Shown here one piece after another: positions 1-64,000 of a stretch of DNA of 64,000 nucleotides. The notes beneath the pieces were generated by a model. It had not been told where the DNA came from. It searched no databases and was given only the letters and a program-made list of their open reading frames with translations. Each line of letters opens with the position of its first letter. The stretch's first letter is position 1. Source of the DNA: Bacteriovorax sp. Seq25_V (GTDB lineage Bacteria > Bdellovibrionota > Bacteriovoracia > Bacteriovoracales > Bacteriovoracaceae); NCBI RefSeq assembly GCF_000447795.1, contig NZ_AUNI01000016.1, positions 1 to 64,000 of the forward strand, read 5' to 3'. The position numbers were made by a program, and so were the translations under genes.

Positions 1-2
1 CA

Positions 3-101
3 GAACTATATGCAAGATCAGGCATAATGGAGGAGTTGTATTTAACTGAAATTACAGATGAGATTTTGGTGTTAAATCAAAAATTGAATATTTATTTTTA
101 A
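3..101 (+). CDS. C-terminal end of a gene cut by the window edge
   Basis: An open frame enters from the left edge and ends at TAA 99-101, leaving 32 codons. The visible residues include ELYARSG and EELYLTEI, which resemble the ELY...LYLTEI stretch of dihydrofolate-reductase/RibD-C-like folds, but only about 15 residues follow, fewer than in a normal DHFR. The last codons overlap a long inverted repeat (66-114). The family assignment is a guess; that this is the 3' end of a rightward gene is moderately supported by the open frame. Confidence 0.35.
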   Translation, partial: ELYARSGIMEELYLTEITDEILVLNQKLNIYF

Positions 102-114
102 AATTTAACACCAA
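66..114. terminator. Long stem-loop between convergent genes
   Basis: A perfect 12-bp inverted repeat (TTGGTGTTAAAT at 66-77, its complement at 103-114) encloses a 25-nt A/T-only loop. It sits between the end of the rightward partial gene and the stop codon of the leftward gene at 131, the usual place for a shared terminator. No clean U-tract follows either arm, so termination by this hairpin is inference; it may instead stabilise the 3' ends. Confidence 0.5.
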
Positions 115-130
115 TACACTGGGGCAATTA

Positions 131-1270
131 CTAGAGGAAACGATATGATAGACCAAACATCACACGTGGCCCAGAAAGAGAAAACTCGTCAGTTACCACC
201 TCAGTCCCCTCTTCGACATCAAATGAAGAAGCTCCTTGATAGTAATCAAGCTTTGCGATAAAGCCAAACTCTTGATTCATCAAGTACTTTGTCCCAAGAC
301 CAACAGAAATAAAAGTTCCACTTCCTTCAAGAGTCCCAGAAGTATTACTTGAAGAGGACGTGCTTACGTTATCTTGGACTTCAAGTGATACAGTTGAAAT
401 ACCAAAGTTCGCATCAGTAAAGAACATAAAAGAATTCGTTACAAATGGACCTTTACCAAAGTAATAACTAATACCGCCACCCATATCAGAGATTGATGTG
501 ATATTGTTGACACCTGTTCCAGCAGATGAGTTCGTCATTGAGTAATGAGCTTTAATAGAGATATTTTTAAAGAATGAAGTTGCTTCAGGGAAGTATTTTT
601 CCATACCAATTGAAAAGTTCATACTTGAACTTTGTGCATCATAATCACCAGATTGGTTACTGTACGTTCCGGCAAGAGAGCTTACACTCAAAAGTGAATA
701 GACTTCGAGACCATGTGAAGATCTCCCGGCCCTTGCAAGTGGAGATTTTCCAACTGGAATATCTTTAATAGAAGTGTTATCTTCAGACATTTCCATATCA
801 CCATCTTTCATCAAGGCACTGACTTCGTCAGAGTCTGATCCCGAGCTAGCCACTTTAGAAGTTGTTATTTTATATCCGGCATTTATATCATTTGGCTCGC
901 CAATTTCTGAGTCTCCAGAGTAGAGGCCACGGATACTTTTTGTTTTGTCGTCAGTAAGTTTTACTGCGGATGAAATTTTAAGATTAATTACATTATTTTT
1001 GACAATTTCGTCAGGATGGATCAAGCGGTAGACGGCCCAGATTGAACGAGAGGGAGAAGCTTTTACAACAACTCCACGAGCAATCACTCCTTTTGTCAAA
1101 AAGAACTTTGCGTGATCTCCAACGACAAGTCCATCTTCGAGTCCTCTGTTTACAAGTAAAGTTTTCTTCGAAGATGAAACTTCTAGTACTCGAAGAGTGA
1201 GTTTCTCGTCTATTTCCAAGGCGTTCGTTGCTGTAGAGAATAGTAGTGATAAAAATAGTAAATACTTCAT
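131..1270 (-). CDS. Secreted outer-membrane beta-barrel protein, unknown function
   Basis: 379 residues. A signal peptide (MKYLLFLSLLFSTATNA) is followed by a compact beta-rich domain of about 80 residues with the pattern KTLLVNRGLEDGLVVGD, a polar linker rich in Ser/Asp/Glu (about 100-190), and a C-terminal half of alternating aromatic/polar beta strands ending in Phe-Leu, as in outer-membrane barrels. The start at 1270 has AGGA upstream. It follows the 521-codon gene at 1286 by 15 bp, so the two are probably co-transcribed. The N-terminal domain is clearly related to that of the upstream protein, so the pair are paralogues in design. No enzymatic motif is seen. The GL.VGD pattern recalls domains in envelope proteins such as FlgT, but this is only a resemblance. 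Confidence 0.75.
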   Translation of the reverse strand: MKYLLFLSLLFSTATNALEIDEKLTLRVLEVSSSKKTLLVNRGLEDGLVVGDHAKFFLTKGVIARGVVVKASPSRSIWAVYRLIHPDEIVKNNVINLKISSAVKLTDDKTKSIRGLYSGDSEIGEPNDINAGYKITTSKVASSGSDSDEVSALMKDGDMEMSEDNTSIKDIPVGKSPLARAGRSSHGLEVYSLLSVSSLAGTYSNQSGDYDAQSSSMNFSIGMEKYFPEATSFFKNISIKAHYSMTNSSAGTGVNNITSISDMGGGISYYFGKGPFVTNSFMFFTDANFGISTVSLEVQDNVSTSSSSNTSGTLEGSGTFISVGLGTKYLMNQEFGFIAKLDYYQGASSFDVEEGTEVVTDEFSLSGPRVMFGLSYRFL

Positions 1271-1285
1271 AAAAAATCCTATCTT

Positions 1286-2812
1286 TTAAAAGAAAAAACT
1301 TAATCCAATATCTGCTTTTACATTATTAATTGTTGTGCTGCTTGAAATTTCATCATCAAGAGATGATATTGCCTGAAGCTTTGTCGTTTCAACAGAGACT
1401 TTAAAGTTAAAACCAAAGCCAAGGCTTGAATATAATTCGTAATCACGAGCAGCCGGTGCGCGATATTTCGCTCCAAAGTGAAGAGATGGAAGGGCCAAGA
1501 CTTCATACTCATAATCTTTTGTAAGGTTAATAGAAGTCATATCACCATTACCTCTTTTGATTCCTGCTCCGACGTACATTGAGACACGATTTCTTGAATG
1601 TGGGTAATTGTAGAAATAGTAATTTAAATGGCCAGCAAGTGCACCGTAAGTTACGCGACCATTGATTCCTCCGACATCAACATTGAGTGTTCCTTGTTCA
1701 ATCAGCATATCAATACTTAAGCGAGAAAAACTTTCGCTGGCGCGAACAAGGTGAAGTTCGTAGGCTAGGCCAAGAGTAAAACCATTGCTTTGGTGAGATG
1801 GGTCTTCATTTGTATAATTTGAGGTAAGATTAGAGCCTAAGAATAATGTAACTTCATTTCCAGACTTAAATAACATTGAATTTTCGCGCCGAACTTTCTC
1901 ACGAGCAATACCAGTTTTAAGAAGGTAAGTTTGAAGTTCTTCCTTTCCCATGTCCGCTGACCAGAGAGGACCATTTTCTTTAATCATGATTTTTGTAGAT
2001 TCAGGGATATCAGATTTTTTTGTGATCTCTTCGTAGTACTCGTTAGACATATTTGCAATTGAACTTGGGGCATCAGAAGGTTTTCTGACACGTACACCGT
2101 TGTAATAAAGCTGTTCATATCCATACTCTTTAGATGTGATGCTTTTAAGTTGAGCTTTATTTTGTTCCTTTGCGATTTTTTGTTTGTATTCGCCTGTCTT
2201 TTGTTTGATATCAATTTCTGCCTCATCAGCACGTAGGAATTTAACTTCCTCATAATCATCATCAAGTAATATATCTGACTTATTTCTAAGAGAAATTTCT
2301 TTGATATTGAGTCCTACTTTATTATCAGGGTCTTCGAGATCGTAGATGCGAGTTTGCTCGACATCATTTTTCATGACAAGATCTTGTGGCAACTTACTAA
2401 CTTGAGACTTTGTCAGTGCCTGTTTAGCTTTTGCATTTTCAAAAGATTTTACTTTGTAACTAGGGGTAACACCTTCACGGCCAGCGATAGTTTCACGTCG
2501 AAGATTGAGAGAGTATTTTTGTCCCTCAACAAAATTCTCCTTGTCTGCATCAGGAAAGTGCCAGTAAGAAAAGCTTGGAAAAACTTTCAAAACCTTCCCA
2601 GACGAAACCTTTTCAAACTTAGGAACCTCGAGACTACCGCCAATTTTTGCAATCTCAGCTGTATCATCGACAACGAGACCACCAAGGCTACCGATGTTAA
2701 GCTTAACCGTCTTACCGGAGTCGCTTTTGCCCTGCAATATGACCTCACGGGCCGCAGAAACAGAAATTGCTAAAAAAAGAGTCAAAATTGTCGTTTTTAT
2801 TATAATTTTCAT
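1286..2812 (-). CDS. Secreted protein with N-terminal interface domain and C-terminal barrel
   Basis: About 508 residues from the ATG at 2812, which directly begins a good signal peptide (MKIIIKTTILTLFLAISVSA). An upstream TTG at 2851 would put 13 extra residues before it and is less likely. The N-terminal domain (about 22-110) has the pattern KTVKLNIGSLGGLVVDD then GKVLKVFPSFSYW, matching the downstream protein at 131-1270 (KTLLVNRGLEDGLVVGD ... PSRSIW). A long charged middle region follows, then a beta-strand-rich C-terminus ending in Phe-Phe-Phe. It is probably anchored in the outer membrane with the N-terminal part in the periplasm. No known function. First gene of a two-gene leftward operon. 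Confidence 0.75.
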   Translation of the reverse strand: MKIIIKTTILTLFLAISVSAAREVILQGKSDSGKTVKLNIGSLGGLVVDDTAEIAKIGGSLEVPKFEKVSSGKVLKVFPSFSYWHFPDADKENFVEGQKYSLNLRRETIAGREGVTPSYKVKSFENAKAKQALTKSQVSKLPQDLVMKNDVEQTRIYDLEDPDNKVGLNIKEISLRNKSDILLDDDYEEVKFLRADEAEIDIKQKTGEYKQKIAKEQNKAQLKSITSKEYGYEQLYYNGVRVRKPSDAPSSIANMSNEYYEEITKKSDIPESTKIMIKENGPLWSADMGKEELQTYLLKTGIAREKVRRENSMLFKSGNEVTLFLGSNLTSNYTNEDPSHQSNGFTLGLAYELHLVRASESFSRLSIDMLIEQGTLNVDVGGINGRVTYGALAGHLNYYFYNYPHSRNRVSMYVGAGIKRGNGDMTSINLTKDYEYEVLALPSLHFGAKYRAPAARDYELYSSLGFGFNFKVSVETTKLQAISSLDDEISSSTTINNVKADIGLSFFF

Positions 2813-2926
2813 CTTATTTATAAGGATAACAAATGGAAGTATTTCAATCAATGTGGTAACCTTTTATCTATCTTAATATTACCTTGCACTATGTTAAAAA
2901 ATAGAGTTTAAATTTGGAGTGAAAAC

Positions 2927-3124
2927 GTGGCCAAGAGAAAAAAGCAAAAGCAGATTTTCCGTTATGATTGTACAATGACAGGAGAAACTTATAAGACGAC
3001 TCGTGAGGCTCCTAGCCCAGACGATCTAGTATCAGTTCAAGCTTACTACGAACTAAATCCAGAAGAAGATGACAGACCAGCTGACATAAAGAAAGAACTT
3101 GGTGTTGAAAGCTCTGATTCGTAG
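2927..3124 (+). CDS. Small basic-acidic protein of unknown function (65 aa)
   Basis: 65 residues from a GTG start preceded by GGAGTG at good spacing. The N-terminus is strongly basic (AKRKKQKQ), followed by a short segment with an aromatic-Cys pair (FRYDC) and an acidic tail. There is no signal peptide or membrane segment. It lies 41 bp upstream of trxB on the same strand and may be co-transcribed. I do not recognise the family; the single Cys beside a redox gene may be coincidence. Confidence 0.7.
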   Translation: MAKRKKQKQIFRYDCTMTGETYKTTREAPSPDDLVSVQAYYELNPEEDDRPADIKKELGVESSDS

Positions 3125-3165
3125 TTATTTAGTCAGATATTATATTCAAATTCAAGGAGAAGAAA

Positions 3166-4089
3166 ATGTCTCATAGAAAACTAATTATCATTGGTTCGGG
3201 ACCTGCTGGTTATACTGCAGCCCTTTATGCTTCTAGAGCAGACCTAAAACCACTTGTGATCGAGGGGCATGAGCCAGGTGGACAATTAACGACAACAACA
3301 GAAGTTGATAACTTTCCAGGATTCCCTGAGGGGATCATGGGGCCAGAGCTTATGGCCAACATGAAGAAGCAAACTTTAAGATTTGGGACAGAGTATTTAA
3401 CATCTCTAGTTACTGATCTCGATACTTCAAAAAGACCATTCACTCTAAAAACTGAAAATGGACAAGAGTTCACTGCAGATACAATAATTTTAGCAACTGG
3501 TGCCTCAGCAAAATATCTAGGGCTACCAAATGAAAAAGCACTTATTGGACGTGGTGTAAGTGCTTGTGCAACTTGTGACGGCTTCTTCTACAGAGACAGA
3601 GTCGTGTATGTAGTTGGCGGTGGTGATACAGCAATGGAAGAAGCAAACTTCCTAACGAAGTTCGCATCAAAAGTTTATATCGTTCATAGAAGAGATACAC
3701 TGCGAGCTTCGAAACCAATGCAACAGAAAGCATTTGATAATCCAAAAATTGAATTTGTTTGGGATAGTGAAGTTTGTGAAATTATCGCAAACGATGCTGG
3801 AGTTAATGCAATTAAAATTAGAAATCTTAAGACAGGCGAAGAAACAGTTCGTGAAACAGATGGTCTTTTCATGGGAATTGGTCACAAGCCAAACACAGAC
3901 TTCCTTAAAGGAAAAGTAGAGCTTGATGAGCATGGTTTTATTGTAACAGGTAAGCATCCAGATACATCTGTTCCAGGTATTTTTGCATGTGGTGACGTTC
4001 AAGATTCATACTACCGTCAAGCGATTTCGGCTGCGGGGAGTGGGTGTATGGCCGCAATTAGAGCAGAGAGATTTTTAGAAGATAACTAG
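3166..4089 (+). CDS. trxB: Thioredoxin reductase
   Basis: 307 residues, full length for low-Mr bacterial TrxB. It transfers electrons from NADPH through FAD and a redox-active disulfide to thioredoxin in the cytoplasm. Visible features are the FAD-binding GSGPAGYTAALYASRA near the N-terminus, the ACATCDGFF active site with Cys134 and Cys137, the NADPH-binding VVGGGDTAMEEA followed by HRRD, and the C-terminal FACGDVQD with YRQAISAAGSG. The start has AAGGAG seven bases upstream. A strong terminator follows at 4119. Confidence 0.97.
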   Translation: MSHRKLIIIGSGPAGYTAALYASRADLKPLVIEGHEPGGQLTTTTEVDNFPGFPEGIMGPELMANMKKQTLRFGTEYLTSLVTDLDTSKRPFTLKTENGQEFTADTIILATGASAKYLGLPNEKALIGRGVSACATCDGFFYRDRVVYVVGGGDTAMEEANFLTKFASKVYIVHRRDTLRASKPMQQKAFDNPKIEFVWDSEVCEIIANDAGVNAIKIRNLKTGEETVRETDGLFMGIGHKPNTDFLKGKVELDEHGFIVTGKHPDTSVPGIFACGDVQDSYYRQAISAAGSGCMAAIRAERFLEDN

Positions 4090-4118
4090 AATTTATCAAA
4101 ATTCAAAATAATAGAATA

Positions 4119-4141
4119 GGGGCCTGATTGGCCCCTTTTTT
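4119..4141 (+). terminator. Rho-independent terminator of trxB
   Basis: GGGGCC, a 5-nt loop, GGCCCC and then six T residues, 30 bp after the trxB stop and just before the stop of the convergent gene at 4145. Read leftwards the stem is followed by a mixed AT tract, so it may act weakly on that strand too. Confidence 0.9.
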
Positions 4142-4144
4142 ATG

Positions 4145-6091
4145 TTAAGAAACTTTTCTTTGTAATACCTGATCGACCATATCGCTACCGACTCCAAAGA
4201 AATGGATGGCCTTATTATGTGCATGGTATAGTCTTTCTTCAAATTCAGAAAGTTCCATATTAAATATTGCAGGAATTTCATAAGGGCCAAGTCCTTCATT
4301 AAGTAGCGACTCAGTATAAAAGTAGAAATAAAGCTCTTCTATGTCGCCATTTTCGTAGAGAGATTTATCTTCAACCATTTCATTATTCAGTTCGATACCA
4401 AAATAGAAATCATCATCAATCTCGCGATCGATCAATGGCATGATGCGAGTTCGTTTATAGTTTAAAGTTTTTAAGTCTTGCCCCATAGTAATTAATCGAT
4501 CAATCGCAATTTTTAACTCACTGATATTTCCTGGCCAGTCATAATTCATGAAGTGTGTACAAACGTCGGCACCAAGTTTTTTTGGAGATAATCCCTGCTG
4601 AGTACAAATTTGAATGACAAAGAATTTTGCAAGGGGAATAATATCCTCACGTCTCTCTTTTAATGGAGGAATGCGAACTTCCTTCTGTGCAAAGAATTGA
4701 ATCAAAGGTTGATATGTTTCATTGAAATGAGAGAGTAGGGCCCTCGATTCTGTTGTTGTTGCAAGAAAACGAATATCTTGCCTGATTTTAATCTTATTAA
4801 AAATATACTCTCCTAATTGATAATTTAAGAAATTAATATCTTTAAATACAATTGTCCCACCACTATAAAGCTCAAGAAGCCCTGTGTGCGAATGATTAGA
4901 ATCAAGAATCTTATCGACGTCAGCAAAAGTCTCGATATCATGACAATTGATATGGCCAATTCCATACTCTGATCTTTCACTACTTTTATGTATATTTACC
5001 GCCATTAACTTTTTACCAACACCATACTCACCAGAGATGAGAATACGATCATCATTTCTTGCACATTCAAGAATAAATGAATTTAAATATTGATTATCAT
5101 CACTAGGTCCAATCAAAAGATTTTTACTAAGCTTTGACATATACTTTTTAGATAACAGCGCGATTGTTTCATCTTCTTCTGTCGAAAGAGTTGTCCCAAC
5201 GACATTTGAAAAGATTGAAACTTCAAAAACACATTGATCAGTGAATGCATCGTTAAAAGATTTATTCGCAAATTCAACAGCACCTATAATACTTCCCGAC
5301 TTATCAATTACGGGATAAAGGATGAAGTTCTTGATATCTTTGTCATAAAGTGCAAATTGAAGGTTATAAAATGGATCTCTAACACTTTTGGCCGTTTTTT
5401 GCATACAGACAGTTTCAGTATCACGAAGTGTTGCCATAGATCCAACCACCGGTAGCAAAGTCTCCATCACTTTACCTGTACTGAAGTCAAAAATACTCAC
5501 ATCATTCATACCATTTTCGAAAATGTAGAACGTAAAAATTTCTGCCTCAATACTTCGCTTAACTTCATTTGCAAAGATTTCAATAATCTTATTAGATTTA
5601 ATATGTGCCTGAAATAACTTAAATAGATCAAACAAAATTGTGCTGTTAAAAGACAATCTATTATCATCTTCTAATTGTAAAGAATCTCGACTTTGAGCAA
5701 CGTCACCTTCATTTTGAATCATGTCCAACATAAGAGCTTTAAGACGACTTAGCGATAGTGAATGGAGATAATATGATATTAACTCATTAGAAAAATCTTC
5801 ATCGATATTGAGGTATTCTAAACCAACAAGATACATTCCACGATGTTCGTAGTAACTACTTGTACGAATAACTCGAGCGTTAACTTCGAACTTTCTTTTC
5901 TTGATGACCAGAGTAAGATCCAGCTGACCTGAAATTTCTTTATCAATGGCAAAAGCACAACCTTGATTTGAAATATTGACTAGCTTGATATGTGAGTTAC
6001 TGTAGTTATAAACTTTGCCTCCACTAAAGGCCGTTATTTCAAAGTCATCATGCTTATCTACTGGAATTCTGTACTGTCTTAGTTTTTTCAA
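4145..6091 (-). CDS. PilZ-GAF-AAA+ protein, degenerate NtrC-type regulator
   Basis: 648 residues. An N-terminal PilZ-like domain (about 1-110), a helical linker, a GAF domain (about 155-300, with YPVIDKSGSIIGAVEFAN), and an AAA+ domain of the sigma-54 activator type (about 320-560) can be seen. Walker A is intact (GEYGVGKK, 354-361). Walker B is altered (GGTIVFKDI, 411-419, where GGTLFLDEI is usual), and the GAFTGA loop needed to contact sigma-54 is absent. The sensor-side motifs RIPPLKERREDI and YDWPGN are kept. The C-terminus (about 595-630) could be a helix-turn-helix. The start is TTG with GAGG upstream. It is divergent from a paralogue of the same layout 94 bp away. Inference: a c-di-GMP- or ligand-responsive regulator that no longer opens sigma-54 promoters. 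Confidence 0.8.
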   Translation of the reverse strand: MKKLRQYRIPVDKHDDFEITAFSGGKVYNYSNSHIKLVNISNQGCAFAIDKEISGQLDLTLVIKKRKFEVNARVIRTSSYYEHRGMYLVGLEYLNIDEDFSNELISYYLHSLSLSRLKALMLDMIQNEGDVAQSRDSLQLEDDNRLSFNSTILFDLFKLFQAHIKSNKIIEIFANEVKRSIEAEIFTFYIFENGMNDVSIFDFSTGKVMETLLPVVGSMATLRDTETVCMQKTAKSVRDPFYNLQFALYDKDIKNFILYPVIDKSGSIIGAVEFANKSFNDAFTDQCVFEVSIFSNVVGTTLSTEEDETIALLSKKYMSKLSKNLLIGPSDDNQYLNSFILECARNDDRILISGEYGVGKKLMAVNIHKSSERSEYGIGHINCHDIETFADVDKILDSNHSHTGLLELYSGGTIVFKDINFLNYQLGEYIFNKIKIRQDIRFLATTTESRALLSHFNETYQPLIQFFAQKEVRIPPLKERREDIIPLAKFFVIQICTQQGLSPKKLGADVCTHFMNYDWPGNISELKIAIDRLITMGQDLKTLNYKRTRIMPLIDREIDDDFYFGIELNNEMVEDKSLYENGDIEELYFYFYTESLLNEGLGPYEIPAIFNMELSEFEERLYHAHNKAIHFFGVGSDMVDQVLQRKVS

Positions 6092-6184
6092 GTGTTTAAC
6101 CTCGTTAATTGCTAATTCCCCTATCGGTTCAAATACACCTAAACTTTAGTCAAGTATTGCCGATAAGTAATAGGTGAGGTTTAA
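6092..6184. promoter_or_regulatory. Shared divergent control region of the two PilZ-GAF-AAA+ genes
   Basis: 93 bp separate the two start codons. The region holds several short inverted repeats: TTTAACCTC (6095-6103) with GAGGTTTAAA (6176-6185), which overlap both ribosome-binding sites, TATCGG (6122) with CCGATA (6160), and CACCTA (6136) with TAGGTG (6171). No clear sigma-70 boxes were identified. The symmetry suggests joint control, but short repeats in AT-rich DNA can arise by chance. Confidence 0.4.
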
Positions 6185-7903
6185 ATGAAAAACAGTCTAC
6201 TTAACTATCAATTTTTTAAGTCATACCGCTTACCCCTTGAGAAAAATGACAAGGTCTACGCAGATATATTCTCAACCACTTTCAACTCAGGTGCTTGCAG
6301 ACAAATAGAAATTGAATCAATTAATCTTTCTGGACTAAACTTCACATCAAAATCTTATTTCCCTCATGGTGAGGATGTTGAGATACAAATCTACACTAAA
6401 AGAATTTTTAATAACTGGGATTTTTCACTTAAAGGAAAAATTGTAAGAAGCTTTATTAGTGAATCTAAAAAAGGCGAAGTTGTCTACGGTGTACTACTTG
6501 AGAGACAGAGCAAAGATAGTGTCCTCAATTACTTTTTGAAAGATTTTCTAAATCATTATTCTGAGACAAAATTAATTAAAAATATACAAATGGCCTGTTC
6601 ACTTTCTCGTACAGTTGGTGCCGGCGAAAGTGTTGAGCTATTTTCACTTTTTAATTCTATCATTCAAGACTTTCAAGAATTGCCCCTTGATAACTTTCTA
6701 CAGGACCTGCAAACATCCTTTCGTTGTGAAAATTATCATCTCTTCTTATACAATCATACAAAGAATAAGCTTGTTTCATACCGAAGCTCAGCAAAAGAGA
6801 ATTTACTAAAGACCGATATGAAAAACAATATCTATATGGTCTACGAAAATAACGTCATTTCAAATTTGTCCCTTGCTGAAAATGATATAAATAGGGAGAA
6901 AACCAAGACACTACTCGCCTATCCTGTTTACAATTTAAAACATAATGTTGTTGGCGTCATAGCCCTAACAAACACAACAAGTGGAAATGCATTTACTGCT
7001 TTTCAAGAGTCGTGCATTAGACTTATTTCACAAATTATTTCTTATCATGTAAAAGATTTTGCGACGAATATTAATTTCGAAATAAATCATAAAGATATAA
7101 AATCAGACCTATTCCTAGGACAAAATAGGACTTCACTTGAGATTAAAAATTCGGCAGACTTGTTAAGAAATATCACAAAGAATGTCTTCATACTTGGAGA
7201 ACAAGGTTCAAGAAAAAACGAACTTGCAAAATATCTCCATGAATCAGGGAAATTTAAATCAGAACAACTTAGATATATTAATTTTGACTCTCCTGATAAA
7301 ATCAATACATTCTTTGAAAGTATTGACGACAATGAGCTATTTGAAAAAGGGACAATCATTATCAATGAGATTGGAAACCTGAATCACTCACAACAGATCA
7401 AGTTATATGACTTCTTGAAAAATTTAAATATGAGAGTCATTAGTCTTTCATCTAAAGAATTATATCATCGAGTAAAAACTGGAGCATTTTCAAAGAAACT
7501 CTACTTCTATATTGCAGATATTTACCTACATATCCCCCCTCTTAGAAATAGGAAAAACGATATACTGGAAATAGCTGATATTATTTTATCTGAAGAGCAA
7601 AATAAGAGAGGACATAAATTAACGGGATTTGATGAACAAGCAACAAGAAATATTCTTGAATATAATTGGCCAGGGAATTTAACTGAACTACGAAATGAAA
7701 TAAAGAAGGCCGTAATTCGATCAAATGGCAAAGAGAGTCCTGTGCTTAATCTTCGAAAACAACAAAGCGACTACAAGGCACAGAAAAACAAACTCTTATT
7801 TAACTTATTGAAATCAATAGTTAAACACTCCGACAAGAGCATTGATTACCAGGCACACACTGAAACGCTCAACTACTATATCCGAGCAAAGAAGTCTGCA
7901 TGA
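6185..7903 (+). CDS. PilZ-GAF-AAA+ protein, strongly degenerate NtrC-type regulator
   Basis: 572 residues with the same domain order as the divergent neighbour: PilZ-like N-terminus (FKSYRLPLEKNDKVYADIF, then a beta barrel to about 115), GAF (about 150-295, YPVYNLKHNVVGVIALTN), and an AAA+ module. The ATPase is further decayed. Walker A reads GEQGSRKN (from about residue 338), losing the second glycine of GxxGxGK. Walker B has Asn for Asp (GTIIINEI, about 388). There is no GAFTGA loop. HIPPLRNRKNDI and YNWPGN are retained. No Fis-type helix-turn-helix is evident at the C-terminus. Inference: unlikely to hydrolyse ATP or to activate sigma-54 promoters alone; it may partner the neighbour. Confidence 0.8.
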   Translation: MKNSLLNYQFFKSYRLPLEKNDKVYADIFSTTFNSGACRQIEIESINLSGLNFTSKSYFPHGEDVEIQIYTKRIFNNWDFSLKGKIVRSFISESKKGEVVYGVLLERQSKDSVLNYFLKDFLNHYSETKLIKNIQMACSLSRTVGAGESVELFSLFNSIIQDFQELPLDNFLQDLQTSFRCENYHLFLYNHTKNKLVSYRSSAKENLLKTDMKNNIYMVYENNVISNLSLAENDINREKTKTLLAYPVYNLKHNVVGVIALTNTTSGNAFTAFQESCIRLISQIISYHVKDFATNINFEINHKDIKSDLFLGQNRTSLEIKNSADLLRNITKNVFILGEQGSRKNELAKYLHESGKFKSEQLRYINFDSPDKINTFFESIDDNELFEKGTIIINEIGNLNHSQQIKLYDFLKNLNMRVISLSSKELYHRVKTGAFSKKLYFYIADIYLHIPPLRNRKNDILEIADIILSEEQNKRGHKLTGFDEQATRNILEYNWPGNLTELRNEIKKAVIRSNGKESPVLNLRKQQSDYKAQKNKLLFNLLKSIVKHSDKSIDYQAHTETLNYYIRAKKSA

Positions 7904-7925
7904 CAAAAAATGTAAGATGAATCTT

Positions 7926-7952
7926 TTGACAAAGCATATTCAAAAATAGAAT
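7926..7952 (+). promoter_or_regulatory. Possible sigma-70 promoter before the crotonase-like gene
   Basis: TTGACA at 7926-7931 is followed by TAGAAT at 7947-7952. The spacing of 15 bp is shorter than the optimum of 17, so this is only a candidate. It lies 62 bp upstream of the start codon at 8014. Confidence 0.35.
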
Positions 7953-8013
7953 AATTTATTCAGAGGTTTGATCACGGATTGATCAATAAATCGAAAATGC
8001 CAAGGAAGGTAAA

Positions 8014-8841
8014 ATGACATCACTTTTTAACTACGCTTACTTAAGTGTATCCTTTGAAAGAGAAACAAGAACTTGCAACGTAAAAATTCTTAACTCCGCA
8101 GGTTTCAAACCACAAGTCTTAGCCGCTGAATTAGAAAAGTTTTTTGACTGGCTCACCTCTCGAGTTGAGATCTACTCAGTCGTAATCGAAACGCAATTCA
8201 GTGATCTCGAATTATTAAGTAAGGACCTTCTTAAAGAATTAACAGAAGTTGAAGTTTATAATTATCTCAAAACTCTTCAAAGAGTATCTTATGGACAATT
8301 AGTTCTACCACAAACAATCACATGGAATGTCGAAGGTGTCTTTGATCAGTGTGCATTCGAGCTAATGGCGGGAGCTGACTTTAAATTTATTTCACAAAAC
8401 TTTAAAGTATCTTTCGACTCATTAACAAAAGGAATTTGCTCATTCAATGGATGTGCTATCAACTCACAGCTGACAAGTTCAAATTACTATAAAAAAGTGG
8501 TAATGAGTTCAAGTGAGTTAAACTCTACAGAGTTAATTGAAAGTGGCCTTGTATCTTTTATTTTCAATGAAATAAAGTTTAGATCACATATCAACGCAAT
8601 AAAGTCGCAATCGCCAATCACTAGAATCCAATTCAAGAGATCAATCAATGATTCAATCATCAAGGAGATGGATGAGATTATGGCCAGTGAGTTGAGTTTC
8701 TCTAAGGCGGCACTAGCTATTGGAGACTGGAAGAACTGGGCTTATGATCAAGAATTTCACAACCCAAGAGAAGTAGGACGAAGCTTAAAGTCGATACCAA
8801 CAATGGCCGACTCAAAAAAAGCTCCAGCAATGGCAAATTAA
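8014..8841 (+). CDS. Divergent crotonase-fold (enoyl-CoA hydratase/isomerase-like) protein
   Basis: 275 residues. The core pattern ELMAGADFKFISQNFKVSF and the following SLTKGI match the helix and strand after the oxyanion hole in enoyl-CoA hydratases (ELALACDFRIA...F..PE..LG). LIESGLVSFIF matches the A.GLV..V segment. The usual glycine-rich oxyanion motif (GxxxGGG) is replaced by VEGVFDQCA, and no catalytic Glu pair is evident, so CoA-thioester chemistry is uncertain. The start has AAGGAAGG upstream. Soluble, no signal peptide. It converges on the mevalonate operon, with no direct pathway link visible. Confidence 0.65.
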   Translation: MTSLFNYAYLSVSFERETRTCNVKILNSAGFKPQVLAAELEKFFDWLTSRVEIYSVVIETQFSDLELLSKDLLKELTEVEVYNYLKTLQRVSYGQLVLPQTITWNVEGVFDQCAFELMAGADFKFISQNFKVSFDSLTKGICSFNGCAINSQLTSSNYYKKVVMSSSELNSTELIESGLVSFIFNEIKFRSHINAIKSQSPITRIQFKRSINDSIIKEMDEIMASELSFSKAALAIGDWKNWAYDQEFHNPREVGRSLKSIPTMADSKKAPAMAN

Positions 8842-8863
8842 AACTGATTTTGAAAGATAAGAG

Positions 8864-8892
8864 AACTGCTCTTTTGAAATAAGAGAGCAGTT
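8864..8892. terminator. Hairpin between convergent genes
   Basis: AACTGCTCT (8864-8872) and its exact complement (8884-8892) form a 9-bp stem with an 11-nt loop. The right arm overlaps the stop codon of the leftward mevalonate kinase gene. U-tracts on both sides are poor, so this is probably a shared 3'-end structure, with terminator function inferred. Confidence 0.5.
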
Positions 8893-9805
8893 AGAAATAA
8901 AATAGTGGTCTAACCTCTGCCGAGCAGAAATCTTCACTTAGTTTCGAAATATCACGAGTAATTCCAAGTAGGAATCCTCCCCCACCTGCTCCACATAGCT
9001 TTAAGTGGTAATTTCCAGTTTTTAAACCAACTTCCCACAGTTCTTGAAAAAGATTTGGAATCATTGGCCTAAAATGCTCAAATTGAAAGTTCGATAGCTC
9101 TTCCATTGCGGTATAAAGCTCTTCCGTATTTCCATTTAAAAAGTATTCGATACAACGATTTGATATCGGACTAAGTACGCGGTCACAAAGATAAGCAAAG
9201 TCTTTAGAAGAGCATTTTTCAAGGAATAGATTCACAAGAGGTTCTGTTCTTCGCGTACGCCCAGTATTTAAAAGAAAAATTGCACCAGGACCATTTTCAT
9301 ATTTAGGGATTTCAACTTTTGATAGGCTACCAGAGTCTCCAATGAGAATTGCAGAATTAAGATAACTAATAACAGGATCGATTCCAGAGCTTGAGCCGTG
9401 AAAATGTGATTCCATTTTACTAAAGCAGTCTTTTAAAAATTTGATATCTTTTTTTTGCTCATCACTAATCTTTGCATAGCGATCAAATACGGTCGCACAA
9501 AGGGCACCAGAGCTTCCAACACCATATCCAGGAGGGATTGAAGAGTCAAAAATTAAACCACCCGAAATATCAAAACTAAAAGACTTATCATCAAATTCAA
9601 ATCCAAGCTCATCTTTTTCAATAAGTCTTTTCATATACTTTGAAAAGGCCTGCAGTTCGGGATCAATTGAACGATTTTTATCTTTTTGGAAAATAAGGTG
9701 TCCATCAAATAATGCATATGGCAGAGCAAGAGCATTGGACTTTCTAATAACCGAATATTCGCCAAAAAGTAGAACCTTGGCGCCAAAAGTTCTCTTGTTA
9801 AGCAT
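8891..9805 (-). CDS. Mevalonate kinase (GHMP kinase family)
   Basis: About 304 residues from ATG 9805, chosen because GGAG lies just upstream and the GHMP N-terminal motif FGAKVLLFGEYSVI follows directly. The longer frame to 9883 would run deep into mvaD. ATP-binding motif 2 is IPPGYGVGSSGAL and motif 3 is LCGAGGGGFLLG. The LFGEYSVI start is typical of mevalonate kinases (ATP + mevalonate to 5-phosphomevalonate). It overlaps the mvaD stop by 8 bp and is the last gene of the mevalonate operon. Which of the two operon kinases acts on mevalonate and which on phosphomevalonate is inferred from motif similarity. Confidence 0.85.
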   Translation of the reverse strand: MLNKRTFGAKVLLFGEYSVIRKSNALALPYALFDGHLIFQKDKNRSIDPELQAFSKYMKRLIEKDELGFEFDDKSFSFDISGGLIFDSSIPPGYGVGSSGALCATVFDRYAKISDEQKKDIKFLKDCFSKMESHFHGSSSGIDPVISYLNSAILIGDSGSLSKVEIPKYENGPGAIFLLNTGRTRRTEPLVNLFLEKCSSKDFAYLCDRVLSPISNRCIEYFLNGNTEELYTAMEELSNFQFEHFRPMIPNLFQELWEVGLKTGNYHLKLCGAGGGGFLLGITRDISKLSEDFCSAEVRPLFYF

Positions 9806-10874
9806 TGAGGCTCCTACTTCCCTCACCCATCTTGTCATGAAGAATAAATTCATTCTCACATAAAGGCTGAATCGACTTTTCAAGGAATGAGCGAATTTCC
9901 TCTACATTCTCATTTAAATAAAGAATGTGGACGTTTGGTCCAGCATCAAGAGTGAAGCAAATATTATGACCTGTCTCGGCCCTAAACTTTCTAATTCGAG
10001 AAATGGCCTCGAGAGTATTAGGCTCCATTAAAATAAACGAAGGAGATGAATTCATCATTAGACCATGTAGTTCAAGCGCTTCACTTTCAACGATCTCAGC
10101 AAACTTATCAAATTCGCCATCCCTAAGTGCTTTTAGAAGCATTTGAAGATTATTTCTGGCATTTGCAAATCTCACTTCTGCAAATGGATGCGTCTGCATT
10201 AGAGCATGCCCGGCCCTTGAAGAAACAACTTTCTCAGATTTTGATACAATCGCGATTGAGTCATGAATTCCTTCAAACTTTGGATGAAAATCTAAATAAG
10301 AAATTCCATAATCATCACTCGATTTAGATAGCCCCTCAGCTTTTCCCCATACCGACATTTTTGGAAACAACGAGCGACAAGCGCTCCCCGAGCCAAGCCT
10401 CGCAACATAAGATGCCTTACTTAGGTAATACTCATCCTCAAAAAGTTTTAGCGATAAAAGCTTCTCAATTTCCACAAGCGCAAGTCCTAGCGCACTCATA
10501 CTTGATGCGGAAGAAGCAATTCCAGAAGAGTGTGGAAAAGTATTTAGTGAGTCTATTGTGAAATGATAATTCACAAGAAATGGAAAGAGAGGTGTTATTT
10601 GCTCAAAAAAAACAGCTATCTTCTCCTTGAATTTCTCGTTCGGAGCCCCTTCAAAACTAAAATCAAAATCAATTCCTGAGGACGACTTCTTTGCAAACTG
10701 AATCGTTGTTCTTGTGTGTGCATCGTCGAGAGTAATACTAATTGAAGGATTACATGGTAATTGATTTCCATGCTTGCCCCAATATTTTACGAGAGCAATA
10801 TTAGATGGAGAGATAACACTTACCTCTCCATTTAAAACATCTTTTTTTAAATCAAAATTTTTATTAGTGAACAT
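9798..10874 (-). CDS. mvaD: Diphosphomevalonate decarboxylase
   Basis: About 358 residues from ATG 10874; a longer upstream frame to 10934 lies inside the preceding gene. It catalyses ATP-dependent decarboxylation of mevalonate 5-diphosphate to isopentenyl diphosphate. Signature segments are SNIALVKYWGKHGNQLPCNPS near the N-terminus, the GHMP loop FPHSSGIASSASSMSALGLAL, SGSACRSLFPKMSVW, and LDAGPNVHILYL with the conserved Asp. It overlaps the upstream kinase gene by 11 bp and the downstream kinase by 8 bp, so all three are probably translationally coupled. Confidence 0.95.
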   Translation of the reverse strand: MFTNKNFDLKKDVLNGEVSVISPSNIALVKYWGKHGNQLPCNPSISITLDDAHTRTTIQFAKKSSSGIDFDFSFEGAPNEKFKEKIAVFFEQITPLFPFLVNYHFTIDSLNTFPHSSGIASSASSMSALGLALVEIEKLLSLKLFEDEYYLSKASYVARLGSGSACRSLFPKMSVWGKAEGLSKSSDDYGISYLDFHPKFEGIHDSIAIVSKSEKVVSSRAGHALMQTHPFAEVRFANARNNLQMLLKALRDGEFDKFAEIVESEALELHGLMMNSSPSFILMEPNTLEAISRIRKFRAETGHNICFTLDAGPNVHILYLNENVEEIRSFLEKSIQPLCENEFILHDKMGEGSRSLNA

Positions 10875-11892
10875 TATGTGAAGTACCGATTGTATTTTCA
10901 GAATTAAAAACAAGCTCAGAATAAGGTATAACAACTTTTAAGCCATGAACTGAAAAGTAGTTTTCAACATACTCTTTCGTCTCTTTAGTACTTGCTAGGA
11001 TGAAATCTCCACCCCAAGCTCCGAGAGACTTGACCTCTCCAAGGAAATCTTTGAACAGACGTTCTTTTATCGGTGTAAGACCTAAGTTCTTTCCTACTAT
11101 TTCCTCGTGCGCGTTAATTAAGAAATTAAATTCATCAACAGTTTTTGAAATAGAGATAGAATCTGTTAAATCACTAACTGCCTTGATAATTTCAGGAGCA
11201 TGAGGTTTTCTTGAATTATAATACTCAATCGCAGAGCGAGAGTTTTGTTTCTTATCGAGATAAATAAAATATAAATTCTCTTTAAATTCTGGATCAAAAA
11301 GAACTGGTGACCAATTAGGACCTTCGTTCGTCTTCTGATAGAATATTGGCCCGTCACTTTGAGCACAAGCAATATCATACCCAGAACCACCCAGAGTATT
11401 AAATAGCAGCTCAAATGGCGATACGTACGCCCATGTAGCAATATTGTGAATCAGTGTCGAGCTCGAGCCAAGCCCCCAATTAAGTGGGAAGCCAAGTTGT
11501 GTTTCAACGTGAACATCAAGATCTTCTCTTAAAAAGTGTGCATTTTGTTTTCTCACACTTTGAAGAATATTTTGAAGAACAAGAACCTCAGGTGTCACTT
11601 CTCCTTCACTTACAATATTAAATTGCCAAAATTCAAATGTTGCTTCAAACCAAAGTTTTCCTGATGGATCATAAGATTTCCAGTAAAGTCTTGGTCTAAA
11701 TGATGATGAATATTTTACTGAAAGAGACTGACCAACTTGCGTAGGTAAGCCAAGGGCCTTAGCTCCATCTAGCACAAAGTACTCTCCACTGAGTAATACT
11801 TTCCCGTGCCCATAGAAATATTGATCTCTCTCAGGGATCTCAATTCTATTTGTTCCAGGTATATATTTTAAAATATGTTCGCCTTGTTGCAT
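10864..11892 (-). CDS. GYDIA-type GHMP kinase, probable phosphomevalonate kinase
   Basis: 342 residues. The N-terminus has GHGKVLLSGEYFVLDGAKALGLP, the GHMP motif 2 is LNWGLGSSSTLIHN, and the diagnostic GSGYDIACAQSDGPIFY follows. This identifies the GYDIA subgroup of GHMP kinases, known to me mainly from Bacteroidetes mevalonate loci. Here it sits between HMG-CoA reductase and diphosphomevalonate decarboxylase, so the phosphomevalonate kinase step is the natural assignment, by elimination. GGGAAG lies upstream of ATG 11892. Its stop overlaps mvaD. Confidence 0.85.
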   Translation of the reverse strand: MQQGEHILKYIPGTNRIEIPERDQYFYGHGKVLLSGEYFVLDGAKALGLPTQVGQSLSVKYSSSFRPRLYWKSYDPSGKLWFEATFEFWQFNIVSEGEVTPEVLVLQNILQSVRKQNAHFLREDLDVHVETQLGFPLNWGLGSSSTLIHNIATWAYVSPFELLFNTLGGSGYDIACAQSDGPIFYQKTNEGPNWSPVLFDPEFKENLYFIYLDKKQNSRSAIEYYNSRKPHAPEIIKAVSDLTDSISISKTVDEFNFLINAHEEIVGKNLGLTPIKERLFKDFLGEVKSLGAWGGDFILASTKETKEYVENYFSVHGLKVVIPYSELVFNSENTIGTSHNVH

Positions 11893-11908
11893 TTTATCTT
11901 CCCTAATT

Positions 11909-13231
11909 TTAGTGTAGACCTCTAAGTTTTTCCAAAACTTCTCTTACCGATTTAAAAGACACTACTTTTGATTCAAATTCTTTACGTACGATTTCTTTTT
12001 CTACTTCTGTTGCTTCAAGTTGATTAAGAATATTCATCAGGTGCATCTTCATGTGACCTTTTTGAATACCGCTTGTAACGAGACTTCTTAAAGCTGCAAA
12101 GTTCTGAGCAAGACCAACACTTGCACAAATCATCATTAGCTCTTTTGCACTTGGACCACCAAGCATTTGAAGAGATAATTTTGAAAGAGGGTGTAGCGAA
12201 GTTAATCCGCCGACAGTACCAAGAGAAAGAGGTATTTCAATCTCAAATCTAAACTGATTATTATTGACTGAACACTTCGTTAAACTACGATACTGTCCGT
12301 CACGAGCAGCATAGGCATGCCCACAAGCTTCAATAGCTCTGAAGTCATTACCTGTCGCGAGAACAACACCATCGATACCATTGAAGATACCTTTATTATG
12401 AGTAGTAGCACGATATGGATCTATTGTTGCGATTCTAACTGCACGATGAAATTTAGAGATAAACTCATCGGCACTCATTCCGTTACTTGGATCGTTTAAT
12501 TCTTCAACTCCACATTCAACCCACGCCTTAACAAGACAGTCAGGAGTATAATTAGAAAGAATACACATTACTATTTGAACATCTCTTTCATCATCCGAGA
12601 ATCCATAATAATTAGGAATTGTCGATTTAAGAAACTGCCCAAGCGACTCAAGTACAGAGTTAATGAAGTTTGCACCCATCGCATCGCAAGTTTCAAAAGA
12701 AACTTTTAATTGATAGTAACCAGGTTCTTGCTCTGTTAGATTGATTAATTCAATGTCTTTTAGTCCACCTCCACGAGCTTCCATATTCATTGTTAATGGA
12801 GCAACATGTGCGAACATTTTTTCTTTGTTAGCATTGAAGAACTTTATTAGATTTTCAGTTTCACCATTCCAAATGAAGTGAACCTGTCCAAGCTTAATTG
12901 TTGAAACAACTTGAGCGTGAAAGCCTCCACGCGTAGACCAAAACTTTGCAGCTTTTGAAAGAGCAGCGACAACAGAACTTTCTTCAATAACCATTGGGAT
13001 TATTTTTACTTCGTCGTTTAAAACAAAGTTAGGAACAAGTCCGTATGGAAAGTAGAAATTTGAGATTGTATTTTCACTAAACTCATCAAAGATTTGTTGG
13101 GCATCAAGATCCTTGTGCCAAAACTCTTTTAATTGACTCTTAACTCTCTGACTTCCTTGAAAACATGTATCAACAAGATAATCAATTTTTTCGAGTTTAT
13201 TTAACTTTGAAAAACCTGAAACCATTTCCAA
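11909..13231 (-). CDS. mvaA: Hydroxymethylglutaryl-CoA reductase, class II type
   Basis: About 440 residues; reduces HMG-CoA to mevalonate. Visible family motifs are SGFSKLNKLEK at the N-terminus, MEARGGGLKD with the catalytic Glu, DAMGANFIN, THNKGIFNGIDGVVLATGNDFRA with catalytic Lys and Asp, GTVGGLTSLHP, and QKGHMKMHL with the catalytic His. The start is either TTG 13231 (six bases after AAGGAG, chosen) or ATG 13225, with an unusually long spacing of 12. The gene begins a few bases after the fni stop. Class II enzymes are often degradative, but the surrounding genes argue for a biosynthetic role here. Confidence 0.95.
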   Translation of the reverse strand: MEMVSGFSKLNKLEKIDYLVDTCFQGSQRVKSQLKEFWHKDLDAQQIFDEFSENTISNFYFPYGLVPNFVLNDEVKIIPMVIEESSVVAALSKAAKFWSTRGGFHAQVVSTIKLGQVHFIWNGETENLIKFFNANKEKMFAHVAPLTMNMEARGGGLKDIELINLTEQEPGYYQLKVSFETCDAMGANFINSVLESLGQFLKSTIPNYYGFSDDERDVQIVMCILSNYTPDCLVKAWVECGVEELNDPSNGMSADEFISKFHRAVRIATIDPYRATTHNKGIFNGIDGVVLATGNDFRAIEACGHAYAARDGQYRSLTKCSVNNNQFRFEIEIPLSLGTVGGLTSLHPLSKLSLQMLGGPSAKELMMICASVGLAQNFAALRSLVTSGIQKGHMKMHLMNILNQLEATEVEKEIVRKEFESKVVSFKSVREVLEKLRGLH

Positions 13232-13234
13232 GCT

Positions 13235-14254
13235 CTACTCCTTCACAGAAAGATATCGAGATGCGACTTCAAGCCCTCTAATCATTTCCGCAGTAAATTT
13301 TCTAAGTTTATCTATACCTTCGTTTGCTGAATTCAAAAACGGTGAGGCCATACCAAAGACAGCATTCCCTTTCGAAAGGGAAATTAAATAATAGCCGTCT
13401 AAATAAGAGCGTATCCCACCAGAGATAATGAAGTTCTTGCAAAGAACTTTATCACCTAATCTATCAATTATTTCGTTCGAGATTTCTACCATTTCTAGCG
13501 CAGTATGTCCAACAAAGCTTAGTTCTTCATGAGTGGATAAGTCACTTGAATTACGTTGTTTTTCCATAAGTGCGAAATTTGTCCCACCAAAAGCAGCAAA
13601 CTCAATAGCAGCAAGAGGCAAACACATTAGGGACTCGAGAGATTTTGGACCTAATCCTTGACCCACTTCCTTAATGATCACAGGAATCTGCGTAAGTTCA
13701 AGAAGCTTTTTCACTGTATCAATTGGTGCTTGCTCAATGATATCACCTTCTGGCTGAAACCATTCTTGTAAAGGATTAATATGAACTATTACTCCGTCGG
13801 CACTTAGGGAGGTCACAAGTTTTTCGATAGCAGCTATATCATTATTTTTTAAAAGCTGTTCAACTTGAGCGATCCCAAGATTTGCATAAAAAGGAAGAGC
13901 GTCAGTCAGACGAGGTCTGAGATTAAAATCTTCAAAGTATGTTTGATCTGTTAGAAGCTGACGACAAGAGCCTAGCCCCATACCTAGTCCGAACTCCGAA
14001 GCAACTGTTGCTAAATTTTCATTAATATATCTCGCATCACCAGTACCACCAGTCATTGAACTTATCCAAATCGGGGCACGCATTTCTTTTCCAAGAAACT
14101 TAGAGGCCTTAAAATTTTTAAAAAATGAGAAATTTGAAAGCATTGGCTCATAATTAAAACGTTCATCAACCATCAGTTCTGATGTTTGGGAACTATTAGT
14201 CAGCGCTAGATGCTGATGCTTTCTATTACTTGAGTTTTCTGTTGTTTCGACCAT
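13235..14254 (-). CDS. fni: Isopentenyl-diphosphate delta-isomerase, type 2
   Basis: About 339 residues from ATG 14254; a TTG at 14269 is an alternative, and neither has a clear Shine-Dalgarno. This FMN- and NADPH-dependent enzyme interconverts IPP and DMAPP. The N-terminal RKHQHL, the FMN-binding SSMTGGT, MGLGSCRQLL, VIIKEVGQG, and AAFGGTNFA fit type 2 isomerase. First gene of the mevalonate operon (fni-mvaA-GYDIA kinase-mvaD-mvk). HMG-CoA synthase is not in this window. Confidence 0.95.
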   Translation of the reverse strand: MVETTENSSNRKHQHLALTNSSQTSELMVDERFNYEPMLSNFSFFKNFKASKFLGKEMRAPIWISSMTGGTGDARYINENLATVASEFGLGMGLGSCRQLLTDQTYFEDFNLRPRLTDALPFYANLGIAQVEQLLKNNDIAAIEKLVTSLSADGVIVHINPLQEWFQPEGDIIEQAPIDTVKKLLELTQIPVIIKEVGQGLGPKSLESLMCLPLAAIEFAAFGGTNFALMEKQRNSSDLSTHEELSFVGHTALEMVEISNEIIDRLGDKVLCKNFIISGGIRSYLDGYYLISLSKGNAVFGMASPFLNSANEGIDKLRKFTAEMIRGLEVASRYLSVKE

Positions 14255-14392
14255 GGCACAAAGTAGCAAAATTCTAATAATTTTACTAGTTTTTACTCGT
14301 CTTAGTATTTTTTATAAGACTTAGACGATCAACAATTTCAAGCACTTAAGTGACATAATAAAGAAACATTAAATTATTCCGATTGAACAAGT
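14255..14392. promoter_or_regulatory. Divergent control region between the mevalonate operon and a lipase gene
   Basis: 138 bp, AT-rich. It contains a perfect 10-bp palindrome CACTTAAGTG at 14343-14352 and a short hairpin GTCTTA (14299-14304) / TAAGAC (14315-14320). These are candidate operator elements for either gene. No convincing -35/-10 pair was found on either strand. Confidence 0.35.
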
Positions 14393-15547
14393 ATGAAAAA
14401 ATTAAAAATACTTATAGCACTGATGATCGTGATGACAGGAAACACTATCTACGCGAACTCCTGCGCTCAAACAGAAAACATTGTTCTAATCCATGGAATA
14501 GCTTCTGATAAAGGAACCTTTGGACATATGAAGTCGGCGCTTGAAGCAGACTTCGAAGGATGTGCAAAAGTTCATGAATTTGAATATGCAACAGGTGATG
14601 ATAAGAAAACTATTTTTGATTTTTCTGATTCACTCGATCAATTCATCACATCATTATCAATAAAGCGTGAAGATAAAATTTCTTTTATTATGCACTCTCA
14701 AGGGGGACTTGTAGGCTTAGCTTATCTAAGAAAAATTCAAGACCGGCCACTCTTTAAACAATTAAGATCTTTTATTACACTCGGTACTCCTTTTCACGGA
14801 GCACTCATTGCAAAGGTTGGAAGAGATGCTCTTTTTCTTGGTGGAAAAATAAAAGAAAGCAAAATATCCCCTTTTGGGAAAAAAGAGCTAGAGGGAATGA
14901 CCTATGGTTCTGCGACATTAAGAGTATTAAAGGAATCTCTCTTTTTATTAAAAAAGCTTAATACGCTAGCAATCGGCGGTTTTACACGCTTTAAAAGAGG
15001 CATTTCAGAAAGTGATTTAGTTGTTCCTATCTATTCTGCAAATCCAAATAATATTTACGTTGCGCCAAATGGTAGCGAAATAAATGAAAATGATATTCCA
15101 TTTATTAGTCTCAATGCTCAACATATTCGTGCGCTTGGGAAAGGTATTTCTTATATTGAAAAGTCATGTCGGGATTCTTTAAGAAGATGTAAAAATCCAG
15201 TAGCACAAGCGATAGCAAAGAAACTTGTTGGTATTGATGCACGTGAAGAGAATATTGATATTGAAGAGAAAAGTTTTAGAGTTAATCTTTATATAAAATC
15301 AGCGAATCGCCCTTATGTAATGGCGAAGAAAAGTAGTGATACAAAGAAAATTAAAAGCTCATCACTATTTAACCTTACCAAGAAAGTTTATAAAAACCTC
15401 TATTCAAAAACTATCTATGGAAAGACGAGTAAAGGAAGTACAGAGATCAAAGTCGTCATTAAAAATCTGAAAGGAAAACATAAGGAACTCACTGTTCCTG
15501 TCCAATCAGGTAAGACAAGCTATGTCGATGTTAATCTCGATAGCTAG
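14393..15547 (+). CDS. Secreted lipase-like alpha/beta hydrolase
   Basis: 384 residues. A signal peptide (MKKLKILIALMIVMTGNTIYA) is followed by VLIHGIASDKGTF (oxyanion loop) and FIMHSQGGLVGLAYL, the nucleophile elbow with Ser in HSQGG, as in PGAP1-like and triacylglycerol lipases. LGTPFHGA and SDLVVPIYSA (probable Asp), then NAQHIRALG (possible His), continue the family pattern. The last about 100 residues are a Lys-rich beta extension of unknown role. Probably exported; acts on lipid esters by family inference. Its stop overlaps that of the convergent gene by 4 bp. Confidence 0.8.
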   Translation: MKKLKILIALMIVMTGNTIYANSCAQTENIVLIHGIASDKGTFGHMKSALEADFEGCAKVHEFEYATGDDKKTIFDFSDSLDQFITSLSIKREDKISFIMHSQGGLVGLAYLRKIQDRPLFKQLRSFITLGTPFHGALIAKVGRDALFLGGKIKESKISPFGKKELEGMTYGSATLRVLKESLFLLKKLNTLAIGGFTRFKRGISESDLVVPIYSANPNNIYVAPNGSEINENDIPFISLNAQHIRALGKGISYIEKSCRDSLRRCKNPVAQAIAKKLVGIDAREENIDIEEKSFRVNLYIKSANRPYVMAKKSSDTKKIKSSSLFNLTKKVYKNLYSKTIYGKTSKGSTEIKVVIKNLKGKHKELTVPVQSGKTSYVDVNLDS

Positions 15548-16233
15548 TCTAAAATGATTATAAACTCACGCTTCACTTCATCAAGCTTCTTTAAAATCTT
15601 CGATGCCTTCGCGTAGAGAAGCTCTTCACTAGAACTGTTAAGGTCCATCCCAAGGAAAAGCTTTCTTTTTGGCATCACCTCATCAATTTCTTCGAGAGTT
15701 CGCTTTAAACGATATGGAGTATCCATAAGAATCACGGGATACTCTAATAAACTATATTCATTAAGAACTCGTTTTCTATCATCTCCATCCTTTGGAAGAA
15801 AACCTGTAAAAAGAAATTTTGAACAGTCAATTCCAGAGAGAGCAACGGCAAGGGAAATAGAGTTTGAGTGTGGTGTACATGTCACTCTTATTCCAGCTTC
15901 GTGGGCAAGACGAACCAAAACTTGTCCAGGATCACAAAAAGCCGGAAGTCCCCCATCACTCATAAGATAGGCGTTTTTTCCTGAGTTTATAAGGGAGATA
16001 ATTTTAGGGGCGAGCTCTCTTTGAGTATGTTCATTGAACTGAATGAATGATTCAATTGATTCACGAGGAAGACCAAAACGTAACCAACGACGACGACATG
16101 GCTTAAGATCTTCTATTAAAAGAATAGAGTTCTGTTCATCAGCACTGGCCTTCATCAATAAATCAAGAGCGATAGGCTCTAATGGACTCTCTTCATCAAT
16201 TGGGGTTGCAATTAAAAATAATGTACCGGCCAT
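15544..16233 (-). CDS. Tetrapyrrole-methylase-fold SAM methyltransferase (RsmI-like)
   Basis: 229 residues from ATG 16233. The N-terminal GTLFLIATPI resembles the VATPIGN start of RsmI, and LMSDGGLPAFCDPGQVLVRLAHEAGI matches the SDAGTPAISDPG...A...GI core. It is shorter than RsmI (about 280 residues) and lacks the AEDTR motif, having LLIEDLKPCRRR instead. It may be an rRNA methyltransferase of a related subfamily. ATG overlaps the stop of the upstream PAP2 gene as TAATG, so the two are coupled; GGAG precedes it. Confidence 0.75.
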   Translation of the reverse strand: MAGTLFLIATPIDEESPLEPIALDLLMKASADEQNSILLIEDLKPCRRRWLRFGLPRESIESFIQFNEHTQRELAPKIISLINSGKNAYLMSDGGLPAFCDPGQVLVRLAHEAGIRVTCTPHSNSISLAVALSGIDCSKFLFTGFLPKDGDDRKRVLNEYSLLEYPVILMDTPYRLKRTLEEIDEVMPKRKLFLGMDLNSSSEELLYAKASKILKKLDEVKREFIIILD

Positions 16234-17183
16234 TAAAATCTCCACTTCCTATGTCTTCTAATATCAATATCAATTGGAACTATAAAGTAAGCTAATTTAT
16301 AACAAATAAACGCAAATGGAAATGCGCAAAGAACATCAAGTAGATAGTGATACTTTAATGCTAAAGTTGCCTGAATCATTCCGACACAGAAAAGAAGAAA
16401 GATATAACGATAATGATTTTTAATTTTAAACATCCATATTGTCACAAGAACAGAAATTCCTGTGTGCCCAGAGGGAAAGCAATCAATGAAATTAGGGTGC
16501 GAATTTAGAACAATGTTGTTAAAAAATACACCAAAAGCTGACAACGGTAGTGAAAGCTCCTTCACACTGGCAAGAAAGTACTGAGGACCAGAAACTGGAA
16601 CCAGAACATACAAGAGAAAGTTAAAAAAGAAAAAAATCATCAAAGAGGCAAAGAACCTTCCTATCTTGTACTTATTCCTTTCGCTTAATTGTTGATAGTA
16701 GAAAATTCCACCAAGAAAGGGAAATAGAAAATAAGTCATATATGAGAGTTGCAAAAAATCATAATAAAGAGATTGAAGAGGACCTAAAAAGCTAGTCACC
16801 TTCAAGAAAAAAGCGGCAGAGGTAAGACCAAGTATTTGCAAGTCAAGGTCAGCAAAGTACAGATCGTAACGAGTAAGTCCACCAGCAAGCTTATCAAATG
16901 TCCCAACGAAGACGTAATTAAAAATAATACAGCAAGTGAGAAAAAGGGTGTTTATCAGAAACCGATGAACATTTCTTAGTCGATGAATATAAGCTTCTAG
17001 GGAGATAAGAAATAAAATTAAGATAACAGGGAGTAGTGGCTCAATAATAATTGCTTCAAAAAAAAGTAAACAAATAAAGAAAATGAAAACTTCAAACAGA
17101 GAGACCCAAAGACCTATTCGTCCAAGGCCAAAGTCTCCCCTATAGTCCTGCCAAGCTTTTTGTATTTTTGATTCAAACATCAT
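16233..17183 (-). CDS. PAP2-family integral membrane phosphatase
   Basis: 316 residues with six or more predicted hydrophobic helices. The C-terminal half carries the PAP2 signature CFPSGHTGISV and LKYHYLLDVLCA (His and Asp of motif 3). Motif 1 (KxxxxxxRP) is not obvious. Family members remove phosphate from lipid phosphates or transfer phosphoalcohol head groups. The substrate here is unknown. Starts with two ATG codons (17183, 17180). Upstream of, and coupled to, the methyltransferase gene. Confidence 0.8.
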   Translation of the reverse strand: MMFESKIQKAWQDYRGDFGLGRIGLWVSLFEVFIFFICLLFFEAIIIEPLLPVILILFLISLEAYIHRLRNVHRFLINTLFLTCCIIFNYVFVGTFDKLAGGLTRYDLYFADLDLQILGLTSAAFFLKVTSFLGPLQSLYYDFLQLSYMTYFLFPFLGGIFYYQQLSERNKYKIGRFFASLMIFFFFNFLLYVLVPVSGPQYFLASVKELSLPLSAFGVFFNNIVLNSHPNFIDCFPSGHTGISVLVTIWMFKIKNHYRYIFLLFCVGMIQATLALKYHYLLDVLCAFPFAFICYKLAYFIVPIDIDIRRHRKWRF

Positions 17184-17226
17184 TGAATTATAACAATATT
17201 TAAAAAAATACGCTATACTAGAACTT

Positions 17227-18387
17227 ATGGAAAACTACACTCAACTATTCCTTGTCATCATCCCAGGACTTGAAGGCCTAGCGATGGATGAAATTAAGAA
17301 TAAAGTTCCACTGGATATCTCTTCAAACTGGAATGCCCTTGAAATTCACAAGGGTGGGATTTCTATTAAGACAAATAATATAAGAGATATTCAAACTCTC
17401 CATCGAATATTAAAAATACCGACTCGCATTCTAATAAGACTCTCGACATTTAAAGCAAAGGATTTCCCTAAACTTTACAAACAGCTTTTGAAAATCGAAT
17501 GGGCAAACTACATCCCTTGGGTTCTTCCAGAGTTAAAGTTTTCAAGTTTTAATGCGAAGTTATTTGACGATAGAAAAGTGAAAAAAACGCTCATCGATGC
17601 CATTAATGATCAGACCAAGGCCAGTCCTCCCAAACTCAAATATAAGGATCTAAAGTGGCAGGAGTGCCCAACTGTTTATATTAGAAATGAGGAAAATGAA
17701 GTTACAGTAAGCCTTGATCTAACTGGAGAGCGTCTTGATCGTCGTGGAAAGAAGCTTTTAACAACCAAGGCCCCAATCAGAGAATCAATCGCGGCAGCAA
17801 TGTTTCAAAATATTACAAACCTTTGTAAGGACAGAGCTTCGTCGCTCACTCTCTTCGATCCAATGGCCGGCAGTGGAACGATTCTTTTTGAAGCTCATGA
17901 TTTTAGCTTTACAAATCCAAGGCATTTTAACTTTCAAGAGATGCCTTTTTTCTTTAAGAATCAATTCTCACAAAACGTAGAAATGCTCCCCGCGAATCTT
18001 GACCTTATCAAAATTCTAAGCAATGACATTGATGAAGAAGCGGCCAATACTCTTAAGGAAAACGCACAAGAATATGATATTGAGAACCTTTCGGTTCTGA
18101 CCGGAAACTTCTTTGAAAAGAAGTTAGATGAACTTAAAGGACAAGATAATCTCGTAATCCTTTCAAATCCTCCATATAATAAGCGAATAAAGACAGATGT
18201 GAAAATGGATGAGTTCTTAGAAATGTTTATGAAAAAAGCAACAGAGCTGAGTCCAATTATAATTTGTATTATCACCCCAATCGAGCACCCAATTCCAGTT
18301 CTCCCAAATTACAAGAGAACTGAGCTTAAACCCGTTTTAAATGGTGGTCTCGAAACAAAGATAGTCTCTTACGTTAAAAGCTTGTAG
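17227..18387 (+). CDS. THUMP-domain class I RNA methyltransferase (RlmL-type)
   Basis: 386 residues. The N-terminal about 160 residues form ferredoxin-like/THUMP modules (FLVIIPGLEGLAMDEIK). A Rossmann methyltransferase follows, with SLDLTGERLDRRG, FDPMAGSGTILFEA (SAM motif I) and ILSNPPYNKRI (catalytic NPPY). This pattern fits N2-guanosine methyltransferases of 23S rRNA such as RlmL-N. It is divergent from the PAP2 gene and overlaps the convergent U32 gene by 19 bp at the 3' end. Confidence 0.88.
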   Translation: MENYTQLFLVIIPGLEGLAMDEIKNKVPLDISSNWNALEIHKGGISIKTNNIRDIQTLHRILKIPTRILIRLSTFKAKDFPKLYKQLLKIEWANYIPWVLPELKFSSFNAKLFDDRKVKKTLIDAINDQTKASPPKLKYKDLKWQECPTVYIRNEENEVTVSLDLTGERLDRRGKKLLTTKAPIRESIAAAMFQNITNLCKDRASSLTLFDPMAGSGTILFEAHDFSFTNPRHFNFQEMPFFFKNQFSQNVEMLPANLDLIKILSNDIDEEAANTLKENAQEYDIENLSVLTGNFFEKKLDELKGQDNLVILSNPPYNKRIKTDVKMDEFLEMFMKKATELSPIIICIITPIEHPIPVLPNYKRTELKPVLNGGLETKIVSYVKSL

Positions 18388-19553
18388 ACCATTGTTTTAA
18401 CAGAAATCGCTGAGACATGAGGGATGAGAACAATGTCCCCAGACTTAGCACTTTCGATATCAAGTAACTGACTATTTCTTAGAAAGTTTATTTTAACTTT
18501 TTTCTCTCTGCCATCAGGAGTAAGAAGAGATAATTCATCTCCTAGCTTGAGAGTCACGTCACGACCTTTGATAATCAGAGCAATATAGTTTTTCTTATTT
18601 ACATCAATAACTTCACCAACGAAGTTATCATCTTGTCTCACAATTCTTTGATTCTTCAATTTTTTAAAGAGAACATCACTCTTGTTAACATGGAAAAAAC
18701 CACGAATGACTGTTCCTGGATAGCTATCTTTGACCTTTTGGACGAAATCAGAATCAAACTTGTCGTTCAAAGATGCTACGTCTTTTAAAATACTCTTATC
18801 TTCAATGTGACGGATATCAATTCTTAAAAAATCCAGCCCAATATCTTTTAGCTCATCAATATACTCAAGAATAAAATGATCTTTAGTATTAAACATAAAA
18901 GTTCCATGGACATTTTCAATCACGGGAAAACCCTTATGGGCAGACTCCTCGCTTGAAGCACTAACTTCAACAGGAATTTCGTTTACTTGATAATACTCAC
19001 GCTTCTCTTCTTCAAAAAGTGGAGTTACTAACTTTCGTGGCGTATAAAAAAGAAGAATGCGACCAACACCAAGAAATTCAATTTCAAGTCCTAGCTTCTC
19101 AATATACTCTTTGATTGTTTCTTTATTAAGTTCAAGAGAGAGAATAACACGCTTTAATCTCTCACCTAGAAGCTTCTTCCAAACTTCGATTGAGCGATAA
19201 TTATGGTAAGCACCACTTTCTAAAATAAGTTGAATATCAATAGTTGGAAAATTATCCTGAACATAGCTAACAGCTCCAGGGTCTTGTATTCTGATTGCTG
19301 TAAAGTTTTTAAAATCAATACGACCAATATGTGACTTTACCATATTAAAGTCAGTCTCAGTCATTAAGATATCCCATTCAAGAATAGGACGAATTCCCTC
19401 TTCATTTAATTTTGTAGCAAGAGAATTGAGTTCATCAATTTTGAGTGTCCCAATTTTTGAAAGTAGACTTGGAGCAAGGATCGCTTCGTTATAGCCAGCA
19501 TCCTTTAGGATTTTAATATCTTCAAAACTATTTACATACGAAACTAATTTCAC
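18369..19553 (-). CDS. U32-family protein, second of a tandem pair
   Basis: 394 residues. The N-terminus (MKLVSYVNSFEDIKILKDAGYNEAIL) and repeated beta-alpha units look like the TIM-barrel part of the U32 peptidase family. HGTFMFNTKDHFILEYIDELKDIGLDFLRID resembles the central region, with a small beta domain at the C-terminus. The Cys residues of the iron-sulfur signature in the partner are missing here. It overlaps the upstream U32 gene by 4 bp (ATGA), an arrangement like the paired trhP1/trhP2 (yrrN/yrrO) genes of Bacillus for tRNA wobble uridine hydroxylation. Probable accessory subunit; function inferred from context. Confidence 0.7.
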   Translation of the reverse strand: MKLVSYVNSFEDIKILKDAGYNEAILAPSLLSKIGTLKIDELNSLATKLNEEGIRPILEWDILMTETDFNMVKSHIGRIDFKNFTAIRIQDPGAVSYVQDNFPTIDIQLILESGAYHNYRSIEVWKKLLGERLKRVILSLELNKETIKEYIEKLGLEIEFLGVGRILLFYTPRKLVTPLFEEEKREYYQVNEIPVEVSASSEESAHKGFPVIENVHGTFMFNTKDHFILEYIDELKDIGLDFLRIDIRHIEDKSILKDVASLNDKFDSDFVQKVKDSYPGTVIRGFFHVNKSDVLFKKLKNQRIVRQDDNFVGEVIDVNKKNYIALIIKGRDVTLKLGDELSLLTPDGREKKVKINFLRNSQLLDIESAKSGDIVLIPHVSAISVKTMVYKLLT

Positions 19554-20746
19554 TGTATGACCTTTCTTCTTAAAAGGTTATTCCCATCAATTCCTGGAAC
19601 AAATGGAATTTTAACAATGGAACCAGGATTAGATCTCTCAATATTCTCTCCTAGTACGTTCTTTATAAAATCAATATTAAACGAAACAGATGGTCCCTTA
19701 AATGGAAGAACTTCTAACTGATCTCCAACATTAAATGCACTTTTTACTTCAACAAGTAGAAATTTTCCTTCAACTGCTTCAAGAACAGCACCAGTTGCAG
19801 CGTATTCTTTTATTTCATGTTCCCTATCGCTATAGATAGTATCAGCACCTGCTGGGTTTATCAGAGATGCTTCCGTATATGCACGGTGAGTAACTTTATT
19901 AAGCTCGGCCTCCCAACGACCAAGATCGTCGCTGAGGAAGTTTCCATGTTCACGATAATAGTCCAGGGCTTCACTATATACTTTAGAAATTGTTCCAGCA
20001 TAGAGATAAGACTTCATTCTTCCTTCTACTTTTAATGAATCAATACCTGCATCGATAAATTCTTGAAGGACACGAATTCCCTCAAGGTCTTTAGAGCTCA
20101 TGAAAAAGCTATTTTTTGCTTCCATGTCAGCGCCTTCAAGCTTATATTCGAAACGACAGCTATGAGCGCAACCACCACGATTACTATCACGGCCTTGTGT
20201 ATAATTTGAGATGACACAGTTTCCAGAAAATGCCATACACATTGAACCATGAACAAACATCTCAATCTCAATATCAGCTTCTTTTTTAATCTTGCCCGCG
20301 TCTTTTATTGTTACTTCTCGGCCAAGAACAATTCTTGTCACCCCAAGTTTTTTCCACATTTTTGCAGCTTCTACGTTGAGGCAAGATGCTTGTGTCGAAA
20401 GATGAATTTCAAGCTTTGTATTTTGACTAATATACTCAATTACTCCGGGGTCAGAAACAATAACCGCATCAACTCCAACTTCATCGAGATAAACAATAAA
20501 TTCATGGAGACCGTCAAAGTCTTTGTCATGGAAGAAACTATTTAGAACAACATAGACGAGTGCACCCTTTCCATGTGCATACTCAACACCTTCTTTAATC
20601 TGTTCGACTGTAAAGTTCTCTGCTGCCGAACGAAGGCCAAATTTTTGTCCGCCTAAATAAACAGCATTAGCACCGTAATTAACGGCAACTTTTAATTTAT
20701 CTAAACTTCCCGCCGGTGCTAATAACTCCGGTGTCCAATAATTCAT
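19550..20746 (-). CDS. U32-family protein, TrhP-like tRNA hydroxylation factor
   Basis: 398 residues. The N-terminal PELLAPAGSLDKLKVAVNYGA and AVYLGGQKFGLR are the U32 hallmark. The signature CVISNYTQGRDSNRGGCAHSCRF provides conserved Cys residues, and VEGRMKS follows. Members of this type (TrhP/YegQ) take part in prephenate-dependent 5-hydroxyuridine formation in tRNA rather than proteolysis. GGAG lies upstream of ATG 20746. First gene of the two-gene U32 operon. Confidence 0.85.
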   Translation of the reverse strand: MNYWTPELLAPAGSLDKLKVAVNYGANAVYLGGQKFGLRSAAENFTVEQIKEGVEYAHGKGALVYVVLNSFFHDKDFDGLHEFIVYLDEVGVDAVIVSDPGVIEYISQNTKLEIHLSTQASCLNVEAAKMWKKLGVTRIVLGREVTIKDAGKIKKEADIEIEMFVHGSMCMAFSGNCVISNYTQGRDSNRGGCAHSCRFEYKLEGADMEAKNSFFMSSKDLEGIRVLQEFIDAGIDSLKVEGRMKSYLYAGTISKVYSEALDYYREHGNFLSDDLGRWEAELNKVTHRAYTEASLINPAGADTIYSDREHEIKEYAATGAVLEAVEGKFLLVEVKSAFNVGDQLEVLPFKGPSVSFNIDFIKNVLGENIERSNPGSIVKIPFVPGIDGNNLLRRKVIQ

Positions 20747-20817
20747 AAATAGGCTCCTTTATCCATCTTCTATGTAGCAGAAATTTCATGTAGAATAAAG
20801 GGTATCAAGGTAATAAG

Positions 20818-21954
20818 ATGAAGTTTTTACGTGTTTTAACAAAATGCATCATTTATGGATTAATAAGTATTATTGTGCTTGTTACAGGCGCAGGTATATA
20901 CAAATACAAGTCGACTCCTGAACGAATTCGGCCAGTCCCCTTCAATATTCCAAATAACTTATACTTAGAAAATGAAGTTGCTGAATTAAGCGATATTTTG
21001 ATAATTGGAGACAATTTTGCCATTGATTTCAACGACCAAATTGAAGGAATGATCGAATCATTATCAAAAGGGCTAAAGAAACCAATATCTATTTATAACT
21101 ATGCAACTGCAAATGAGGCCATCTATCGCACGATCGAAAAAGTAAAGGCGCTCAAGACATTGCCTCCAATTGTTATCTACATGGGTGGTTCCAGTGAGTT
21201 TGCTGAGGACATTTATCCTCCAAAACTGTCAAATTTTTGGATGAATTTTAAACGATACCAAGATGATTATCTTAATACCCTAATGATTATCTCCCCAGCA
21301 ACTTCGAGACTGATCTACAAAAAGGACGAAATAAAAATCCTAAACAAGGAAATTATTCCATTTCAATTTCATGGAGACCTTTGGTACCAACGAGTATCTG
21401 AAGCTACTTATTTCATTTACCAAGATTATTTAAGAGACCTCATTGATTTAATCCAAGAGAAGAAGGCAATAAGCTTAATTATTACTCCGCCAGTGAATCT
21501 TCAGGCCGAAGTTAAGAAGGCTTGCGACAATTCAGTTCTAGATGAAATAACAATCTCACAAAATGAAATCAAAGTACTAATGGATGAGAATAAATATAAA
21601 GACGCTTACAGACAAATTGTAGCTCTCGATAAAACAGCGATCGGAAATGCTCGCACAAAGTATCTCAGAGGAAAGGCAGAGTTTGAATTAGGAATGTTTA
21701 AAGAAGCAAAAGAAACATTAACTCTTTCAAAGGCTCTCGAATGTTCTCCACCGCGAGCTAGTGTCATCATTAACTCAATACAAAAGAAAATCGCACAGGA
21801 AAAAAACGTTGATATTATTAAGTTTGATGAAATCATCAATAGCAATTTTGGTAAAGATGTACTCTTTATCGACAGTGAGAAGCCACAATTCATTTACTGG
21901 GAAAAACTTGTTAATCGCCTTACAATCAAACTTAGAGGATTATTAGAGTTATGA
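20818..21954 (+). CDS. Membrane-anchored SGNH-like protein with atypical active site
   Basis: 378 residues. One N-terminal membrane segment (about 8-28), then a periplasmic domain with DILIIGDNFAIDF, PIVIYMGGSSEFAE and LIITPPVNL, which follow the block I, III and V order of SGNH/GDSL hydrolases. The block I nucleophile Ser appears to be replaced by Asn (GDN). Residues about 270-340 look like a TPR-type helical pair (YKDAYRQIVALDK, KYLRGKAEFELGMFKEAKETL). It overlaps the cNMP-binding gene by 4 bp (ATGA). Function unknown; enzymatic activity is doubtful. Confidence 0.6.
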   Translation: MKFLRVLTKCIIYGLISIIVLVTGAGIYKYKSTPERIRPVPFNIPNNLYLENEVAELSDILIIGDNFAIDFNDQIEGMIESLSKGLKKPISIYNYATANEAIYRTIEKVKALKTLPPIVIYMGGSSEFAEDIYPPKLSNFWMNFKRYQDDYLNTLMIISPATSRLIYKKDEIKILNKEIIPFQFHGDLWYQRVSEATYFIYQDYLRDLIDLIQEKKAISLIITPPVNLQAEVKKACDNSVLDEITISQNEIKVLMDENKYKDAYRQIVALDKTAIGNARTKYLRGKAEFELGMFKEAKETLTLSKALECSPPRASVIINSIQKKIAQEKNVDIIKFDEIINSNFGKDVLFIDSEKPQFIYWEKLVNRLTIKLRGLLEL

Positions 21955-22385
21955 GTATTGCAAAAAAAAGATTCAAGAAAAATGATATTATCTGTAGAAC
22001 AGGAGATGATGATCAAACACTTTACTTCGTTGAAAAAGGCAGTCTTCTTGTCTTCGTAATTGATGGTACACAAGTTACGCCAATAGCATATATTGGAACA
22101 GATGAATTTGTTGGTGAACTTTCATACTTTGATAAGAATAATAGAAGTGCATATGTCATGGCCCTTGATGAAGCAGAACTTCTCTCAATTCCAACAACTC
22201 AACAAGAAGATGTTATGCCAGACTGGACAATCAAGTTAGCGAGAAACTTAACAAAAAGAATCCGTCACATTGATCACTTAATTTCCAAGCAGGGTATAAA
22301 AAGAAAGAATGTTGAATCAATCAAACCATTATCAATCGAGCAACAACGAAATATTCTTAAAATAATTTCAGAAACAAAGAAATAA
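21951..22385 (+). CDS. Cyclic-nucleotide-binding-domain protein
   Basis: 144 residues made almost entirely of one cNMP-binding beta barrel: FKKNDIICRTGDDDQTLYFVEKGSLLVFV, then GTDEFVGELSYFDKNNRSAYVMALDEAELLSI. GELSYF and NRSAYV correspond to the phosphate-binding cassette. A basic helical tail follows, with no DNA-binding helix-turn-helix, so it is not a Crp-type regulator. Translationally coupled to the SGNH-like membrane protein gene upstream and probably its partner. Confidence 0.8.
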   Translation: MSIAKKRFKKNDIICRTGDDDQTLYFVEKGSLLVFVIDGTQVTPIAYIGTDEFVGELSYFDKNNRSAYVMALDEAELLSIPTTQQEDVMPDWTIKLARNLTKRIRHIDHLISKQGIKRKNVESIKPLSIEQQRNILKIISETKK

Positions 22386-22389
22386 AAAA

Positions 22390-22413
22390 GGCCAGGTAAA
22401 CCTGGCCAATTTT
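22390..22413. terminator. Bidirectional terminator between cNMP protein and mdh
   Basis: GGCCAGG, loop TAAA, CCTGGCC. To the right it is followed by AATTTTATT. On the minus strand it is followed by a run of six T. It terminates both convergent genes. Confidence 0.88.
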
Positions 22414-22417
22414 ATTA

Positions 22418-23404
22418 TTAGATTAATCCAAGATCTTTTACAGTATCTCTTTCAATTCTTAACTCTTCAAGAGTTGCATTAAATTTTTCAGTTCCAAATT
22501 CATTGTGCTCACGACCTTCAACTACAATTAGTTTTCCGTTTTCAACACGACAAGGGAAAGAAAAGATAAGACCTGCGTCAACTCCGTATTGACCAGTAGA
22601 AGAAAGACACATAGAGAATGTCTCTCCTGCTGGAGTATCGTGAGTTAGGTTATATACACCTTGAACACAAGCGTTTGCAGCTGAAGCAGCAGAAGAAGCT
22701 CCTCTTGCTTTAATAATCGCTGCACCTCTTTGTTGTACAGTCTTGATGAAATCACCTTTCAACCACTCGTGGTCAGTGATAACTTCGTGTGCTTTTTTAC
22801 CACCGATTTTAGCATTGTAAAAATCTGGGTATTGAGTTGCAGAGTGATTACCCCAAATCGTCATATCTGTTACAGTCTTAACATCTGCCCCAGCTTTGAT
22901 TGCTAATTGAGTTTTTGCTCTGTTCTCATCAAGAGTTGTCATTGCAAAGAATCTATCTTTTGGAAGTCCTGAAGACTCCATTGCGATTAGACAGTTTGTA
23001 TTACATGGGTTTCCAACTACGAATAGTTTACAGTCTGAAGCACCATGAGCGGCCATTGCTTTTCCTAGAGGTCCAAAGATTCCACCATTAACTTTTAGTA
23101 GATCTCCACGCTCCATACCATCTTTTCTCGGAACTGCACCAATTGCAAGAACCCAGTTAGCATCTTTGAAAGCAACTTCCATTTTATCAGTACAAACAAT
23201 ATTCTTTAATAGTGGAAATGCACAATCCTCAAGTTCCATTTTTACACCTTCAAGAGCACCAAGTGCTTGAGGTAGTTCTAAAAGCTGTAACTCAACTTCA
23301 GTATCTGTTCCAAACATTTGCCCTGAAGCGATTCTAAAAAGAATTGCATAACCAATTTGACCAGCTGCACCCGTAACTGCAACCTTTACTCTTTTAGCCG
23401 TCAT
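22418..23404 (-). CDS. mdh: Malate dehydrogenase
   Basis: 328 residues, the length of the 'cytosolic-like' NAD-malate dehydrogenases. It oxidises malate to oxaloacetate in the TCA cycle. Motifs are [21 protein letters not shown] (NAD loop), [12 protein letters not shown] with the substrate Arg, and [14 protein letters not shown] with the catalytic His. AAAGGAG lies at ideal spacing before ATG 23404. Monocistronic, with a terminator at 22390. Confidence 0.97.
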
Positions 23405-23497
23405 ACGTGACTCCTTTATATGTTGTGTGAAATAATTAGATGGCTATAATGTATCACAGAGTGTAAAAATTAATAGTCTCACCATGTTATGCAAAAT

Positions 23498-23526
23498 TTG
23501 ACTGGTTCGAGAATTAAATCTAAAAT
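23498..23526 (+). promoter_or_regulatory. Sigma-70 promoter candidate
   Basis: TTGACT at 23498-23503, a 17-bp spacer, and TAAAAT at 23521-23526, giving a start point near 23533 and a leader of about 20 nt before the gene at 23555, which has AGGGAAG as ribosome-binding site. Confidence 0.55.
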
Positions 23527-23554
23527 TTGTTTTTAGAATCATTAGGGAAGTTAA

Positions 23555-24163
23555 ATGAATAATCCAAATAGCAATAAGCAGGGCGCACCAGGTCAAGGGA
23601 AGAAGAATAATAACCGACGTCGCCACTACAATAAGAACAAATCGAAAAATCCAAATGCTCAAGCAAATGGTAATGGTAATAATCCAGGTAGTTCAAACTC
23701 AAGTAAAAAAAGACCATTTAATAATCGTCGTAAACAAAACCCTGTTAAACTAAGTGGTCTTGATTTTGTAACGACAAAATATTTAAACCTTCTTGAGCAA
23801 CACCTTCAAGCGCGCAGAAAATATTTTGAGAACTTTGATAAGGTACAAGGTCCGGCCTTAGAAAAACTTGAATATAATTTTATTGAGTCGCAGAAAGTTT
23901 TTCTGGCCTTCAAAGAAAGACTGAGCCCAGAGGACCTCGAAGCATTTGAAAAGCACTTCAACTCTTACAAACCGGATTTTACATATTCATCAAACCATAA
24001 TATTGACCCGCTTGAGACTACTATTGAAGTGGCAGACGAACAAATCCAGGACCCTCACCTATTAGAAAGTCAAAAAAGAGCGTTTCAAGACTACTCTGAT
24101 GATACAGAGGAGTCGATGGGAAGCATTGATGACTATAAGAAATATAAAGGTATAACAGAATAA
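23555..24163 (+). CDS. Hypothetical protein with disordered Asn/Lys/Arg-rich N-terminus
   Basis: 202 residues. The first about 70 are low complexity, dominated by Asn, Gly, Lys and Arg (RRRHYNKNK, NGNGNNPGSSNSSKKR), and are likely disordered and nucleic-acid binding. The middle (about 75-140) is a helical segment (KYLNLLEQHLQARRKYFENF), and the tail is acidic. No known family is recognised. The basic N-terminus suggests an RNA-associated cytoplasmic protein, but this is inference. It has its own promoter candidate and terminator. Confidence 0.8.
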   Translation: MNNPNSNKQGAPGQGKKNNNRRRHYNKNKSKNPNAQANGNGNNPGSSNSSKKRPFNNRRKQNPVKLSGLDFVTTKYLNLLEQHLQARRKYFENFDKVQGPALEKLEYNFIESQKVFLAFKERLSPEDLEAFEKHFNSYKPDFTYSSNHNIDPLETTIEVADEQIQDPHLLESQKRAFQDYSDDTEESMGSIDDYKKYKGITE

Positions 24164-24167
24164 AAAA

Positions 24168-24193
24168 AGGCCGCATCATGCGACCTTTTTTTT
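24168..24193. terminator. Bidirectional terminator
   Basis: A hairpin of GGCCGCA and TGCGACC around TCA with one mismatch, flanked by seven A on the left and nine T on the right. It serves the rightward gene ending at 24163 and probably also the leftward XRE gene ending at 24216. Confidence 0.85.
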
Positions 24194-24215
24194 TATCATT
24201 AAAAATAATTTTTAA

Positions 24216-24530
24216 TTAAGAAAGAACTTGCGAAGCTTGTGTGTCAGTTGTAGCTCCAACTACTCCACTACCTTTAGTTAGATAATTATTTAATGTATTC
24301 TCGTGATCTTTAAGAATTGCATCTCTTAAGTCATCGTGTGAAATGTCTAGGATCTCTGCAACTCTGTTAAGCATTTTCAGAGGAATGTTACAAAGAGCTC
24401 TTTCAACGTTAGAAATGAACTGACCATTCTTATAACCTAAAAGGTGTGACAACTCTGATTGAGAGTAACCTTTTACATGTTGCGTTCTTTTGTCCTTTAT
24501 TAGCTTTGCAATGTTTTCAAAACTTCTCAT
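24216..24530 (-). CDS. XRE-family HTH regulator
   Basis: 104 residues. The helix-turn-helix is YSQSELSHLLGYKNGQFISNVERALCNIP (about 22-50), followed by KMLNRVAEILDISHDDL, the classic Cro/CI layout. The tail of about 30 residues is Thr/Ser/Ala-rich. GGAG lies just before the ATG. Standing alone between terminators; targets unknown. A terminator-like hairpin lies in its possible leader (24606-24630). Confidence 0.88.
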   Translation of the reverse strand: MRSFENIAKLIKDKRTQHVKGYSQSELSHLLGYKNGQFISNVERALCNIPLKMLNRVAEILDISHDDLRDAILKDHENTLNNYLTKGSGVVGATTDTQASQVLS

Positions 24531-24605
24531 ATATTTCTCCTTTTAAAATAGCTAGATAACTAACTTACTTATAGACTATATAAACGATTCGGATTTTTTT
24601 CAAAT

Positions 24606-24630
24606 AAAAAAAGGTTAAATTTCATTAACC
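24606..24630 (-). terminator. Terminator-like hairpin upstream of the XRE gene
   Basis: Read on the minus strand: GGTTAA, a 6-nt loop, TTAACC, then seven T. The 6-bp stem is weak but the U-tract is good. It lies 76 bases upstream of the XRE start codon, so it could attenuate that gene or end a short transcript arising in the gene-free region. Confidence 0.4.
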
Positions 24631-24903
24631 CCATTTTATTGTAATATCAGAATTACGACCACTTACACGTCTTTTCTAAATCTTAGCTTTAATTATAATC
24701 AATTTTATCGAGAAATCAATAGATTTTACTTCAAATCTTAATTTAATATTAACACTTTATTAGTCATTATCAAGAAATATTGATATTTATAAATAATTTT
24801 TGGCATTATTCTCTATGAAAGCTATTGAATATTTTTCAGAGTAACTGAAGAACCGACCTCATTGTTTAACTAGCCTAACTAAAATTTGCGTAAATAGATA
24901 ATA

Positions 24904-24928
24904 GAGACACTTAGGAATTAAGTGTCTC
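24904..24928 (-). terminator. Stem-loop after the guanine deaminase gene
   Basis: GAGACACTTA and its exact complement TAAGTGTCTC form a 10-bp stem with loop GGAAT, 16 bp beyond the stop of the leftward gene. The sequence after it on the minus strand is only moderately T-rich (TATTATCTATTT). A probable 3'-end structure. Confidence 0.6.
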
Positions 24929-24943
24929 ATCAATTATTTCTAC

Positions 24944-26251
24944 TTAATTAAGAATATTGCCACGATAGCTTGTCATCTGAATTTGACTATCGAATTGAAA
25001 CCTATTCTTTTGAGTTCTCTTTATTAGCTTTTTAAGAAGCTCTTCTGCTGTTAATACTGTCTTCTTAGGCATATCACCGATAACAACAAAGTTTAAAAAC
25101 TTTCCTTCTCCAAAATTACCAGAAGAATCCCCAATTTTTAATATCTCTGCTCCACGCTGAGTTGAACGATAAAGGGCCTGAGAATAAGAGGCATCTTTGT
25201 GACCACGCTTTAGGTTTTGATCAACAAATGAATTCATTACATCAAGCATTGATAAAAATGGACCTCCACCAATATCAGAAGCTAGTGACCAATTAACTTT
25301 AAACTTATTGGCCTTTTTGTAATCAAATAGCCCTGATCCAAGTCCTAGCTCTTTGTGTGGAGCATTTGAAGTTGGACAGTGAGCAATTGAAGTTCCTGTT
25401 TCAGCAAGTCTTTTTAGTTCTTGGTTCGAAAGATAAATTCCATGGCCCATGATTGTTTTTGGTCCAAGAATATTACATCTATCATAAATTTCGGTGTAAG
25501 TTTTTACGTCTTCAAAACCTTTTATAGAGCGATAAATAGAGAGTACAAAGTCAATTTCATTCTCAGTTTCACTTAAGTGAGTTTGAATAAAGCTCTTATG
25601 CTTATTTGCGATCTTTGCACCTTCGGCCATTGTCTTTGGGTCAGTCGTAATAGCAAAACGAGGAGTCATGACGTAGCGATTCTTATACTTCTTTGCAAGA
25701 TCTTTAACGATAGCAATGGCATCTTTTGGGTTTTGTAAAAGGTAATCCGGTGAGTTTAAAGTCATAAGCACGTTACCGATAATGAAGTCACCTTCAAATT
25801 GCTCAAATGCTTGCTCAACGCTATGGGCATGGATTGAACCATAGCATGCACCACCAATAGTTCCAGTTTGCGCCAACTCTTTAGTAAAGCTTTTAGCTTT
25901 CTTGGTCGCAAATGCCTTGCTCTTGAAATTTGCTTCGTAAGGCCAAGTATGATTTTCAAGCCACTGTAGTAAATTTTCTTTTGGCATCATGCGGACTTCA
26001 TCTTGTACCCAATGAAAATGGTTATCATAGAAACCAGGAGTTATTACTTTTGTTGAAAGATCGACCTCAACAATATGATCATTTTTTGATACTTTAAACT
26101 TTGATGCAACTTGTGACTTAGGGCACATTAAAACGATTTGATATCCTTGTTTTCCTTCTTTAGAAATGATGGCATAATCTGTAAGTAAGTTACATTTCTT
26201 ATCACTAATTGGGTTGATAAAATTTGAATATATAATTTTGTAATTTGCCAT
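24944..26251 (-). CDS. guaD: Guanine deaminase-like amidohydrolase
   Basis: 435 residues from ATG 26251 (GGAG upstream; a longer frame to 26314 would overlap the divergent gene). It hydrolyses guanine to xanthine and ammonia if correctly assigned. The metal ligands are visible: FYDNHFHW (His78, His80), FIQTHLSETENE, GHGIYLS, and SLASDIGGGPFLSML with the catalytic Asp. The SDxGGG block and the THLSE block are typical of guanine deaminase within the amidohydrolase superfamily. Its start is only 32 bp from the divergent NfeD gene. Confidence 0.85.
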   Translation of the reverse strand: MANYKIIYSNFINPISDKKCNLLTDYAIISKEGKQGYQIVLMCPKSQVASKFKVSKNDHIVEVDLSTKVITPGFYDNHFHWVQDEVRMMPKENLLQWLENHTWPYEANFKSKAFATKKAKSFTKELAQTGTIGGACYGSIHAHSVEQAFEQFEGDFIIGNVLMTLNSPDYLLQNPKDAIAIVKDLAKKYKNRYVMTPRFAITTDPKTMAEGAKIANKHKSFIQTHLSETENEIDFVLSIYRSIKGFEDVKTYTEIYDRCNILGPKTIMGHGIYLSNQELKRLAETGTSIAHCPTSNAPHKELGLGSGLFDYKKANKFKVNWSLASDIGGGPFLSMLDVMNSFVDQNLKRGHKDASYSQALYRSTQRGAEILKIGDSSGNFGEGKFLNFVVIGDMPKKTVLTAEELLKKLIKRTQKNRFQFDSQIQMTSYRGNILN

Positions 26252-26283
26252 AGTATCTCCAATAAATAAAACGAGGAAGCTCC

Positions 26284-27615
26284 ATGAAATACCATCATTT
26301 TTATGGTCAAACAATATTAAAGGCGATCTTAATTTGGATCTATATTCTTTTTAGCATTACTTATGCAAATGAGACACACTCCATCAATAATTTCTTAAGG
26401 CTTGAAATTGATTCTAGCATCAATCCAGCAACGCTGAATTATATTCAGTATAATACTCAACAAAAAGAATATGATGCCATTATTTTAAGTATTAATACTC
26501 CTGGTGGAATATTATCTACGACAAAAGAAATTATCACGACTCTATCAAAAACGAATAAACCAATTATTGTGTGGATCGGTCCAAGTGGCGCGAGTGCAAC
26601 TTCAGCAGGAGCGATTATTGCAAGTAGTGCCCACTTAATTTATATGGCCGAAGGAACAAATATTGGTGCGGCAACTCCAATTAGTACAACAGGTGATCTC
26701 GACAAGAAATCAGATATGCGCCAAAAGGCCGTGAATGACATTAAAGCTCTTGTTCGCGCTCAAGCACAAAAGAATTTCAGAAACTATAAGCCATTTGAGG
26801 ATATGATCACAACGGCCCAAAGTTATTCTGCTAATGAGGCCATCGATTTGAAAATAGTCAATGGAATCGCTAATAGTATCGATGAAGTGATTTTAAATCT
26901 TCAAGGCAAAGAGATTCATCTTGATTCACAGACTGTTAATCTTAAAGTTCTTGGAAGTTATAAGATAATTGACGCTCATATGGATTTAGGACAAAAAGTT
27001 TTAAATATCTTAAGTGATCCTTCTCTGGCCTATATTCTTTTTCTCTTAGGAGCAGCCCTTTTATACATCGAGTTTCAAGCCCCCGGAGGTTATATCAGTG
27101 GTTCAGTAGGAGTGGTTTCTCTTATTATCGCGGCCATCGGAATGCAGGTTCTTCCACTTAACGCTGGGGCACTAGCTCTCATCCTTTGTGCTGTAGTCTT
27201 ACTTATTCTAGAAGTTTATATTACAAGTTTTGGACTCCTCACCATTGCCGCGCTTGCTTGTCTGATTTTTGGATCACTATTTCTTTATCGTACTGATGAT
27301 TCGTATTTGTCACTTTCACTTGGAATAATCATGTCCGTTGTCTCGGCCATAGGGGTCTTTATCTCACTCGTGCTCTATGTCATTCTTAAGAGTCAAAAGA
27401 ATATTGGGAAGCAACTATTCAATCAGATTGATGGCGAAGAAGGAGTGGTTATCTCGCATCTTTCAGACACACTTTATTCAATAAAAATTAAGGGAGAAAT
27501 ATGGAAGGCCAGTTCCAAAATTGGCTTAAATGGTGGAGACAAAGTTAGAGTCCTATGTAAGAATGAAGACCTCACAGTGAGTGTTGAAAAAACAAAAGGA
27601 ACTAGTAATGACTAA
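26284..27615 (+). CDS. NfeD-family membrane-bound serine protease
   Basis: 443 residues, the long NfeD form. A signal/anchor N-terminus (about 10-28), then a ClpP-like protease domain with INTPGGILSTTKEI, GPSGASATSAGAII (nucleophile Ser in SAT) and SDMRQKAVNDIKAL with the putative catalytic Lys. Four to five membrane segments follow (LAYILFLLGAALLYIEF, LPLNAGALALILCAVVLLILEV), then a C-terminal OB-fold domain (GEEGVVISHLSDTLYSIKIKGEIWKA). Known family members cleave the C-terminal segment of the stomatin partner, encoded nearby at 27903. GAGGAAG precedes the ATG. Confidence 0.93.
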   Translation: MKYHHFYGQTILKAILIWIYILFSITYANETHSINNFLRLEIDSSINPATLNYIQYNTQQKEYDAIILSINTPGGILSTTKEIITTLSKTNKPIIVWIGPSGASATSAGAIIASSAHLIYMAEGTNIGAATPISTTGDLDKKSDMRQKAVNDIKALVRAQAQKNFRNYKPFEDMITTAQSYSANEAIDLKIVNGIANSIDEVILNLQGKEIHLDSQTVNLKVLGSYKIIDAHMDLGQKVLNILSDPSLAYILFLLGAALLYIEFQAPGGYISGSVGVVSLIIAAIGMQVLPLNAGALALILCAVVLLILEVYITSFGLLTIAALACLIFGSLFLYRTDDSYLSLSLGIIMSVVSAIGVFISLVLYVILKSQKNIGKQLFNQIDGEEGVVISHLSDTLYSIKIKGEIWKASSKIGLNGGDKVRVLCKNEDLTVSVEKTKGTSND

Positions 27616-27742
27616 AAGAACTTACTCTCAATTAATGTCGATTATTTTTTCTCTTTCAATGGCCGAAAATGTTGGCATCAACGAGATAAAATGGCTTAGA
27701 AAAGAAATGAAGAATTGGCTTTTCTCAATATTTAAAATTTAG
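27608..27742 (+). CDS. Possible 44-residue small protein overlapping nfeD
   Basis: ATG 27608 overlaps the nfeD stop by 8 bases in another frame and stays open for 44 codons to TAG 27740-27742. The predicted peptide is MTKRTYSQLMSIIFSLSMAE continuing to an amphipathic basic/aromatic tail (NWLFSIFKI). Translational coupling to nfeD is plausible, and the peptide could associate with membranes. No homology is recognised and the frame is short, so it remains a candidate. Confidence 0.4.
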   Translation: MTKRTYSQLMSIIFSLSMAENVGINEIKWLRKEMKNWLFSIFKI

Positions 27743-27746
27743 CTAA

Positions 27747-27862
27747 CGACCCTCGGGACTTTGTTTTTTTTAAGCAGAGACAGACAAAGTTTGAGGAGGG
27801 AGAGACGAAGGTCGCTAACTCATTAATGAGTATAGCGAAAAAATCCCTGCGAGAAGTCAGGG
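27747..27862 (+). ncRNA. Structured leader between nfeD and the slipin gene
   Basis: Three nested complementary blocks: CGACC (27747-27751) with GGTCG (27810-27814), CTC (27752-27754) with GAG (27793-27795), and ACTTTGT (27758-27764) with ACAAAGT (27784-27790), around a U-rich loop. A second small hairpin CCCTG (27845-27849) / CAGGG (27858-27862) follows. GGAG for the slipin gene lies downstream. The region is GC-richer than its surroundings and non-coding. It may be a processing or attenuation element that sets slipin levels relative to nfeD. Confidence 0.4.
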
Positions 27863-27902
27863 AAATGTCAAAAGTTTGTAAAATAAAAACACTGGAGTAT
27901 TT

Positions 27903-28655
27903 ATGTTATTTAGTTTTTTACCTTTCATTATTTTCTTAGCAATCCTTGCCCTTAACAGTGTTAGAATATTAAAAGAGTACGAGAGAGGAGTTATCTTCTT
28001 TCTAGGACGTTTAACAGGCGTCAGAGGCCCAGGACTAATCATCCTCATCCCAGGCCTTGAAAAGATGACGAAAGTTGATCTTAGAACTGTAACGATGGAT
28101 ATCCCATCACAGGATATTATCTCAAAAGATAACGTTACATTAAAAGTAAATGGAGTTGTTTACTTTAGAGTTGAAGATCCAAAGAAATCAATAATAGCTG
28201 TTGAAGATTTTCTTATGGCAACGGGCCAAATTGCCCAAACGACATTGAGATCTGTTATTGGCCAGTTTGAGCTTGATGAAATTCTCTCTCTAAGAGAGCA
28301 GATTAATGTTAAACTACAAACTATACTTGATGAGCAGACTGAGCCATGGGGAATTAAAGTTTCAGCTGTTGAAGTAAAGGCGATTGATCTACCTCTAGAA
28401 ATGCAAAGGGCCATGGCGAAGCAAGCTGAAGCAGAAAGAAATAAGAGAGCAAAAGTTATTTCAGCTGAGGGTGAACTTGAGGCTTCAAAAAAACTTTCAG
28501 AAGCCGCAAAAATTCTTGATGAAAATAAAAATGCAATTATCCTTAGATACCTTGATACAATGAAGGAAATCTCAACAGGAGAAGGAAAATCAACAACATT
28601 CTTTCCACTCCCGATTGACTTTTTAAATACATTAGCAGGAAAAAACGACAAGTAA
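27903..28655 (+). CDS. Slipin (stomatin/SPFH-family membrane protein)
   Basis: 250 residues. An N-terminal membrane segment ([19 protein letters not shown]), then the SPFH domain: [47 protein letters not shown] and [12 protein letters not shown], ending in a coiled coil ([22 protein letters not shown]). These proteins form oligomeric rings in the inner membrane and are substrates or partners of NfeD. GGAG precedes ATG 27903. The stop overlaps the next ATG (TAATG). Confidence 0.95.
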
Positions 28656-29200
28656 TGGATAGTCTAAAAAAAGATTTTACATTAAAACCATTTGAAGAAG
28701 CTGAGCATCCCTTCACTATTACAACAAGGGTTGCTCTTGCTAACAAAAAACTCCTTCTATCTTTTGAAGTAGCTGGTGATATTTCCGCGATATTTCTTCC
28801 AAAACAAAAAATAAATCCTTCAAGGGCAATAGGTCTATGGAATCAAACATGTTTTGAGTGCTTCTTAAAGTCGAATTTGGATAACCAATACATCGAATTT
28901 AACTTTTCCCCTTCGCATGATTGGAATTGTTTTCATTTTCACTCTGTAAGTGATGAACTAAAAGAATGGACGCAATTAAAAGATATCATTATCGAATCAA
29001 AGACAACAGAGAATGGTATCATTCTTATGGCAAAGATAGATCTAAAATTTCTCCCTGCATCACTTACGATGGCAAATGAGCTAAGAATTTCGACAACTGC
29101 TGTTATTAGTACTGACAAAGGGATAAGTTATTGGGCGATTAAGCATATGGATGACAGACCGAATTTCCATCATCCAGAAAGTTATGTGAGATTATCTTAG
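28655..29200 (+). CDS. DOMON-like domain protein
   Basis: 181 residues, cytoplasmic, no signal peptide. The pattern SRAIGLWNQTCFECFLKSN, YIEFNFSPSHDWNCFHF and the ending NFHHPESY matches the DOMON-like beta-sandwich family (CBM9/DOMON fold) found as single-domain proteins in proteobacteria. Ligand unknown; heme or sugar binding is typical of the fold. Translationally coupled to the slipin gene. Its 3' end overlaps the convergent gene by 4 bp. Confidence 0.75.
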   Translation: MDSLKKDFTLKPFEEAEHPFTITTRVALANKKLLLSFEVAGDISAIFLPKQKINPSRAIGLWNQTCFECFLKSNLDNQYIEFNFSPSHDWNCFHFHSVSDELKEWTQLKDIIIESKTTENGIILMAKIDLKFLPASLTMANELRISTTAVISTDKGISYWAIKHMDDRPNFHHPESYVRLS

Positions 29201-29577
29201 TTTACACACTGAAAGTTAGAATCTTCGGCCAAGACAACTTTAAACTCCTGACTCAATTGAAGATAAAATACTTCAACAGTAAATTCCTGATTAATAAAGT
29301 TTCTTTCAAATTTACTAAATACACCAAGGCTTACATTAAATTGTGGAGCAGAAGAGCCAAGATAATCAACAGCAGTATCAACTCTTTCTACTGATACTAT
29401 TGGGTTTAATACAAAAGCTTTCATACCTTGTAGACCACATTTGTCATTATACATTTCAATAATTTTATTTTGAACAATAACATCTAGCTCAGTTTCTCTA
29501 CCGGACCAGCCAGTACTCGCCATTGATAAACTTTGTGATACGAAAAGTGCAGCTAAAATAAAATTCTTAAAAATCAT
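29197..29577 (-). CDS. Small secreted protein of unknown function
   Basis: 126 residues from ATG 29577, which has AGGAG upstream and begins a signal peptide (MIFKNFILAALFVSQSLSMA). Mature part about 107 residues with two Cys (MYNDKCGLQG and NFQCVN) that could form one disulfide, and mixed beta strands. No family recognised. Monocistronic, convergent with the DOMON-like gene. Confidence 0.75.
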   Translation of the reverse strand: MIFKNFILAALFVSQSLSMASTGWSGRETELDVIVQNKIIEMYNDKCGLQGMKAFVLNPIVSVERVDTAVDYLGSSAPQFNVSLGVFSKFERNFINQEFTVEVFYLQLSQEFKVVLAEDSNFQCVN

Positions 29578-29717
29578 AAATTCTCCTAATCTGAAATACA
29601 CTTATGCCAAAACAGAGCAATTTCATCAATTATTTAGATCCAACTATTACCTTTTTACATTCACAAAATATGTGAAAAATTCTAATAATTTTAGGTGTAT
29701 ATACCGAAAATATTGTC

Positions 29718-30533
29718 GTGAAGAAATTAAAAGTTCCAAATATTTTTGACTACAAAGATTATCGTAAGTTTTTAAACGATATTTTTGAACTCAATAAGGC
29801 ACAGGATAAGAATTTTACTTATGGTGCCTGGGCAAAGGATATCGGCCTATCTAGCATATCGGGACTGACAATGGTTCTAAAAGGACAAAGAGATGCGGGA
29901 AAAAATATTCAAAGCCTACTGATCAAAAACTTAAAACTTGATAAAGAACAGGCACAGTATTTCTCTAGCCTAGTTAAGTTTCAAAAGCAGGCCAAGAATG
30001 ACTCTAACCTTCTAGTCTATATGGTTGATAACCACAAGCTTGAGGAAAAAATAGAGGACTCACACAGACCTCTACAATTTAAATGGCAAATGGGCTTTAT
30101 TCGTGAAGCAGTTAAGTGGAATGACTTTAACCCGAATGATGATTGGCTGAGACAGAAATCTCGCTTTGAAGTTCAACCTGAAGAGCTGGCCGATATTCTC
30201 AATGAAATGAAAGAAGAGAAAATGCTTATCAAAAGTGATGATAAGTATCTTGTAAATGAATCATACCGTCCACTGAATCTTGATACGCGATACTTTCAAT
30301 ACCTTCACAAAGAATTTCTAAGAATGGTTGATAATGCATACGATATTGATTTTAAAAAGCGTGCTTTAGAGTATCGAATGGTCGTCATAAAAAAAGATGA
30401 CGTCCAAAAAGCAAAAGAACGTATCCAAGAATTTCTACAAAGTTTTATTGAGGAATTTGATCAAAGAGATATTTCAAGCGAGGAAAGTGACATTTATCTA
30501 ACATCACTTCACCTCACTCCATTTTCAAAATAA
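29718..30533 (+). CDS. TIGR02147-family protein
   Basis: 271 residues. The N-terminus NIFDYKDYRKFLNDIFE and the helix-turn-helix-like SSISGLTMVLKGQRDAGKN match the TIGR02147 family, characteristic of Bdellovibrionota and Fibrobacteres. The C-terminal domain has FEVQPEELADILNEMKEEKML, a winged-helix-like segment. Thought to be DNA-binding regulators; targets unknown. The start is GTG 29718 without a clear Shine-Dalgarno. Its presence supports the taxonomic placement. Confidence 0.88.
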   Translation: MKKLKVPNIFDYKDYRKFLNDIFELNKAQDKNFTYGAWAKDIGLSSISGLTMVLKGQRDAGKNIQSLLIKNLKLDKEQAQYFSSLVKFQKQAKNDSNLLVYMVDNHKLEEKIEDSHRPLQFKWQMGFIREAVKWNDFNPNDDWLRQKSRFEVQPEELADILNEMKEEKMLIKSDDKYLVNESYRPLNLDTRYFQYLHKEFLRMVDNAYDIDFKKRALEYRMVVIKKDDVQKAKERIQEFLQSFIEEFDQRDISSEESDIYLTSLHLTPFSK

Positions 30534-30537
30534 GTGA

Positions 30538-33294
30538 CTAGAGCTCTACGCGAGAGATCCAAGAGTTTTGCGCATTTCCACAGTGCATTTGCAAGAATGC
30601 CTTACCAGAAACTTCAGTAACCCCAAGAGATACGCAGTCAGCTGGGATAGTGTAATTAGATTGGAGTGGCTTAATTAATTTACCATCAACAAACTTTAAA
30701 ACTCCTACCGTATCACCATAGATTGACTTTGTATCAGTGAAAACGCCTGCGCTTCCATCACTAAGCAAAACAGACTGGAAGCTTTGAGAGAATGCAAACC
30801 CAGGGTAACCCGATTCACGATCCACAGGAAGCTTCGACTGTGTCATTATTCCATCTGAATCGACTTGGATGGCAAATACATTATAGCGACTTTCTAGAAA
30901 GTAAGTCATCCCCTTCTCCTTACCATCAATGATATCAATCGTAGAAATAAGAAGGTCTGACCATGAGCCTGAGTCAAACTTCAACTTCTTCCCATCAAGA
31001 TTGCCAAATCTGATAAAGTTACGAGAAAAGACTGTTGAGAAATTAATATCGTCTGAAAAAATATTTTCAAAAGACTTCGGTCTCATGAAGTCATTTCCAA
31101 AAGTATTAGTGGTTGATTTTTTAATAATAGAGAATGTCTCTGCATCGTAGAATTTAACAAGAGCTGTTTTCTTATTATAACCAACCCCATAATTTACAAC
31201 TACATTTACTGCACCTTTGACAAGTTCAGACTCTGACTGAAGAACAACCTCAGACATATTAATCTCTTCAAACTCTTCAATATCAAGACGAGCGATGAGA
31301 CTTCTCATATTCTTATCCGAATTCAGAGTTCTAATTTTAAGATCAACTCCTCCTTCTTCATTTGTTTCAGGAAGTAAGAAGTATGCTCTTTTTTCAATAG
31401 AATTCGCCTGTCTATCGATCGGATCAAGTCCATTATCTTCAAATGGCATTGACCAATTTCTTTCAAAAACTGGAAGCTTTACTATACCAAACTCTGTTTT
31501 AAGCTTTAAGTAAGAAAAATTCTCAAAGCCTCTTGTAAATGATAGCCCTTCAAAACGACTGGCCTTAAACTTCCAGTAATTCTTTTCAAATAGTGGTTTT
31601 CCATCTTCATCAAAAAATGCAAAGAAGTATGATTTCTTATCAGCAGTCGCACCGTAAACAAAATAATCATCCTTTCCGTCAAAATTTGCATCATATTTCA
31701 TGATTGCGGAAATGGCTGAGTCTTCTTCAAGATTTAAAAGAATAGGATCCATTGTTCTACTCTCTTCTTTAAGAAGATAAATACGTTTCTTATTGCCTCC
31801 GTCTACGAAGAACATATCTTGAGCTACTTTATTAGAATTTCTAATAAGAACACGCTGAAGTGAGCTTCTCTTCACGGCCGGATTGATTGTCAAGATCGCC
31901 TTAGCGGGGATTTTTGTGATAAGCTTCTTTTCTTGCTTGCTAGCATTGATGTTAAGATCAATTTCGATATCAATATTTTGTATCTTGGTATCGGCACTCA
32001 CAGCGACAGATAAGCTTTGATTCGAGTTGATATTAAGATCTCTTACATGACCTTTTATAATCATTTCATTTTCAACAACAGAAATTGAAAGTTCTTTGAT
32101 CTCAGATGTATTGTAAGTTAAAGCTAGATTTTCTTCAGCAATAGGAAGAAGTGAAGCAAAGTCAAATTTAAAAGAAAAGCTTGTGCCATCTACCGTTACT
32201 TCATCAACATTCTTCAAGTTAACATCGAGAAAGTTATTGTACTTACGAGCAAGGGCAGCATCATAATCAATCAGTCGAAGACCATTCACACTTCTTGCAC
32301 TATTTAAAATGATCTCTCGTACTTTTGCGACAGAAAGACTCGGGTCTTGAGATTTCAACATTCCTGCTAGAGCAGCAACATATGGAGCAGCATAAGACGT
32401 CCCTGTTTTAACATCATACTTATTAATACGAAGGATTTCTGACTCCATGCCAGTTGGTATTGTTGATATAATATTCTCTCCCGGAGCATAAATATCAACT
32501 TTTTGACCAAAGTTTGAACTTACAACTTTGTCGCCATTACCGTCTATTCCTCCGACACAAATAACTCTTGAATAGTTACATGGAAAAACTGGCTTATTTT
32601 TATTATTATTTCCTGCCGCTGCAACAATCACCACACCATTATCCATTGCATAATCAAATGCAGCTTTTACTTTTGGAGTGATTACAATTTTAGGAAATCC
32701 CATACTAAGGTTAACTACACTTGCACCATTTTTAGTAGCAAAGATAACTCCGTTAGCGATGAGCTCTGAAGTTAATTTTCCATCACTCGTAAAACCTGAG
32801 AACTTATCATCAAGTGCCTTTATTCCCATGATTTTGATTTTTGAGTGGGCCGCTCCAGTAATACCAAGCTCATTATTAGTCGCAGCGATCTGTCCTGCAA
32901 TGAATGTACCGTGACCTAACTTATCAGAAAGGTCAGATGTATTTGTGAGAATATTTATCCCATGACACGGGTACTTGAAACGGTCTTCACCAACAATATT
33001 TTTGCAAACAGGATTTTCCCACAGACTTGCTTTAATATCTTCATGCTCAATATCAAGCCCAGAGTCAATTACTGCAACAACGATAGACTTTCCTTCTTTT
33101 TCAAGTTTAGAAATATTTTTTGCAGCATTAATATCAATCCCTGGTGTCGCATGAACAACTTCTCTATTATACTCACCAACTCGACGCGTATACTTTTGAC
33201 CATCATTTTTAACAGACCACTGTCTCGAGTCGAGCTCTGTTGTTGCTAATGTAGATAGTGTAAGTAGTGATGTGATTAGGATATTAATTTTCAT
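30538..33294 (-). CDS. Secreted subtilisin-family (S8) serine protease
   Basis: 918 residues from ATG 33294, which overlaps the upstream stop as TAATG, with GGAGAG before it. Signal peptide (MKINILITSLLTLSTLA), then the peptidase S8 domain (about 60-350) with the full triad: VAVIDSGL (Asp77), LGHGTFIAG (His128), the oxyanion Asn in AAAGNNN (Asn229), and KTGTSYAAPYVA (Ser300). About 560 residues of beta-rich C-terminus follow, with DANFDGKDDYFVYG resembling an FG-GAP-like calcium-binding repeat. Extracellular protease; downstream gene of a three-gene operon with a large unknown secreted protein. Predatory or scavenging role is inference. Confidence 0.93.
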   Translation of the reverse strand: MKINILITSLLTLSTLATTELDSRQWSVKNDGQKYTRRVGEYNREVVHATPGIDINAAKNISKLEKEGKSIVVAVIDSGLDIEHEDIKASLWENPVCKNIVGEDRFKYPCHGINILTNTSDLSDKLGHGTFIAGQIAATNNELGITGAAHSKIKIMGIKALDDKFSGFTSDGKLTSELIANGVIFATKNGASVVNLSMGFPKIVITPKVKAAFDYAMDNGVVIVAAAGNNNKNKPVFPCNYSRVICVGGIDGNGDKVVSSNFGQKVDIYAPGENIISTIPTGMESEILRINKYDVKTGTSYAAPYVAALAGMLKSQDPSLSVAKVREIILNSARSVNGLRLIDYDAALARKYNNFLDVNLKNVDEVTVDGTSFSFKFDFASLLPIAEENLALTYNTSEIKELSISVVENEMIIKGHVRDLNINSNQSLSVAVSADTKIQNIDIEIDLNINASKQEKKLITKIPAKAILTINPAVKRSSLQRVLIRNSNKVAQDMFFVDGGNKKRIYLLKEESRTMDPILLNLEEDSAISAIMKYDANFDGKDDYFVYGATADKKSYFFAFFDEDGKPLFEKNYWKFKASRFEGLSFTRGFENFSYLKLKTEFGIVKLPVFERNWSMPFEDNGLDPIDRQANSIEKRAYFLLPETNEEGGVDLKIRTLNSDKNMRSLIARLDIEEFEEINMSEVVLQSESELVKGAVNVVVNYGVGYNKKTALVKFYDAETFSIIKKSTTNTFGNDFMRPKSFENIFSDDINFSTVFSRNFIRFGNLDGKKLKFDSGSWSDLLISTIDIIDGKEKGMTYFLESRYNVFAIQVDSDGIMTQSKLPVDRESGYPGFAFSQSFQSVLLSDGSAGVFTDTKSIYGDTVGVLKFVDGKLIKPLQSNYTIPADCVSLGVTEVSGKAFLQMHCGNAQNSWISRVEL

Positions 33295-36200
33295 TACAGT
33301 CTCTCCCTGAACCAATTCCCATCGAGTTCACCACCTAGGACACCAAGAAACTTCTTAATAGCATCAAATGGTCCAGTTTTATACTTACTATTTCTTCGCC
33401 CAAAAGAGTTACCTGCAATTGGTTTATAAATATACTCATGATTTTTTCTAAATCCATTCACACTAGATTCAAGGTAAATATTATCAATTCCTACAAAATC
33501 AATCAGGTCGTCAATATTCACATAGTGAGCGTAGTAATAAACAAGGCGGGCAATACATTTTTGTCCATCTTTTATTTCGTCATCATAAAACTTGTTTAAA
33601 CAACCACGTGCAAATCTTTCAATATGATCATAATCTCCACAACGTAACTCTTCAGCGATTGTTTTCGAACCTCCATGCTCATTATTATGGTAGCATCTTG
33701 CACTTACATGCTTCTGAGCTGCTTTCTCAAGTTTTTTGATATCCTCGCTCGAAGCAAATAACATTTTCTTCACGGCCTTATCAAAGAAGTGAAGCTTGGA
33801 TTCAATTTTATAAAGTGAAAGATCACCCGCATCATTAGAGTGCTCCCCTGTAAATATCTCTCTTTGGAATTTCTCATTTACTTTCTTCATCTTTTTCCAA
33901 AGTCTTTTTTGAGAAATTGACCCACCTTCGGTCTTATCTAGATAAGTCGCATACATTGTTGAGAAATTATCGACATCTCCATCTTTCTTAACATCTTTTA
34001 ATTTAGCTTCAAATCGAACATCTGTAGTATAAGCTGTTCCGTAGAGGTTACGTCCAAGATTTCTATGTGGATCAACATCAAAGCTAAAAAAGTTTGAATA
34101 CATTTGAAGATAATAATTAGCTACATCTTTAAAGAAGTTAACATAATTAAATCCTGATTTATTTCCATATGTCGAAGATACAAAGCGTGTATCCTCTGCT
34201 CCTTTGAACTTAACAAGCATATCAGTCAATTTCTTTGCCCATTTGCTTACATAGAAAAGAAAACTAAACTTTGTTGAACCATCGTTAATTTTACTCGTAA
34301 CTTTCACAGGAAAATCAGCTACTGCCTCAGTGTCTCTATTTTCAAGAATAGACACAAATTTCGCTACGTTCTTATAGAAGTCAGGGTTATCATTAAGATT
34401 TGGATCAAAGTTAAAGCTATAGTAATTCATATTCATTGTTCCAAAGGCCTTCTTAGACTCTCCAGACAAGATAGGGATTAGATAATTAAGCCCACCACGC
34501 ATATAAAGCTCTTTGATATTTCCATCATCGAAATATACTTGGAACTCAAACTTTGATTTTCTATAAACTTGTATTCTCTTAAGTACTTTAAATCTAGAAC
34601 CAACAGTTCCTGTAATTGAACTTCCATCAATGAGTGGTCCTTTTAAAGATAGAGAAACATCGGGAACAAAGTTTTCAGAGATAATTAAAGATTCTCCGAT
34701 CCCCAATTCTTTCGATATTTTTTCATAAATTTTAGAAATTTCACTGTAACGATCTTCACTCGTCATTGAATCAGTTTTCCCAACAGATTCAAAGTTCTTT
34801 CTCAATCGACGAGTCAGCCAATTAACAAGAATATTCTTATATGGTTCCGACAAGGCCTGCTTCATTGAAGAGATTGGCTTAACATGTGAATAGCTTAGTA
34901 GTACTCCCATATTAGGAAACACGCTTCCACTGATAACCTGATTAATAACCCTTTCAAGTCCAAAGAACCAACCAATCGAGACAGAAAGTCCCGCAGTATC
35001 GGCTAGCTGAACAAAGTTGTCTGTACCAAGGGCTCCACCAATAACAATGTCTCGACCTAAAATCAAATTACCATTTAGCACAGGCGTATTCCATGAACTC
35101 ATAGGAAGCGCTGGAAATTCTCCATGCTCAGTAAAGTATTTAATTGCATATTCTTTATTTTCTTCAAAATCTTTAAGTAACCACTTATAGCGTGCCTCAC
35201 CATTACTAAAAACACGTAGCTCATCATTTAACATATCGACGGCCGAAGAGATTACAGTTGATTGAAGTTCAGAAAGTCCATATCTCCAAATATCATCGAG
35301 AGGTCCTTTTTGAACTCCTGAGCTAAAGCGAGTAGCATAACCTGGAAAAACTTCTGTGTGTAAGAATCCATCTTCAACGCCTTGAAGATTTAACTTCTTC
35401 GTGTATTTCATCTCAGGAGCATCTAGTTTTAAAATATCAACAATACTATTTCTTCTCGCAATTAATCTTTCCACAAGTAGCTTGGAAACAACATATGGGA
35501 AAGCAGAAGCTTCGACGATTTCTTCAAAATCAAAACGTGTAAGCTTTGAAATTTTCTCCCCTAGCCATTTAATATCATCAAGAGTTGCATTGAATTCTGC
35601 TTCTGTATCGTGAGTTAGAATAAAGTTTGACTCTTGCTTTGCAATTGCTTGATACGGAAACTTGTTAATACTCTCATCAAGGTCAACTAAAGTGTAAGCT
35701 AGCAGTGCTCCACGTAGAGCACGAGATGTTAACTTTTCAGGGATCATTGTAAGAGCGATATCAAGCCCATCAGTTTCAGAAGGCTCTTTTACCACAACGT
35801 CCTGAAGAACAAGGAAGTCATCACCTTCACTAACAATCCATCTTCCTGGCGCAAGCCCTAGGTCGAAAACAAGATCGATATCTTTAAAATCGTTTTTTTC
35901 TTTTGCATTTTTAAATTGCACTTTTAGCTTTGGTATATACTTCATTCGAGGAACGATGTAGCCAAGCTTACGAAGGAGGTTCTTTCTAAGAAGAACAGTG
36001 TGAATGTTTTTTGAAAGGTGTACTTGAATACGCTTCCCATCTTCATTTGTAGCATTAAATCTGAACATTCCAGAAAAACTATTAATTTTTCCGTTATATT
36101 TAAGTTCATCATTTGTATTAACTGATATTTCTCTATCAATATAAAACTCATCAAAGTGATCTTTTCCATCCCATAGATCATTTGCGACAGGATTAAGCTT

Positions 36201-36389
36201 AGAAAGATCAACTCCTTCATTTTGATAAAGATCAAATGCCATTTCAGGATCAAGCACACCATACTTATTGTGAACAAGGTCATTAGCAGGGAGACCAGAG
36301 TTATCAACGGCAACTGCTGTCATGGAGGCAACAACATTGCTGGTCGATAAAATAGATAACAATAATGTGAGTGTAGCGAGTAACTTCAT
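33294..36389 (-). CDS. Very large secreted protein of unknown function (1031 aa)
   Basis: 1031 residues with a signal peptide (MKLLATLTLLLSILSTSNVVAS). No domain is recognised. The N-terminal 350 residues are mixed alpha/beta with beta-strand repeats. The middle (about 400-640) includes GNLILGRDIVIGGALGTDNF and long amphipathic strands. The C-terminal 250 residues are helical, with several Cys (KHVSARCYHNNE, ELRCGDYDHI, FARGCLNKFYDDEIKDGQKC). It is coupled through TAATG to the subtilisin gene downstream, so the two are probably exported together; it may be a substrate or partner. Confidence 0.8.
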   Translation of the reverse strand: MKLLATLTLLLSILSTSNVVASMTAVAVDNSGLPANDLVHNKYGVLDPEMAFDLYQNEGVDLSKLNPVANDLWDGKDHFDEFYIDREISVNTNDELKYNGKINSFSGMFRFNATNEDGKRIQVHLSKNIHTVLLRKNLLRKLGYIVPRMKYIPKLKVQFKNAKEKNDFKDIDLVFDLGLAPGRWIVSEGDDFLVLQDVVVKEPSETDGLDIALTMIPEKLTSRALRGALLAYTLVDLDESINKFPYQAIAKQESNFILTHDTEAEFNATLDDIKWLGEKISKLTRFDFEEIVEASAFPYVVSKLLVERLIARRNSIVDILKLDAPEMKYTKKLNLQGVEDGFLHTEVFPGYATRFSSGVQKGPLDDIWRYGLSELQSTVISSAVDMLNDELRVFSNGEARYKWLLKDFEENKEYAIKYFTEHGEFPALPMSSWNTPVLNGNLILGRDIVIGGALGTDNFVQLADTAGLSVSIGWFFGLERVINQVISGSVFPNMGVLLSYSHVKPISSMKQALSEPYKNILVNWLTRRLRKNFESVGKTDSMTSEDRYSEISKIYEKISKELGIGESLIISENFVPDVSLSLKGPLIDGSSITGTVGSRFKVLKRIQVYRKSKFEFQVYFDDGNIKELYMRGGLNYLIPILSGESKKAFGTMNMNYYSFNFDPNLNDNPDFYKNVAKFVSILENRDTEAVADFPVKVTSKINDGSTKFSFLFYVSKWAKKLTDMLVKFKGAEDTRFVSSTYGNKSGFNYVNFFKDVANYYLQMYSNFFSFDVDPHRNLGRNLYGTAYTTDVRFEAKLKDVKKDGDVDNFSTMYATYLDKTEGGSISQKRLWKKMKKVNEKFQREIFTGEHSNDAGDLSLYKIESKLHFFDKAVKKMLFASSEDIKKLEKAAQKHVSARCYHNNEHGGSKTIAEELRCGDYDHIERFARGCLNKFYDDEIKDGQKCIARLVYYYAHYVNIDDLIDFVGIDNIYLESSVNGFRKNHEYIYKPIAGNSFGRRNSKYKTGPFDAIKKFLGVLGGELDGNWFRERL

Positions 36390-36413
36390 CTTAATCCTTA
36401 GGCTGATTTGCTT

Positions 36414-36710
36414 TTATTTTTGCAAATTAGATGCCACATCTCTTTGAGAATTCTGCAGATTTTTACAAACAAGCTCTGCAAGCTGATAAGTGTGAAAATA
36501 GATGGAGTTTTTAGAGTCAACAGAGTCAATATGCTCACGCTTATCTTTTTTTGATGATTTCTCTAACTTATTAGAAATATGTTCAAGCCCATTATGAACA
36601 ACGTCCATTTTCAATACGTTAGCTGCGACATTTCTTTCACACTCAGAAGAGGCGAATGCACTTTGAACAAGGATACAGACAATAGATAGTAGAATGATAT
36701 TCTTTAACAT
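36414..36710 (-). CDS. Small secreted helical protein
   Basis: 98 residues with a signal peptide (MLKNIILLSIVCILVQSAFA) and GGAGG before the start. Mature part about 78 residues, all helical, with two Cys (SECERN and ELVCKN) that may pair. First gene of the leftward operon with the 1031-residue protein and the subtilase, separated from the next gene by 24 bp. Function unknown. Confidence 0.75.
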   Translation of the reverse strand: MLKNIILLSIVCILVQSAFASSECERNVAANVLKMDVVHNGLEHISNKLEKSSKKDKREHIDSVDSKNSIYFHTYQLAELVCKNLQNSQRDVASNLQK

Positions 36711-36900
36711 AGGGCCTCCAAAATTTTAAATATAGATGGAAACACTCTATCAAGAATCAAGGTAGGCCCATTAAATATTGTATAATCTATAGATAGTGTA
36801 TAGAAGTTAGACAGTTGAAATTTTTGCAGAGTTAAATAGCAATGGTTGTCTTCATCTCCCTAGAAGGCTATATAGAGCAAAATATATTTCTGGAGGATTC

Positions 36901-37308
36901 ATGAAAAACACAATCTTGGCACTGGCATGCCTTATAAGCCTATCTTCGCTTGCGAAAGATACATTTATCATCACATCTGATGAAACATTTGGTCCAATCA
37001 TTGGTTTTAGCGACTCAAGCTTTAACTACAAGGAATCAGATTCAGTTCGTTCTAGAGAGTTCTGTTTCTATGGAAATATCAATGAAGTATGTTCGCAAAT
37101 AGAGGAAGCAGCATTCCTCAAGTCTGCAATGTATGGGCAAGGTAACCATGACGACATGAAGCTACTTAGCTGTGAAGTTGTAGGTGGAGAAGATGAGTAC
37201 TCTCCAGAATTCGTAAGAACTTCTTATAATTTAAGTGATGATTACGGTTCAGATTTTGATGTAACAAGAAAGATCGAAAAGTGTGTTCAAAGTTCAATGA
37301 GTAAATAA
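36901..37308 (+). CDS. Small secreted protein of unknown function (135 aa)
   Basis: 135 residues with a signal peptide (MKNTILALACLISLSSLA) and GGAGG upstream. Mature part acidic, with four Cys (FCFYG, EVCSQ, LLSCEVV, EKCVQ), enough for two disulfides. No family recognised. A strong terminator follows. Divergent from the 98-residue gene, so the two share a 190-bp control region. Confidence 0.78.
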   Translation: MKNTILALACLISLSSLAKDTFIITSDETFGPIIGFSDSSFNYKESDSVRSREFCFYGNINEVCSQIEEAAFLKSAMYGQGNHDDMKLLSCEVVGGEDEYSPEFVRTSYNLSDDYGSDFDVTRKIEKCVQSSMSK

Positions 37309-37314
37309 TAAAAA

Positions 37315-37338
37315 AGCCTTCATACGAAGGCTTTTTTT
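37315..37338. terminator. Bidirectional terminator
   Basis: AGCCTTC, loop ATAC, GAAGGCT, then seven T; on the other strand the stem is followed by a T run from the flanking A tract. It ends both the 135-residue gene and the convergent oxidoreductase gene. Confidence 0.92.
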
Positions 37339-39151
37339 ATAAAATATTATCTTGAATCATTTTATCAGAAATCCTCTCGGCTAAAGCTGTAATAGTCAAA
37401 AGAGGTGTTGCACCAAGAGAGCGTGGAATTATTGATGCATCAACAACATAGAAACCTTCATATAAATTTCCATCATCAGAAAAGACTTGCCCCTTATGAT
37501 TAACAACTCCTGTACGGTGACTATCTCCCATAGGGCAACCACCAAGAGGATGGGTCGCCATCATTTTATCTTTAAATATTGAAGTTCTTGGATTATCTAA
37601 GTAAAGACCACCAAGCTCATTTGAAACAGCTTTCATTCTATCAGTAATGACAGAGTAGAATTCCTCTTTTATGACATCCTTATAAATTACTTTGATCTTA
37701 TCATTTTTATCTAACACATATCTACCAGCAGAAGCATCGTGCCCACAAGCAAGAAAAAGCGTTGAGTAATTAAGAGCACCATCAACCTCAAGTTTGCTCG
37801 AGTCGACAGAAAGTCCCTTGTCTTTTTCAACTCTATCCCACTGTGCCTTTGAAAAAGATATTTTATCTTTATTATGAATAGAATAACGAGCAAGTGCAGT
37901 AGCAACGAAACCGGCGATAGGAGAAGGAATAGATCCCTCTAATAAAAGAAACTGCTTCTCTAGATTTTTATCTTTATTTAATTCTCGATAATTTCCATAA
38001 GTTGAAATACCTGGACCAACTTTTCCCTGAGCAAAGAACTTCCGCTTTGAAACCCCTGTTCCCACAGAATTAGTTATCGCATTTCCATTATAGCAGAAAC
38101 CCATAACGTCAGCATTTAATGATAGCCTTGTTCCAAGAACTTTTGAAAGCTTCAATCCGTTTTTTTGGGACTTTAGTAAAATAGAAGTACTCCCACGAGA
38201 ACCTGCACCTAAAACAACATTCTTTGCTCGTACGACTTTATTCATCAATTTCATTGTCGTTGGATCTACAACTTTAACTTCATATCCAAAAGATGTTTTT
38301 GAAATATTTTCGACTTCAGCATTTGTGAAAATTTCACATCCATTTGCCTGAGCCTGATATAAGTAGTTATAAGGAAGAATATTCTTAGCACCAACATTGC
38401 AGCCAGAACAACAGTCTCCACACATAGTACAATCGCCGCGGTCTACGCTATATTGAGACTTATCAGTATATTTAATATTAAGAGTTAAAAAACCAACATT
38501 TACCTTAAGCTTCTTTACTGCTTTCCCAAATATACTCGACTTGGTTGTTTGCTCAATATCAGCTTGATTCGCTCTTGACTCAAGTTTCCGCTCCGCTCTT
38601 CTATAATAATCTTCGAGCCCACCAAGAGCGTGAATAGAATGCTTTTCAACATCCTCCCGTATTTCTTTAGGCCACTCATCTTGAAGTAGTACTGCACGTG
38701 TTGGTCTAATGGCAATTGCAGCATTTATCAAAGATGTTCCACCAAGACCATTTGCCGAAATGATATCAAGATCACCTTCATCATCTTTTCCTAGCGTTTG
38801 ATCAATAAGGCCATTAGGGTTAACACTACTTCGAACAGCTGTGGCCATATCAGTAATTTTTTTGGGAAAATCTCCTGGATTAAATTCCTTACCTCGTTCA
38901 AGAACGCAAATACTTGCATTAGGATATTCTTCAGACATTCTTTGTGCCACTACGCTTGCACCATAGCCAGATCCGATGATTAAAAGATCATATTCATCCT
39001 TAAGATTCTTAATACCCTTAATTGAGAGAGAATTGTTTTGTGAGCTTGGGAAGAAGTAGTCAACTATGGAAGATGGCCTTCTTTTCAAATTTTGAGCACA
39101 AGAAGTGAGAAAAGCTGTAGTTGTTAGTAAAAAAGTTCTTCTTGTTGCCAT
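37337..39151 (-). CDS. GMC-family oxidoreductase, exported lipoprotein with Cys cluster
   Basis: 604 residues from ATG 39151 (GGAG upstream). The N-terminus MATRRTFLLTTTAFLTSCAQ has twin Arg and a lipobox with Cys18, suggesting Tat export and lipid anchoring. The FAD-binding motif is DLLIIGSGYGASVVAQRM (about 55-72), then GLGGTSLINAAIAIRP. A Cys-rich motif CTMCGDCCSGCNVGAKN (Cys241, 244, 247, 248, 251) follows, as in a subset of cholesterol-oxidase-like proteins. The C-terminal THPLGGCPMGDS, and FYVVDASIIPRSLGATPLLTI, complete the GMC pattern. Likely an alcohol or sterol oxidoreductase of the periplasm; the electron acceptor is unknown. Confidence 0.88.
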   Translation of the reverse strand: MATRRTFLLTTTAFLTSCAQNLKRRPSSIVDYFFPSSQNNSLSIKGIKNLKDEYDLLIIGSGYGASVVAQRMSEEYPNASICVLERGKEFNPGDFPKKITDMATAVRSSVNPNGLIDQTLGKDDEGDLDIISANGLGGTSLINAAIAIRPTRAVLLQDEWPKEIREDVEKHSIHALGGLEDYYRRAERKLESRANQADIEQTTKSSIFGKAVKKLKVNVGFLTLNIKYTDKSQYSVDRGDCTMCGDCCSGCNVGAKNILPYNYLYQAQANGCEIFTNAEVENISKTSFGYEVKVVDPTTMKLMNKVVRAKNVVLGAGSRGSTSILLKSQKNGLKLSKVLGTRLSLNADVMGFCYNGNAITNSVGTGVSKRKFFAQGKVGPGISTYGNYRELNKDKNLEKQFLLLEGSIPSPIAGFVATALARYSIHNKDKISFSKAQWDRVEKDKGLSVDSSKLEVDGALNYSTLFLACGHDASAGRYVLDKNDKIKVIYKDVIKEEFYSVITDRMKAVSNELGGLYLDNPRTSIFKDKMMATHPLGGCPMGDSHRTGVVNHKGQVFSDDGNLYEGFYVVDASIIPRSLGATPLLTITALAERISDKMIQDNIL

Positions 39152-39272
39152 AATACACTCCTTGGCCAAGGCCAATTACAGAATATATTTTAACAAACGA
39201 GAGAATATTTACTACATGAACAAAATATTGCCCTCACCAAACTGTTATAACGTAGAGGGGCCAAGAAAATCA

Positions 39273-39293
39273 GAGATGCGACAAGCGCATCTC
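39273..39293 (-). terminator. Terminator of the SDR gene
   Basis: An 8-bp stem GAGATGCG / CGCATCTC with a 5-nt loop, 28 bp beyond the stop of the leftward gene at 39321. On the minus strand it is followed by TGATTTTCTT, a broken U-tract. Confidence 0.65.
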
Positions 39294-39320
39294 GATCTTT
39301 ATAACTGATTAATTTCGTTG

Positions 39321-40919
39321 CTACCAATCAATAGGAAAGTAGTCTTTAAGAAATTTTCCACACCAATGCTTACCAGTATTAATACCATCAATAAAAGGAT
39401 CACATACCCGAGCGGCTCCATCAACGATATCTAAAGGTGGTTGAAAGTCATGAAGGTTTTCTTTTCTTTTTGCTAATTCAACTGGATCTTCATCAGTTAC
39501 CCATCCTGTATCAACAGCATTCATATAAATACCATGATCAGCAAGCTCTGATGCCGACGTGTGAGTTAACATATTTAAAGCGGCCTTTGCCATATTTGTA
39601 TGCGGATGCCTTGGCTCTTTCTTAAAACGGTGAAACTTCCCTTCCATTGCCGTTACGTTAACAATATGTTTCTTTCCAGTGTTGTCACGCTTCATCATCG
39701 GCGTCAGTTTGTTACAAAGAACAAACGGAGCGATAGCATTTACAAGTTGAACTTCAATCATCTCCGGAGTATTAATCTCCCCGATTTTCAAACGCCAGCT
39801 ATTTGTCTTTCTGAGATCTACCTGTTGTAAATCTACATCAAGCTGCCCTTGAGGGAAAATTTCTTGAGTAACAAGAGAGTCATCAATTGTATATGGGATT
39901 TGCGAAAGCTTTGCTGATTCACGAAGTCCAAGTCCAGGGGCCTCATGCTTATGCCATGAAACAGGCATTGCTTCAGTATCAACTGGCCCAGTTAAGTGTT
40001 GGCCAGCATTTCTTAGCTCTATCAAACACGCCTCTTGACGTTGAAGGAGTTGTTGCGCTTCTGGAGAAAGATCAGAAAGTGCCTTCGCCTCATTTTCCAT
40101 TAAGTGTGCATAGAACCCAGGTGGTCTACGTACGGTCTGGGCCGCATTATTAATTAAGATATCAAGACGATCATATGTGGCCTCGACATAGTTACAGAAT
40201 AACTCTACAGATGGCGTATGGCGAAGATCAAGTCCATGGATATGAAGACGATGCCCCCATTCTTTGAAATCCTCTTCTTTTGAATATCTTATTGCAGAGT
40301 CTACAGGGAAACGGGTTGTCGCGATAACAGTAGCTCCAGAACGTAACATCATAAGAGTTGCGTGGTATCCAATCTTAAGTCTCGAACCAGTAATAAGCGC
40401 AACTTGACCAGTCAGATCTGTTCTTTGATGACGCTTAAAATAATTTAAGTCCCCACAATCAATACACATTGTATCGTAGAAGTGGTGAAGCTTTGTAAAC
40501 TCTACCTTACAAACATAGCAATTTCGTGGAGAGGAAAGTTCCGGTTGTGCAGCATTAAGAGATGCTTGATCCATCCCAATCATCTTTGGAGCAACAAAAA
40601 TTGCATCTTCGCGAGCAGTACGTATTCCAGTAGTCGCACGGGCCTCTCTATCAGCAAGAGTCTTCTTTTTCTTTCTAATACGCTTCACATCTTTTTGACG
40701 TTTAGCAATCTCTTTTCTATCTGGACGAGATAATCTTCCTGATAAAGTTAGAAGTTTAACTCGCTTCTCTTCACTTAAGTGAACAAGTTGCTCACTATGT
40801 TCTACAAACATACCAAGAATTTCGAGACAATTATCAAGCTCTTCATCAGTGAAGCGATGCTTGAGTTCATCAAGGTAGTCTTCGTGGGTTTCAATTTTCT
40901 TTTCTTCGTTTTCACTCAT
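39321..40919 (-). CDS. SDR-family protein with zinc finger and atypical active site
   Basis: 532 residues. The N-terminal about 110 are charged helices with a basic coiled segment ([14 protein letters not shown]). A treble-Cys motif follows (CYVC at 134-137 and CIDC at 152-155), probably a zinc ribbon, then a Rossmann domain: [23 protein letters not shown] (177-184 nucleotide loop), ILINNAAQT (NNAG-like). The normal catalytic Tyr-x-x-x-Lys is [12 protein letters not shown] here, so Thr stands where Tyr is expected, and the Ser is Thr (NVTAMEG). It may bind NAD(P)H without standard SDR catalysis. Start at 40919 with GAGAG upstream; 20 bp after the pseudouridine synthase gene, probably co-transcribed. 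Confidence 0.82.
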
Positions 40920-40939
40920 TAAGAATTCTCTCTTTTATA

Positions 40940-42013
40940 TTAAATGGAGTTAAAATATTCTAAAATTCCGGCCTGCATTTTTTCCTCAATCTCGCTGATT
41001 GAGATTGAAAGCTTCTCTTTTAAGAAAGGAATAAAATCTCTTGGTAGACCAGAACGGAAAATACTCTGTCCACCTTGATAATTAATTTTAAGAGCAACAG
41101 CATGAAGAGCGTGGCGATGAAACTCCATCAACTCATGATCTTCAGGTGTTGCATAATTATCTTTAAAGCGTTGAAACATCTTGAAACTTCCAAGATAGAG
41201 CTTATCACCAACCAGTGGAAGTCCCCTTACCATCGCATGAACGCGGATCTGGTGCTGACGACCACTTTGTGGAAAGGCCAGACCTAGAGCATAACCATTT
41301 TCACGGTATATAACTTTAAATTTTGTATGGGCCTGCTTTCCTTCATGGGAGTCTTCAGGATAATGATCGATATAGACTCTCTTAAGCCCCGTATCTCCTG
41401 CCCCAAGCCTCTCTTTTGATTCAAAATACTCACGGCCATCATAGGTTTCATTTTCTTTTGAAATAAAGAAATAACACTTCTTCACCTTATCATGAAAGAA
41501 CTCTTCACCAAGGGTATTTGATGTTTCAGGATTCTTTCCAAGTAGCATCACGCCTGATGTTTCACGATCAAGCCTGTGAATGCTGTGGATTGTCTGATTA
41601 TACTTTTCACCAAAATAAACAGTCGCACAGTAAAAAAGATGTGATCCTGTCGGGTGGGCGGCCATGTAAGCAGGCTTTGCAATGACGATTAAATTCTTGT
41701 CTTCATAAAGAACTTCAGGGTGCTCATCTTTTTCAAGTAACTCCCCATTCCAGTACTCATCTTCTTGAGTAGTATTTGGAACTGTAAAAGTTAGTTCTTC
41801 TTGATAATGTAAAATAGTCGATGGGCGATGCTTCCCCTCGCGATTATGAATAACAACATCGCCGGCCTTGATGCGTTTTTTGATTTCTTGACGCGACCAG
41901 GTCTCCAAGTAAATTTGTAGAAACTGGTCAAGGCGCATTCCCTCGTGACTTTCTTCAACGTAGTAAGTCGCTTGATATTTTTCAGTGGTGAATGATTTCC
42001 TTAGTATGGCCAT
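40940..42013 (-). CDS. RluA-family pseudouridine synthase
   Basis: 357 residues. An N-terminal S4 RNA-binding domain (GMRLDQFLQIYLETWSRQEIKKRIKAGDV) precedes the RluA catalytic core with IHRLDRETSGVMLLGK, whose Asp is the nucleophile, and FPQSGRQHQIRVHA, the second family motif. Isomerises uridine in rRNA or tRNA; the target is not predictable from sequence. Upstream gene of the two-gene unit with the SDR protein. Confidence 0.92.
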   Translation of the reverse strand: MAILRKSFTTEKYQATYYVEESHEGMRLDQFLQIYLETWSRQEIKKRIKAGDVVIHNREGKHRPSTILHYQEELTFTVPNTTQEDEYWNGELLEKDEHPEVLYEDKNLIVIAKPAYMAAHPTGSHLFYCATVYFGEKYNQTIHSIHRLDRETSGVMLLGKNPETSNTLGEEFFHDKVKKCYFFISKENETYDGREYFESKERLGAGDTGLKRVYIDHYPEDSHEGKQAHTKFKVIYRENGYALGLAFPQSGRQHQIRVHAMVRGLPLVGDKLYLGSFKMFQRFKDNYATPEDHELMEFHRHALHAVALKINYQGGQSIFRSGLPRDFIPFLKEKLSISISEIEEKMQAGILEYFNSI

Positions 42014-42067
42014 AACCCACCATATTTAGCTTATTTATGATGGCTTGTGAATTAGAAAAACGAAAAA

Positions 42068-42092
42068 GGCCCCGTCAATGACGAGGCCCTTT
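42068..42092 (-). terminator. Terminator of the lipoprotein gene
   Basis: A 9-bp stem with one mismatch (GGCCTCGTC / GACGGGGCC on the minus strand, loop ATT), followed on that strand by five T. It lies 33 bp after the stop of the leftward lipoprotein gene and before the pseudouridine synthase gene. Confidence 0.8.
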
Positions 42093-42120
42093 ATATAATA
42101 CTCTACTTTAAATTTATTTA

Positions 42121-42996
42121 TTAAAGATCGATACTTAGAAGCTCTGGAAGGATAACGTTTTCAAGGTTAGATCCTGGAGTTCCAATGTGAGCAGATACTT
42201 CTTCGATTAGCTTTTCTCTAGCAGCTGAATCTTCTTTAGCAGCTTCGAAATCTGCAAAAGTTTTACCAGTGAAGTGCTCGATATTCTTAGCAATTGCTTG
42301 TTGATCTTCAGCTCTTAGCTCACCATTTGAAGAGCTCTCAAGCATTTTCTTAACTTCTTTTTCCATTGTTACAAGAGAAAGTGCTTTCTCTGCTGGAATT
42401 TTAAAAGCAACAGAGTAGTCAGAAGCTTTCTTAAACATTTCTAGGTCTTCTTTGTTTGCTGCCATAAGACCAGTATCTGTTGTTTGTTGCTCATCTTCGT
42501 ATAGGTCACCTGTGATGATCCCTTCGTATACATATTCATCATTAAGAACATCATATCCGTAAAGATCTACGATTTCGTAGTTGTCACCCCAAGCATCACC
42601 GATAAATCCAAAGTCAAATTCATCATCCGCTTGTACATCTCTAAACTCACGTGCAAGTGAAGAGTTGCTTGAGTAGTAATCCCAATAAGAAAGTGTCTTA
42701 AGGTAATAAACGTCTACTGCAACGTACTCGTCATATTTACCATCATAATATACAAACCAACCATCTTTTAAAGATGCCCACTCGTCCTTTTCCATTGTGT
42801 TATACGGAGTATAAGCTGGATCAGTATTGTTTAGTGCGTTTACAAACTGTTGCCCATTGATTGATGGAGAAGTATATTTTCCATAAGTAGAAGTAGAACC
42901 ACCTCCACCTCCGCCACCACCACATGACGCTAGCATGATTGCAGTTGTTGATAGTAGTGCTAAATTCTTAAGTGTCTTAGTCATTTTTTTCTCCAT
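42121..42996 (-). CDS. Lipoprotein of unknown function with polyglycine linker
   Basis: 291 residues from ATG 42996, which has GAGGG upstream; ATG 42984 is also possible with GGAG seven bases before it. The signal peptide ends in a lipobox, LASC, followed directly by eight Gly. The first half of the mature domain is rich in Tyr/Asp/Glu (DEYVAVDVYYLKTLSYWDYY, YEIVDLYGYDVLNDEYVYEG), and the second half is helical with many Ala/Glu/Lys. No domain recognised. Translated at the cell envelope. An unusual inverted repeat lies just upstream (43020-43084). Confidence 0.8.
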   Translation of the reverse strand: MEKKMTKTLKNLALLSTTAIMLASCGGGGGGGGSTSTYGKYTSPSINGQQFVNALNNTDPAYTPYNTMEKDEWASLKDGWFVYYDGKYDEYVAVDVYYLKTLSYWDYYSSNSSLAREFRDVQADDEFDFGFIGDAWGDNYEIVDLYGYDVLNDEYVYEGIITGDLYEDEQQTTDTGLMAANKEDLEMFKKASDYSVAFKIPAEKALSLVTMEKEVKKMLESSSNGELRAEDQQAIAKNIEHFTGKTFADFEAAKEDSAAREKLIEEVSAHIGTPGSNLENVILPELLSIDL

Positions 42997-43347
42997 TGAA
43001 TCCCTCTCTCCTATAAATAGTTTCTTGTTATGTGTGCGCGATAAATGAAAAACATTTTCAACACAGTGTGTATAACGTAGAAACTTCATGTTTGAAACGT
43101 AAGTGTAAAACTTATATACAATCCCCGTGCCAAAATTAGATAAGATATTGGAATGACTTTGACACCATTAATGCAAAGCGCACGAGTAAATAGTGGAGTC
43201 ATTTAGTCACCGTTCAAGATTTTGGAACCGAAATGACCCCAAAAAGTTCAATATTTTTAGACACATAGCACATAAAATAAGTCTTTCAAGACGTAATAAA
43301 AGGAAGTAATATTTCATATATTTTATTTTTGTAATATAAGGTCACCA
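42997..43347. promoter_or_regulatory. Divergent control region upstream of the lipoprotein gene and olefin operon
   Basis: 351 bp without a convincing gene. Contents are the concentric inverted repeats at 43020-43084 near the lipoprotein gene, a 7-bp inverted repeat AATGACT (43152-43158) / AGTCATT (43197-43203), repeated GTCA/TGAC words (43201-43240), and an AT-rich tract before the operon start whose ribosome-binding site is AAGG at 43337. These are candidate binding sites for the MarR/GbsR-like regulator encoded first in the operon. No definite -35/-10 pair could be fixed. Confidence 0.45.
43020..43084. repeat. Concentric inverted repeats
   Basis: Three pairs of arms share nearly the same centre (about 43052): GTTTCT (43020-43025) / AGAAAC (43079-43084), GTTAT (43027-43031) / ATAAC (43072-43076), and TGAAAA (43046-43051) / TTTTCA (43055-43060). 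As RNA of the minus strand this could fold into one interrupted hairpin in the leader of the lipoprotein gene; as DNA it could be an operator. Confidence 0.45.
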
Positions 43348-43959
43348 ATGCAAAAAATTGAAGATGAACTATTCGATTTACTCCCTCACTTTGAGAGTTT
43401 CTTCTCTCGTGTGGGCTTTAAAAGAATTGATGGTGCAATTTTTGGACTACTAACCTTTTCTAAAGATGCATTAAGCTCTGAAGAAATTGAGAAGGTCTTA
43501 AATCTTTCACAAAGTGCAGTGTCACAATCTTTAAAGACGCTAACTTTATACTCAATGATTGAGACTCATGATCACAAAGAAATAAAGAGGCTAAAACTTC
43601 ACACGGTAAAAGAGGATGCTATTCAAATTGTTTCAAGTGTCATTAGAAAGCGTGAGCTTGGTCATCTACAAGAATTTGAAAAGATGAGCATGAAGGCCCT
43701 TCAAATAGTTGGAGATGAAAAAAGAAAGTCGCGACTAGGCTCAATTCTTGTAACAACGCAATTTGCGAAAACAGTGAGTCAATTTCTTGTTGACCTCACA
43801 GATGAGATTGAAAACCCATACCCTATCATTGAAAAGCTTCCACAGGTATTTAATCTTTTAAAGACTAATATGCCACACCTTGGAAATGCAAAAGAACAAA
43901 TACAGAACAAAATTATGGGGAAGCTTGGTAACTGGCTTTCAAATGGAGATATCAGATGA
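43348..43959 (+). CDS. MarR/GbsR-like transcriptional regulator
   Basis: 203 residues. A winged helix-turn-helix: IDGAIFGLLTFSKDALSSEEIEKVLNLSQSAVSQSLKTLTLYSMIE, where the recognition helix is SQSAVSQSLKTL. The C-terminal half is a long helical dimerisation region. This resembles GbsR-type MarR relatives. It is the first gene of the olefin operon and overlaps the ketosynthase gene by 4 bp (ATGA), so it probably controls the operon, possibly sensing an acyl ligand. The latter is inference. Confidence 0.82.
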   Translation: MQKIEDELFDLLPHFESFFSRVGFKRIDGAIFGLLTFSKDALSSEEIEKVLNLSQSAVSQSLKTLTLYSMIETHDHKEIKRLKLHTVKEDAIQIVSSVIRKRELGHLQEFEKMSMKALQIVGDEKRKSRLGSILVTTQFAKTVSQFLVDLTDEIENPYPIIEKLPQVFNLLKTNMPHLGNAKEQIQNKIMGKLGNWLSNGDIR

Positions 43960-45194
43960 ATTTATCAAGAGTTGTAATTACAGGTGTAGGATTAACTGCG
44001 CCAAATGGTAATAACCTACAAGAGTATAGAAAAGCTCTACTTGAGCAAAAATCAGGAATCACGGAGAAAGAAGTCCGCTTCATGGGTAAAATTCCTGTTG
44101 GCGAATGTAACTTCGATGAAGAAAAACATCAGAAGAAAAAAATGAGAAGACGTGGAACGAGAGTTGGTGCGATTTCTGTATATTGTTCTAAAGAAGCTTT
44201 AGACGACGCGGGAATTAATTTAGCGCAAACAGATGTTTCAAGAGTTGGAATCTATCTTGGTATCACTGAGCATGGGCCAGTTGAAACAGAAGAAGAACTT
44301 TTCCAATTCTATAAAAATAACGAAGAAAATACAAAACTTTGGACACATCATCATAATCCAAGAACAGTTGCAAATAACCCGGCAGGAGAAGTTTCTCTAA
44401 ACCTTGGAATCACTGGTCCTCACTACACAATTGGTGCGGCATGTGCGGCAGGAAATATGGGAATTATTCAGGCCGTTCAGATGCTTCAACTTGGAGAAGT
44501 AGATCTTGCACTGGCCGGCGGTGTTTCAGAATCATCAAATAGTTTTGGAAACCATGTTTCATTCATGGCCCAAGGAGCACTAGCAGATAATCCAACAGAT
44601 CAGTCAATGGCATCGAAGCCGCTTGATAAAGATAGAAATGGAATTGTTATCTCTGAAGGTGGGGCTGTTTATACACTAGAAAGACTTGAAGATGCTATCG
44701 CTCGTGGGGCAAAAATCTACGGAGAGATTGTTGGTTACCATAGTAATAGTGATGCAACGGATTTTGTACTTCCTAATCCAACAAGACAACTTGAATGTAT
44801 GAAAGCAGCTATTGCAAAAGCAAAAATTGAAAAGAATGAAATTGATATCGTTAACCTTCATGCAACAGGAACTCAAATGGGAGATATCCAAGAAATGAAG
44901 GGAATTATAGAAATGTTCGCAGATAGTCCAAATACAAAAGTAAACTGTACAAAAGGACTTATTGGACACTCAATGGGAGCTGCCGGAGCTCTTGAACTTG
45001 CAGGAAATCTTCCAAGCTTTAGCGACAACCTTATCCACCCATGCCACAAGATAGAGAATCTTGATCCAGAGTGTGCATTTGATGGACTAGTTCTCGATAA
45101 ACCAATTACAAGAGAAGTAAATTATATTCTTAATAGTTCATTTGGAATGTTAGGAATAAATTCAGTACTAATCGTAAAAAAATATCATAACTAA
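43956..45194 (+). CDS. FabF-type beta-ketoacyl-ACP synthase of the olefin operon
   Basis: 412 residues. Condenses acyl thioesters with malonyl-ACP to extend chains by two carbons. The complete catalytic set is visible: Cys163 in TIGAACAAGNMG, His302 in NLHATGTQMGD, and His338 in LIGHSMGAAGALE. The C-terminal NSSFGMLGINSVLIV is the usual ending. It differs from housekeeping FabF in the Cys surroundings (AACAAG instead of ACATS) and in the N-terminal GVGLTAPNG, which suggests a specialised paralogue. Coupled to the regulator upstream and followed by a dedicated ACP gene after 18 bp. Confidence 0.93.
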   Translation: MNLSRVVITGVGLTAPNGNNLQEYRKALLEQKSGITEKEVRFMGKIPVGECNFDEEKHQKKKMRRRGTRVGAISVYCSKEALDDAGINLAQTDVSRVGIYLGITEHGPVETEEELFQFYKNNEENTKLWTHHHNPRTVANNPAGEVSLNLGITGPHYTIGAACAAGNMGIIQAVQMLQLGEVDLALAGGVSESSNSFGNHVSFMAQGALADNPTDQSMASKPLDKDRNGIVISEGGAVYTLERLEDAIARGAKIYGEIVGYHSNSDATDFVLPNPTRQLECMKAAIAKAKIEKNEIDIVNLHATGTQMGDIQEMKGIIEMFADSPNTKVNCTKGLIGHSMGAAGALELAGNLPSFSDNLIHPCHKIENLDPECAFDGLVLDKPITREVNYILNSSFGMLGINSVLIVKKYHN

Positions 45195-45212
45195 TTAAAA
45201 CAGGAGTAGAAA

Positions 45213-45458
45213 ATGACAGCTGAAGAAGTAAGAAAAATCGTATTAGACATTATCGCAGACATCGCAGTTGACGACGACGTAAATGATATTGTTGATGAAA
45301 CACCACTTAGAGAACAACTTGATCTTGATTCAATGGACTTCCTTGATATCGTAATGGAACTTAAGAAAAGACACCAAGTAGAAGTTCCACAAGAAGATTA
45401 CGGACAACTAGCATCAATGAGCAGTTGTGTTGCTTACTTAACACCAAAATTCCAATAA
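45213..45458 (+). CDS. Acyl carrier protein of the olefin operon
   Basis: 81 residues, acidic, helical. The phosphopantetheine site is LDLDSMDFLDIVMEL with Ser40 (DSMD in place of the common DSLD). AGGAG precedes the start. Holds the growing chain as a thioester for the neighbouring ketosynthase and, by inference, the FabG/FabZ/FabI set encoded at 57.2-59.2 kb. It is followed at once by a terminator-like hairpin (45472-45498), so its transcript may be more abundant than the genes downstream, as befits a carrier protein. Confidence 0.93.
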   Translation: MTAEEVRKIVLDIIADIAVDDDVNDIVDETPLREQLDLDSMDFLDIVMELKKRHQVEVPQEDYGQLASMSSCVAYLTPKFQ

Positions 45459-45471
45459 TTATTTGAAGTAG

Positions 45472-45498
45472 CAGGGAGGTTTGCCTCCCTGTTTTCTT
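45472..45498 (+). terminator. Internal terminator/attenuator after the ACP gene
   Basis: A perfect 8-bp stem CAGGGAGG / CCTCCCTG with loop TTTG, followed by TTTTCTT. It starts 13 bp after the ACP stop and ends 10 bp before the next start codon, inside the operon. A partial terminator here would raise regulator, ketosynthase and ACP mRNA over the olefin genes. Confidence 0.7.
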
Positions 45499-45507
45499 AA
45501 GGCCTTT

Positions 45508-46887
45508 ATGAAGCAAAAGTACGATACAATTATTATAGGCGCAGGAATGAGCGGCCTGGCAGCTGGCATAAGACTGGCGATGTATGGGAAGAAAGTTGTT
45601 ATCCTCGAGAAGCATTTTATCTCAGGGGGACTTAACTCTTACTACCAAAGAGGAAAGAGAAAATTCGACGTTGGTCTACACGCGATGACAAACTTTGTTG
45701 AAAAAGGAACAAAGGCAAAACCTCTAACGAAACTATTAAAACAATTACGTATAAGATATGAAGAATTAGAACTTAGTGAACAATCGACTTCTCTAATTAA
45801 GTTTAAGTCTGAATCAATGCACTTTTCGAATGATTTTGAATTACTCACAAGCGAAGTGGCCAAAAAATTCCCACATGAAATTGACGGTTTCATAAAGTTT
45901 GTAAAGCATATTGAAGACTTCAATGAAGTGGCCCTTGATAATGAAACATTCATGGCAAAAGATGTCGCCAGAAATTTTTTAAAGGACAATCTCTTAATCG
46001 AGATGATCTTTGCTCCCCTATTGATTTACGGATCGGCATGGGAGAATGATATGGACTTCTCTCAATTTGTTATCATGTTTAAAAGTATTTATTTAGAAGG
46101 TTTTTGTCGCCCAGATGGAGGTGTTCGCACAGTCATCAATCTTCTTTTAAAGAAGTATGAAGAACTTGGGGGAGAACTTCGTTTCAAGGCCGAAGTTTCA
46201 AGCATAGATCATAGAGACGGAAAAATTCAAAGTGTCACACTAAAAAATGGCGATATTCTAGAGACAGAAAAAGTAATCTCAAGCATGGGACACCCTGAAA
46301 CCATGGCAATTACAGGAGAGACGAGTAAGGGACTACCAGAAGTTGGTCCACTGACTTTTTGTGAGTCTATTCTTTGTCTCGATAAGAGACCTGCTGATCT
46401 TGGAATTAATGAAACAATTATTTTCTACAATGACAGTGATATTTACGAATATAAGTCACCTCAGACATTCTATGACAATAGAAGTGCTGTTATTTGTTTT
46501 CCAAATAATTTTAAAAACGACACAAGTGATGAGGGAATTGCGAGGGTAACTTATATTGCTAATTATAAATTCTGGAAAGAACTTGAAAGAAAAGAGTACC
46601 TTGCGAAGAAAGAAATTCTGGCACAGGACTCATTTAATACAATAAAGAGTTGCTTCAATCAATTTGAGGCAAAAGTCTTATTTAAAGATGTCTTCACTCC
46701 AACAACAATTGAAAGATATACTGGTCACTTTGGTGGAACTGTCTATGGCTCAACGGATAAGCTTAGAAATGGCAAAACTCATATCGAAGGGCTTTATCTT
46801 TGTGGAACCGACCAGGGATTTCTTGGAATCGTGGGTTCGATGTTAAGTGGGATTTCAATGGCAAATCTTCACGGATTAATGGAATAG
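45508..46887 (+). CDS. CrtI-like FAD-dependent oxidoreductase (first of two)
   Basis: 459 residues from ATG 45508; an upstream TTG at 45481 lies in the terminator-like hairpin and is unlikely. N-terminal FAD motif TIIIGAGMSGLAAGIRLAMYG (about 6-26), then EKHFISGGLNSYYQRGKRKFDVGLH, typical of phytoene desaturase/retinol saturase relatives. C-terminal GLYLCGTDQGFLGIVGSMLSG is the second flavin-contact block. Such enzymes dehydrogenate, isomerise or saturate long polyene chains. Lying between an ACP gene and oleA, it may act on an acyl-ACP chain or on the olefin product. Related to but distinct from the protein at 59161-60615. Confidence 0.87.
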   Translation: MKQKYDTIIIGAGMSGLAAGIRLAMYGKKVVILEKHFISGGLNSYYQRGKRKFDVGLHAMTNFVEKGTKAKPLTKLLKQLRIRYEELELSEQSTSLIKFKSESMHFSNDFELLTSEVAKKFPHEIDGFIKFVKHIEDFNEVALDNETFMAKDVARNFLKDNLLIEMIFAPLLIYGSAWENDMDFSQFVIMFKSIYLEGFCRPDGGVRTVINLLLKKYEELGGELRFKAEVSSIDHRDGKIQSVTLKNGDILETEKVISSMGHPETMAITGETSKGLPEVGPLTFCESILCLDKRPADLGINETIIFYNDSDIYEYKSPQTFYDNRSAVICFPNNFKNDTSDEGIARVTYIANYKFWKELERKEYLAKKEILAQDSFNTIKSCFNQFEAKVLFKDVFTPTTIERYTGHFGGTVYGSTDKLRNGKTHIEGLYLCGTDQGFLGIVGSMLSGISMANLHGLME

Positions 46888-46902
46888 AAACAAGGAAAGA
46901 TA

Positions 46903-47934
46903 ATGAAGTTTAAAAATGTCGTCATCGAAGATTTTGCGACTTACCTCCCAGAGGAATATATTACAAGCGCTGATCTTGAAAAGATGCTTGAGCCTATTTA
47001 TACGAGACTAAAGCTTCCTGCGGGAAGACTTGAGCTGATGACGGGAATTGAAAAGCGTGGAGTATGGCCCGCCGGAACTCTCCCAAGTAGCTTATCTTCG
47101 GCCGCGGCGAATAATCTCTTTAGAAAAGGTAAAGTAAAAAAAGAAGATATTGACCTTCTTATTCACGGTTCTGTTTGTCGTAATTTTTTAGAGCCATCGA
47201 CGGCTTCAATCATTCACGGAGATCTTGAGCTTAATGAAAATTGTACAATTTTTGATCTTTCAAATGCTTGCCTTGGCGTGATGAATGCATTTGTTGTCGC
47301 TGCCAATATGATTGAGCTTGGACAGATTAAAAGAGCACTCATTGTCTCTGGAGAAAATGGCGCTCCTCTTTTACATGAGACGGTCAGAAGATTAAACACT
47401 GACGAAACAATCACAAGAAAATCAATTAAGAAGTACTTTGCTAATTTAACGATTGGTTCAAGCGCCTGTGCCTTTGTATTAACGAGTAAGGATCTGTGTC
47501 CCGATGGTCACGAAATTTGTGGAGGAGCAATCCTTACAGATTCCACGGCCAATAAGCTTTGCCAAGGAGATGGTGATCCTAACTCATTATTTATGGAAAC
47601 AGATTCTGAAGCCTTATTAGAACATGGAAAAATTCTTGCGGATAAGACATGGTCAAAAGCGAAAGAAAATCTTTCTTGGTCTAATAATGACGTTGATCTT
47701 GTAATCGGTCACCAAGTAGGGAAGGCCCACAAGGAAATTGTCCTCTCAAGACTTGGACTTGATAAACATGGTACCTATGATTCATTTCCATTTCTTGGAA
47801 ATACAGGTTCAGCTGCGCTTCCAACGACATTAATATTAAAACATGAAAATACACCAATTAAAAAAGGTGAAAGAATTGCATTAGTAGGAATTGGCAGTGG
47901 CCTATCTTCTCTTGCACTAGGAGTTAAGTGGTAA
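46903..47934 (+). CDS. oleA: OleA, head-to-head acyl thiolase
   Basis: 343 residues. OleA joins two acyl thioesters by a non-decarboxylative Claisen condensation to a beta-keto acid. Thiolase-fold residues are clear: Cys123 in LSNACLGVMNAF, His270 in VIGHQVG, Asn300 in FLGNTGSAALP. The OleA-specific Glu is at 97 in VCRNFLEPSTAS, which separates it from FabH. AAGGAAAG lies before ATG 46903. The next gene overlaps its stop by one base (TAATG). Confidence 0.93.
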   Translation: MKFKNVVIEDFATYLPEEYITSADLEKMLEPIYTRLKLPAGRLELMTGIEKRGVWPAGTLPSSLSSAAANNLFRKGKVKKEDIDLLIHGSVCRNFLEPSTASIIHGDLELNENCTIFDLSNACLGVMNAFVVAANMIELGQIKRALIVSGENGAPLLHETVRRLNTDETITRKSIKKYFANLTIGSSACAFVLTSKDLCPDGHEICGGAILTDSTANKLCQGDGDPNSLFMETDSEALLEHGKILADKTWSKAKENLSWSNNDVDLVIGHQVGKAHKEIVLSRLGLDKHGTYDSFPFLGNTGSAALPTTLILKHENTPIKKGERIALVGIGSGLSSLALGVKW

Positions 47935-48824
47935 TGCAAACACAACAATTACAAGAGACAACTTGGAAGACACAATATCCATTTAAAAGTAACTTCTTGA
48001 ACATAGATGGGGTTAAACTTCACTATATCGATGAAGGACAGGGCGAAGCGGTGATTATGCTTCACGGAAACCCAACATGGTCATTTTTCTATAGAAATGT
48101 TGTTAATGAATTAAAAAAAAATCACCGTTGTATTGTTCCTGACCATATTGGTTGTGGGCTTAGTGATAAACCACAAGATTATGATTACACACTAGAGAAT
48201 CATATTTCAAATATCTTAAAACTCATTGAAGAGCTTAAGCTTGAAAGTTTCTCACTTATCGTTCACGACTGGGGCGGAGCAATCGGAATGGGAGTGGCCA
48301 CTCGCCTACCAAGTAAAGTTAAGCGCATGACCATAATGAATACGGCGGCCTTTCTTTCGCAGGAAATTCCATTCTCAATCTCAATTTGTAAGCTCCCATT
48401 AATTGGAGAGAAAATTGTAAGAAACTTCAATGCATTTGCATGGCCTGCAACTTTTATGGCCGTGGAAAAGAAGCTTCCAAAAGAAATTAAAGAAGGTTTT
48501 CTTCATCCATATAATAACTACGAAAATAGAATTGCGACAGCGAGATTTGTAAAAGATATTCCTCTCAATACTAATCACGTAAGCTTCAATACACTAAAAG
48601 AAATTGAAGAAAAGCTACCAACAGTTACTTGTCCAAAACTCTTCTTATGGGGTGCAAAGGACTTCTGTTTCACACTCAACTTCTTAAAGCGCTGGAGAGA
48701 TTTCTTCCCAAGTGACAAGTATGTAATTCTAGAAAATGCAGGTCACTATCTTATGGAAGATGAGACCGAAAGATGCATGCAAGAGATCAAAGGATTCTTT
48801 AATGAACATAGCCAGTCGAATTGA
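47934..48824 (+). CDS. oleB: OleB, beta-lactone decarboxylase
   Basis: 296 residues from ATG 47934 (AGGAG ten bases upstream; GTG 47928 is an alternative). An alpha/beta hydrolase of the haloalkane dehalogenase type with HGNPTWSFFYRN, the nucleophile elbow VHDWGGAIGMG (Asp112), and a C-terminal NAGHYLMEDE (His). In the Ole pathway it decarboxylates the cis-beta-lactone made by OleC to a cis-olefin. In some lineages OleB is fused to OleC; here they are separate genes overlapping by 23 bp. Confidence 0.92.
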   Translation: MQTQQLQETTWKTQYPFKSNFLNIDGVKLHYIDEGQGEAVIMLHGNPTWSFFYRNVVNELKKNHRCIVPDHIGCGLSDKPQDYDYTLENHISNILKLIEELKLESFSLIVHDWGGAIGMGVATRLPSKVKRMTIMNTAAFLSQEIPFSISICKLPLIGEKIVRNFNAFAWPATFMAVEKKLPKEIKEGFLHPYNNYENRIATARFVKDIPLNTNHVSFNTLKEIEEKLPTVTCPKLFLWGAKDFCFTLNFLKRWRDFFPSDKYVILENAGHYLMEDETERCMQEIKGFFNEHSQSN

Positions 48825-50430
48825 AGCACAGGCAAAACTTAGACCACAGCAGATAGCTGTTAAATTCCCCAAAAAACTTGGGGATGATACTTATTTATAT
48901 AAGTCTCTTACATTCAAAGAGCTAAATGATAGAAGTAGTCACTACGCCTCTTATCTTAGAGATCAAGGAATCGTAAAAGGAAACAAGGTTCTTCTTTTCG
49001 TTAGGCCCTCACTTGATTTCTCTGCTCTCGTTTTTGCAATCTTCAAACTAGGTGCGGTACCTGTTTTAATTGATCCAGGTATGGGAAGAAAGAATCTTAT
49101 TACAGCGATCAAGCAAGTAGCCCCAGATGCACTAATGGCAGTTCCAGAAGTTCACTTCATGAGAATCTTTTTTAAAGAGGCATTTGCAGGAATCAAAACT
49201 TTTATTTCAACAGGAATTGCTTTTAATAAAGATACACATACACTTCGAAAAATGAAGAAGGCCACACCGAAGGAGTTTATCACAGAACAGTGCGATCCTG
49301 AAGATATGGCAGCAATACTTTTTACTTCTGGGGGTACAGGAATTCCAAAGGGAGTTGTTTACACCCATAAGATCTTTAATAAGCAGACAGATATTTTACA
49401 AGAGATGTTTTCTTTAACAGATAAGGATATTGATCTACCAGGTTTTCCACTATTCTCATTCTTTACAATGGCCATGGGAATGACAAGCTGTATCCCGGAT
49501 ATGAATCCATCAAAGCCGGCAAAGTGTAAACCAATGGCACTAGTTCAAAATATTGCAGATAATAATGCTACATTTGTCGCTGGTTCGCCTGCCATTTGGG
49601 AGAGGGTCGCTGATTACTGTCTTGAAAATAATCTTATCCTTCCAAGCGTGAAGTATCTTGTGATGTTTGGTGCACCTGTTCGTGTTGAGCTTCACAAGAA
49701 ACTACAACGAGTTCTTACCAATGGAACTACATATACTCCTTACGGAGCAACAGAGGCCCTTCCAATCTCAAACGTTAGTGGAAAGTATATTCTAGAAAAT
49801 ACGGCTAAACTCTCAAATGATGGAAATGGAACCTGTATTGGGACACCGGCTCCAGGTATTGAAATTAAAATTATCAAGGCCCATGATCGCGTCATTACCT
49901 CATTTGAAGACATCGAAGAAGTGTCTTCTAATCAAGTTGGCGAAATCATCGTTCGTGGAGATGTGGTAACGAAAGAATATTACAAAATGCCTGATAAAGC
50001 TCTTGAGGCGAAAATCAAAGATGGAGACACTTTCTGGCACAGAATGGGGGATGTCGGCTACTTTGATGAACAAGGTAGACTTTGGTTTATGGGGCGCAAG
50101 ATTCATCGTCTTGAGCTTGAAGATCAAATCAAGTACTCAATTCCTGTCGAGGCAATCTTTAACAATCACCTACTCGTAAGACGTTCAGCACTCGTAGGAA
50201 TACAAAAAGACGGAAAGATGAAACCAGCGATCGTTATTGAGCCTAATGAAAAGTACTACCATCAGTATCAGTTCAAAAAAGATCTGATGCAACTTGGTAG
50301 TCGCTATAAACATACTCAAGATATTGAAAATATCTACTTTATGGAAAAGTTTCCAGTTGATATTAGACATAATATTAAAATCGATAGAAAGCTCATTGAA
50401 AAGCTTGTGAACGCAGGAAAAGTGAAGTGA
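48802..50430 (+). CDS. oleC: OleC, beta-lactone synthetase
   Basis: 542 residues from ATG 48802, placed inside the last codons of oleB; the frame extends further upstream without a better start. ANL-superfamily adenylating enzyme with LFTSGGTGIPKGVVYTH (P-loop), YTPYGATEALP (A5) and DGDTFWHRMGDVGYFDEQGRLWFMGRKIHRLE (A7-A8). OleC activates the beta-hydroxy acid with ATP and closes the beta-lactone. The start MNIASRIEAQAKLRPQQ fits other OleC proteins. Confidence 0.93.
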   Translation: MNIASRIEAQAKLRPQQIAVKFPKKLGDDTYLYKSLTFKELNDRSSHYASYLRDQGIVKGNKVLLFVRPSLDFSALVFAIFKLGAVPVLIDPGMGRKNLITAIKQVAPDALMAVPEVHFMRIFFKEAFAGIKTFISTGIAFNKDTHTLRKMKKATPKEFITEQCDPEDMAAILFTSGGTGIPKGVVYTHKIFNKQTDILQEMFSLTDKDIDLPGFPLFSFFTMAMGMTSCIPDMNPSKPAKCKPMALVQNIADNNATFVAGSPAIWERVADYCLENNLILPSVKYLVMFGAPVRVELHKKLQRVLTNGTTYTPYGATEALPISNVSGKYILENTAKLSNDGNGTCIGTPAPGIEIKIIKAHDRVITSFEDIEEVSSNQVGEIIVRGDVVTKEYYKMPDKALEAKIKDGDTFWHRMGDVGYFDEQGRLWFMGRKIHRLELEDQIKYSIPVEAIFNNHLLVRRSALVGIQKDGKMKPAIVIEPNEKYYHQYQFKKDLMQLGSRYKHTQDIENIYFMEKFPVDIRHNIKIDRKLIEKLVNAGKVK

Positions 50431-51398
50431 AGATTTTAATTACAGGGGCAACAGGCTTTCTTGGATTACATATTGCTGAAGAGCTAAAAAAAGAAGGACA
50501 TGAAGTAGTTAACTTTTCACGTTCTCACACAAAAGAACTTGATGCCATTGGTGTTTCAACAATTCAAGGTGATCTTTCAAATGTAACTGATGTTCAACAT
50601 GCCCTCTCACAAAACTTTGAAGCTATTTTCCATGTCGCTTCCAAAGTTGGAATGTGGGGAAAATGGGAAGAGTTTTATCGTATCAACTTTGAAGGCACTA
50701 AGAATCTATTTGATGAGGCTAAGAATTGTGGAGTAAAGTACTTTGTCCACACAAGTACTCCAAGTGTTGTTTTTGGAAAAGATGCTATTGAAGGAGCCAA
50801 TGAGTCACTTGGGTACCCGAAAGAATACTTGAGCTATTATGCTAAGAGCAAGGCGATGGCCGAAGAATATATCTTAAACGACAATAGTCCAATTAAAAGA
50901 TGTGCTTTAAGACCACATCTTATTTTTGGAAAGCGAGATCAAAATATCATCCCACGCCTACTTGAAGCGAATAAAAATTCAAAACTTAAAATTATCGGTA
51001 ATGGCTCTAACCTCGTTGATGTAATCCATGTGACCAATGCCACACATGCTCATCTACTGGCCTTTGAAGAGCTGCAAGGTGACGCTAAGAATAATCATAA
51101 GGCATACTTTATCGCTCAGGAAAAACCTGTAAATTTATGGAGCTTCATCAATTCTATTCTTGTACATAAAGGTCAACAACCCGTAACAAAAAAAGTCAGC
51201 ATTAATACTGCTTATGCTATTGGTTACCTTGTTGAATTATTTTTAAAAACATTTAAAATATTCAATATACACCCGCCAATGACGAGGTTCGTGGCATTGC
51301 AACTTGGTACTTCGCATTACTTTTCACATGATAATGCAAAGAGAGATTTTAACTACTCTCCGGTAGTATCAATTGATGAGGCCATTAAAGACTTATAA
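50427..51398 (+). CDS. oleD: OleD, NADPH-dependent 2-alkyl-3-ketoacid reductase
   Basis: 323 residues from GTG 50427, overlapping the oleC stop. Extended SDR with KILITGATGFLGLHIAEEL, FHVASKVGMWGKWEEFYRINFEGT, and the catalytic YYAKSKAMAEEY (Tyr-x-x-x-Lys). It reduces the OleA product to the 2-alkyl-3-hydroxy acid used by OleC. The order A-B-C-D is the conventional one. Confidence 0.93.
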   Translation: MKILITGATGFLGLHIAEELKKEGHEVVNFSRSHTKELDAIGVSTIQGDLSNVTDVQHALSQNFEAIFHVASKVGMWGKWEEFYRINFEGTKNLFDEAKNCGVKYFVHTSTPSVVFGKDAIEGANESLGYPKEYLSYYAKSKAMAEEYILNDNSPIKRCALRPHLIFGKRDQNIIPRLLEANKNSKLKIIGNGSNLVDVIHVTNATHAHLLAFEELQGDAKNNHKAYFIAQEKPVNLWSFINSILVHKGQQPVTKKVSINTAYAIGYLVELFLKTFKIFNIHPPMTRFVALQLGTSHYFSHDNAKRDFNYSPVVSIDEAIKDL

Positions 51399-51406
51399 GG
51401 ATTGTT

Positions 51407-51793
51407 ATGTCTAAGAAAGTTTTAATTGTTGATGATGAACAAGAAATCAGATCTCTTTTGAATTTAATTTTTGAAGAGATGGGTTTTGAACCAACTCTAT
51501 GCAGCAATGGTAAAGAAGCATTCGACATCTTAGAGAAACAAGACTTTGATCTACTCTTCACTGACAATCAAATGCCAGTAATGTCGGGAGAAGATTTACT
51601 TAGAGAGATTGAAGGGACGAAAAACCCTGAAATGAAAATAATTCTTGCAACTGGAAAGTCCCTCTCCCTCATCCAGTTAGTTGAGGAGAATGACTTATAC
51701 CTATCAGTTGATTACCTTCTGAATAAGCCGTACAGCCCAACGAAAATTGGTGATGCACTAGAAGAACTATTCGGCACTAGCAGGGGCGCGTAA
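51407..51793 (+). CDS. Single-domain response regulator (receiver only)
   Basis: 128 residues comprising a CheY-like receiver: KVLIVDDEQEIRSLL (acidic pocket), LLFTDNQMPVMSGEDLL (phospho-acceptor Asp), ILATGKS (conserved Thr), and LLNKPYSP (conserved Lys). No output domain. AAGGATTG precedes the ATG, 8 bp after oleD, so it is the last gene of the olefin operon. No histidine kinase is nearby. Its 3' end overlaps the convergent gene by 27 bp. Confidence 0.93.
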   Translation: MSKKVLIVDDEQEIRSLLNLIFEEMGFEPTLCSNGKEAFDILEKQDFDLLFTDNQMPVMSGEDLLREIEGTKNPEMKIILATGKSLSLIQLVEENDLYLSVDYLLNKPYSPTKIGDALEELFGTSRGA

Positions 51794-53824
51794 ATTATTT
51801 TCTAATTGGAATTGTGTAATAATATTTGCCTTCACTTTACCTTCGTTAAAATAATTCTTATATCCGGTCGCTCCATTAACAGTGGCCTGAAAATAGCCTT
51901 TATTATTAAAAGAACCAAAGATCTGGTGAAGCGAATTTACGGTTTCCACATTATTAACGAGATCATTTGAAAAGTCTTTAAAACGCCAAAGTGGTAGTGA
52001 TTTATCACGTAAGTCCCCAGCGATTTTATTTTCTGTTTCCATACACTTTTGAATCATCACTTTTTTCTTGCTAGGCCTAAAAATATATTTCCATCTATAT
52101 TTCTTACTACACTTCTTATAAACATATCCACCAAAGTTTACAGTGGTCCACTCTTTTAAAAAATTATTATAACTTCCATACAGCTGGTGCTTACAACCAC
52201 CAAACAAGGACCTAAGCTTAGAAAAAATATTTTTTGACTTTGAACTACAGATATTATTTAAAATTGAAAATACATTAGAACTATTCTGCCTAATGAAAAC
52301 TTCAAGATTTGTATTATCTAGCATAATCTGAGAATTAAATTCAGCAGGCGCAGTGATGGCATTATTAAATACAGCTTGAAACAGTGAGTAGCTATTAGTT
52401 CTATTTACAAGGCGATCTTTCATTGCACTCTTAACCTTGTCCTTGGCAAGCTTTGAGTTTTGATCAATTCGATAACGGTTACCTAGTTCAACAGTTAAGA
52501 TATTATCAGCAAAAATATTAAAGTCTCGTTTCGTATTTAGAATATTTTCAGAGGCCTCGTAATTAATTGAAACGGTTTTACTTTCAACCTCTGTACGAGC
52601 TGCCAACTGTTCAAAACCAAGTAGTTTACCAAGGGCCGCAGTTAAAAGTTTAGAGAAGAAATTTTCTTTATAACTTAGCTTTTCATAGTTATGAGTGAAG
52701 AACTTAAAAACGACACCTTCTTTTAGAATCTCACTAAACTCAGTGGCAGCATTTCTAATACCACCCCAGATGAAGGCAAGAAATTTTGAAGTCTTCACTT
52801 CCTTCTGTCTCATTTCTTTAGTCTTAATATTGTCCGCAAGAATAGCATTATTATAATTTTTGAATTTTAGAACTTGTTCCACCTGTCCCATCACCTGACT
52901 GTCTGTTAGGTCTTGCTGGTAAAGAGAGAGATACGTCTTATAACTTCCTTCGTATGAGTACTCAAAGTCATACTGAAAAAGAGTGAGTTTTAAAAGTCCG
53001 AAGAAATCCATTAGAAGAGTAGCATTTGCACCTGCTTCAATACCTTTTGTATCTTCAGCAGTAAGTCTTAGAACTTCATTTTCTTCCTTCTCATCATCAG
53101 GCCCAAGCTTTTGAACCGTGACCTTAGACTTTTTGACAAAATTTGAATAGACACCAATTCCACCCGAAAAGTATGTTCCAATTGGAGCAGTGGCCATTCC
53201 TCCAGCTCCAAGCGTAAAAGAATCTTCCTTAGTCACATAGTCATAGTCGGAAAGTTGATGAAGACTTTCTGGTTTGAAGTATTTAAAAATGAAAAAGAGA
53301 TGGTCAAACTTTGTCTGAAGACCATCACTCACATTATCTGCAAAGTGATTAAAGCGCATAGTTCTCTTATATGTAAGACCAGCATATGCGAGTAAGTTCT
53401 TGTCACTGATATTAATAACGTCCTCATTTTTAAGTTTCTTTAAAAATGCAGCGGCATCAATCTCAATAATCATTTCATCATTAACGATATACTTATCTTC
53501 AACAAATAATGCTGGTGCAATTGAGCGATTAAAAAGAACCTTGAAACTAGAAAAGTCATTGGCATGTTTCCAACCAACCATATTTGTTCCACCAAAGATT
53601 CCATTATTAATTGACTGGTCAGCTAAACGTGAACCGATTGTTTCATAATTAGTTTGATAGTGAGAAAGAATCTGACCATAAACATCAGAGTAGTTAGCAA
53701 TGTTATTTGGATTGGTACTTGAAGCTTGCGAGTTTAATAATGCCTGCCCTAACTGAAAAGTAGAGAATTGTTGTGCAAATGAATTTAGAGAAAAGAACAC
53801 TACAAGAATCGCTAGTATCTTCAC
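51767..53824 (-). CDS. Large secreted protein of unknown function (685 aa)
   Basis: 685 residues with a signal peptide (MKILAILVVFFSLNSFA). The N-terminal half is rich in aromatic residues with beta strands (FTLGAGGMATAPIGTYFSGGIGVYSNF), possibly barrel-like. The C-terminal part has a Cys cluster (NNICSSKSK, GGCKHQLYG, YKKCSKKYRW, IQKCMETE) with very basic surroundings. No family recognised. Located between the two fatty-acid/olefin operons but on its own; a link to lipid transport is possible but unsupported. Its end overlaps the receiver gene. Confidence 0.78.
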   Translation of the reverse strand: MKILAILVVFFSLNSFAQQFSTFQLGQALLNSQASSTNPNNIANYSDVYGQILSHYQTNYETIGSRLADQSINNGIFGGTNMVGWKHANDFSSFKVLFNRSIAPALFVEDKYIVNDEMIIEIDAAAFLKKLKNEDVINISDKNLLAYAGLTYKRTMRFNHFADNVSDGLQTKFDHLFFIFKYFKPESLHQLSDYDYVTKEDSFTLGAGGMATAPIGTYFSGGIGVYSNFVKKSKVTVQKLGPDDEKEENEVLRLTAEDTKGIEAGANATLLMDFFGLLKLTLFQYDFEYSYEGSYKTYLSLYQQDLTDSQVMGQVEQVLKFKNYNNAILADNIKTKEMRQKEVKTSKFLAFIWGGIRNAATEFSEILKEGVVFKFFTHNYEKLSYKENFFSKLLTAALGKLLGFEQLAARTEVESKTVSINYEASENILNTKRDFNIFADNILTVELGNRYRIDQNSKLAKDKVKSAMKDRLVNRTNSYSLFQAVFNNAITAPAEFNSQIMLDNTNLEVFIRQNSSNVFSILNNICSSKSKNIFSKLRSLFGGCKHQLYGSYNNFLKEWTTVNFGGYVYKKCSKKYRWKYIFRPSKKKVMIQKCMETENKIAGDLRDKSLPLWRFKDFSNDLVNNVETVNSLHQIFGSFNNKGYFQATVNGATGYKNYFNEGKVKANIITQFQLENNLRAPASAE

Positions 53825-54104
53825 TTTACACCCCCAACAGGCCCATAACTTTTGCCTGAGTGATGAAGTAGCTTAGAAGATCCAACGTGCAGCTAAAAGT
53901 AACTTCGATTATCCGTCAGGGAAAAATTATACAGACCTATCGGGAAAAGCGGTAATAACGGTTAAAGAAATAAGTTAGTCCTATTAATCCATATATTTAT
54001 AGTCTAATTTTAATAGATTTTAACTATATCAACATATTCTTAATCGATTTCACCTATTCGAAAAAATGCTCGATAATCACTATATATCGAATCTAGGAGG
54101 ATTT
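53825..54104. promoter_or_regulatory. Divergent intergenic region
   Basis: 280 bp between the 685-residue secreted protein and the peroxiredoxin gene. AT-rich, with a 6-bp inverted repeat ATTCGA (54055-54060) / TCGAAT (54087-54092) close to the peroxiredoxin start. No clear promoter boxes or coding frames. Confidence 0.35.
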
Positions 54105-54842
54105 ATGGCATTTGAAAGTATAGAAGGAAAGAAGGTTCCAACAACGAATTTCAAGATTCACAAGGATGGGTCTTTATCAGAACAAACACATGAAGAAATA
54201 TTCAGTGGCAAGAGAGTGGTTATATTTGCACTACCTGGGGCATACACTCCGACGTGCTCTTCAACTCACCTTCCACGCTATAATGAATTAGCGAAGGTGA
54301 TTAAGAAGCAAGGAATTGATGATATTTACGTTCTTTCTGTGAATGATCCATTTGTCATGAGTGCATGGATTAAGGATCAAAATGCTGAACACTTAAAAAC
54401 AATTGCTGACGGGAATGGTGAATTTAGCGCAGGCCTTGGACTTCTTGTGGATAAGACAAATCTTGGCTTTGGAAAGCGATCGTGGCGTTACTCAATGGTT
54501 GTTAAAGATGGCGTCGTCGAGAAGGCCTTCATTGAGCCAGAGAAACCAGGTGATCCGTTTGAAGTTAGTGATGCAGATACAATGCTTAAATATTTAAATG
54601 ATAAGGCAACACCACCTAAATCGATAACTTTATTCACAAGACCAGGTTGTCCACACTGTGTGCGTGCAAAAGAGATTTTCAAAGAACGCGATGAAAGCTT
54701 CAACGAAATTGTTCTTGGCCGTGACACCAACAACTCTGCCCTTTTTGCGATTACTGGAAAAACGAAGGTTCCACAAATCTTCATCGATGGTCAGCACATT
54801 GGCGGGCGTGATGATCTGGAAAAGTTCTACGGTTTAGATTAA
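54105..54842 (+). CDS. Peroxiredoxin-5/glutaredoxin fusion
   Basis: 245 residues from ATG 54105 with a perfect AGGAGG upstream. The N-terminal 160 residues are a Prx5-type peroxiredoxin (FALPGAYTPTCSSTHLP, peroxidatic Cys51, and VNDPFVM). After a short linker the C-terminal 75 residues are a glutaredoxin with TRPGCPHCVRAKE (Cys182, Cys185) and TKVPQIFIDGQHIGG. The fused glutaredoxin supplies electrons from glutathione for peroxide reduction, as in the hybrid Prx5 of Haemophilus. It is the only oxidative-stress gene here apart from trxB. Confidence 0.95.
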   Translation: MAFESIEGKKVPTTNFKIHKDGSLSEQTHEEIFSGKRVVIFALPGAYTPTCSSTHLPRYNELAKVIKKQGIDDIYVLSVNDPFVMSAWIKDQNAEHLKTIADGNGEFSAGLGLLVDKTNLGFGKRSWRYSMVVKDGVVEKAFIEPEKPGDPFEVSDADTMLKYLNDKATPPKSITLFTRPGCPHCVRAKEIFKERDESFNEIVLGRDTNNSALFAITGKTKVPQIFIDGQHIGGRDDLEKFYGLD

Positions 54843-54848
54843 ATATAT

Positions 54849-54868
54849 AAGGCCTTCGGGCCTTTTGC
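54849..54868 (+). terminator. Terminator of the Prx-Grx gene
   Basis: AAGGCC, tetraloop TTCG, GGCCTT, then TTGC. The stem is short but carries the stable UUCG loop. The U-tract is weak. Confidence 0.6.
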
Positions 54869-54967
54869 ATCAGATATCAAACTACTAAACATAGTACCTT
54901 TATAGCAAAAGACAAAAATGTTATATCCACATTCCCTACTGTTGTTTAAAATAATGTAGAGGTAATT

Positions 54968-55735
54968 ATGGAACTATCACTCATTCAATATGTAATACTT
55001 TTTGTCCTTGTCGGTTTTGCGGGCTTTGTAGACTCAATCGCCGGAGGCGGAGGTCTTATCACTATTCCTACATATATTTCCCTTGGTGTCCCATCAGAGT
55101 TAATTCTTGGAACTAATAAATGTGTCTCAACAACTGGTGGGACCATGGCAATTTTTCGCTACCTAAAAAGTAAGTCAATAAACTTACACGTAATGGTCTA
55201 CGGAGTGATCGCTGGAATCATCGGTTCTTATACAGGCGCATACTTCAGTAAGTTTCTCGACAACCAAAAAATGGTTTATCTACTGATCATTCTTGTACCA
55301 GTAATTTTATATTTAAACTATAAGAGATCAAAAATTAAACCTGATCAAGTGAATGACCTCACAAAGAAACAGATGATCGCACGCATTGCTCTCATTGGTC
55401 TTGTCATTGGTTGCTACGATGGATTCTTTGGCCCTGGAACGGGGACATTTCTCATTATTTCAATTTCAATTTTTCTTCATATGGAAATGGTAAAGGCATC
55501 TCCAAATGCAAGAATCATCAATTTCTCAAGTAATATCTCTGCATTTATCTATTTTATCTTTAAAGGTGCGATTGCATGGAAAATTGCATCGGTGGCCATT
55601 TTTGGTTCACTACTAGGTAATTACTTAGGCTCAGGCCACGTGATTAAGGGAAATACAAAAGTCGTGTCGATTATATTTAATCTGGTACTTATTGCTCTAC
55701 TCTTAAAATCATTTTTTGATCTCTACCACTCTTAA
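54968..55735 (+). CDS. TauE/SafE-family anion exporter
   Basis: 255 residues with about eight membrane helices. The duplicated family pattern is visible: GFVDSIAGGGGLITIPTYISLGVP with LGTNKCVSTTGG, and GCYDGFFGPGTGTFLII with NARIINFSSNISAF. Transports sulfite, sulfonates or similar anions in characterised members; the substrate here is unknown. GAGGT precedes the ATG. The stop overlaps that of the leftward operon by 4 bp. Confidence 0.92.
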   Translation: MELSLIQYVILFVLVGFAGFVDSIAGGGGLITIPTYISLGVPSELILGTNKCVSTTGGTMAIFRYLKSKSINLHVMVYGVIAGIIGSYTGAYFSKFLDNQKMVYLLIILVPVILYLNYKRSKIKPDQVNDLTKKQMIARIALIGLVIGCYDGFFGPGTGTFLIISISIFLHMEMVKASPNARIINFSSNISAFIYFIFKGAIAWKIASVAIFGSLLGNYLGSGHVIKGNTKVVSIIFNLVLIALLLKSFFDLYHS

Positions 55736-56796
55736 TCGAGTGACTTTGTGTAGTATGTTCTCAAGATCTCAAAAATTGTCATAAGAACGACACAAATAAC
55801 CGGCCCGTAAAATATTCCGGCCATGCCAAAAGTCATCATTCCGGCAATGATATAAAAGAGCATTAGCATCGAATCGACCTTGATTTTTTTACCTATAAAA
55901 GCAGGTTTAAACCAATTTTCAACGAGCGTAGAAGTCACAATTGTTACAGCAACAAGAATTAGACCCGAAGCGATACTGCCTTTTAATAAAAGATAAATCG
56001 CAGCAGGGACTGTAATAAAAGAAATTCCAACGAGTGGAATAAATGCCAAGACAATCATCAGAGTCGTCCAAAGAAACATTGAACCAAACCCTAAAACCAG
56101 CATCGTAAGCCCGCCGATTAACCCCTGAATCACTCCCCCAAGTCCATTACAAATAAGAGTCACGTAATTCATCTGATTAAACTTAGAAAGAAGTAACTCT
56201 TCAACGTCACTAGGCAGAGGAGAAATTGCAAAAACGTACTCTTTAAGTTGAGTTCCACGAGAAAAGAAGGAATAGATCATCATAATGAGTAGTATTAATT
56301 GAAAAATAAAATTTAACCCACTTCCAAGCAGTCCATTAAGCCACTTAAAAATATGGCCAGTGACTCCTTGAACTTTGGATAGAATCATATTGATAATATC
56401 TTCCATCGTTACAGAGATACCAATCTTATCAAGCACAACAAGAAGGTGATCTGTTAAGTGTTTCTTAGAGAGAATATCGGCCTTAAAGTTAGAAATATTT
56501 TCAGGCGTCGAAATCATCTGGTAAAAAGTAATAAGTTCCTTACTGATTCCAATAAGTAGAAGTACGATTGGAACAACAATCACAAGACTGATAAAAAGAG
56601 TCGTCAAGATTGCAGCGTTATTTTCAGAGACTTTAGTTTTGGTTTTGATATAAACATGGAGAGGCCAAAATGTACTTGCGATAATCGCAGAGAACATAAA
56701 AACCCCAAAGATTGGAGAGAGAAGATAGACGTTAAGTCCGATAAGTAGAAATAAAACTAAGAAGAAATAGGTACTCTGTATTTTTGAATTATTCAC
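55732..56796 (-). CDS. AI-2E/PerM-family membrane transporter
   Basis: 354 residues, seven to eight membrane helices. Family features are PIFGVFMFSAIIASTFWPLH near the start, a central soluble loop, and FIPLVGISFITVPAAIYLLL, where the FIP(L/Y)xG block is diagnostic, plus VENWFKPAFIGKKI. GTG start with GAGGTGG upstream, directly after the thioesterase stop. Last gene of the leftward fatty-acid operon; it may export a product, but family members have varied roles. Confidence 0.9.
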   Translation of the reverse strand: MNNSKIQSTYFFLVLFLLIGLNVYLLSPIFGVFMFSAIIASTFWPLHVYIKTKTKVSENNAAILTTLFISLVIVVPIVLLLIGISKELITFYQMISTPENISNFKADILSKKHLTDHLLVVLDKIGISVTMEDIINMILSKVQGVTGHIFKWLNGLLGSGLNFIFQLILLIMMIYSFFSRGTQLKEYVFAISPLPSDVEELLLSKFNQMNYVTLICNGLGGVIQGLIGGLTMLVLGFGSMFLWTTLMIVLAFIPLVGISFITVPAAIYLLLKGSIASGLILVAVTIVTSTLVENWFKPAFIGKKIKVDSMLMLFYIIAGMMTFGMAGIFYGPVICVVLMTIFEILRTYYTKSLD

Positions 56797-57210
56797 TTAT
56801 TCCACCTCATGCGGTCTTTTAGAAATTTTTCTCGCCTCATAGTCAAAGAAGACAATCCCAGTCTTAGCTCGGGCAATTTCTTTTCCTGTCGTCTCATTTG
56901 TAAAGAGATAGAAAAAGTCCATACCATATTCATTAAGATCATCTAGGTATAATTTTACCGTGAGTTCATCTCCAAGGAAACCCTCACCTTTATAAACAAT
57001 CGCTGCATCCGCCTGAATAATACTCTTCCCAAAGTAATTTAGTTCACTAAATCCAAGCGACTTCAGATAACGAATACGTGCCTCCTGACAGAGTGTCAGG
57101 ATAGCATCATTTCCCATGTGTCCACCATAATTGATAAAGTTAACTGTCAGGCTAACTTTTGTTTCAAAAACTGGATGACTTTCAGGAATTTGAAGCTTAA
57201 TTCGGGCCAC
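56797..57210 (-). CDS. Hot-dog acyl-thioesterase (4HBT family)
   Basis: 137 residues. Single hot-dog domain with TVNFINYGGHMGNDAILTLCQEARIRYL, where the 4HBT-type Asp is replaced by NxGGHMGND. It hydrolyses acyl-CoA or acyl-ACP thioesters. GTG start overlapping the fabI stop. In this operon it could release chains from the dedicated ACP or remove aberrant ones. Confidence 0.87.
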   Translation of the reverse strand: MARIKLQIPESHPVFETKVSLTVNFINYGGHMGNDAILTLCQEARIRYLKSLGFSELNYFGKSIIQADAAIVYKGEGFLGDELTVKLYLDDLNEYGMDFFYLFTNETTGKEIARAKTGIVFFDYEARKISKRPHEVE

Positions 57211-58004
57211 TAGTTATTTCCTCTGACAACTGAAGAGTCAAAATGATTTGATCTCATTCCAGCGTCAACCAAAATACCAGTTGCATTAATCCCGCTTGAG
57301 CGAGGGCTTAGAAGGAAAGTAACAGTATCCGCAACTTCTGCTGTCACCAAGGCCTTCTTTCTCATTGTAAGCTTTTCAGCAAAGATATAACTATCAATAT
57401 AACCAGGTATGCCCGCAGAAGCAGATGTCTTAAGAGGTCCCGCGCAAACAGCATTCACACGATTATACTTTGTACTTTCATTTTCTGATAAGCTCTTTGC
57501 AAGATATGAAACTGTTGCATCAAGCATCGCCTTAATAGGTCCCATATAGCCATAACTCGTCGCTTTCGTATCAGAGATTGAAATCGTTACAATGCTTGCG
57601 TCTTCCATTAGAATTGGGATAAGAGCATTTGTAAGTTCAACTAGCGAGAAAGATGAAATTTGTGTTGCTTCACTAAAATCTTCCCATGATGTTGCATGAA
57701 ATGGAACTGGACGAGTTAAGTTTGCAAAAGCAATCGAGTGTAAAATCCCAGAAAGCTTAACATTCTTCTCATTAAGTACTGTGCAAAGTTCTGTCATCGA
57801 GTTTTGATTTTTCACATCAAGAATATAAATATCAGAATCAGGAAAGAGTTTTTCGACTCTTTCTTTATGCTCATCACTTTGAACAGTGAAAATAATTTCT
57901 GCACCGGCTTCAAGAAGATTTTTTGCACTAAAGTAAGCGACACTCTTCTTATTGGAAACACCTGTTACAAGAAATGTCTTATTATCAATATTTAAAAAGT
58001 TCAT
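57210..58004 (-). CDS. fabI: Enoyl-ACP reductase, FabI type
   Basis: 264 residues. The NAD-binding start KTFLVTGVSNKKSVAYFSAKNL, ILHSIAFA, and the catalytic SYGYMGPIKAMLDATVSYLA (Tyr then Lys at the FabI-specific distance of six intervening residues), with CAGPLKTSASAGI, identify FabI rather than FabG. It reduces the trans-2 double bond of the chain. AGGAT lies upstream. Its presence in the operon means the pathway can make saturated segments. Probably a specialised paralogue; the housekeeping one would lie elsewhere. Confidence 0.9.
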   Translation of the reverse strand: MNFLNIDNKTFLVTGVSNKKSVAYFSAKNLLEAGAEIIFTVQSDEHKERVEKLFPDSDIYILDVKNQNSMTELCTVLNEKNVKLSGILHSIAFANLTRPVPFHATSWEDFSEATQISSFSLVELTNALIPILMEDASIVTISISDTKATSYGYMGPIKAMLDATVSYLAKSLSENESTKYNRVNAVCAGPLKTSASAGIPGYIDSYIFAEKLTMRKKALVTAEVADTVTFLLSPRSSGINATGILVDAGMRSNHFDSSVVRGNN

Positions 58005-58014
58005 TTTTATCCTA

Positions 58015-58428
58015 TTAGCTCTTTAAGCTTGCGCAAGTAAACTCAATTGAAAGAACTGTCTTTCCAGAAACCTTTGTCTTTCCTTTAAAATAAAATGCAT
58101 TATCAAGATTTTCAACAAGCTCAACTTCCATCACAAGTTCATCACCAGGCTTTACCATCGACTTGAATCTTGCATTAGAAACTTTTGTCACAACACCAAG
58201 CCCACCACCAGTAGCATTGGCCATTAAGCAGGCACCAGTTTGGAATAAGGCCTCTTGTAAAAGAACACCTGGCATAATTGGGTTTCCTGGAAAATGTCCT
58301 TTAAAGAAATCTTCACTTCCAAGAACTTGATATGAAGTTAGAATTTTTGTTTCGTGCCTTTCTATAATTTTATCAACAAAGAGAAATGGAGCTCTTTGTG
58401 GGATAAGATCTGTTACTACTTCAGACAT
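58015..58428 (-). CDS. fabZ: 3-hydroxyacyl-ACP dehydratase, FabZ type
   Basis: 137 residues, hot-dog fold. LIPQRAPFLFVDKI, FFKGHFPGNPIMPGVLLQEALFQTGA carry the catalytic His (GHFPG) and Glu (LLQEAL). Dehydrates 3-hydroxyacyl-ACP to trans-2-enoyl-ACP. The start codon overlaps the fabG stop (TAATG). Confidence 0.93.
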   Translation of the reverse strand: MSEVVTDLIPQRAPFLFVDKIIERHETKILTSYQVLGSEDFFKGHFPGNPIMPGVLLQEALFQTGACLMANATGGGLGVVTKVSNARFKSMVKPGDELVMEVELVENLDNAFYFKGKTKVSGKTVLSIEFTCASLKS

Positions 58429-59168
58429 TATAGACCACCAGTAATTTCTAGAGATGCGCCAGTGATATAGCTTGCTTCTTTAGAGGCAAGAAATAGTACT
58501 GCGTGTGCAACTTCAGCAACAGTTCCAAATCTCTTCATCGGAACTTGCTTCTTGTACTCTTTGACTTGATCTTCCGGAAGATCCGCGATGAGTTCAGTAT
58601 CGATGAATCCCGGGCATACGTTATTAATTGTAATATTTCTCTTTCCTACTTCTTTAGAAATAGATTTTGACATTGCAATTTGACCCGCCTTCGATGCCGC
58701 GTAATTTGCCTGTCCCGGAAGACCAAGAGCTCCACCAACTGAACTCATATTAATAATTCTTCCATAACGATTTGATAGGAAGTGATTAACAGCTCTCTTT
58801 GTCATAAGAAAAGATCCTGTTAAGTTAACATCAAGAACACGGGTCCAGTCTTCATCTGGCATGACAGGAGAGAGATTATCTTTTCTAATTCCTGAATTAT
58901 TAATGAGAATATCAATTTTTTCAAATTGACCTTGGATATCTGTCCAAAATGCATCGACTTCAACTGCATTTGAAACATCAAATCTTTTAAGTGTCAGTTT
59001 TTCTCCAAGAGCACCAAGCTCTTCTTTAAAAGCATTGGCCTTCTCATCATTTGAAGAATAAGTAGCAATTACACGTGCACCAGCATTTAAGAATGCCTCA
59101 GTGATTCCTCTACCAATTCCTCTAGTTCCACCAGTTACAATCGCAACTTGATTATCAAAATTAAACAT
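58428..59168 (-). CDS. fabG: 3-oxoacyl-ACP reductase, FabG type
   Basis: 246 residues. Classical SDR with VAIVTGGTRGIGRGITEAFLNAG, LINNSGI, and the Ser-Tyr-Lys set NMSSVGGALGLPGQANYAASKAGQ, ending in TGASLEITGG. NADPH-dependent reduction of beta-ketoacyl-ACP. It overlaps the end of the oxidoreductase gene upstream by 8 bp and fabZ downstream by 3. Confidence 0.93.
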   Translation of the reverse strand: MFNFDNQVAIVTGGTRGIGRGITEAFLNAGARVIATYSSNDEKANAFKEELGALGEKLTLKRFDVSNAVEVDAFWTDIQGQFEKIDILINNSGIRKDNLSPVMPDEDWTRVLDVNLTGSFLMTKRAVNHFLSNRYGRIINMSSVGGALGLPGQANYAASKAGQIAMSKSISKEVGKRNITINNVCPGFIDTELIADLPEDQVKEYKKQVPMKRFGTVAEVAHAVLFLASKEASYITGASLEITGGL

Positions 59169-60615
59169 GTAAATCCTCTTTAATTGTATTATTTGAATCG
59201 AGATATAAATTTAATTCGTGAGCTTGAATCACACCGTAATTTGCGGCCCCAAGCCAACCTGACATTATAATTCCAACAGAACCACTATGATATAGTCCTT
59301 CAATTTGGTTTGTGATTTCTTTTGAAACCTCAAGTCCTTCGAACTTAGTTCCAAAACTTGAGCCAAAGTGGTGGTGAGTATATTTTTCAACTGTTAATGG
59401 AGATGATGCTGTAACGTAATCAATCTTCTCTCTAATACCTGGTACGATTTTTTCAAAAGTCGAGATAGCATTTTCAATTAAGTACTTCTTGCGAGCATCA
59501 TATTCTTCTTTAGTCAGATCTTTCCAGTCTTCGTAACGAGCATTAATACTTGATACGATAGCATACTTTTGTGGAAGCTCTGGTCTCATATCAGGGTAAT
59601 ATATTGAGAAAGTCTGACTCTCTGCCTTTGGAGAGAGAAGATCTTCGGTATTAAAATTCTTAGTATCAGAATAGAAGATAAGTTCACCAATATGAGGGAT
59701 ACTCTCACCTTCCTTAAGCCCCATAAAAACCTGGCAGCTTGAAGTATTAACTCTAACCTTCTGTGCTTTTTCAACAAAATTAGGAGAGAAGTTCTCTTTC
59801 CCACATAGTTTAAAAATAGTTCCATGAAGAGATGAGTTAGAGATTACCGAACGTGCACGAACAGCTGTTTCTCCAATTTGGACTCCTTGAGCTTTACCAT
59901 TTTCAACAATGATCTTATCAACCATTGTTTGAAGCTTGATATCAACACCATTTTTTAAGAGCTCATCTCTCATCATTCCAATTAACTTATCCGTACCACC
60001 TCTAAAGATATAAGCACCTTTATTCATGAAGTTTGAAAAAACGATACCAAAAGTAATCGCTTCATCTTCAAGAGTCGATCCATTAGCGTAGGCCATCGGC
60101 TCTAGGAGGAAACGGATAACATCATTTCTATCTCCAAAGTAGCGTTCAAAAAGATCTTTGTTCTTTTGGGCACTATCATCGTAGAAATTCATTTCACGTA
60201 GTTCTTTAAAGAAACCTAGAACATAGTCTTTTTCTAAACCAAACTTCGTTACCAAGATATTGATATAATCTTCTTTCGTAAAATCTGTTTCAATATCAAA
60301 CTGAGGATTAATAAATCTAATTTTTGGTACTCGCTCAATACAGTCAGCAATTTCCTTAGACCAGTAACGACGACAAGTCTTCACCATACCATATGGAAAA
60401 CCATGAAGAGAAATATCAAAAATGTGTCTCTCTCCTTCACTTGCTGGTCTTCGAAACCAAGTCGCAAAGCCCCCCAGTTTATTGTGGGCCTCAAGAAGAA
60501 GAACACTTCTTCCATCCAGTGCAAGCTTATTTGCGGCCGTCATACCAGCTAAACCAGAGCCAATAACAACGACATCATAATCCTTTGTGATTTTATCATT
60601 CTTCTTCAATAACAT
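59161..60615 (-). CDS. CrtI-like FAD-dependent oxidoreductase (second of two)
   Basis: 484 residues. FAD motif DYDVVVIGSGLAGMTAANKLALDG, then LLEAHNKLGGFATWFRR and HIFDISLHGF, parallel to GGLNSYYQR and FDVGLH in the olefin-operon homologue. The C-terminus is GLYHSGSVGIIMSGWLGAAN. It belongs to the phytoene desaturase/retinol saturase group. Co-transcribed with fabG, fabZ, fabI and a thioesterase, so it probably acts on acyl-ACP or a derived chain rather than on a carotenoid; no phytoene synthase is nearby. Confidence 0.87.
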   Translation of the reverse strand: MLLKKNDKITKDYDVVVIGSGLAGMTAANKLALDGRSVLLLEAHNKLGGFATWFRRPASEGERHIFDISLHGFPYGMVKTCRRYWSKEIADCIERVPKIRFINPQFDIETDFTKEDYINILVTKFGLEKDYVLGFFKELREMNFYDDSAQKNKDLFERYFGDRNDVIRFLLEPMAYANGSTLEDEAITFGIVFSNFMNKGAYIFRGGTDKLIGMMRDELLKNGVDIKLQTMVDKIIVENGKAQGVQIGETAVRARSVISNSSLHGTIFKLCGKENFSPNFVEKAQKVRVNTSSCQVFMGLKEGESIPHIGELIFYSDTKNFNTEDLLSPKAESQTFSIYYPDMRPELPQKYAIVSSINARYEDWKDLTKEEYDARKKYLIENAISTFEKIVPGIREKIDYVTASSPLTVEKYTHHHFGSSFGTKFEGLEVSKEITNQIEGLYHSGSVGIIMSGWLGAANYGVIQAHELNLYLDSNNTIKEDLHV

Positions 60616-61785
60616 TTACTTTCCTAACTCTAATTTAATGATACCTTCGAGAACTTCTCCCGAAGATAATTCTTTTAATATTGCATTAAAAACAATTTCT
60701 CCATTCTCACTTAAACCTGGTCTTCCGATGAAAGTGATGCCTCGAGAATTTGAAAGTTCATACTTTTTTTGATCAAGTGAAACTATCTCACCTTGCTTAT
60801 AAATTGACGACCACGAATTTCCATCAAAGAAGAAAAGTGTCTTTTTCCCGTCGAAATCTTCACCACGAAGAAGAACCTGCCCCTTGTCATTAACAGACGG
60901 AGAGAATCTATCGAAGTTTTTGATTTCTTTACCTTCTGTTAACACAACTTTCATTCCATCATTATTAGACAAATAAAGAACAACCCCAGCATCTGTTTTT
61001 GCAAAGAAAGCAATTGTTCCATTTCTCGAAATTCCATACTGATTTTCAATCGAAATAATTTTCGAAGACGGCATTGCATCTCTATCAAGAGCTACAGGAG
61101 TAAACCTTCCCTTTGAGATTGAATAATTCCAAAGTTTATCGGGCTGTCCTTCTCCTAGTGCACCAGGTTCTCCATAACGAACTTTAAAGAGAATATTGTC
61201 TCCGGCAACATGATGACTAAAGAGGTACGAGACGCCATCTTGCTTATCTGCGATGATTTCTCTTGTTTCTTGTCCATCAATAACAATAAGTCTTTTTTGA
61301 TTTGCTCTTTCGCCACGATCTTCGATAAGACGAAGTATATATTGACCATTTTCGTTTACAGAAACACCTGACATCGCAAAAGTTTCTCTCTTTAGCTCCA
61401 TGATTTCTGTTTTTTCTTTAGTAGCCGTATTAAAACCGAAACTACCTTGACTTGATCCACCATCATGTGTCCCAAATGCAAGAAGTCCATTATTAGAAAG
61501 AGAAACGTCTGAAGCAAAAACTCCACCAGTAAGAACTGTCTGAAACTCAGCTTGATCAGCACCGGCCTTCATAAAAAAGATTGCACTATCAACACCAGCA
61601 TCTCCAGCGGCCATAACGTTAAATGCAATATCTCCATTTGAGTTAATTGCCGGAGAGACATTTGTAAGAAAACTAACGGCCGGTAACATATGACCATTAG
61701 TCCCTGTCGCGACAATTAATTTCGGCGTTAGCGCCATTGTAGAAAATGAAAATAAAGCTGTAATTAATCCTATAACTCTTTGCAT
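60616..61785 (-). CDS. Secreted beta-repeat (propeller-like) protein
   Basis: 389 residues from ATG 61785, which starts a signal peptide (MQRVIGLITALFSFSTMA). The mature protein contains repeated NxxGxIxF units (INSNGDIAFNV, LSNNGLLAFGT, ISRNGTIAFFA, VNDKGQVLLRG, LSENGEIVFNA), a pattern seen in bacterial proteins with beta-propeller-like folds. No catalytic motif. First gene of the leftward fatty-acid operon, ending immediately before the oxidoreductase start. A role in the pathway is not evident; it may be a surface or binding protein. Confidence 0.78.
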   Translation of the reverse strand: MQRVIGLITALFSFSTMALTPKLIVATGTNGHMLPAVSFLTNVSPAINSNGDIAFNVMAAGDAGVDSAIFFMKAGADQAEFQTVLTGGVFASDVSLSNNGLLAFGTHDGGSSQGSFGFNTATKEKTEIMELKRETFAMSGVSVNENGQYILRLIEDRGERANQKRLIVIDGQETREIIADKQDGVSYLFSHHVAGDNILFKVRYGEPGALGEGQPDKLWNYSISKGRFTPVALDRDAMPSSKIISIENQYGISRNGTIAFFAKTDAGVVLYLSNNDGMKVVLTEGKEIKNFDRFSPSVNDKGQVLLRGEDFDGKKTLFFFDGNSWSSIYKQGEIVSLDQKKYELSNSRGITFIGRPGLSENGEIVFNAILKELSSGEVLEGIIKLELGK

Positions 61786-61880
61786 AATAAACCTGCCATT
61801 TTTTTGTGAATATAGTACCCAAAGGGCAATCATGAGTCACGATTTATAGGTTAATTTTTATCAAAAACAGCAATGGCCCA

Positions 61881-61908
61881 TGGCGACATCAAGGATAAAA
61901 GCTATAAT
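61881..61908 (+). promoter_or_regulatory. Possible sigma-70 promoter of the ABC-F gene
   Basis: TATAAT at 61903-61908 with a poor -35 (TGGCGA at 61881-61886, 16-bp spacing). About 30 bp before the ATG at 61939. The -10 match is exact but the -35 is not. Confidence 0.35.
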
Positions 61909-61938
61909 TACTTTTAAAGAAGGTGTAGAATACGCGAC

Positions 61939-63897
61939 ATGACAATATTATGCTCACTAAAAAACATCAATGTCGCTTTCGGACAGAAAGTAATCTTCAA
62001 TAATGCCTCATTTCAAATCGAACATGGGGATAAGATCGGTCTTATCGGACTCAACGGGATGGGGAAATCAACTCTGTTTAAAATCCTATGTGAAAGACTG
62101 ATTCCAGATACTAGTACTCCCCCATTTGTCTTTGATAAGGCGACGGCCAAGCAAGGGGCGAAAATGGAGTATAGTGTATTTCTGGTACCACAGAAATTTG
62201 AAGTTCCACCTCCATCACTTGGACTTAATAAGGTTAGTGATTATTATCTCTTCTACTATCCAGAGATCAGAGAAAATCTCAAACTTCTAAATGAACTTGA
62301 TGAAAAACTTGCGCTTAACCACGAAGATGAAGCTATTATAAATAAGCACCATCAAATTACAGAAAGGCTTGATCACCTCGACTATTATGGAATCAGTGAT
62401 AAGTACCACTCATATCTTAAGTCATTTGATCTGCAGAATATGGATTCAGACGTCAATGACCTCTCTGGTGGAGAGCAGAGAAAAGTACTTCTGGCCTTAG
62501 GACTTACCTCGCAGGCAAACTTGATTCTTTGGGATGAGCCAACGAACCACCTTGATTTTGAAACAATTAATCTTTTTGAAGATGAAATTACAAAATCAAA
62601 TACATCACATATTATCATCTCCCACGATAGATACTTACTTTCAAAAGTTACAAATAAAATTTTTCATATTTCTCGCGCACAAATTCTCTCTTACACAGGA
62701 ACCTATGCTGACTATATGGAACATGTTGCAAGTGAAGAGAATGCAAGAAAGCAAATGTTATCAAAACTAAAAAATTCTCTAACGAGAGAGCTTGCGTGGA
62801 TGAGGCAAGGGATTAAGGCACGTGGGACACGAAGTAAAAAGCGTGTTGAAAATTATCACGATCTGGCCTCGAAAGTATCAACTTTAAAAAGTGATGCTAA
62901 GAAGTCGATGGAAATTTTAATTAACAAATCTGGACGAAAAACAAAGAAGCTTACAGAATTCATTGATGTTAGCTTTAGCTACGACAAAAAACCGATATTT
63001 AAAAATTTAAACTTCTCTCTCTACAAAGATGATAAGATTGGTGTTCTTGGAACTAATGGAGTTGGAAAATCGACTTTAATGAAGATCATCTCAAAGCAAT
63101 TAGAGCCAAGCCTTGGTAAGATTAAATACGCTGATGATTTAAAGATTTGCTACTTCTCACAACTTAGAGATGAGCTCCCACTTAATAAGTCTCCTTTCGA
63201 ACTATTAGGAGATGGAGAAGATTTTATTCACTTTAAAAGTGGTCGATCTATTCATGTCGCGACTTACTTTCAAAATTATCTTTTCAATCAAGGTGAGCTT
63301 CACCGTCCACTTTCTAGTTTCTCTGGTGGTGAGCTAAATAGACTTCAACTAGCGCTAAATCTTAAAAACGAAGCGGACGTTTGGATTTTTGATGAGCCTA
63401 CTAACGACCTTGATATTGAATCGATTGAAATTCTAGAAGACAAGCTAAGTAAATTTGATGGAACTGTAATTATTATTTCACACGATAGAACATTCCTAGA
63501 AAACGTTACGAACAAAATTTGGCATATTGAAAATCATGAGATCGAATTTTTTGAAGTTGGGTATTCACAAGTTGCGCCATACCTCGAGGCCTGTCAGATT
63601 GAAAAAGATTTACTGGCCAAAGAAGAAAAAGAAAGACCTTCGTCTAAACAAGTAGTAATTGAGATTAAGAAACTTGATCAACAGGAAAAAATGCGACTTG
63701 ATAAACTTCCACAAATCATTGAGGAGCAGGAAGCATCAATAGCCCAAATTGAAGAACTTCTATCACGATTTGATTATTCGACAATGGATGCAGAAAAGAG
63801 TGAGATTGTTGGTAAACTAACCTCTAAAAAAGATAAGCTCGAAGAAGAACTACTCGGTCTTTACGAAGAAGTTGAAAGCCTAGAAAGTCGTTTATAA
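61939..63897 (+). CDS. ABC-F family ATPase (Uup-like)
   Basis: 652 residues. Two ABC domains without membrane segments: Walker A GLNGMGKSTL, signature LSGGEQRKVLLALGL and Walker B LILWDEPTNHLDF in the first; GTNGVGKSTL, FSGGELNRLQLALNL and VWIFDEPTNDLDI in the second. A basic linker lies between them and a C-terminal coiled coil (about 560-650) resembles Uup. ABC-F proteins act on ribosomes or, for Uup, in genome maintenance. Rightward, monocistronic. Confidence 0.95.
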   Translation: MTILCSLKNINVAFGQKVIFNNASFQIEHGDKIGLIGLNGMGKSTLFKILCERLIPDTSTPPFVFDKATAKQGAKMEYSVFLVPQKFEVPPPSLGLNKVSDYYLFYYPEIRENLKLLNELDEKLALNHEDEAIINKHHQITERLDHLDYYGISDKYHSYLKSFDLQNMDSDVNDLSGGEQRKVLLALGLTSQANLILWDEPTNHLDFETINLFEDEITKSNTSHIIISHDRYLLSKVTNKIFHISRAQILSYTGTYADYMEHVASEENARKQMLSKLKNSLTRELAWMRQGIKARGTRSKKRVENYHDLASKVSTLKSDAKKSMEILINKSGRKTKKLTEFIDVSFSYDKKPIFKNLNFSLYKDDKIGVLGTNGVGKSTLMKIISKQLEPSLGKIKYADDLKICYFSQLRDELPLNKSPFELLGDGEDFIHFKSGRSIHVATYFQNYLFNQGELHRPLSSFSGGELNRLQLALNLKNEADVWIFDEPTNDLDIESIEILEDKLSKFDGTVIIISHDRTFLENVTNKIWHIENHEIEFFEVGYSQVAPYLEACQIEKDLLAKEEKERPSSKQVVIEIKKLDQQEKMRLDKLPQIIEEQEASIAQIEELLSRFDYSTMDAEKSEIVGKLTSKKDKLEEELLGLYEEVESLESRL

Positions 63898-63902
63898 AAC
63901 GA

Positions 63903-64000
63903 CTATGGCTTCTCTTTGCGGATCATGGCCATCGCAACCTTAACTCCATCAACAGCAGCGGATGTGATTCCTCCGGCATAGCCAGCTCCTTCTCCACATG
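63903..64000 (-). CDS. C-terminus of an NAD(P)/FAD-dependent oxidoreductase, cut by window edge
   Basis: Reading leftwards from the right edge, the frame encodes CGEGAGYAGGITSAAVDGVK followed by VAMAMIRKEKP and TAG at 63903-63905. The GEGAGYAGGITSAAVDG block is the C-terminal flavin-binding signature of the COG2509-type FAD-dependent protein family. The rest lies outside. It converges on the ABC-F gene with only 5 bp between stops. Confidence 0.8.
   Translation of the reverse strand, partial: CGEGAGYAGGITSAAVDGVKVAMAMIRKEKP

Follow-up and report, generated by a model that had tools for sequence, protein, structure and literature searches.

Catalytically dead enhancer-binding-protein homologues encoded by a divergent gene pair of Bacteriovorax: putative short-lived regulators or scaffolds for the prey-hunting stage

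Introduction

What role may be served by two proteins that carry the AAA+ fold of the sigma-54 activators without its ATPase and sigma-54-contact parts? The question is raised by a pair of genes, referred to here as A and B, in the 64,000 nucleotides of contig NZ_AUNI01000016.1 of Bacteriovorax sp. Seq25_V that were analysed as a whole and are hereafter called the window. An initial annotation of this DNA placed two divergent paralogous ORFs for PilZ/GAF/sigma-54-type AAA+ proteins at 4145-7903, and both ORFs were verified there, in divergent orientation and separated by an intergenic gap of 93 bp:

4145-6091, minus strand: gene A, 648 aa, TTG start; product PilZ, degenerate GAF, pseudo AAA+, lid (WPGN) and C-terminal region, with the tail ...LQRKVS
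6185-7903, plus strand: gene B, 572 aa, ATG start; product PilZ, degenerate GAF, pseudo AAA+ and lid (WPGN), HTH absent, with the tail ...RAKKSA

A third paralogue, C (G000:C14, L082, 6244-8202, minus strand), comprises about 652 aa arranged as PilZ-GAF-pseudoAAA+-HTH, and keeps a Fis-type HTH (PF02954, 39.2 bits) and a GAF domain with the pattern NKxnFx3DE. Its gene lies away from the A-B locus, where it diverges from speD-speE and precedes cdaA-cdaR-glmM.

Results

The assignment of A and B to the sigma-54 activator clade was based on both sequence profiles and structure comparison. Sigma54_activat/Sigma54_activ_2 and AAA_lid_14 exceed the Pfam cut-offs in the two proteins, and Foldseek matched their AAA+ domain and lid to the same clade (E about 1e-16 and 4e-14). 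In the AlphaFold models the AAA+ domain alone is confident (pLDDT about 90 in A and in B), the PilZ and GAF parts being of low confidence and built on shallow alignments, into which the loci of the genome search did not enter. The top PDB match of A was FlrC, with NtrX, NtrC1 and VpsR also among the best, the closest structures to B were DmpR, VpsR and NtrC1, and PspF was also among the matches. With regard to the sensor domains, PilZ surpassed the Pfam cut-off in A only (26.7 bits), and in the Pfam scan of both proteins the PilZ of B and the GAF domains of A and B stayed under their cut-offs. The PilZ-GAF profile of paralogue C, in turn, matches B orthologues across both domains (e.g. E 6e-53, positions 6-323), in agreement with the annotated retention of PilZ and GAF; the WPGN motif is likewise present in A and B, as had been read from the sequence.

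In order to establish which parts of the AAA+ domain were lost, an alignment of 70 rows (37 C, 17 A and 16 B) was compared with 19 control enhancer-binding proteins. The GAFTGA (L1) loop, reported initially as missing from A and B, is deleted whole, not merely altered, leaving a gap in 70/70 rows at a position where the loop is present in the 19 controls. The two arginines of the arginine fingers (FREDLYYR) are found in 0/70 A/B/C rows, compared with 19/19 and 18/19 controls. The Walker B Asp is retained in 6/37 C, 0/17 A and 2/16 B proteins and the Walker A Lys in 37/37, 15/17 and 13/16, respectively, and the sensor II Arg is missing in most members. In the window, the altered Walker B described for the pair was recovered as GGTIVFKDI (KD) in A and GTIIINEIG (NE) in B, and the broken Walker A ascribed to one partner is that of B (GEQGSRKN, in which the third Gly is gone), that of A being intact (GEYGVGKK). 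In the window and in some relatives the motifs agree with a division of labor in which one partner binds ATP and the other does not, but 9/16 B orthologues keep the third Walker A Gly.

The initial annotation had regarded orthologues with intact GAFTGA and Walker motifs as a possible sign of recent decay or sequencing error. No ortholog with an intact GAFTGA was found (70/70 without it), although intact Walker A does occur among A and B orthologues, and both explanations were rejected, the losses being common to 70 proteins from many genera. Since the same genome encodes sigma-54 and activators with an intact GAFTGA, the loss of activator parts is specific. Furthermore, because C is also without GAFTGA and both arginine fingers and in most cases has no Walker B Asp, the dead ATPase is ancestral to this lineage-specific family; the pair is thus not decayed, as had been supposed, but shares its losses with a family-wide paralogue that bears an HTH. 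Judged by sequence, A and B are homologues of enhancer-binding proteins with a dead ATPase (pseudo-bEBPs) and, as the initial annotation held, not sigma-54 activators, the L1 loop and the arginine fingers being found in 0/70 rows and the Walker B Asp being mostly gone.

Without sigma-54 contacts, A and B might still be transcription regulators of the VpsR/TyrR type, GAFTGA-less and DNA-binding, that act with sigma-70 or FliA polymerase. The clear Fis-type HTH of C and the presence of VpsR among the closest solved structures for both A and B speak for this reading, as does the fact that the GAFTGA-less homologues TyrR, DhaR and HupR are sigma-70 dependent (PMC3162934). By analogy, a sigma-70-type action would be the main rival for C and one rival for A and B. 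Nevertheless, neither HTH_8 nor any C-terminal Fis-type HTH was detected in A or B, in the window and in the relatives scanned; the C-terminal region of A holds at most a remnant HTH and is shorter in g16 genomes, and B stops soon after the lid. DNA binding is unlikely for B, since it has no HTH, and uncertain for A, and for the pair we consider this regulator role somewhat unlikely.

A second property proposed for the pair was responsiveness to c-di-GMP, which the PilZ residues call into question. The RxxxR motif occurs in 0/17 A, 0/16 B and 2/39 C proteins, versus 5 of the 7 further PilZ proteins that the genome encodes, and [DN]xSxxG occurs in 17/17 A, 39/39 C and 1/16 B proteins. In the window, A has NISNQG (NxSxxG) without RxxxR, and B has lost both. 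Binding of c-di-GMP by A and B is accordingly doubtful, since RxxxR is absent from both and B also lacks [DN]xSxxG.

The conserved divergent pairs in relatives, for which the initial annotation had suggested a search, were found. Among 129 genomes of the same family, plus genus g35, the A-B pair occurs in 17 genomes of 5 genera, and in every one the genes are adjacent and divergent. The PilZ-GAF profile of C matches most of 129 Bacteriovoracaceae genomes; outside the family, in a search of 369 genomes of the phylum, it gave only partial matches in the GAF range, all from a single further family, of which six genomes were hit. Most genomes carry C without the pair. The tree has a separate branch for A, for B and for C (support 100/99 or better), and A and B are, from their sequences, related to C by duplication. 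A concatenated species tree grouped g1, g3 and g16 with full support and did not place g35 and g44 firmly, and is compatible both with the pair having been gained once, in one clade, and with several events.

The proteins of the pair evolve very fast, with 44% (A) and 50% (B) identity between the window and G050, versus 79% for C. Together with a stepwise loss of motifs (Walker A of B is lost only in some lineages, g1 and g35, and the lid of B is missing in g35), this rate might suggest that the pair is in decay and retains almost no function. We regard this as highly improbable, given that the reading frames of A and B are intact, without internal stops, in all 17 genomes, that both genes are under purifying selection (dN 0.11-0.38, far below a mostly saturated dS) and that promoters and tails, described below, are conserved. 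The same identities bear on another alternative, in which A and B would be negative or tuning partners of C, HTH-less subunits that co-assemble with it through the AAA+/GAF domains and tune its DNA binding. In favor of this are the architecture and promoter type that A and B share with C, the loss of the HTH from B and, save for a remnant at most, from A, and the Walker A that A retains. However, the low conservation of A and B relative to C argues against a strictly conserved interface with it, and C occurs without the pair in most genomes, and this role therefore seems to us unlikely.

As for the relation between A and B themselves, their distance matrices showed a partial correlation of 0.68 after correction for species distance (11 species), compared with -0.07 for A and F2, the gene downstream of B:

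8014-8841, plus strand: F2, crotonase-like gene, a family-wide and fast-evolving neighbor

This co-variation fits a partnership, but is support and not proof, since the ordinary neighbors mvk-pmk reach 0.79 in the same partial distance correlation. A and B are probably partners. F2 was considered as a third partner and rejected on present evidence, as it is found family-wide, including genomes without the pair, lies beside trxB in pair-less genera and does not co-vary with A or B; it is probably outside the A-B module. It adjoins the trxB/mevalonate genes across the family and its evolutionary rate is about that of A and B; the copy in the window seems degenerate, falling below the Pfam ECH cut-off versus 86.7 bits for the g16 copy. 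Because trxB and F2 are direct neighbors in several genomes of genera without the pair, the pair was either inserted into the trxB-F2 gap or lost from it. The surroundings also comprise a mevalonate pathway cluster (8891-14269, minus strand) that adjoins the pair and is conserved family-wide, and F1a and F1b (131-2851, minus strand), adjacent paralogues, predicted to be secreted, that are kept beside trxB across genera.

The 93-bp gap contains two sigma-28 (FliA)-type promoters, placed back-to-back with a 9-bp overlap in the region of the -35 boxes:

6122-6148, minus strand: FliA-type promoter for A, TAAAG-N16-CCGATA
6140-6166, plus strand: FliA-type promoter for B, TAAACTTT-N11-GCCGATAA

Both agree with the sigma-28 consensus and with the FliA motif known from Bdellovibrio, TTAAG-N16-CCGATA, which is carried there by 92/140 promoters of the attack phase (PMC3627812). 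The present genome encodes FliA (278.8 bits). The strict pattern has 16 sites in this genome, the promoters of A and B among them, against 3 for a reversed control pattern, and C likewise has a strict site (C14:16243-16269). A looser score over the whole window was not informative (13 sites at a score of at least 16, versus a shuffled mean of 11). When sites scoring at least 13 under one fixed score were counted up to 120 bp upstream, they were present for A in 14/17 cases, for B in 9/16 and for C in 23/38, versus 8/398 for other genes (Fisher p 5e-18, 3e-10 and 8e-22, respectively, values that overstate the case because the species are related). The two promoters abut or overlap at 12 of 16 loci. 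Of the two, the promoter on the B side is the poorer fit to the Bdellovibrio motif, and in g35 genomes the A side fits poorly. The promoter evidence is one of conservation across loci and not of any single site. By analogy with Bdellovibrio, we infer that A, B and C would belong to the hunting-stage (attack-phase) program.

The proteins also share their last residues. A C-terminal tail ending in [AVS][ASG]-COOH is found in 68/72 A/B/C proteins (17/17 A, 13/16 B and 38/39 C), versus 5/224 other genes, and in 0/29 bEBPs of other organisms. It is often preceded by K, R or L, as in KKAS, KKVS, KLAS and EKKAA. In E. coli, the C-terminal endings LAA, AA and RRKKAI are recognition signals of the ClpXP protease (PMC5143411), and the organism's own tmRNA tag is ADSYDSVALAA, ending in ALAA; the -AS and -VS tails differ from the exact ssrA ending. 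This resemblance to ssrA and MuA ends suggests that the tail may act as a degron for ClpXP-type proteolysis. Three further PilZ proteins of the genome (L002, L003 and L004) end in LALAA, DKKAA and NKIAA, so a degron-like tail may mark a wider set of signalling proteins. Three more genes behind strict FliA-type promoters (L240, L257 and L264; 76, 260 and 121 aa) end in AA. A general association of the tail with the FliA regulon is only weak, since of about 19 other first genes 3 have it (Fisher p 0.018).

Discussion

With the ATPase and sigma-54-contact parts lost, with promoters of the swimming stage and with a tail that resembles a protease tag, A and B have the appearance of regulators or scaffolds that are short-lived and serve the prey-hunting stage. 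In the full explanation that we favor, to which we give a probability of roughly 0.45, A and B, with C, would be non-catalytic signalling proteins of the attack phase, A and B probably as partners, and would be proteolysed when that phase is over. FliA polymerase would make the proteins in the motile attack phase, and A and B would then assemble into a heteromer, possibly including C, in which A would bind ATP without hydrolysis. The PilZ and GAF domains may sense some internal small molecule, and the complex would regulate through protein-protein contacts, not through remodelling of the sigma-54 polymerase; C, like VpsR and TyrR, would act by binding DNA in concert with other holoenzymes. Once the cell exits the attack phase, ClpXP would clear the proteins. 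A narrower version, which we find improbable taken as a whole, would make A and B pseudo-AAA+ partners in an obligate hetero-oligomer that does not bind DNA and in which one subunit binds ATP while the other does not. The back-to-back FliA promoters would yield the two in fixed proportion during the hunting stage only, and the ssrA-like tails would lead to their destruction at the switch to growth; a transcription activator would thus have evolved into a stage-specific signalling scaffold.

Homologues of this kind have precedents. VpsR of Vibrio cholerae, TyrR, DhaR and HupR share with A, B and C the sigma-54-type AAA+ fold and the lack of a usable GAFTGA loop, and VpsR also has an altered Walker B (GGTLLLNDI in our alignment). 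These regulators keep the HTH and carry sensor domains other than PilZ and GAF. A and B, in contrast, combine PilZ and GAF with a wholly deleted L1 loop and lost arginine fingers, and have no detectable HTH, divergent FliA-type promoters and a degron-like tail. The flagellar proteins FleQ and FlrC have an AAA+ fold as in A and a link to motility, but differ from A and B by an intact ATPase machinery, an HTH and the absence of PilZ; in FleQ, c-di-GMP binds to the AAA+ part. Protein C resembles A and B in domain order, deletions, promoter type and tail, and departs from them in its GAF pattern, its Fis-type HTH, its slow evolution and its separate locus. Enhancer-binding-protein homologues without GAFTGA, such as VpsR, are thus already known; the back-to-back FliA-type promoters and the ssrA/MuA-like tail are unreported features that hint at a function, and no PilZ-bearing GAFTGA-less enhancer-binding protein was described in the literature searched.

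It is an open question how predatory bacteria pass from hunting to growth on their prey and back. A, B and C form a lineage-specific family, made up of the family-wide regulator C and the derived A-B pair, for which there is evidence at the promoter level of membership in the hunting stage and evidence in the sequence that would point to timed removal. They also add a case of an ATPase family that has turned into non-catalytic signalling proteins.
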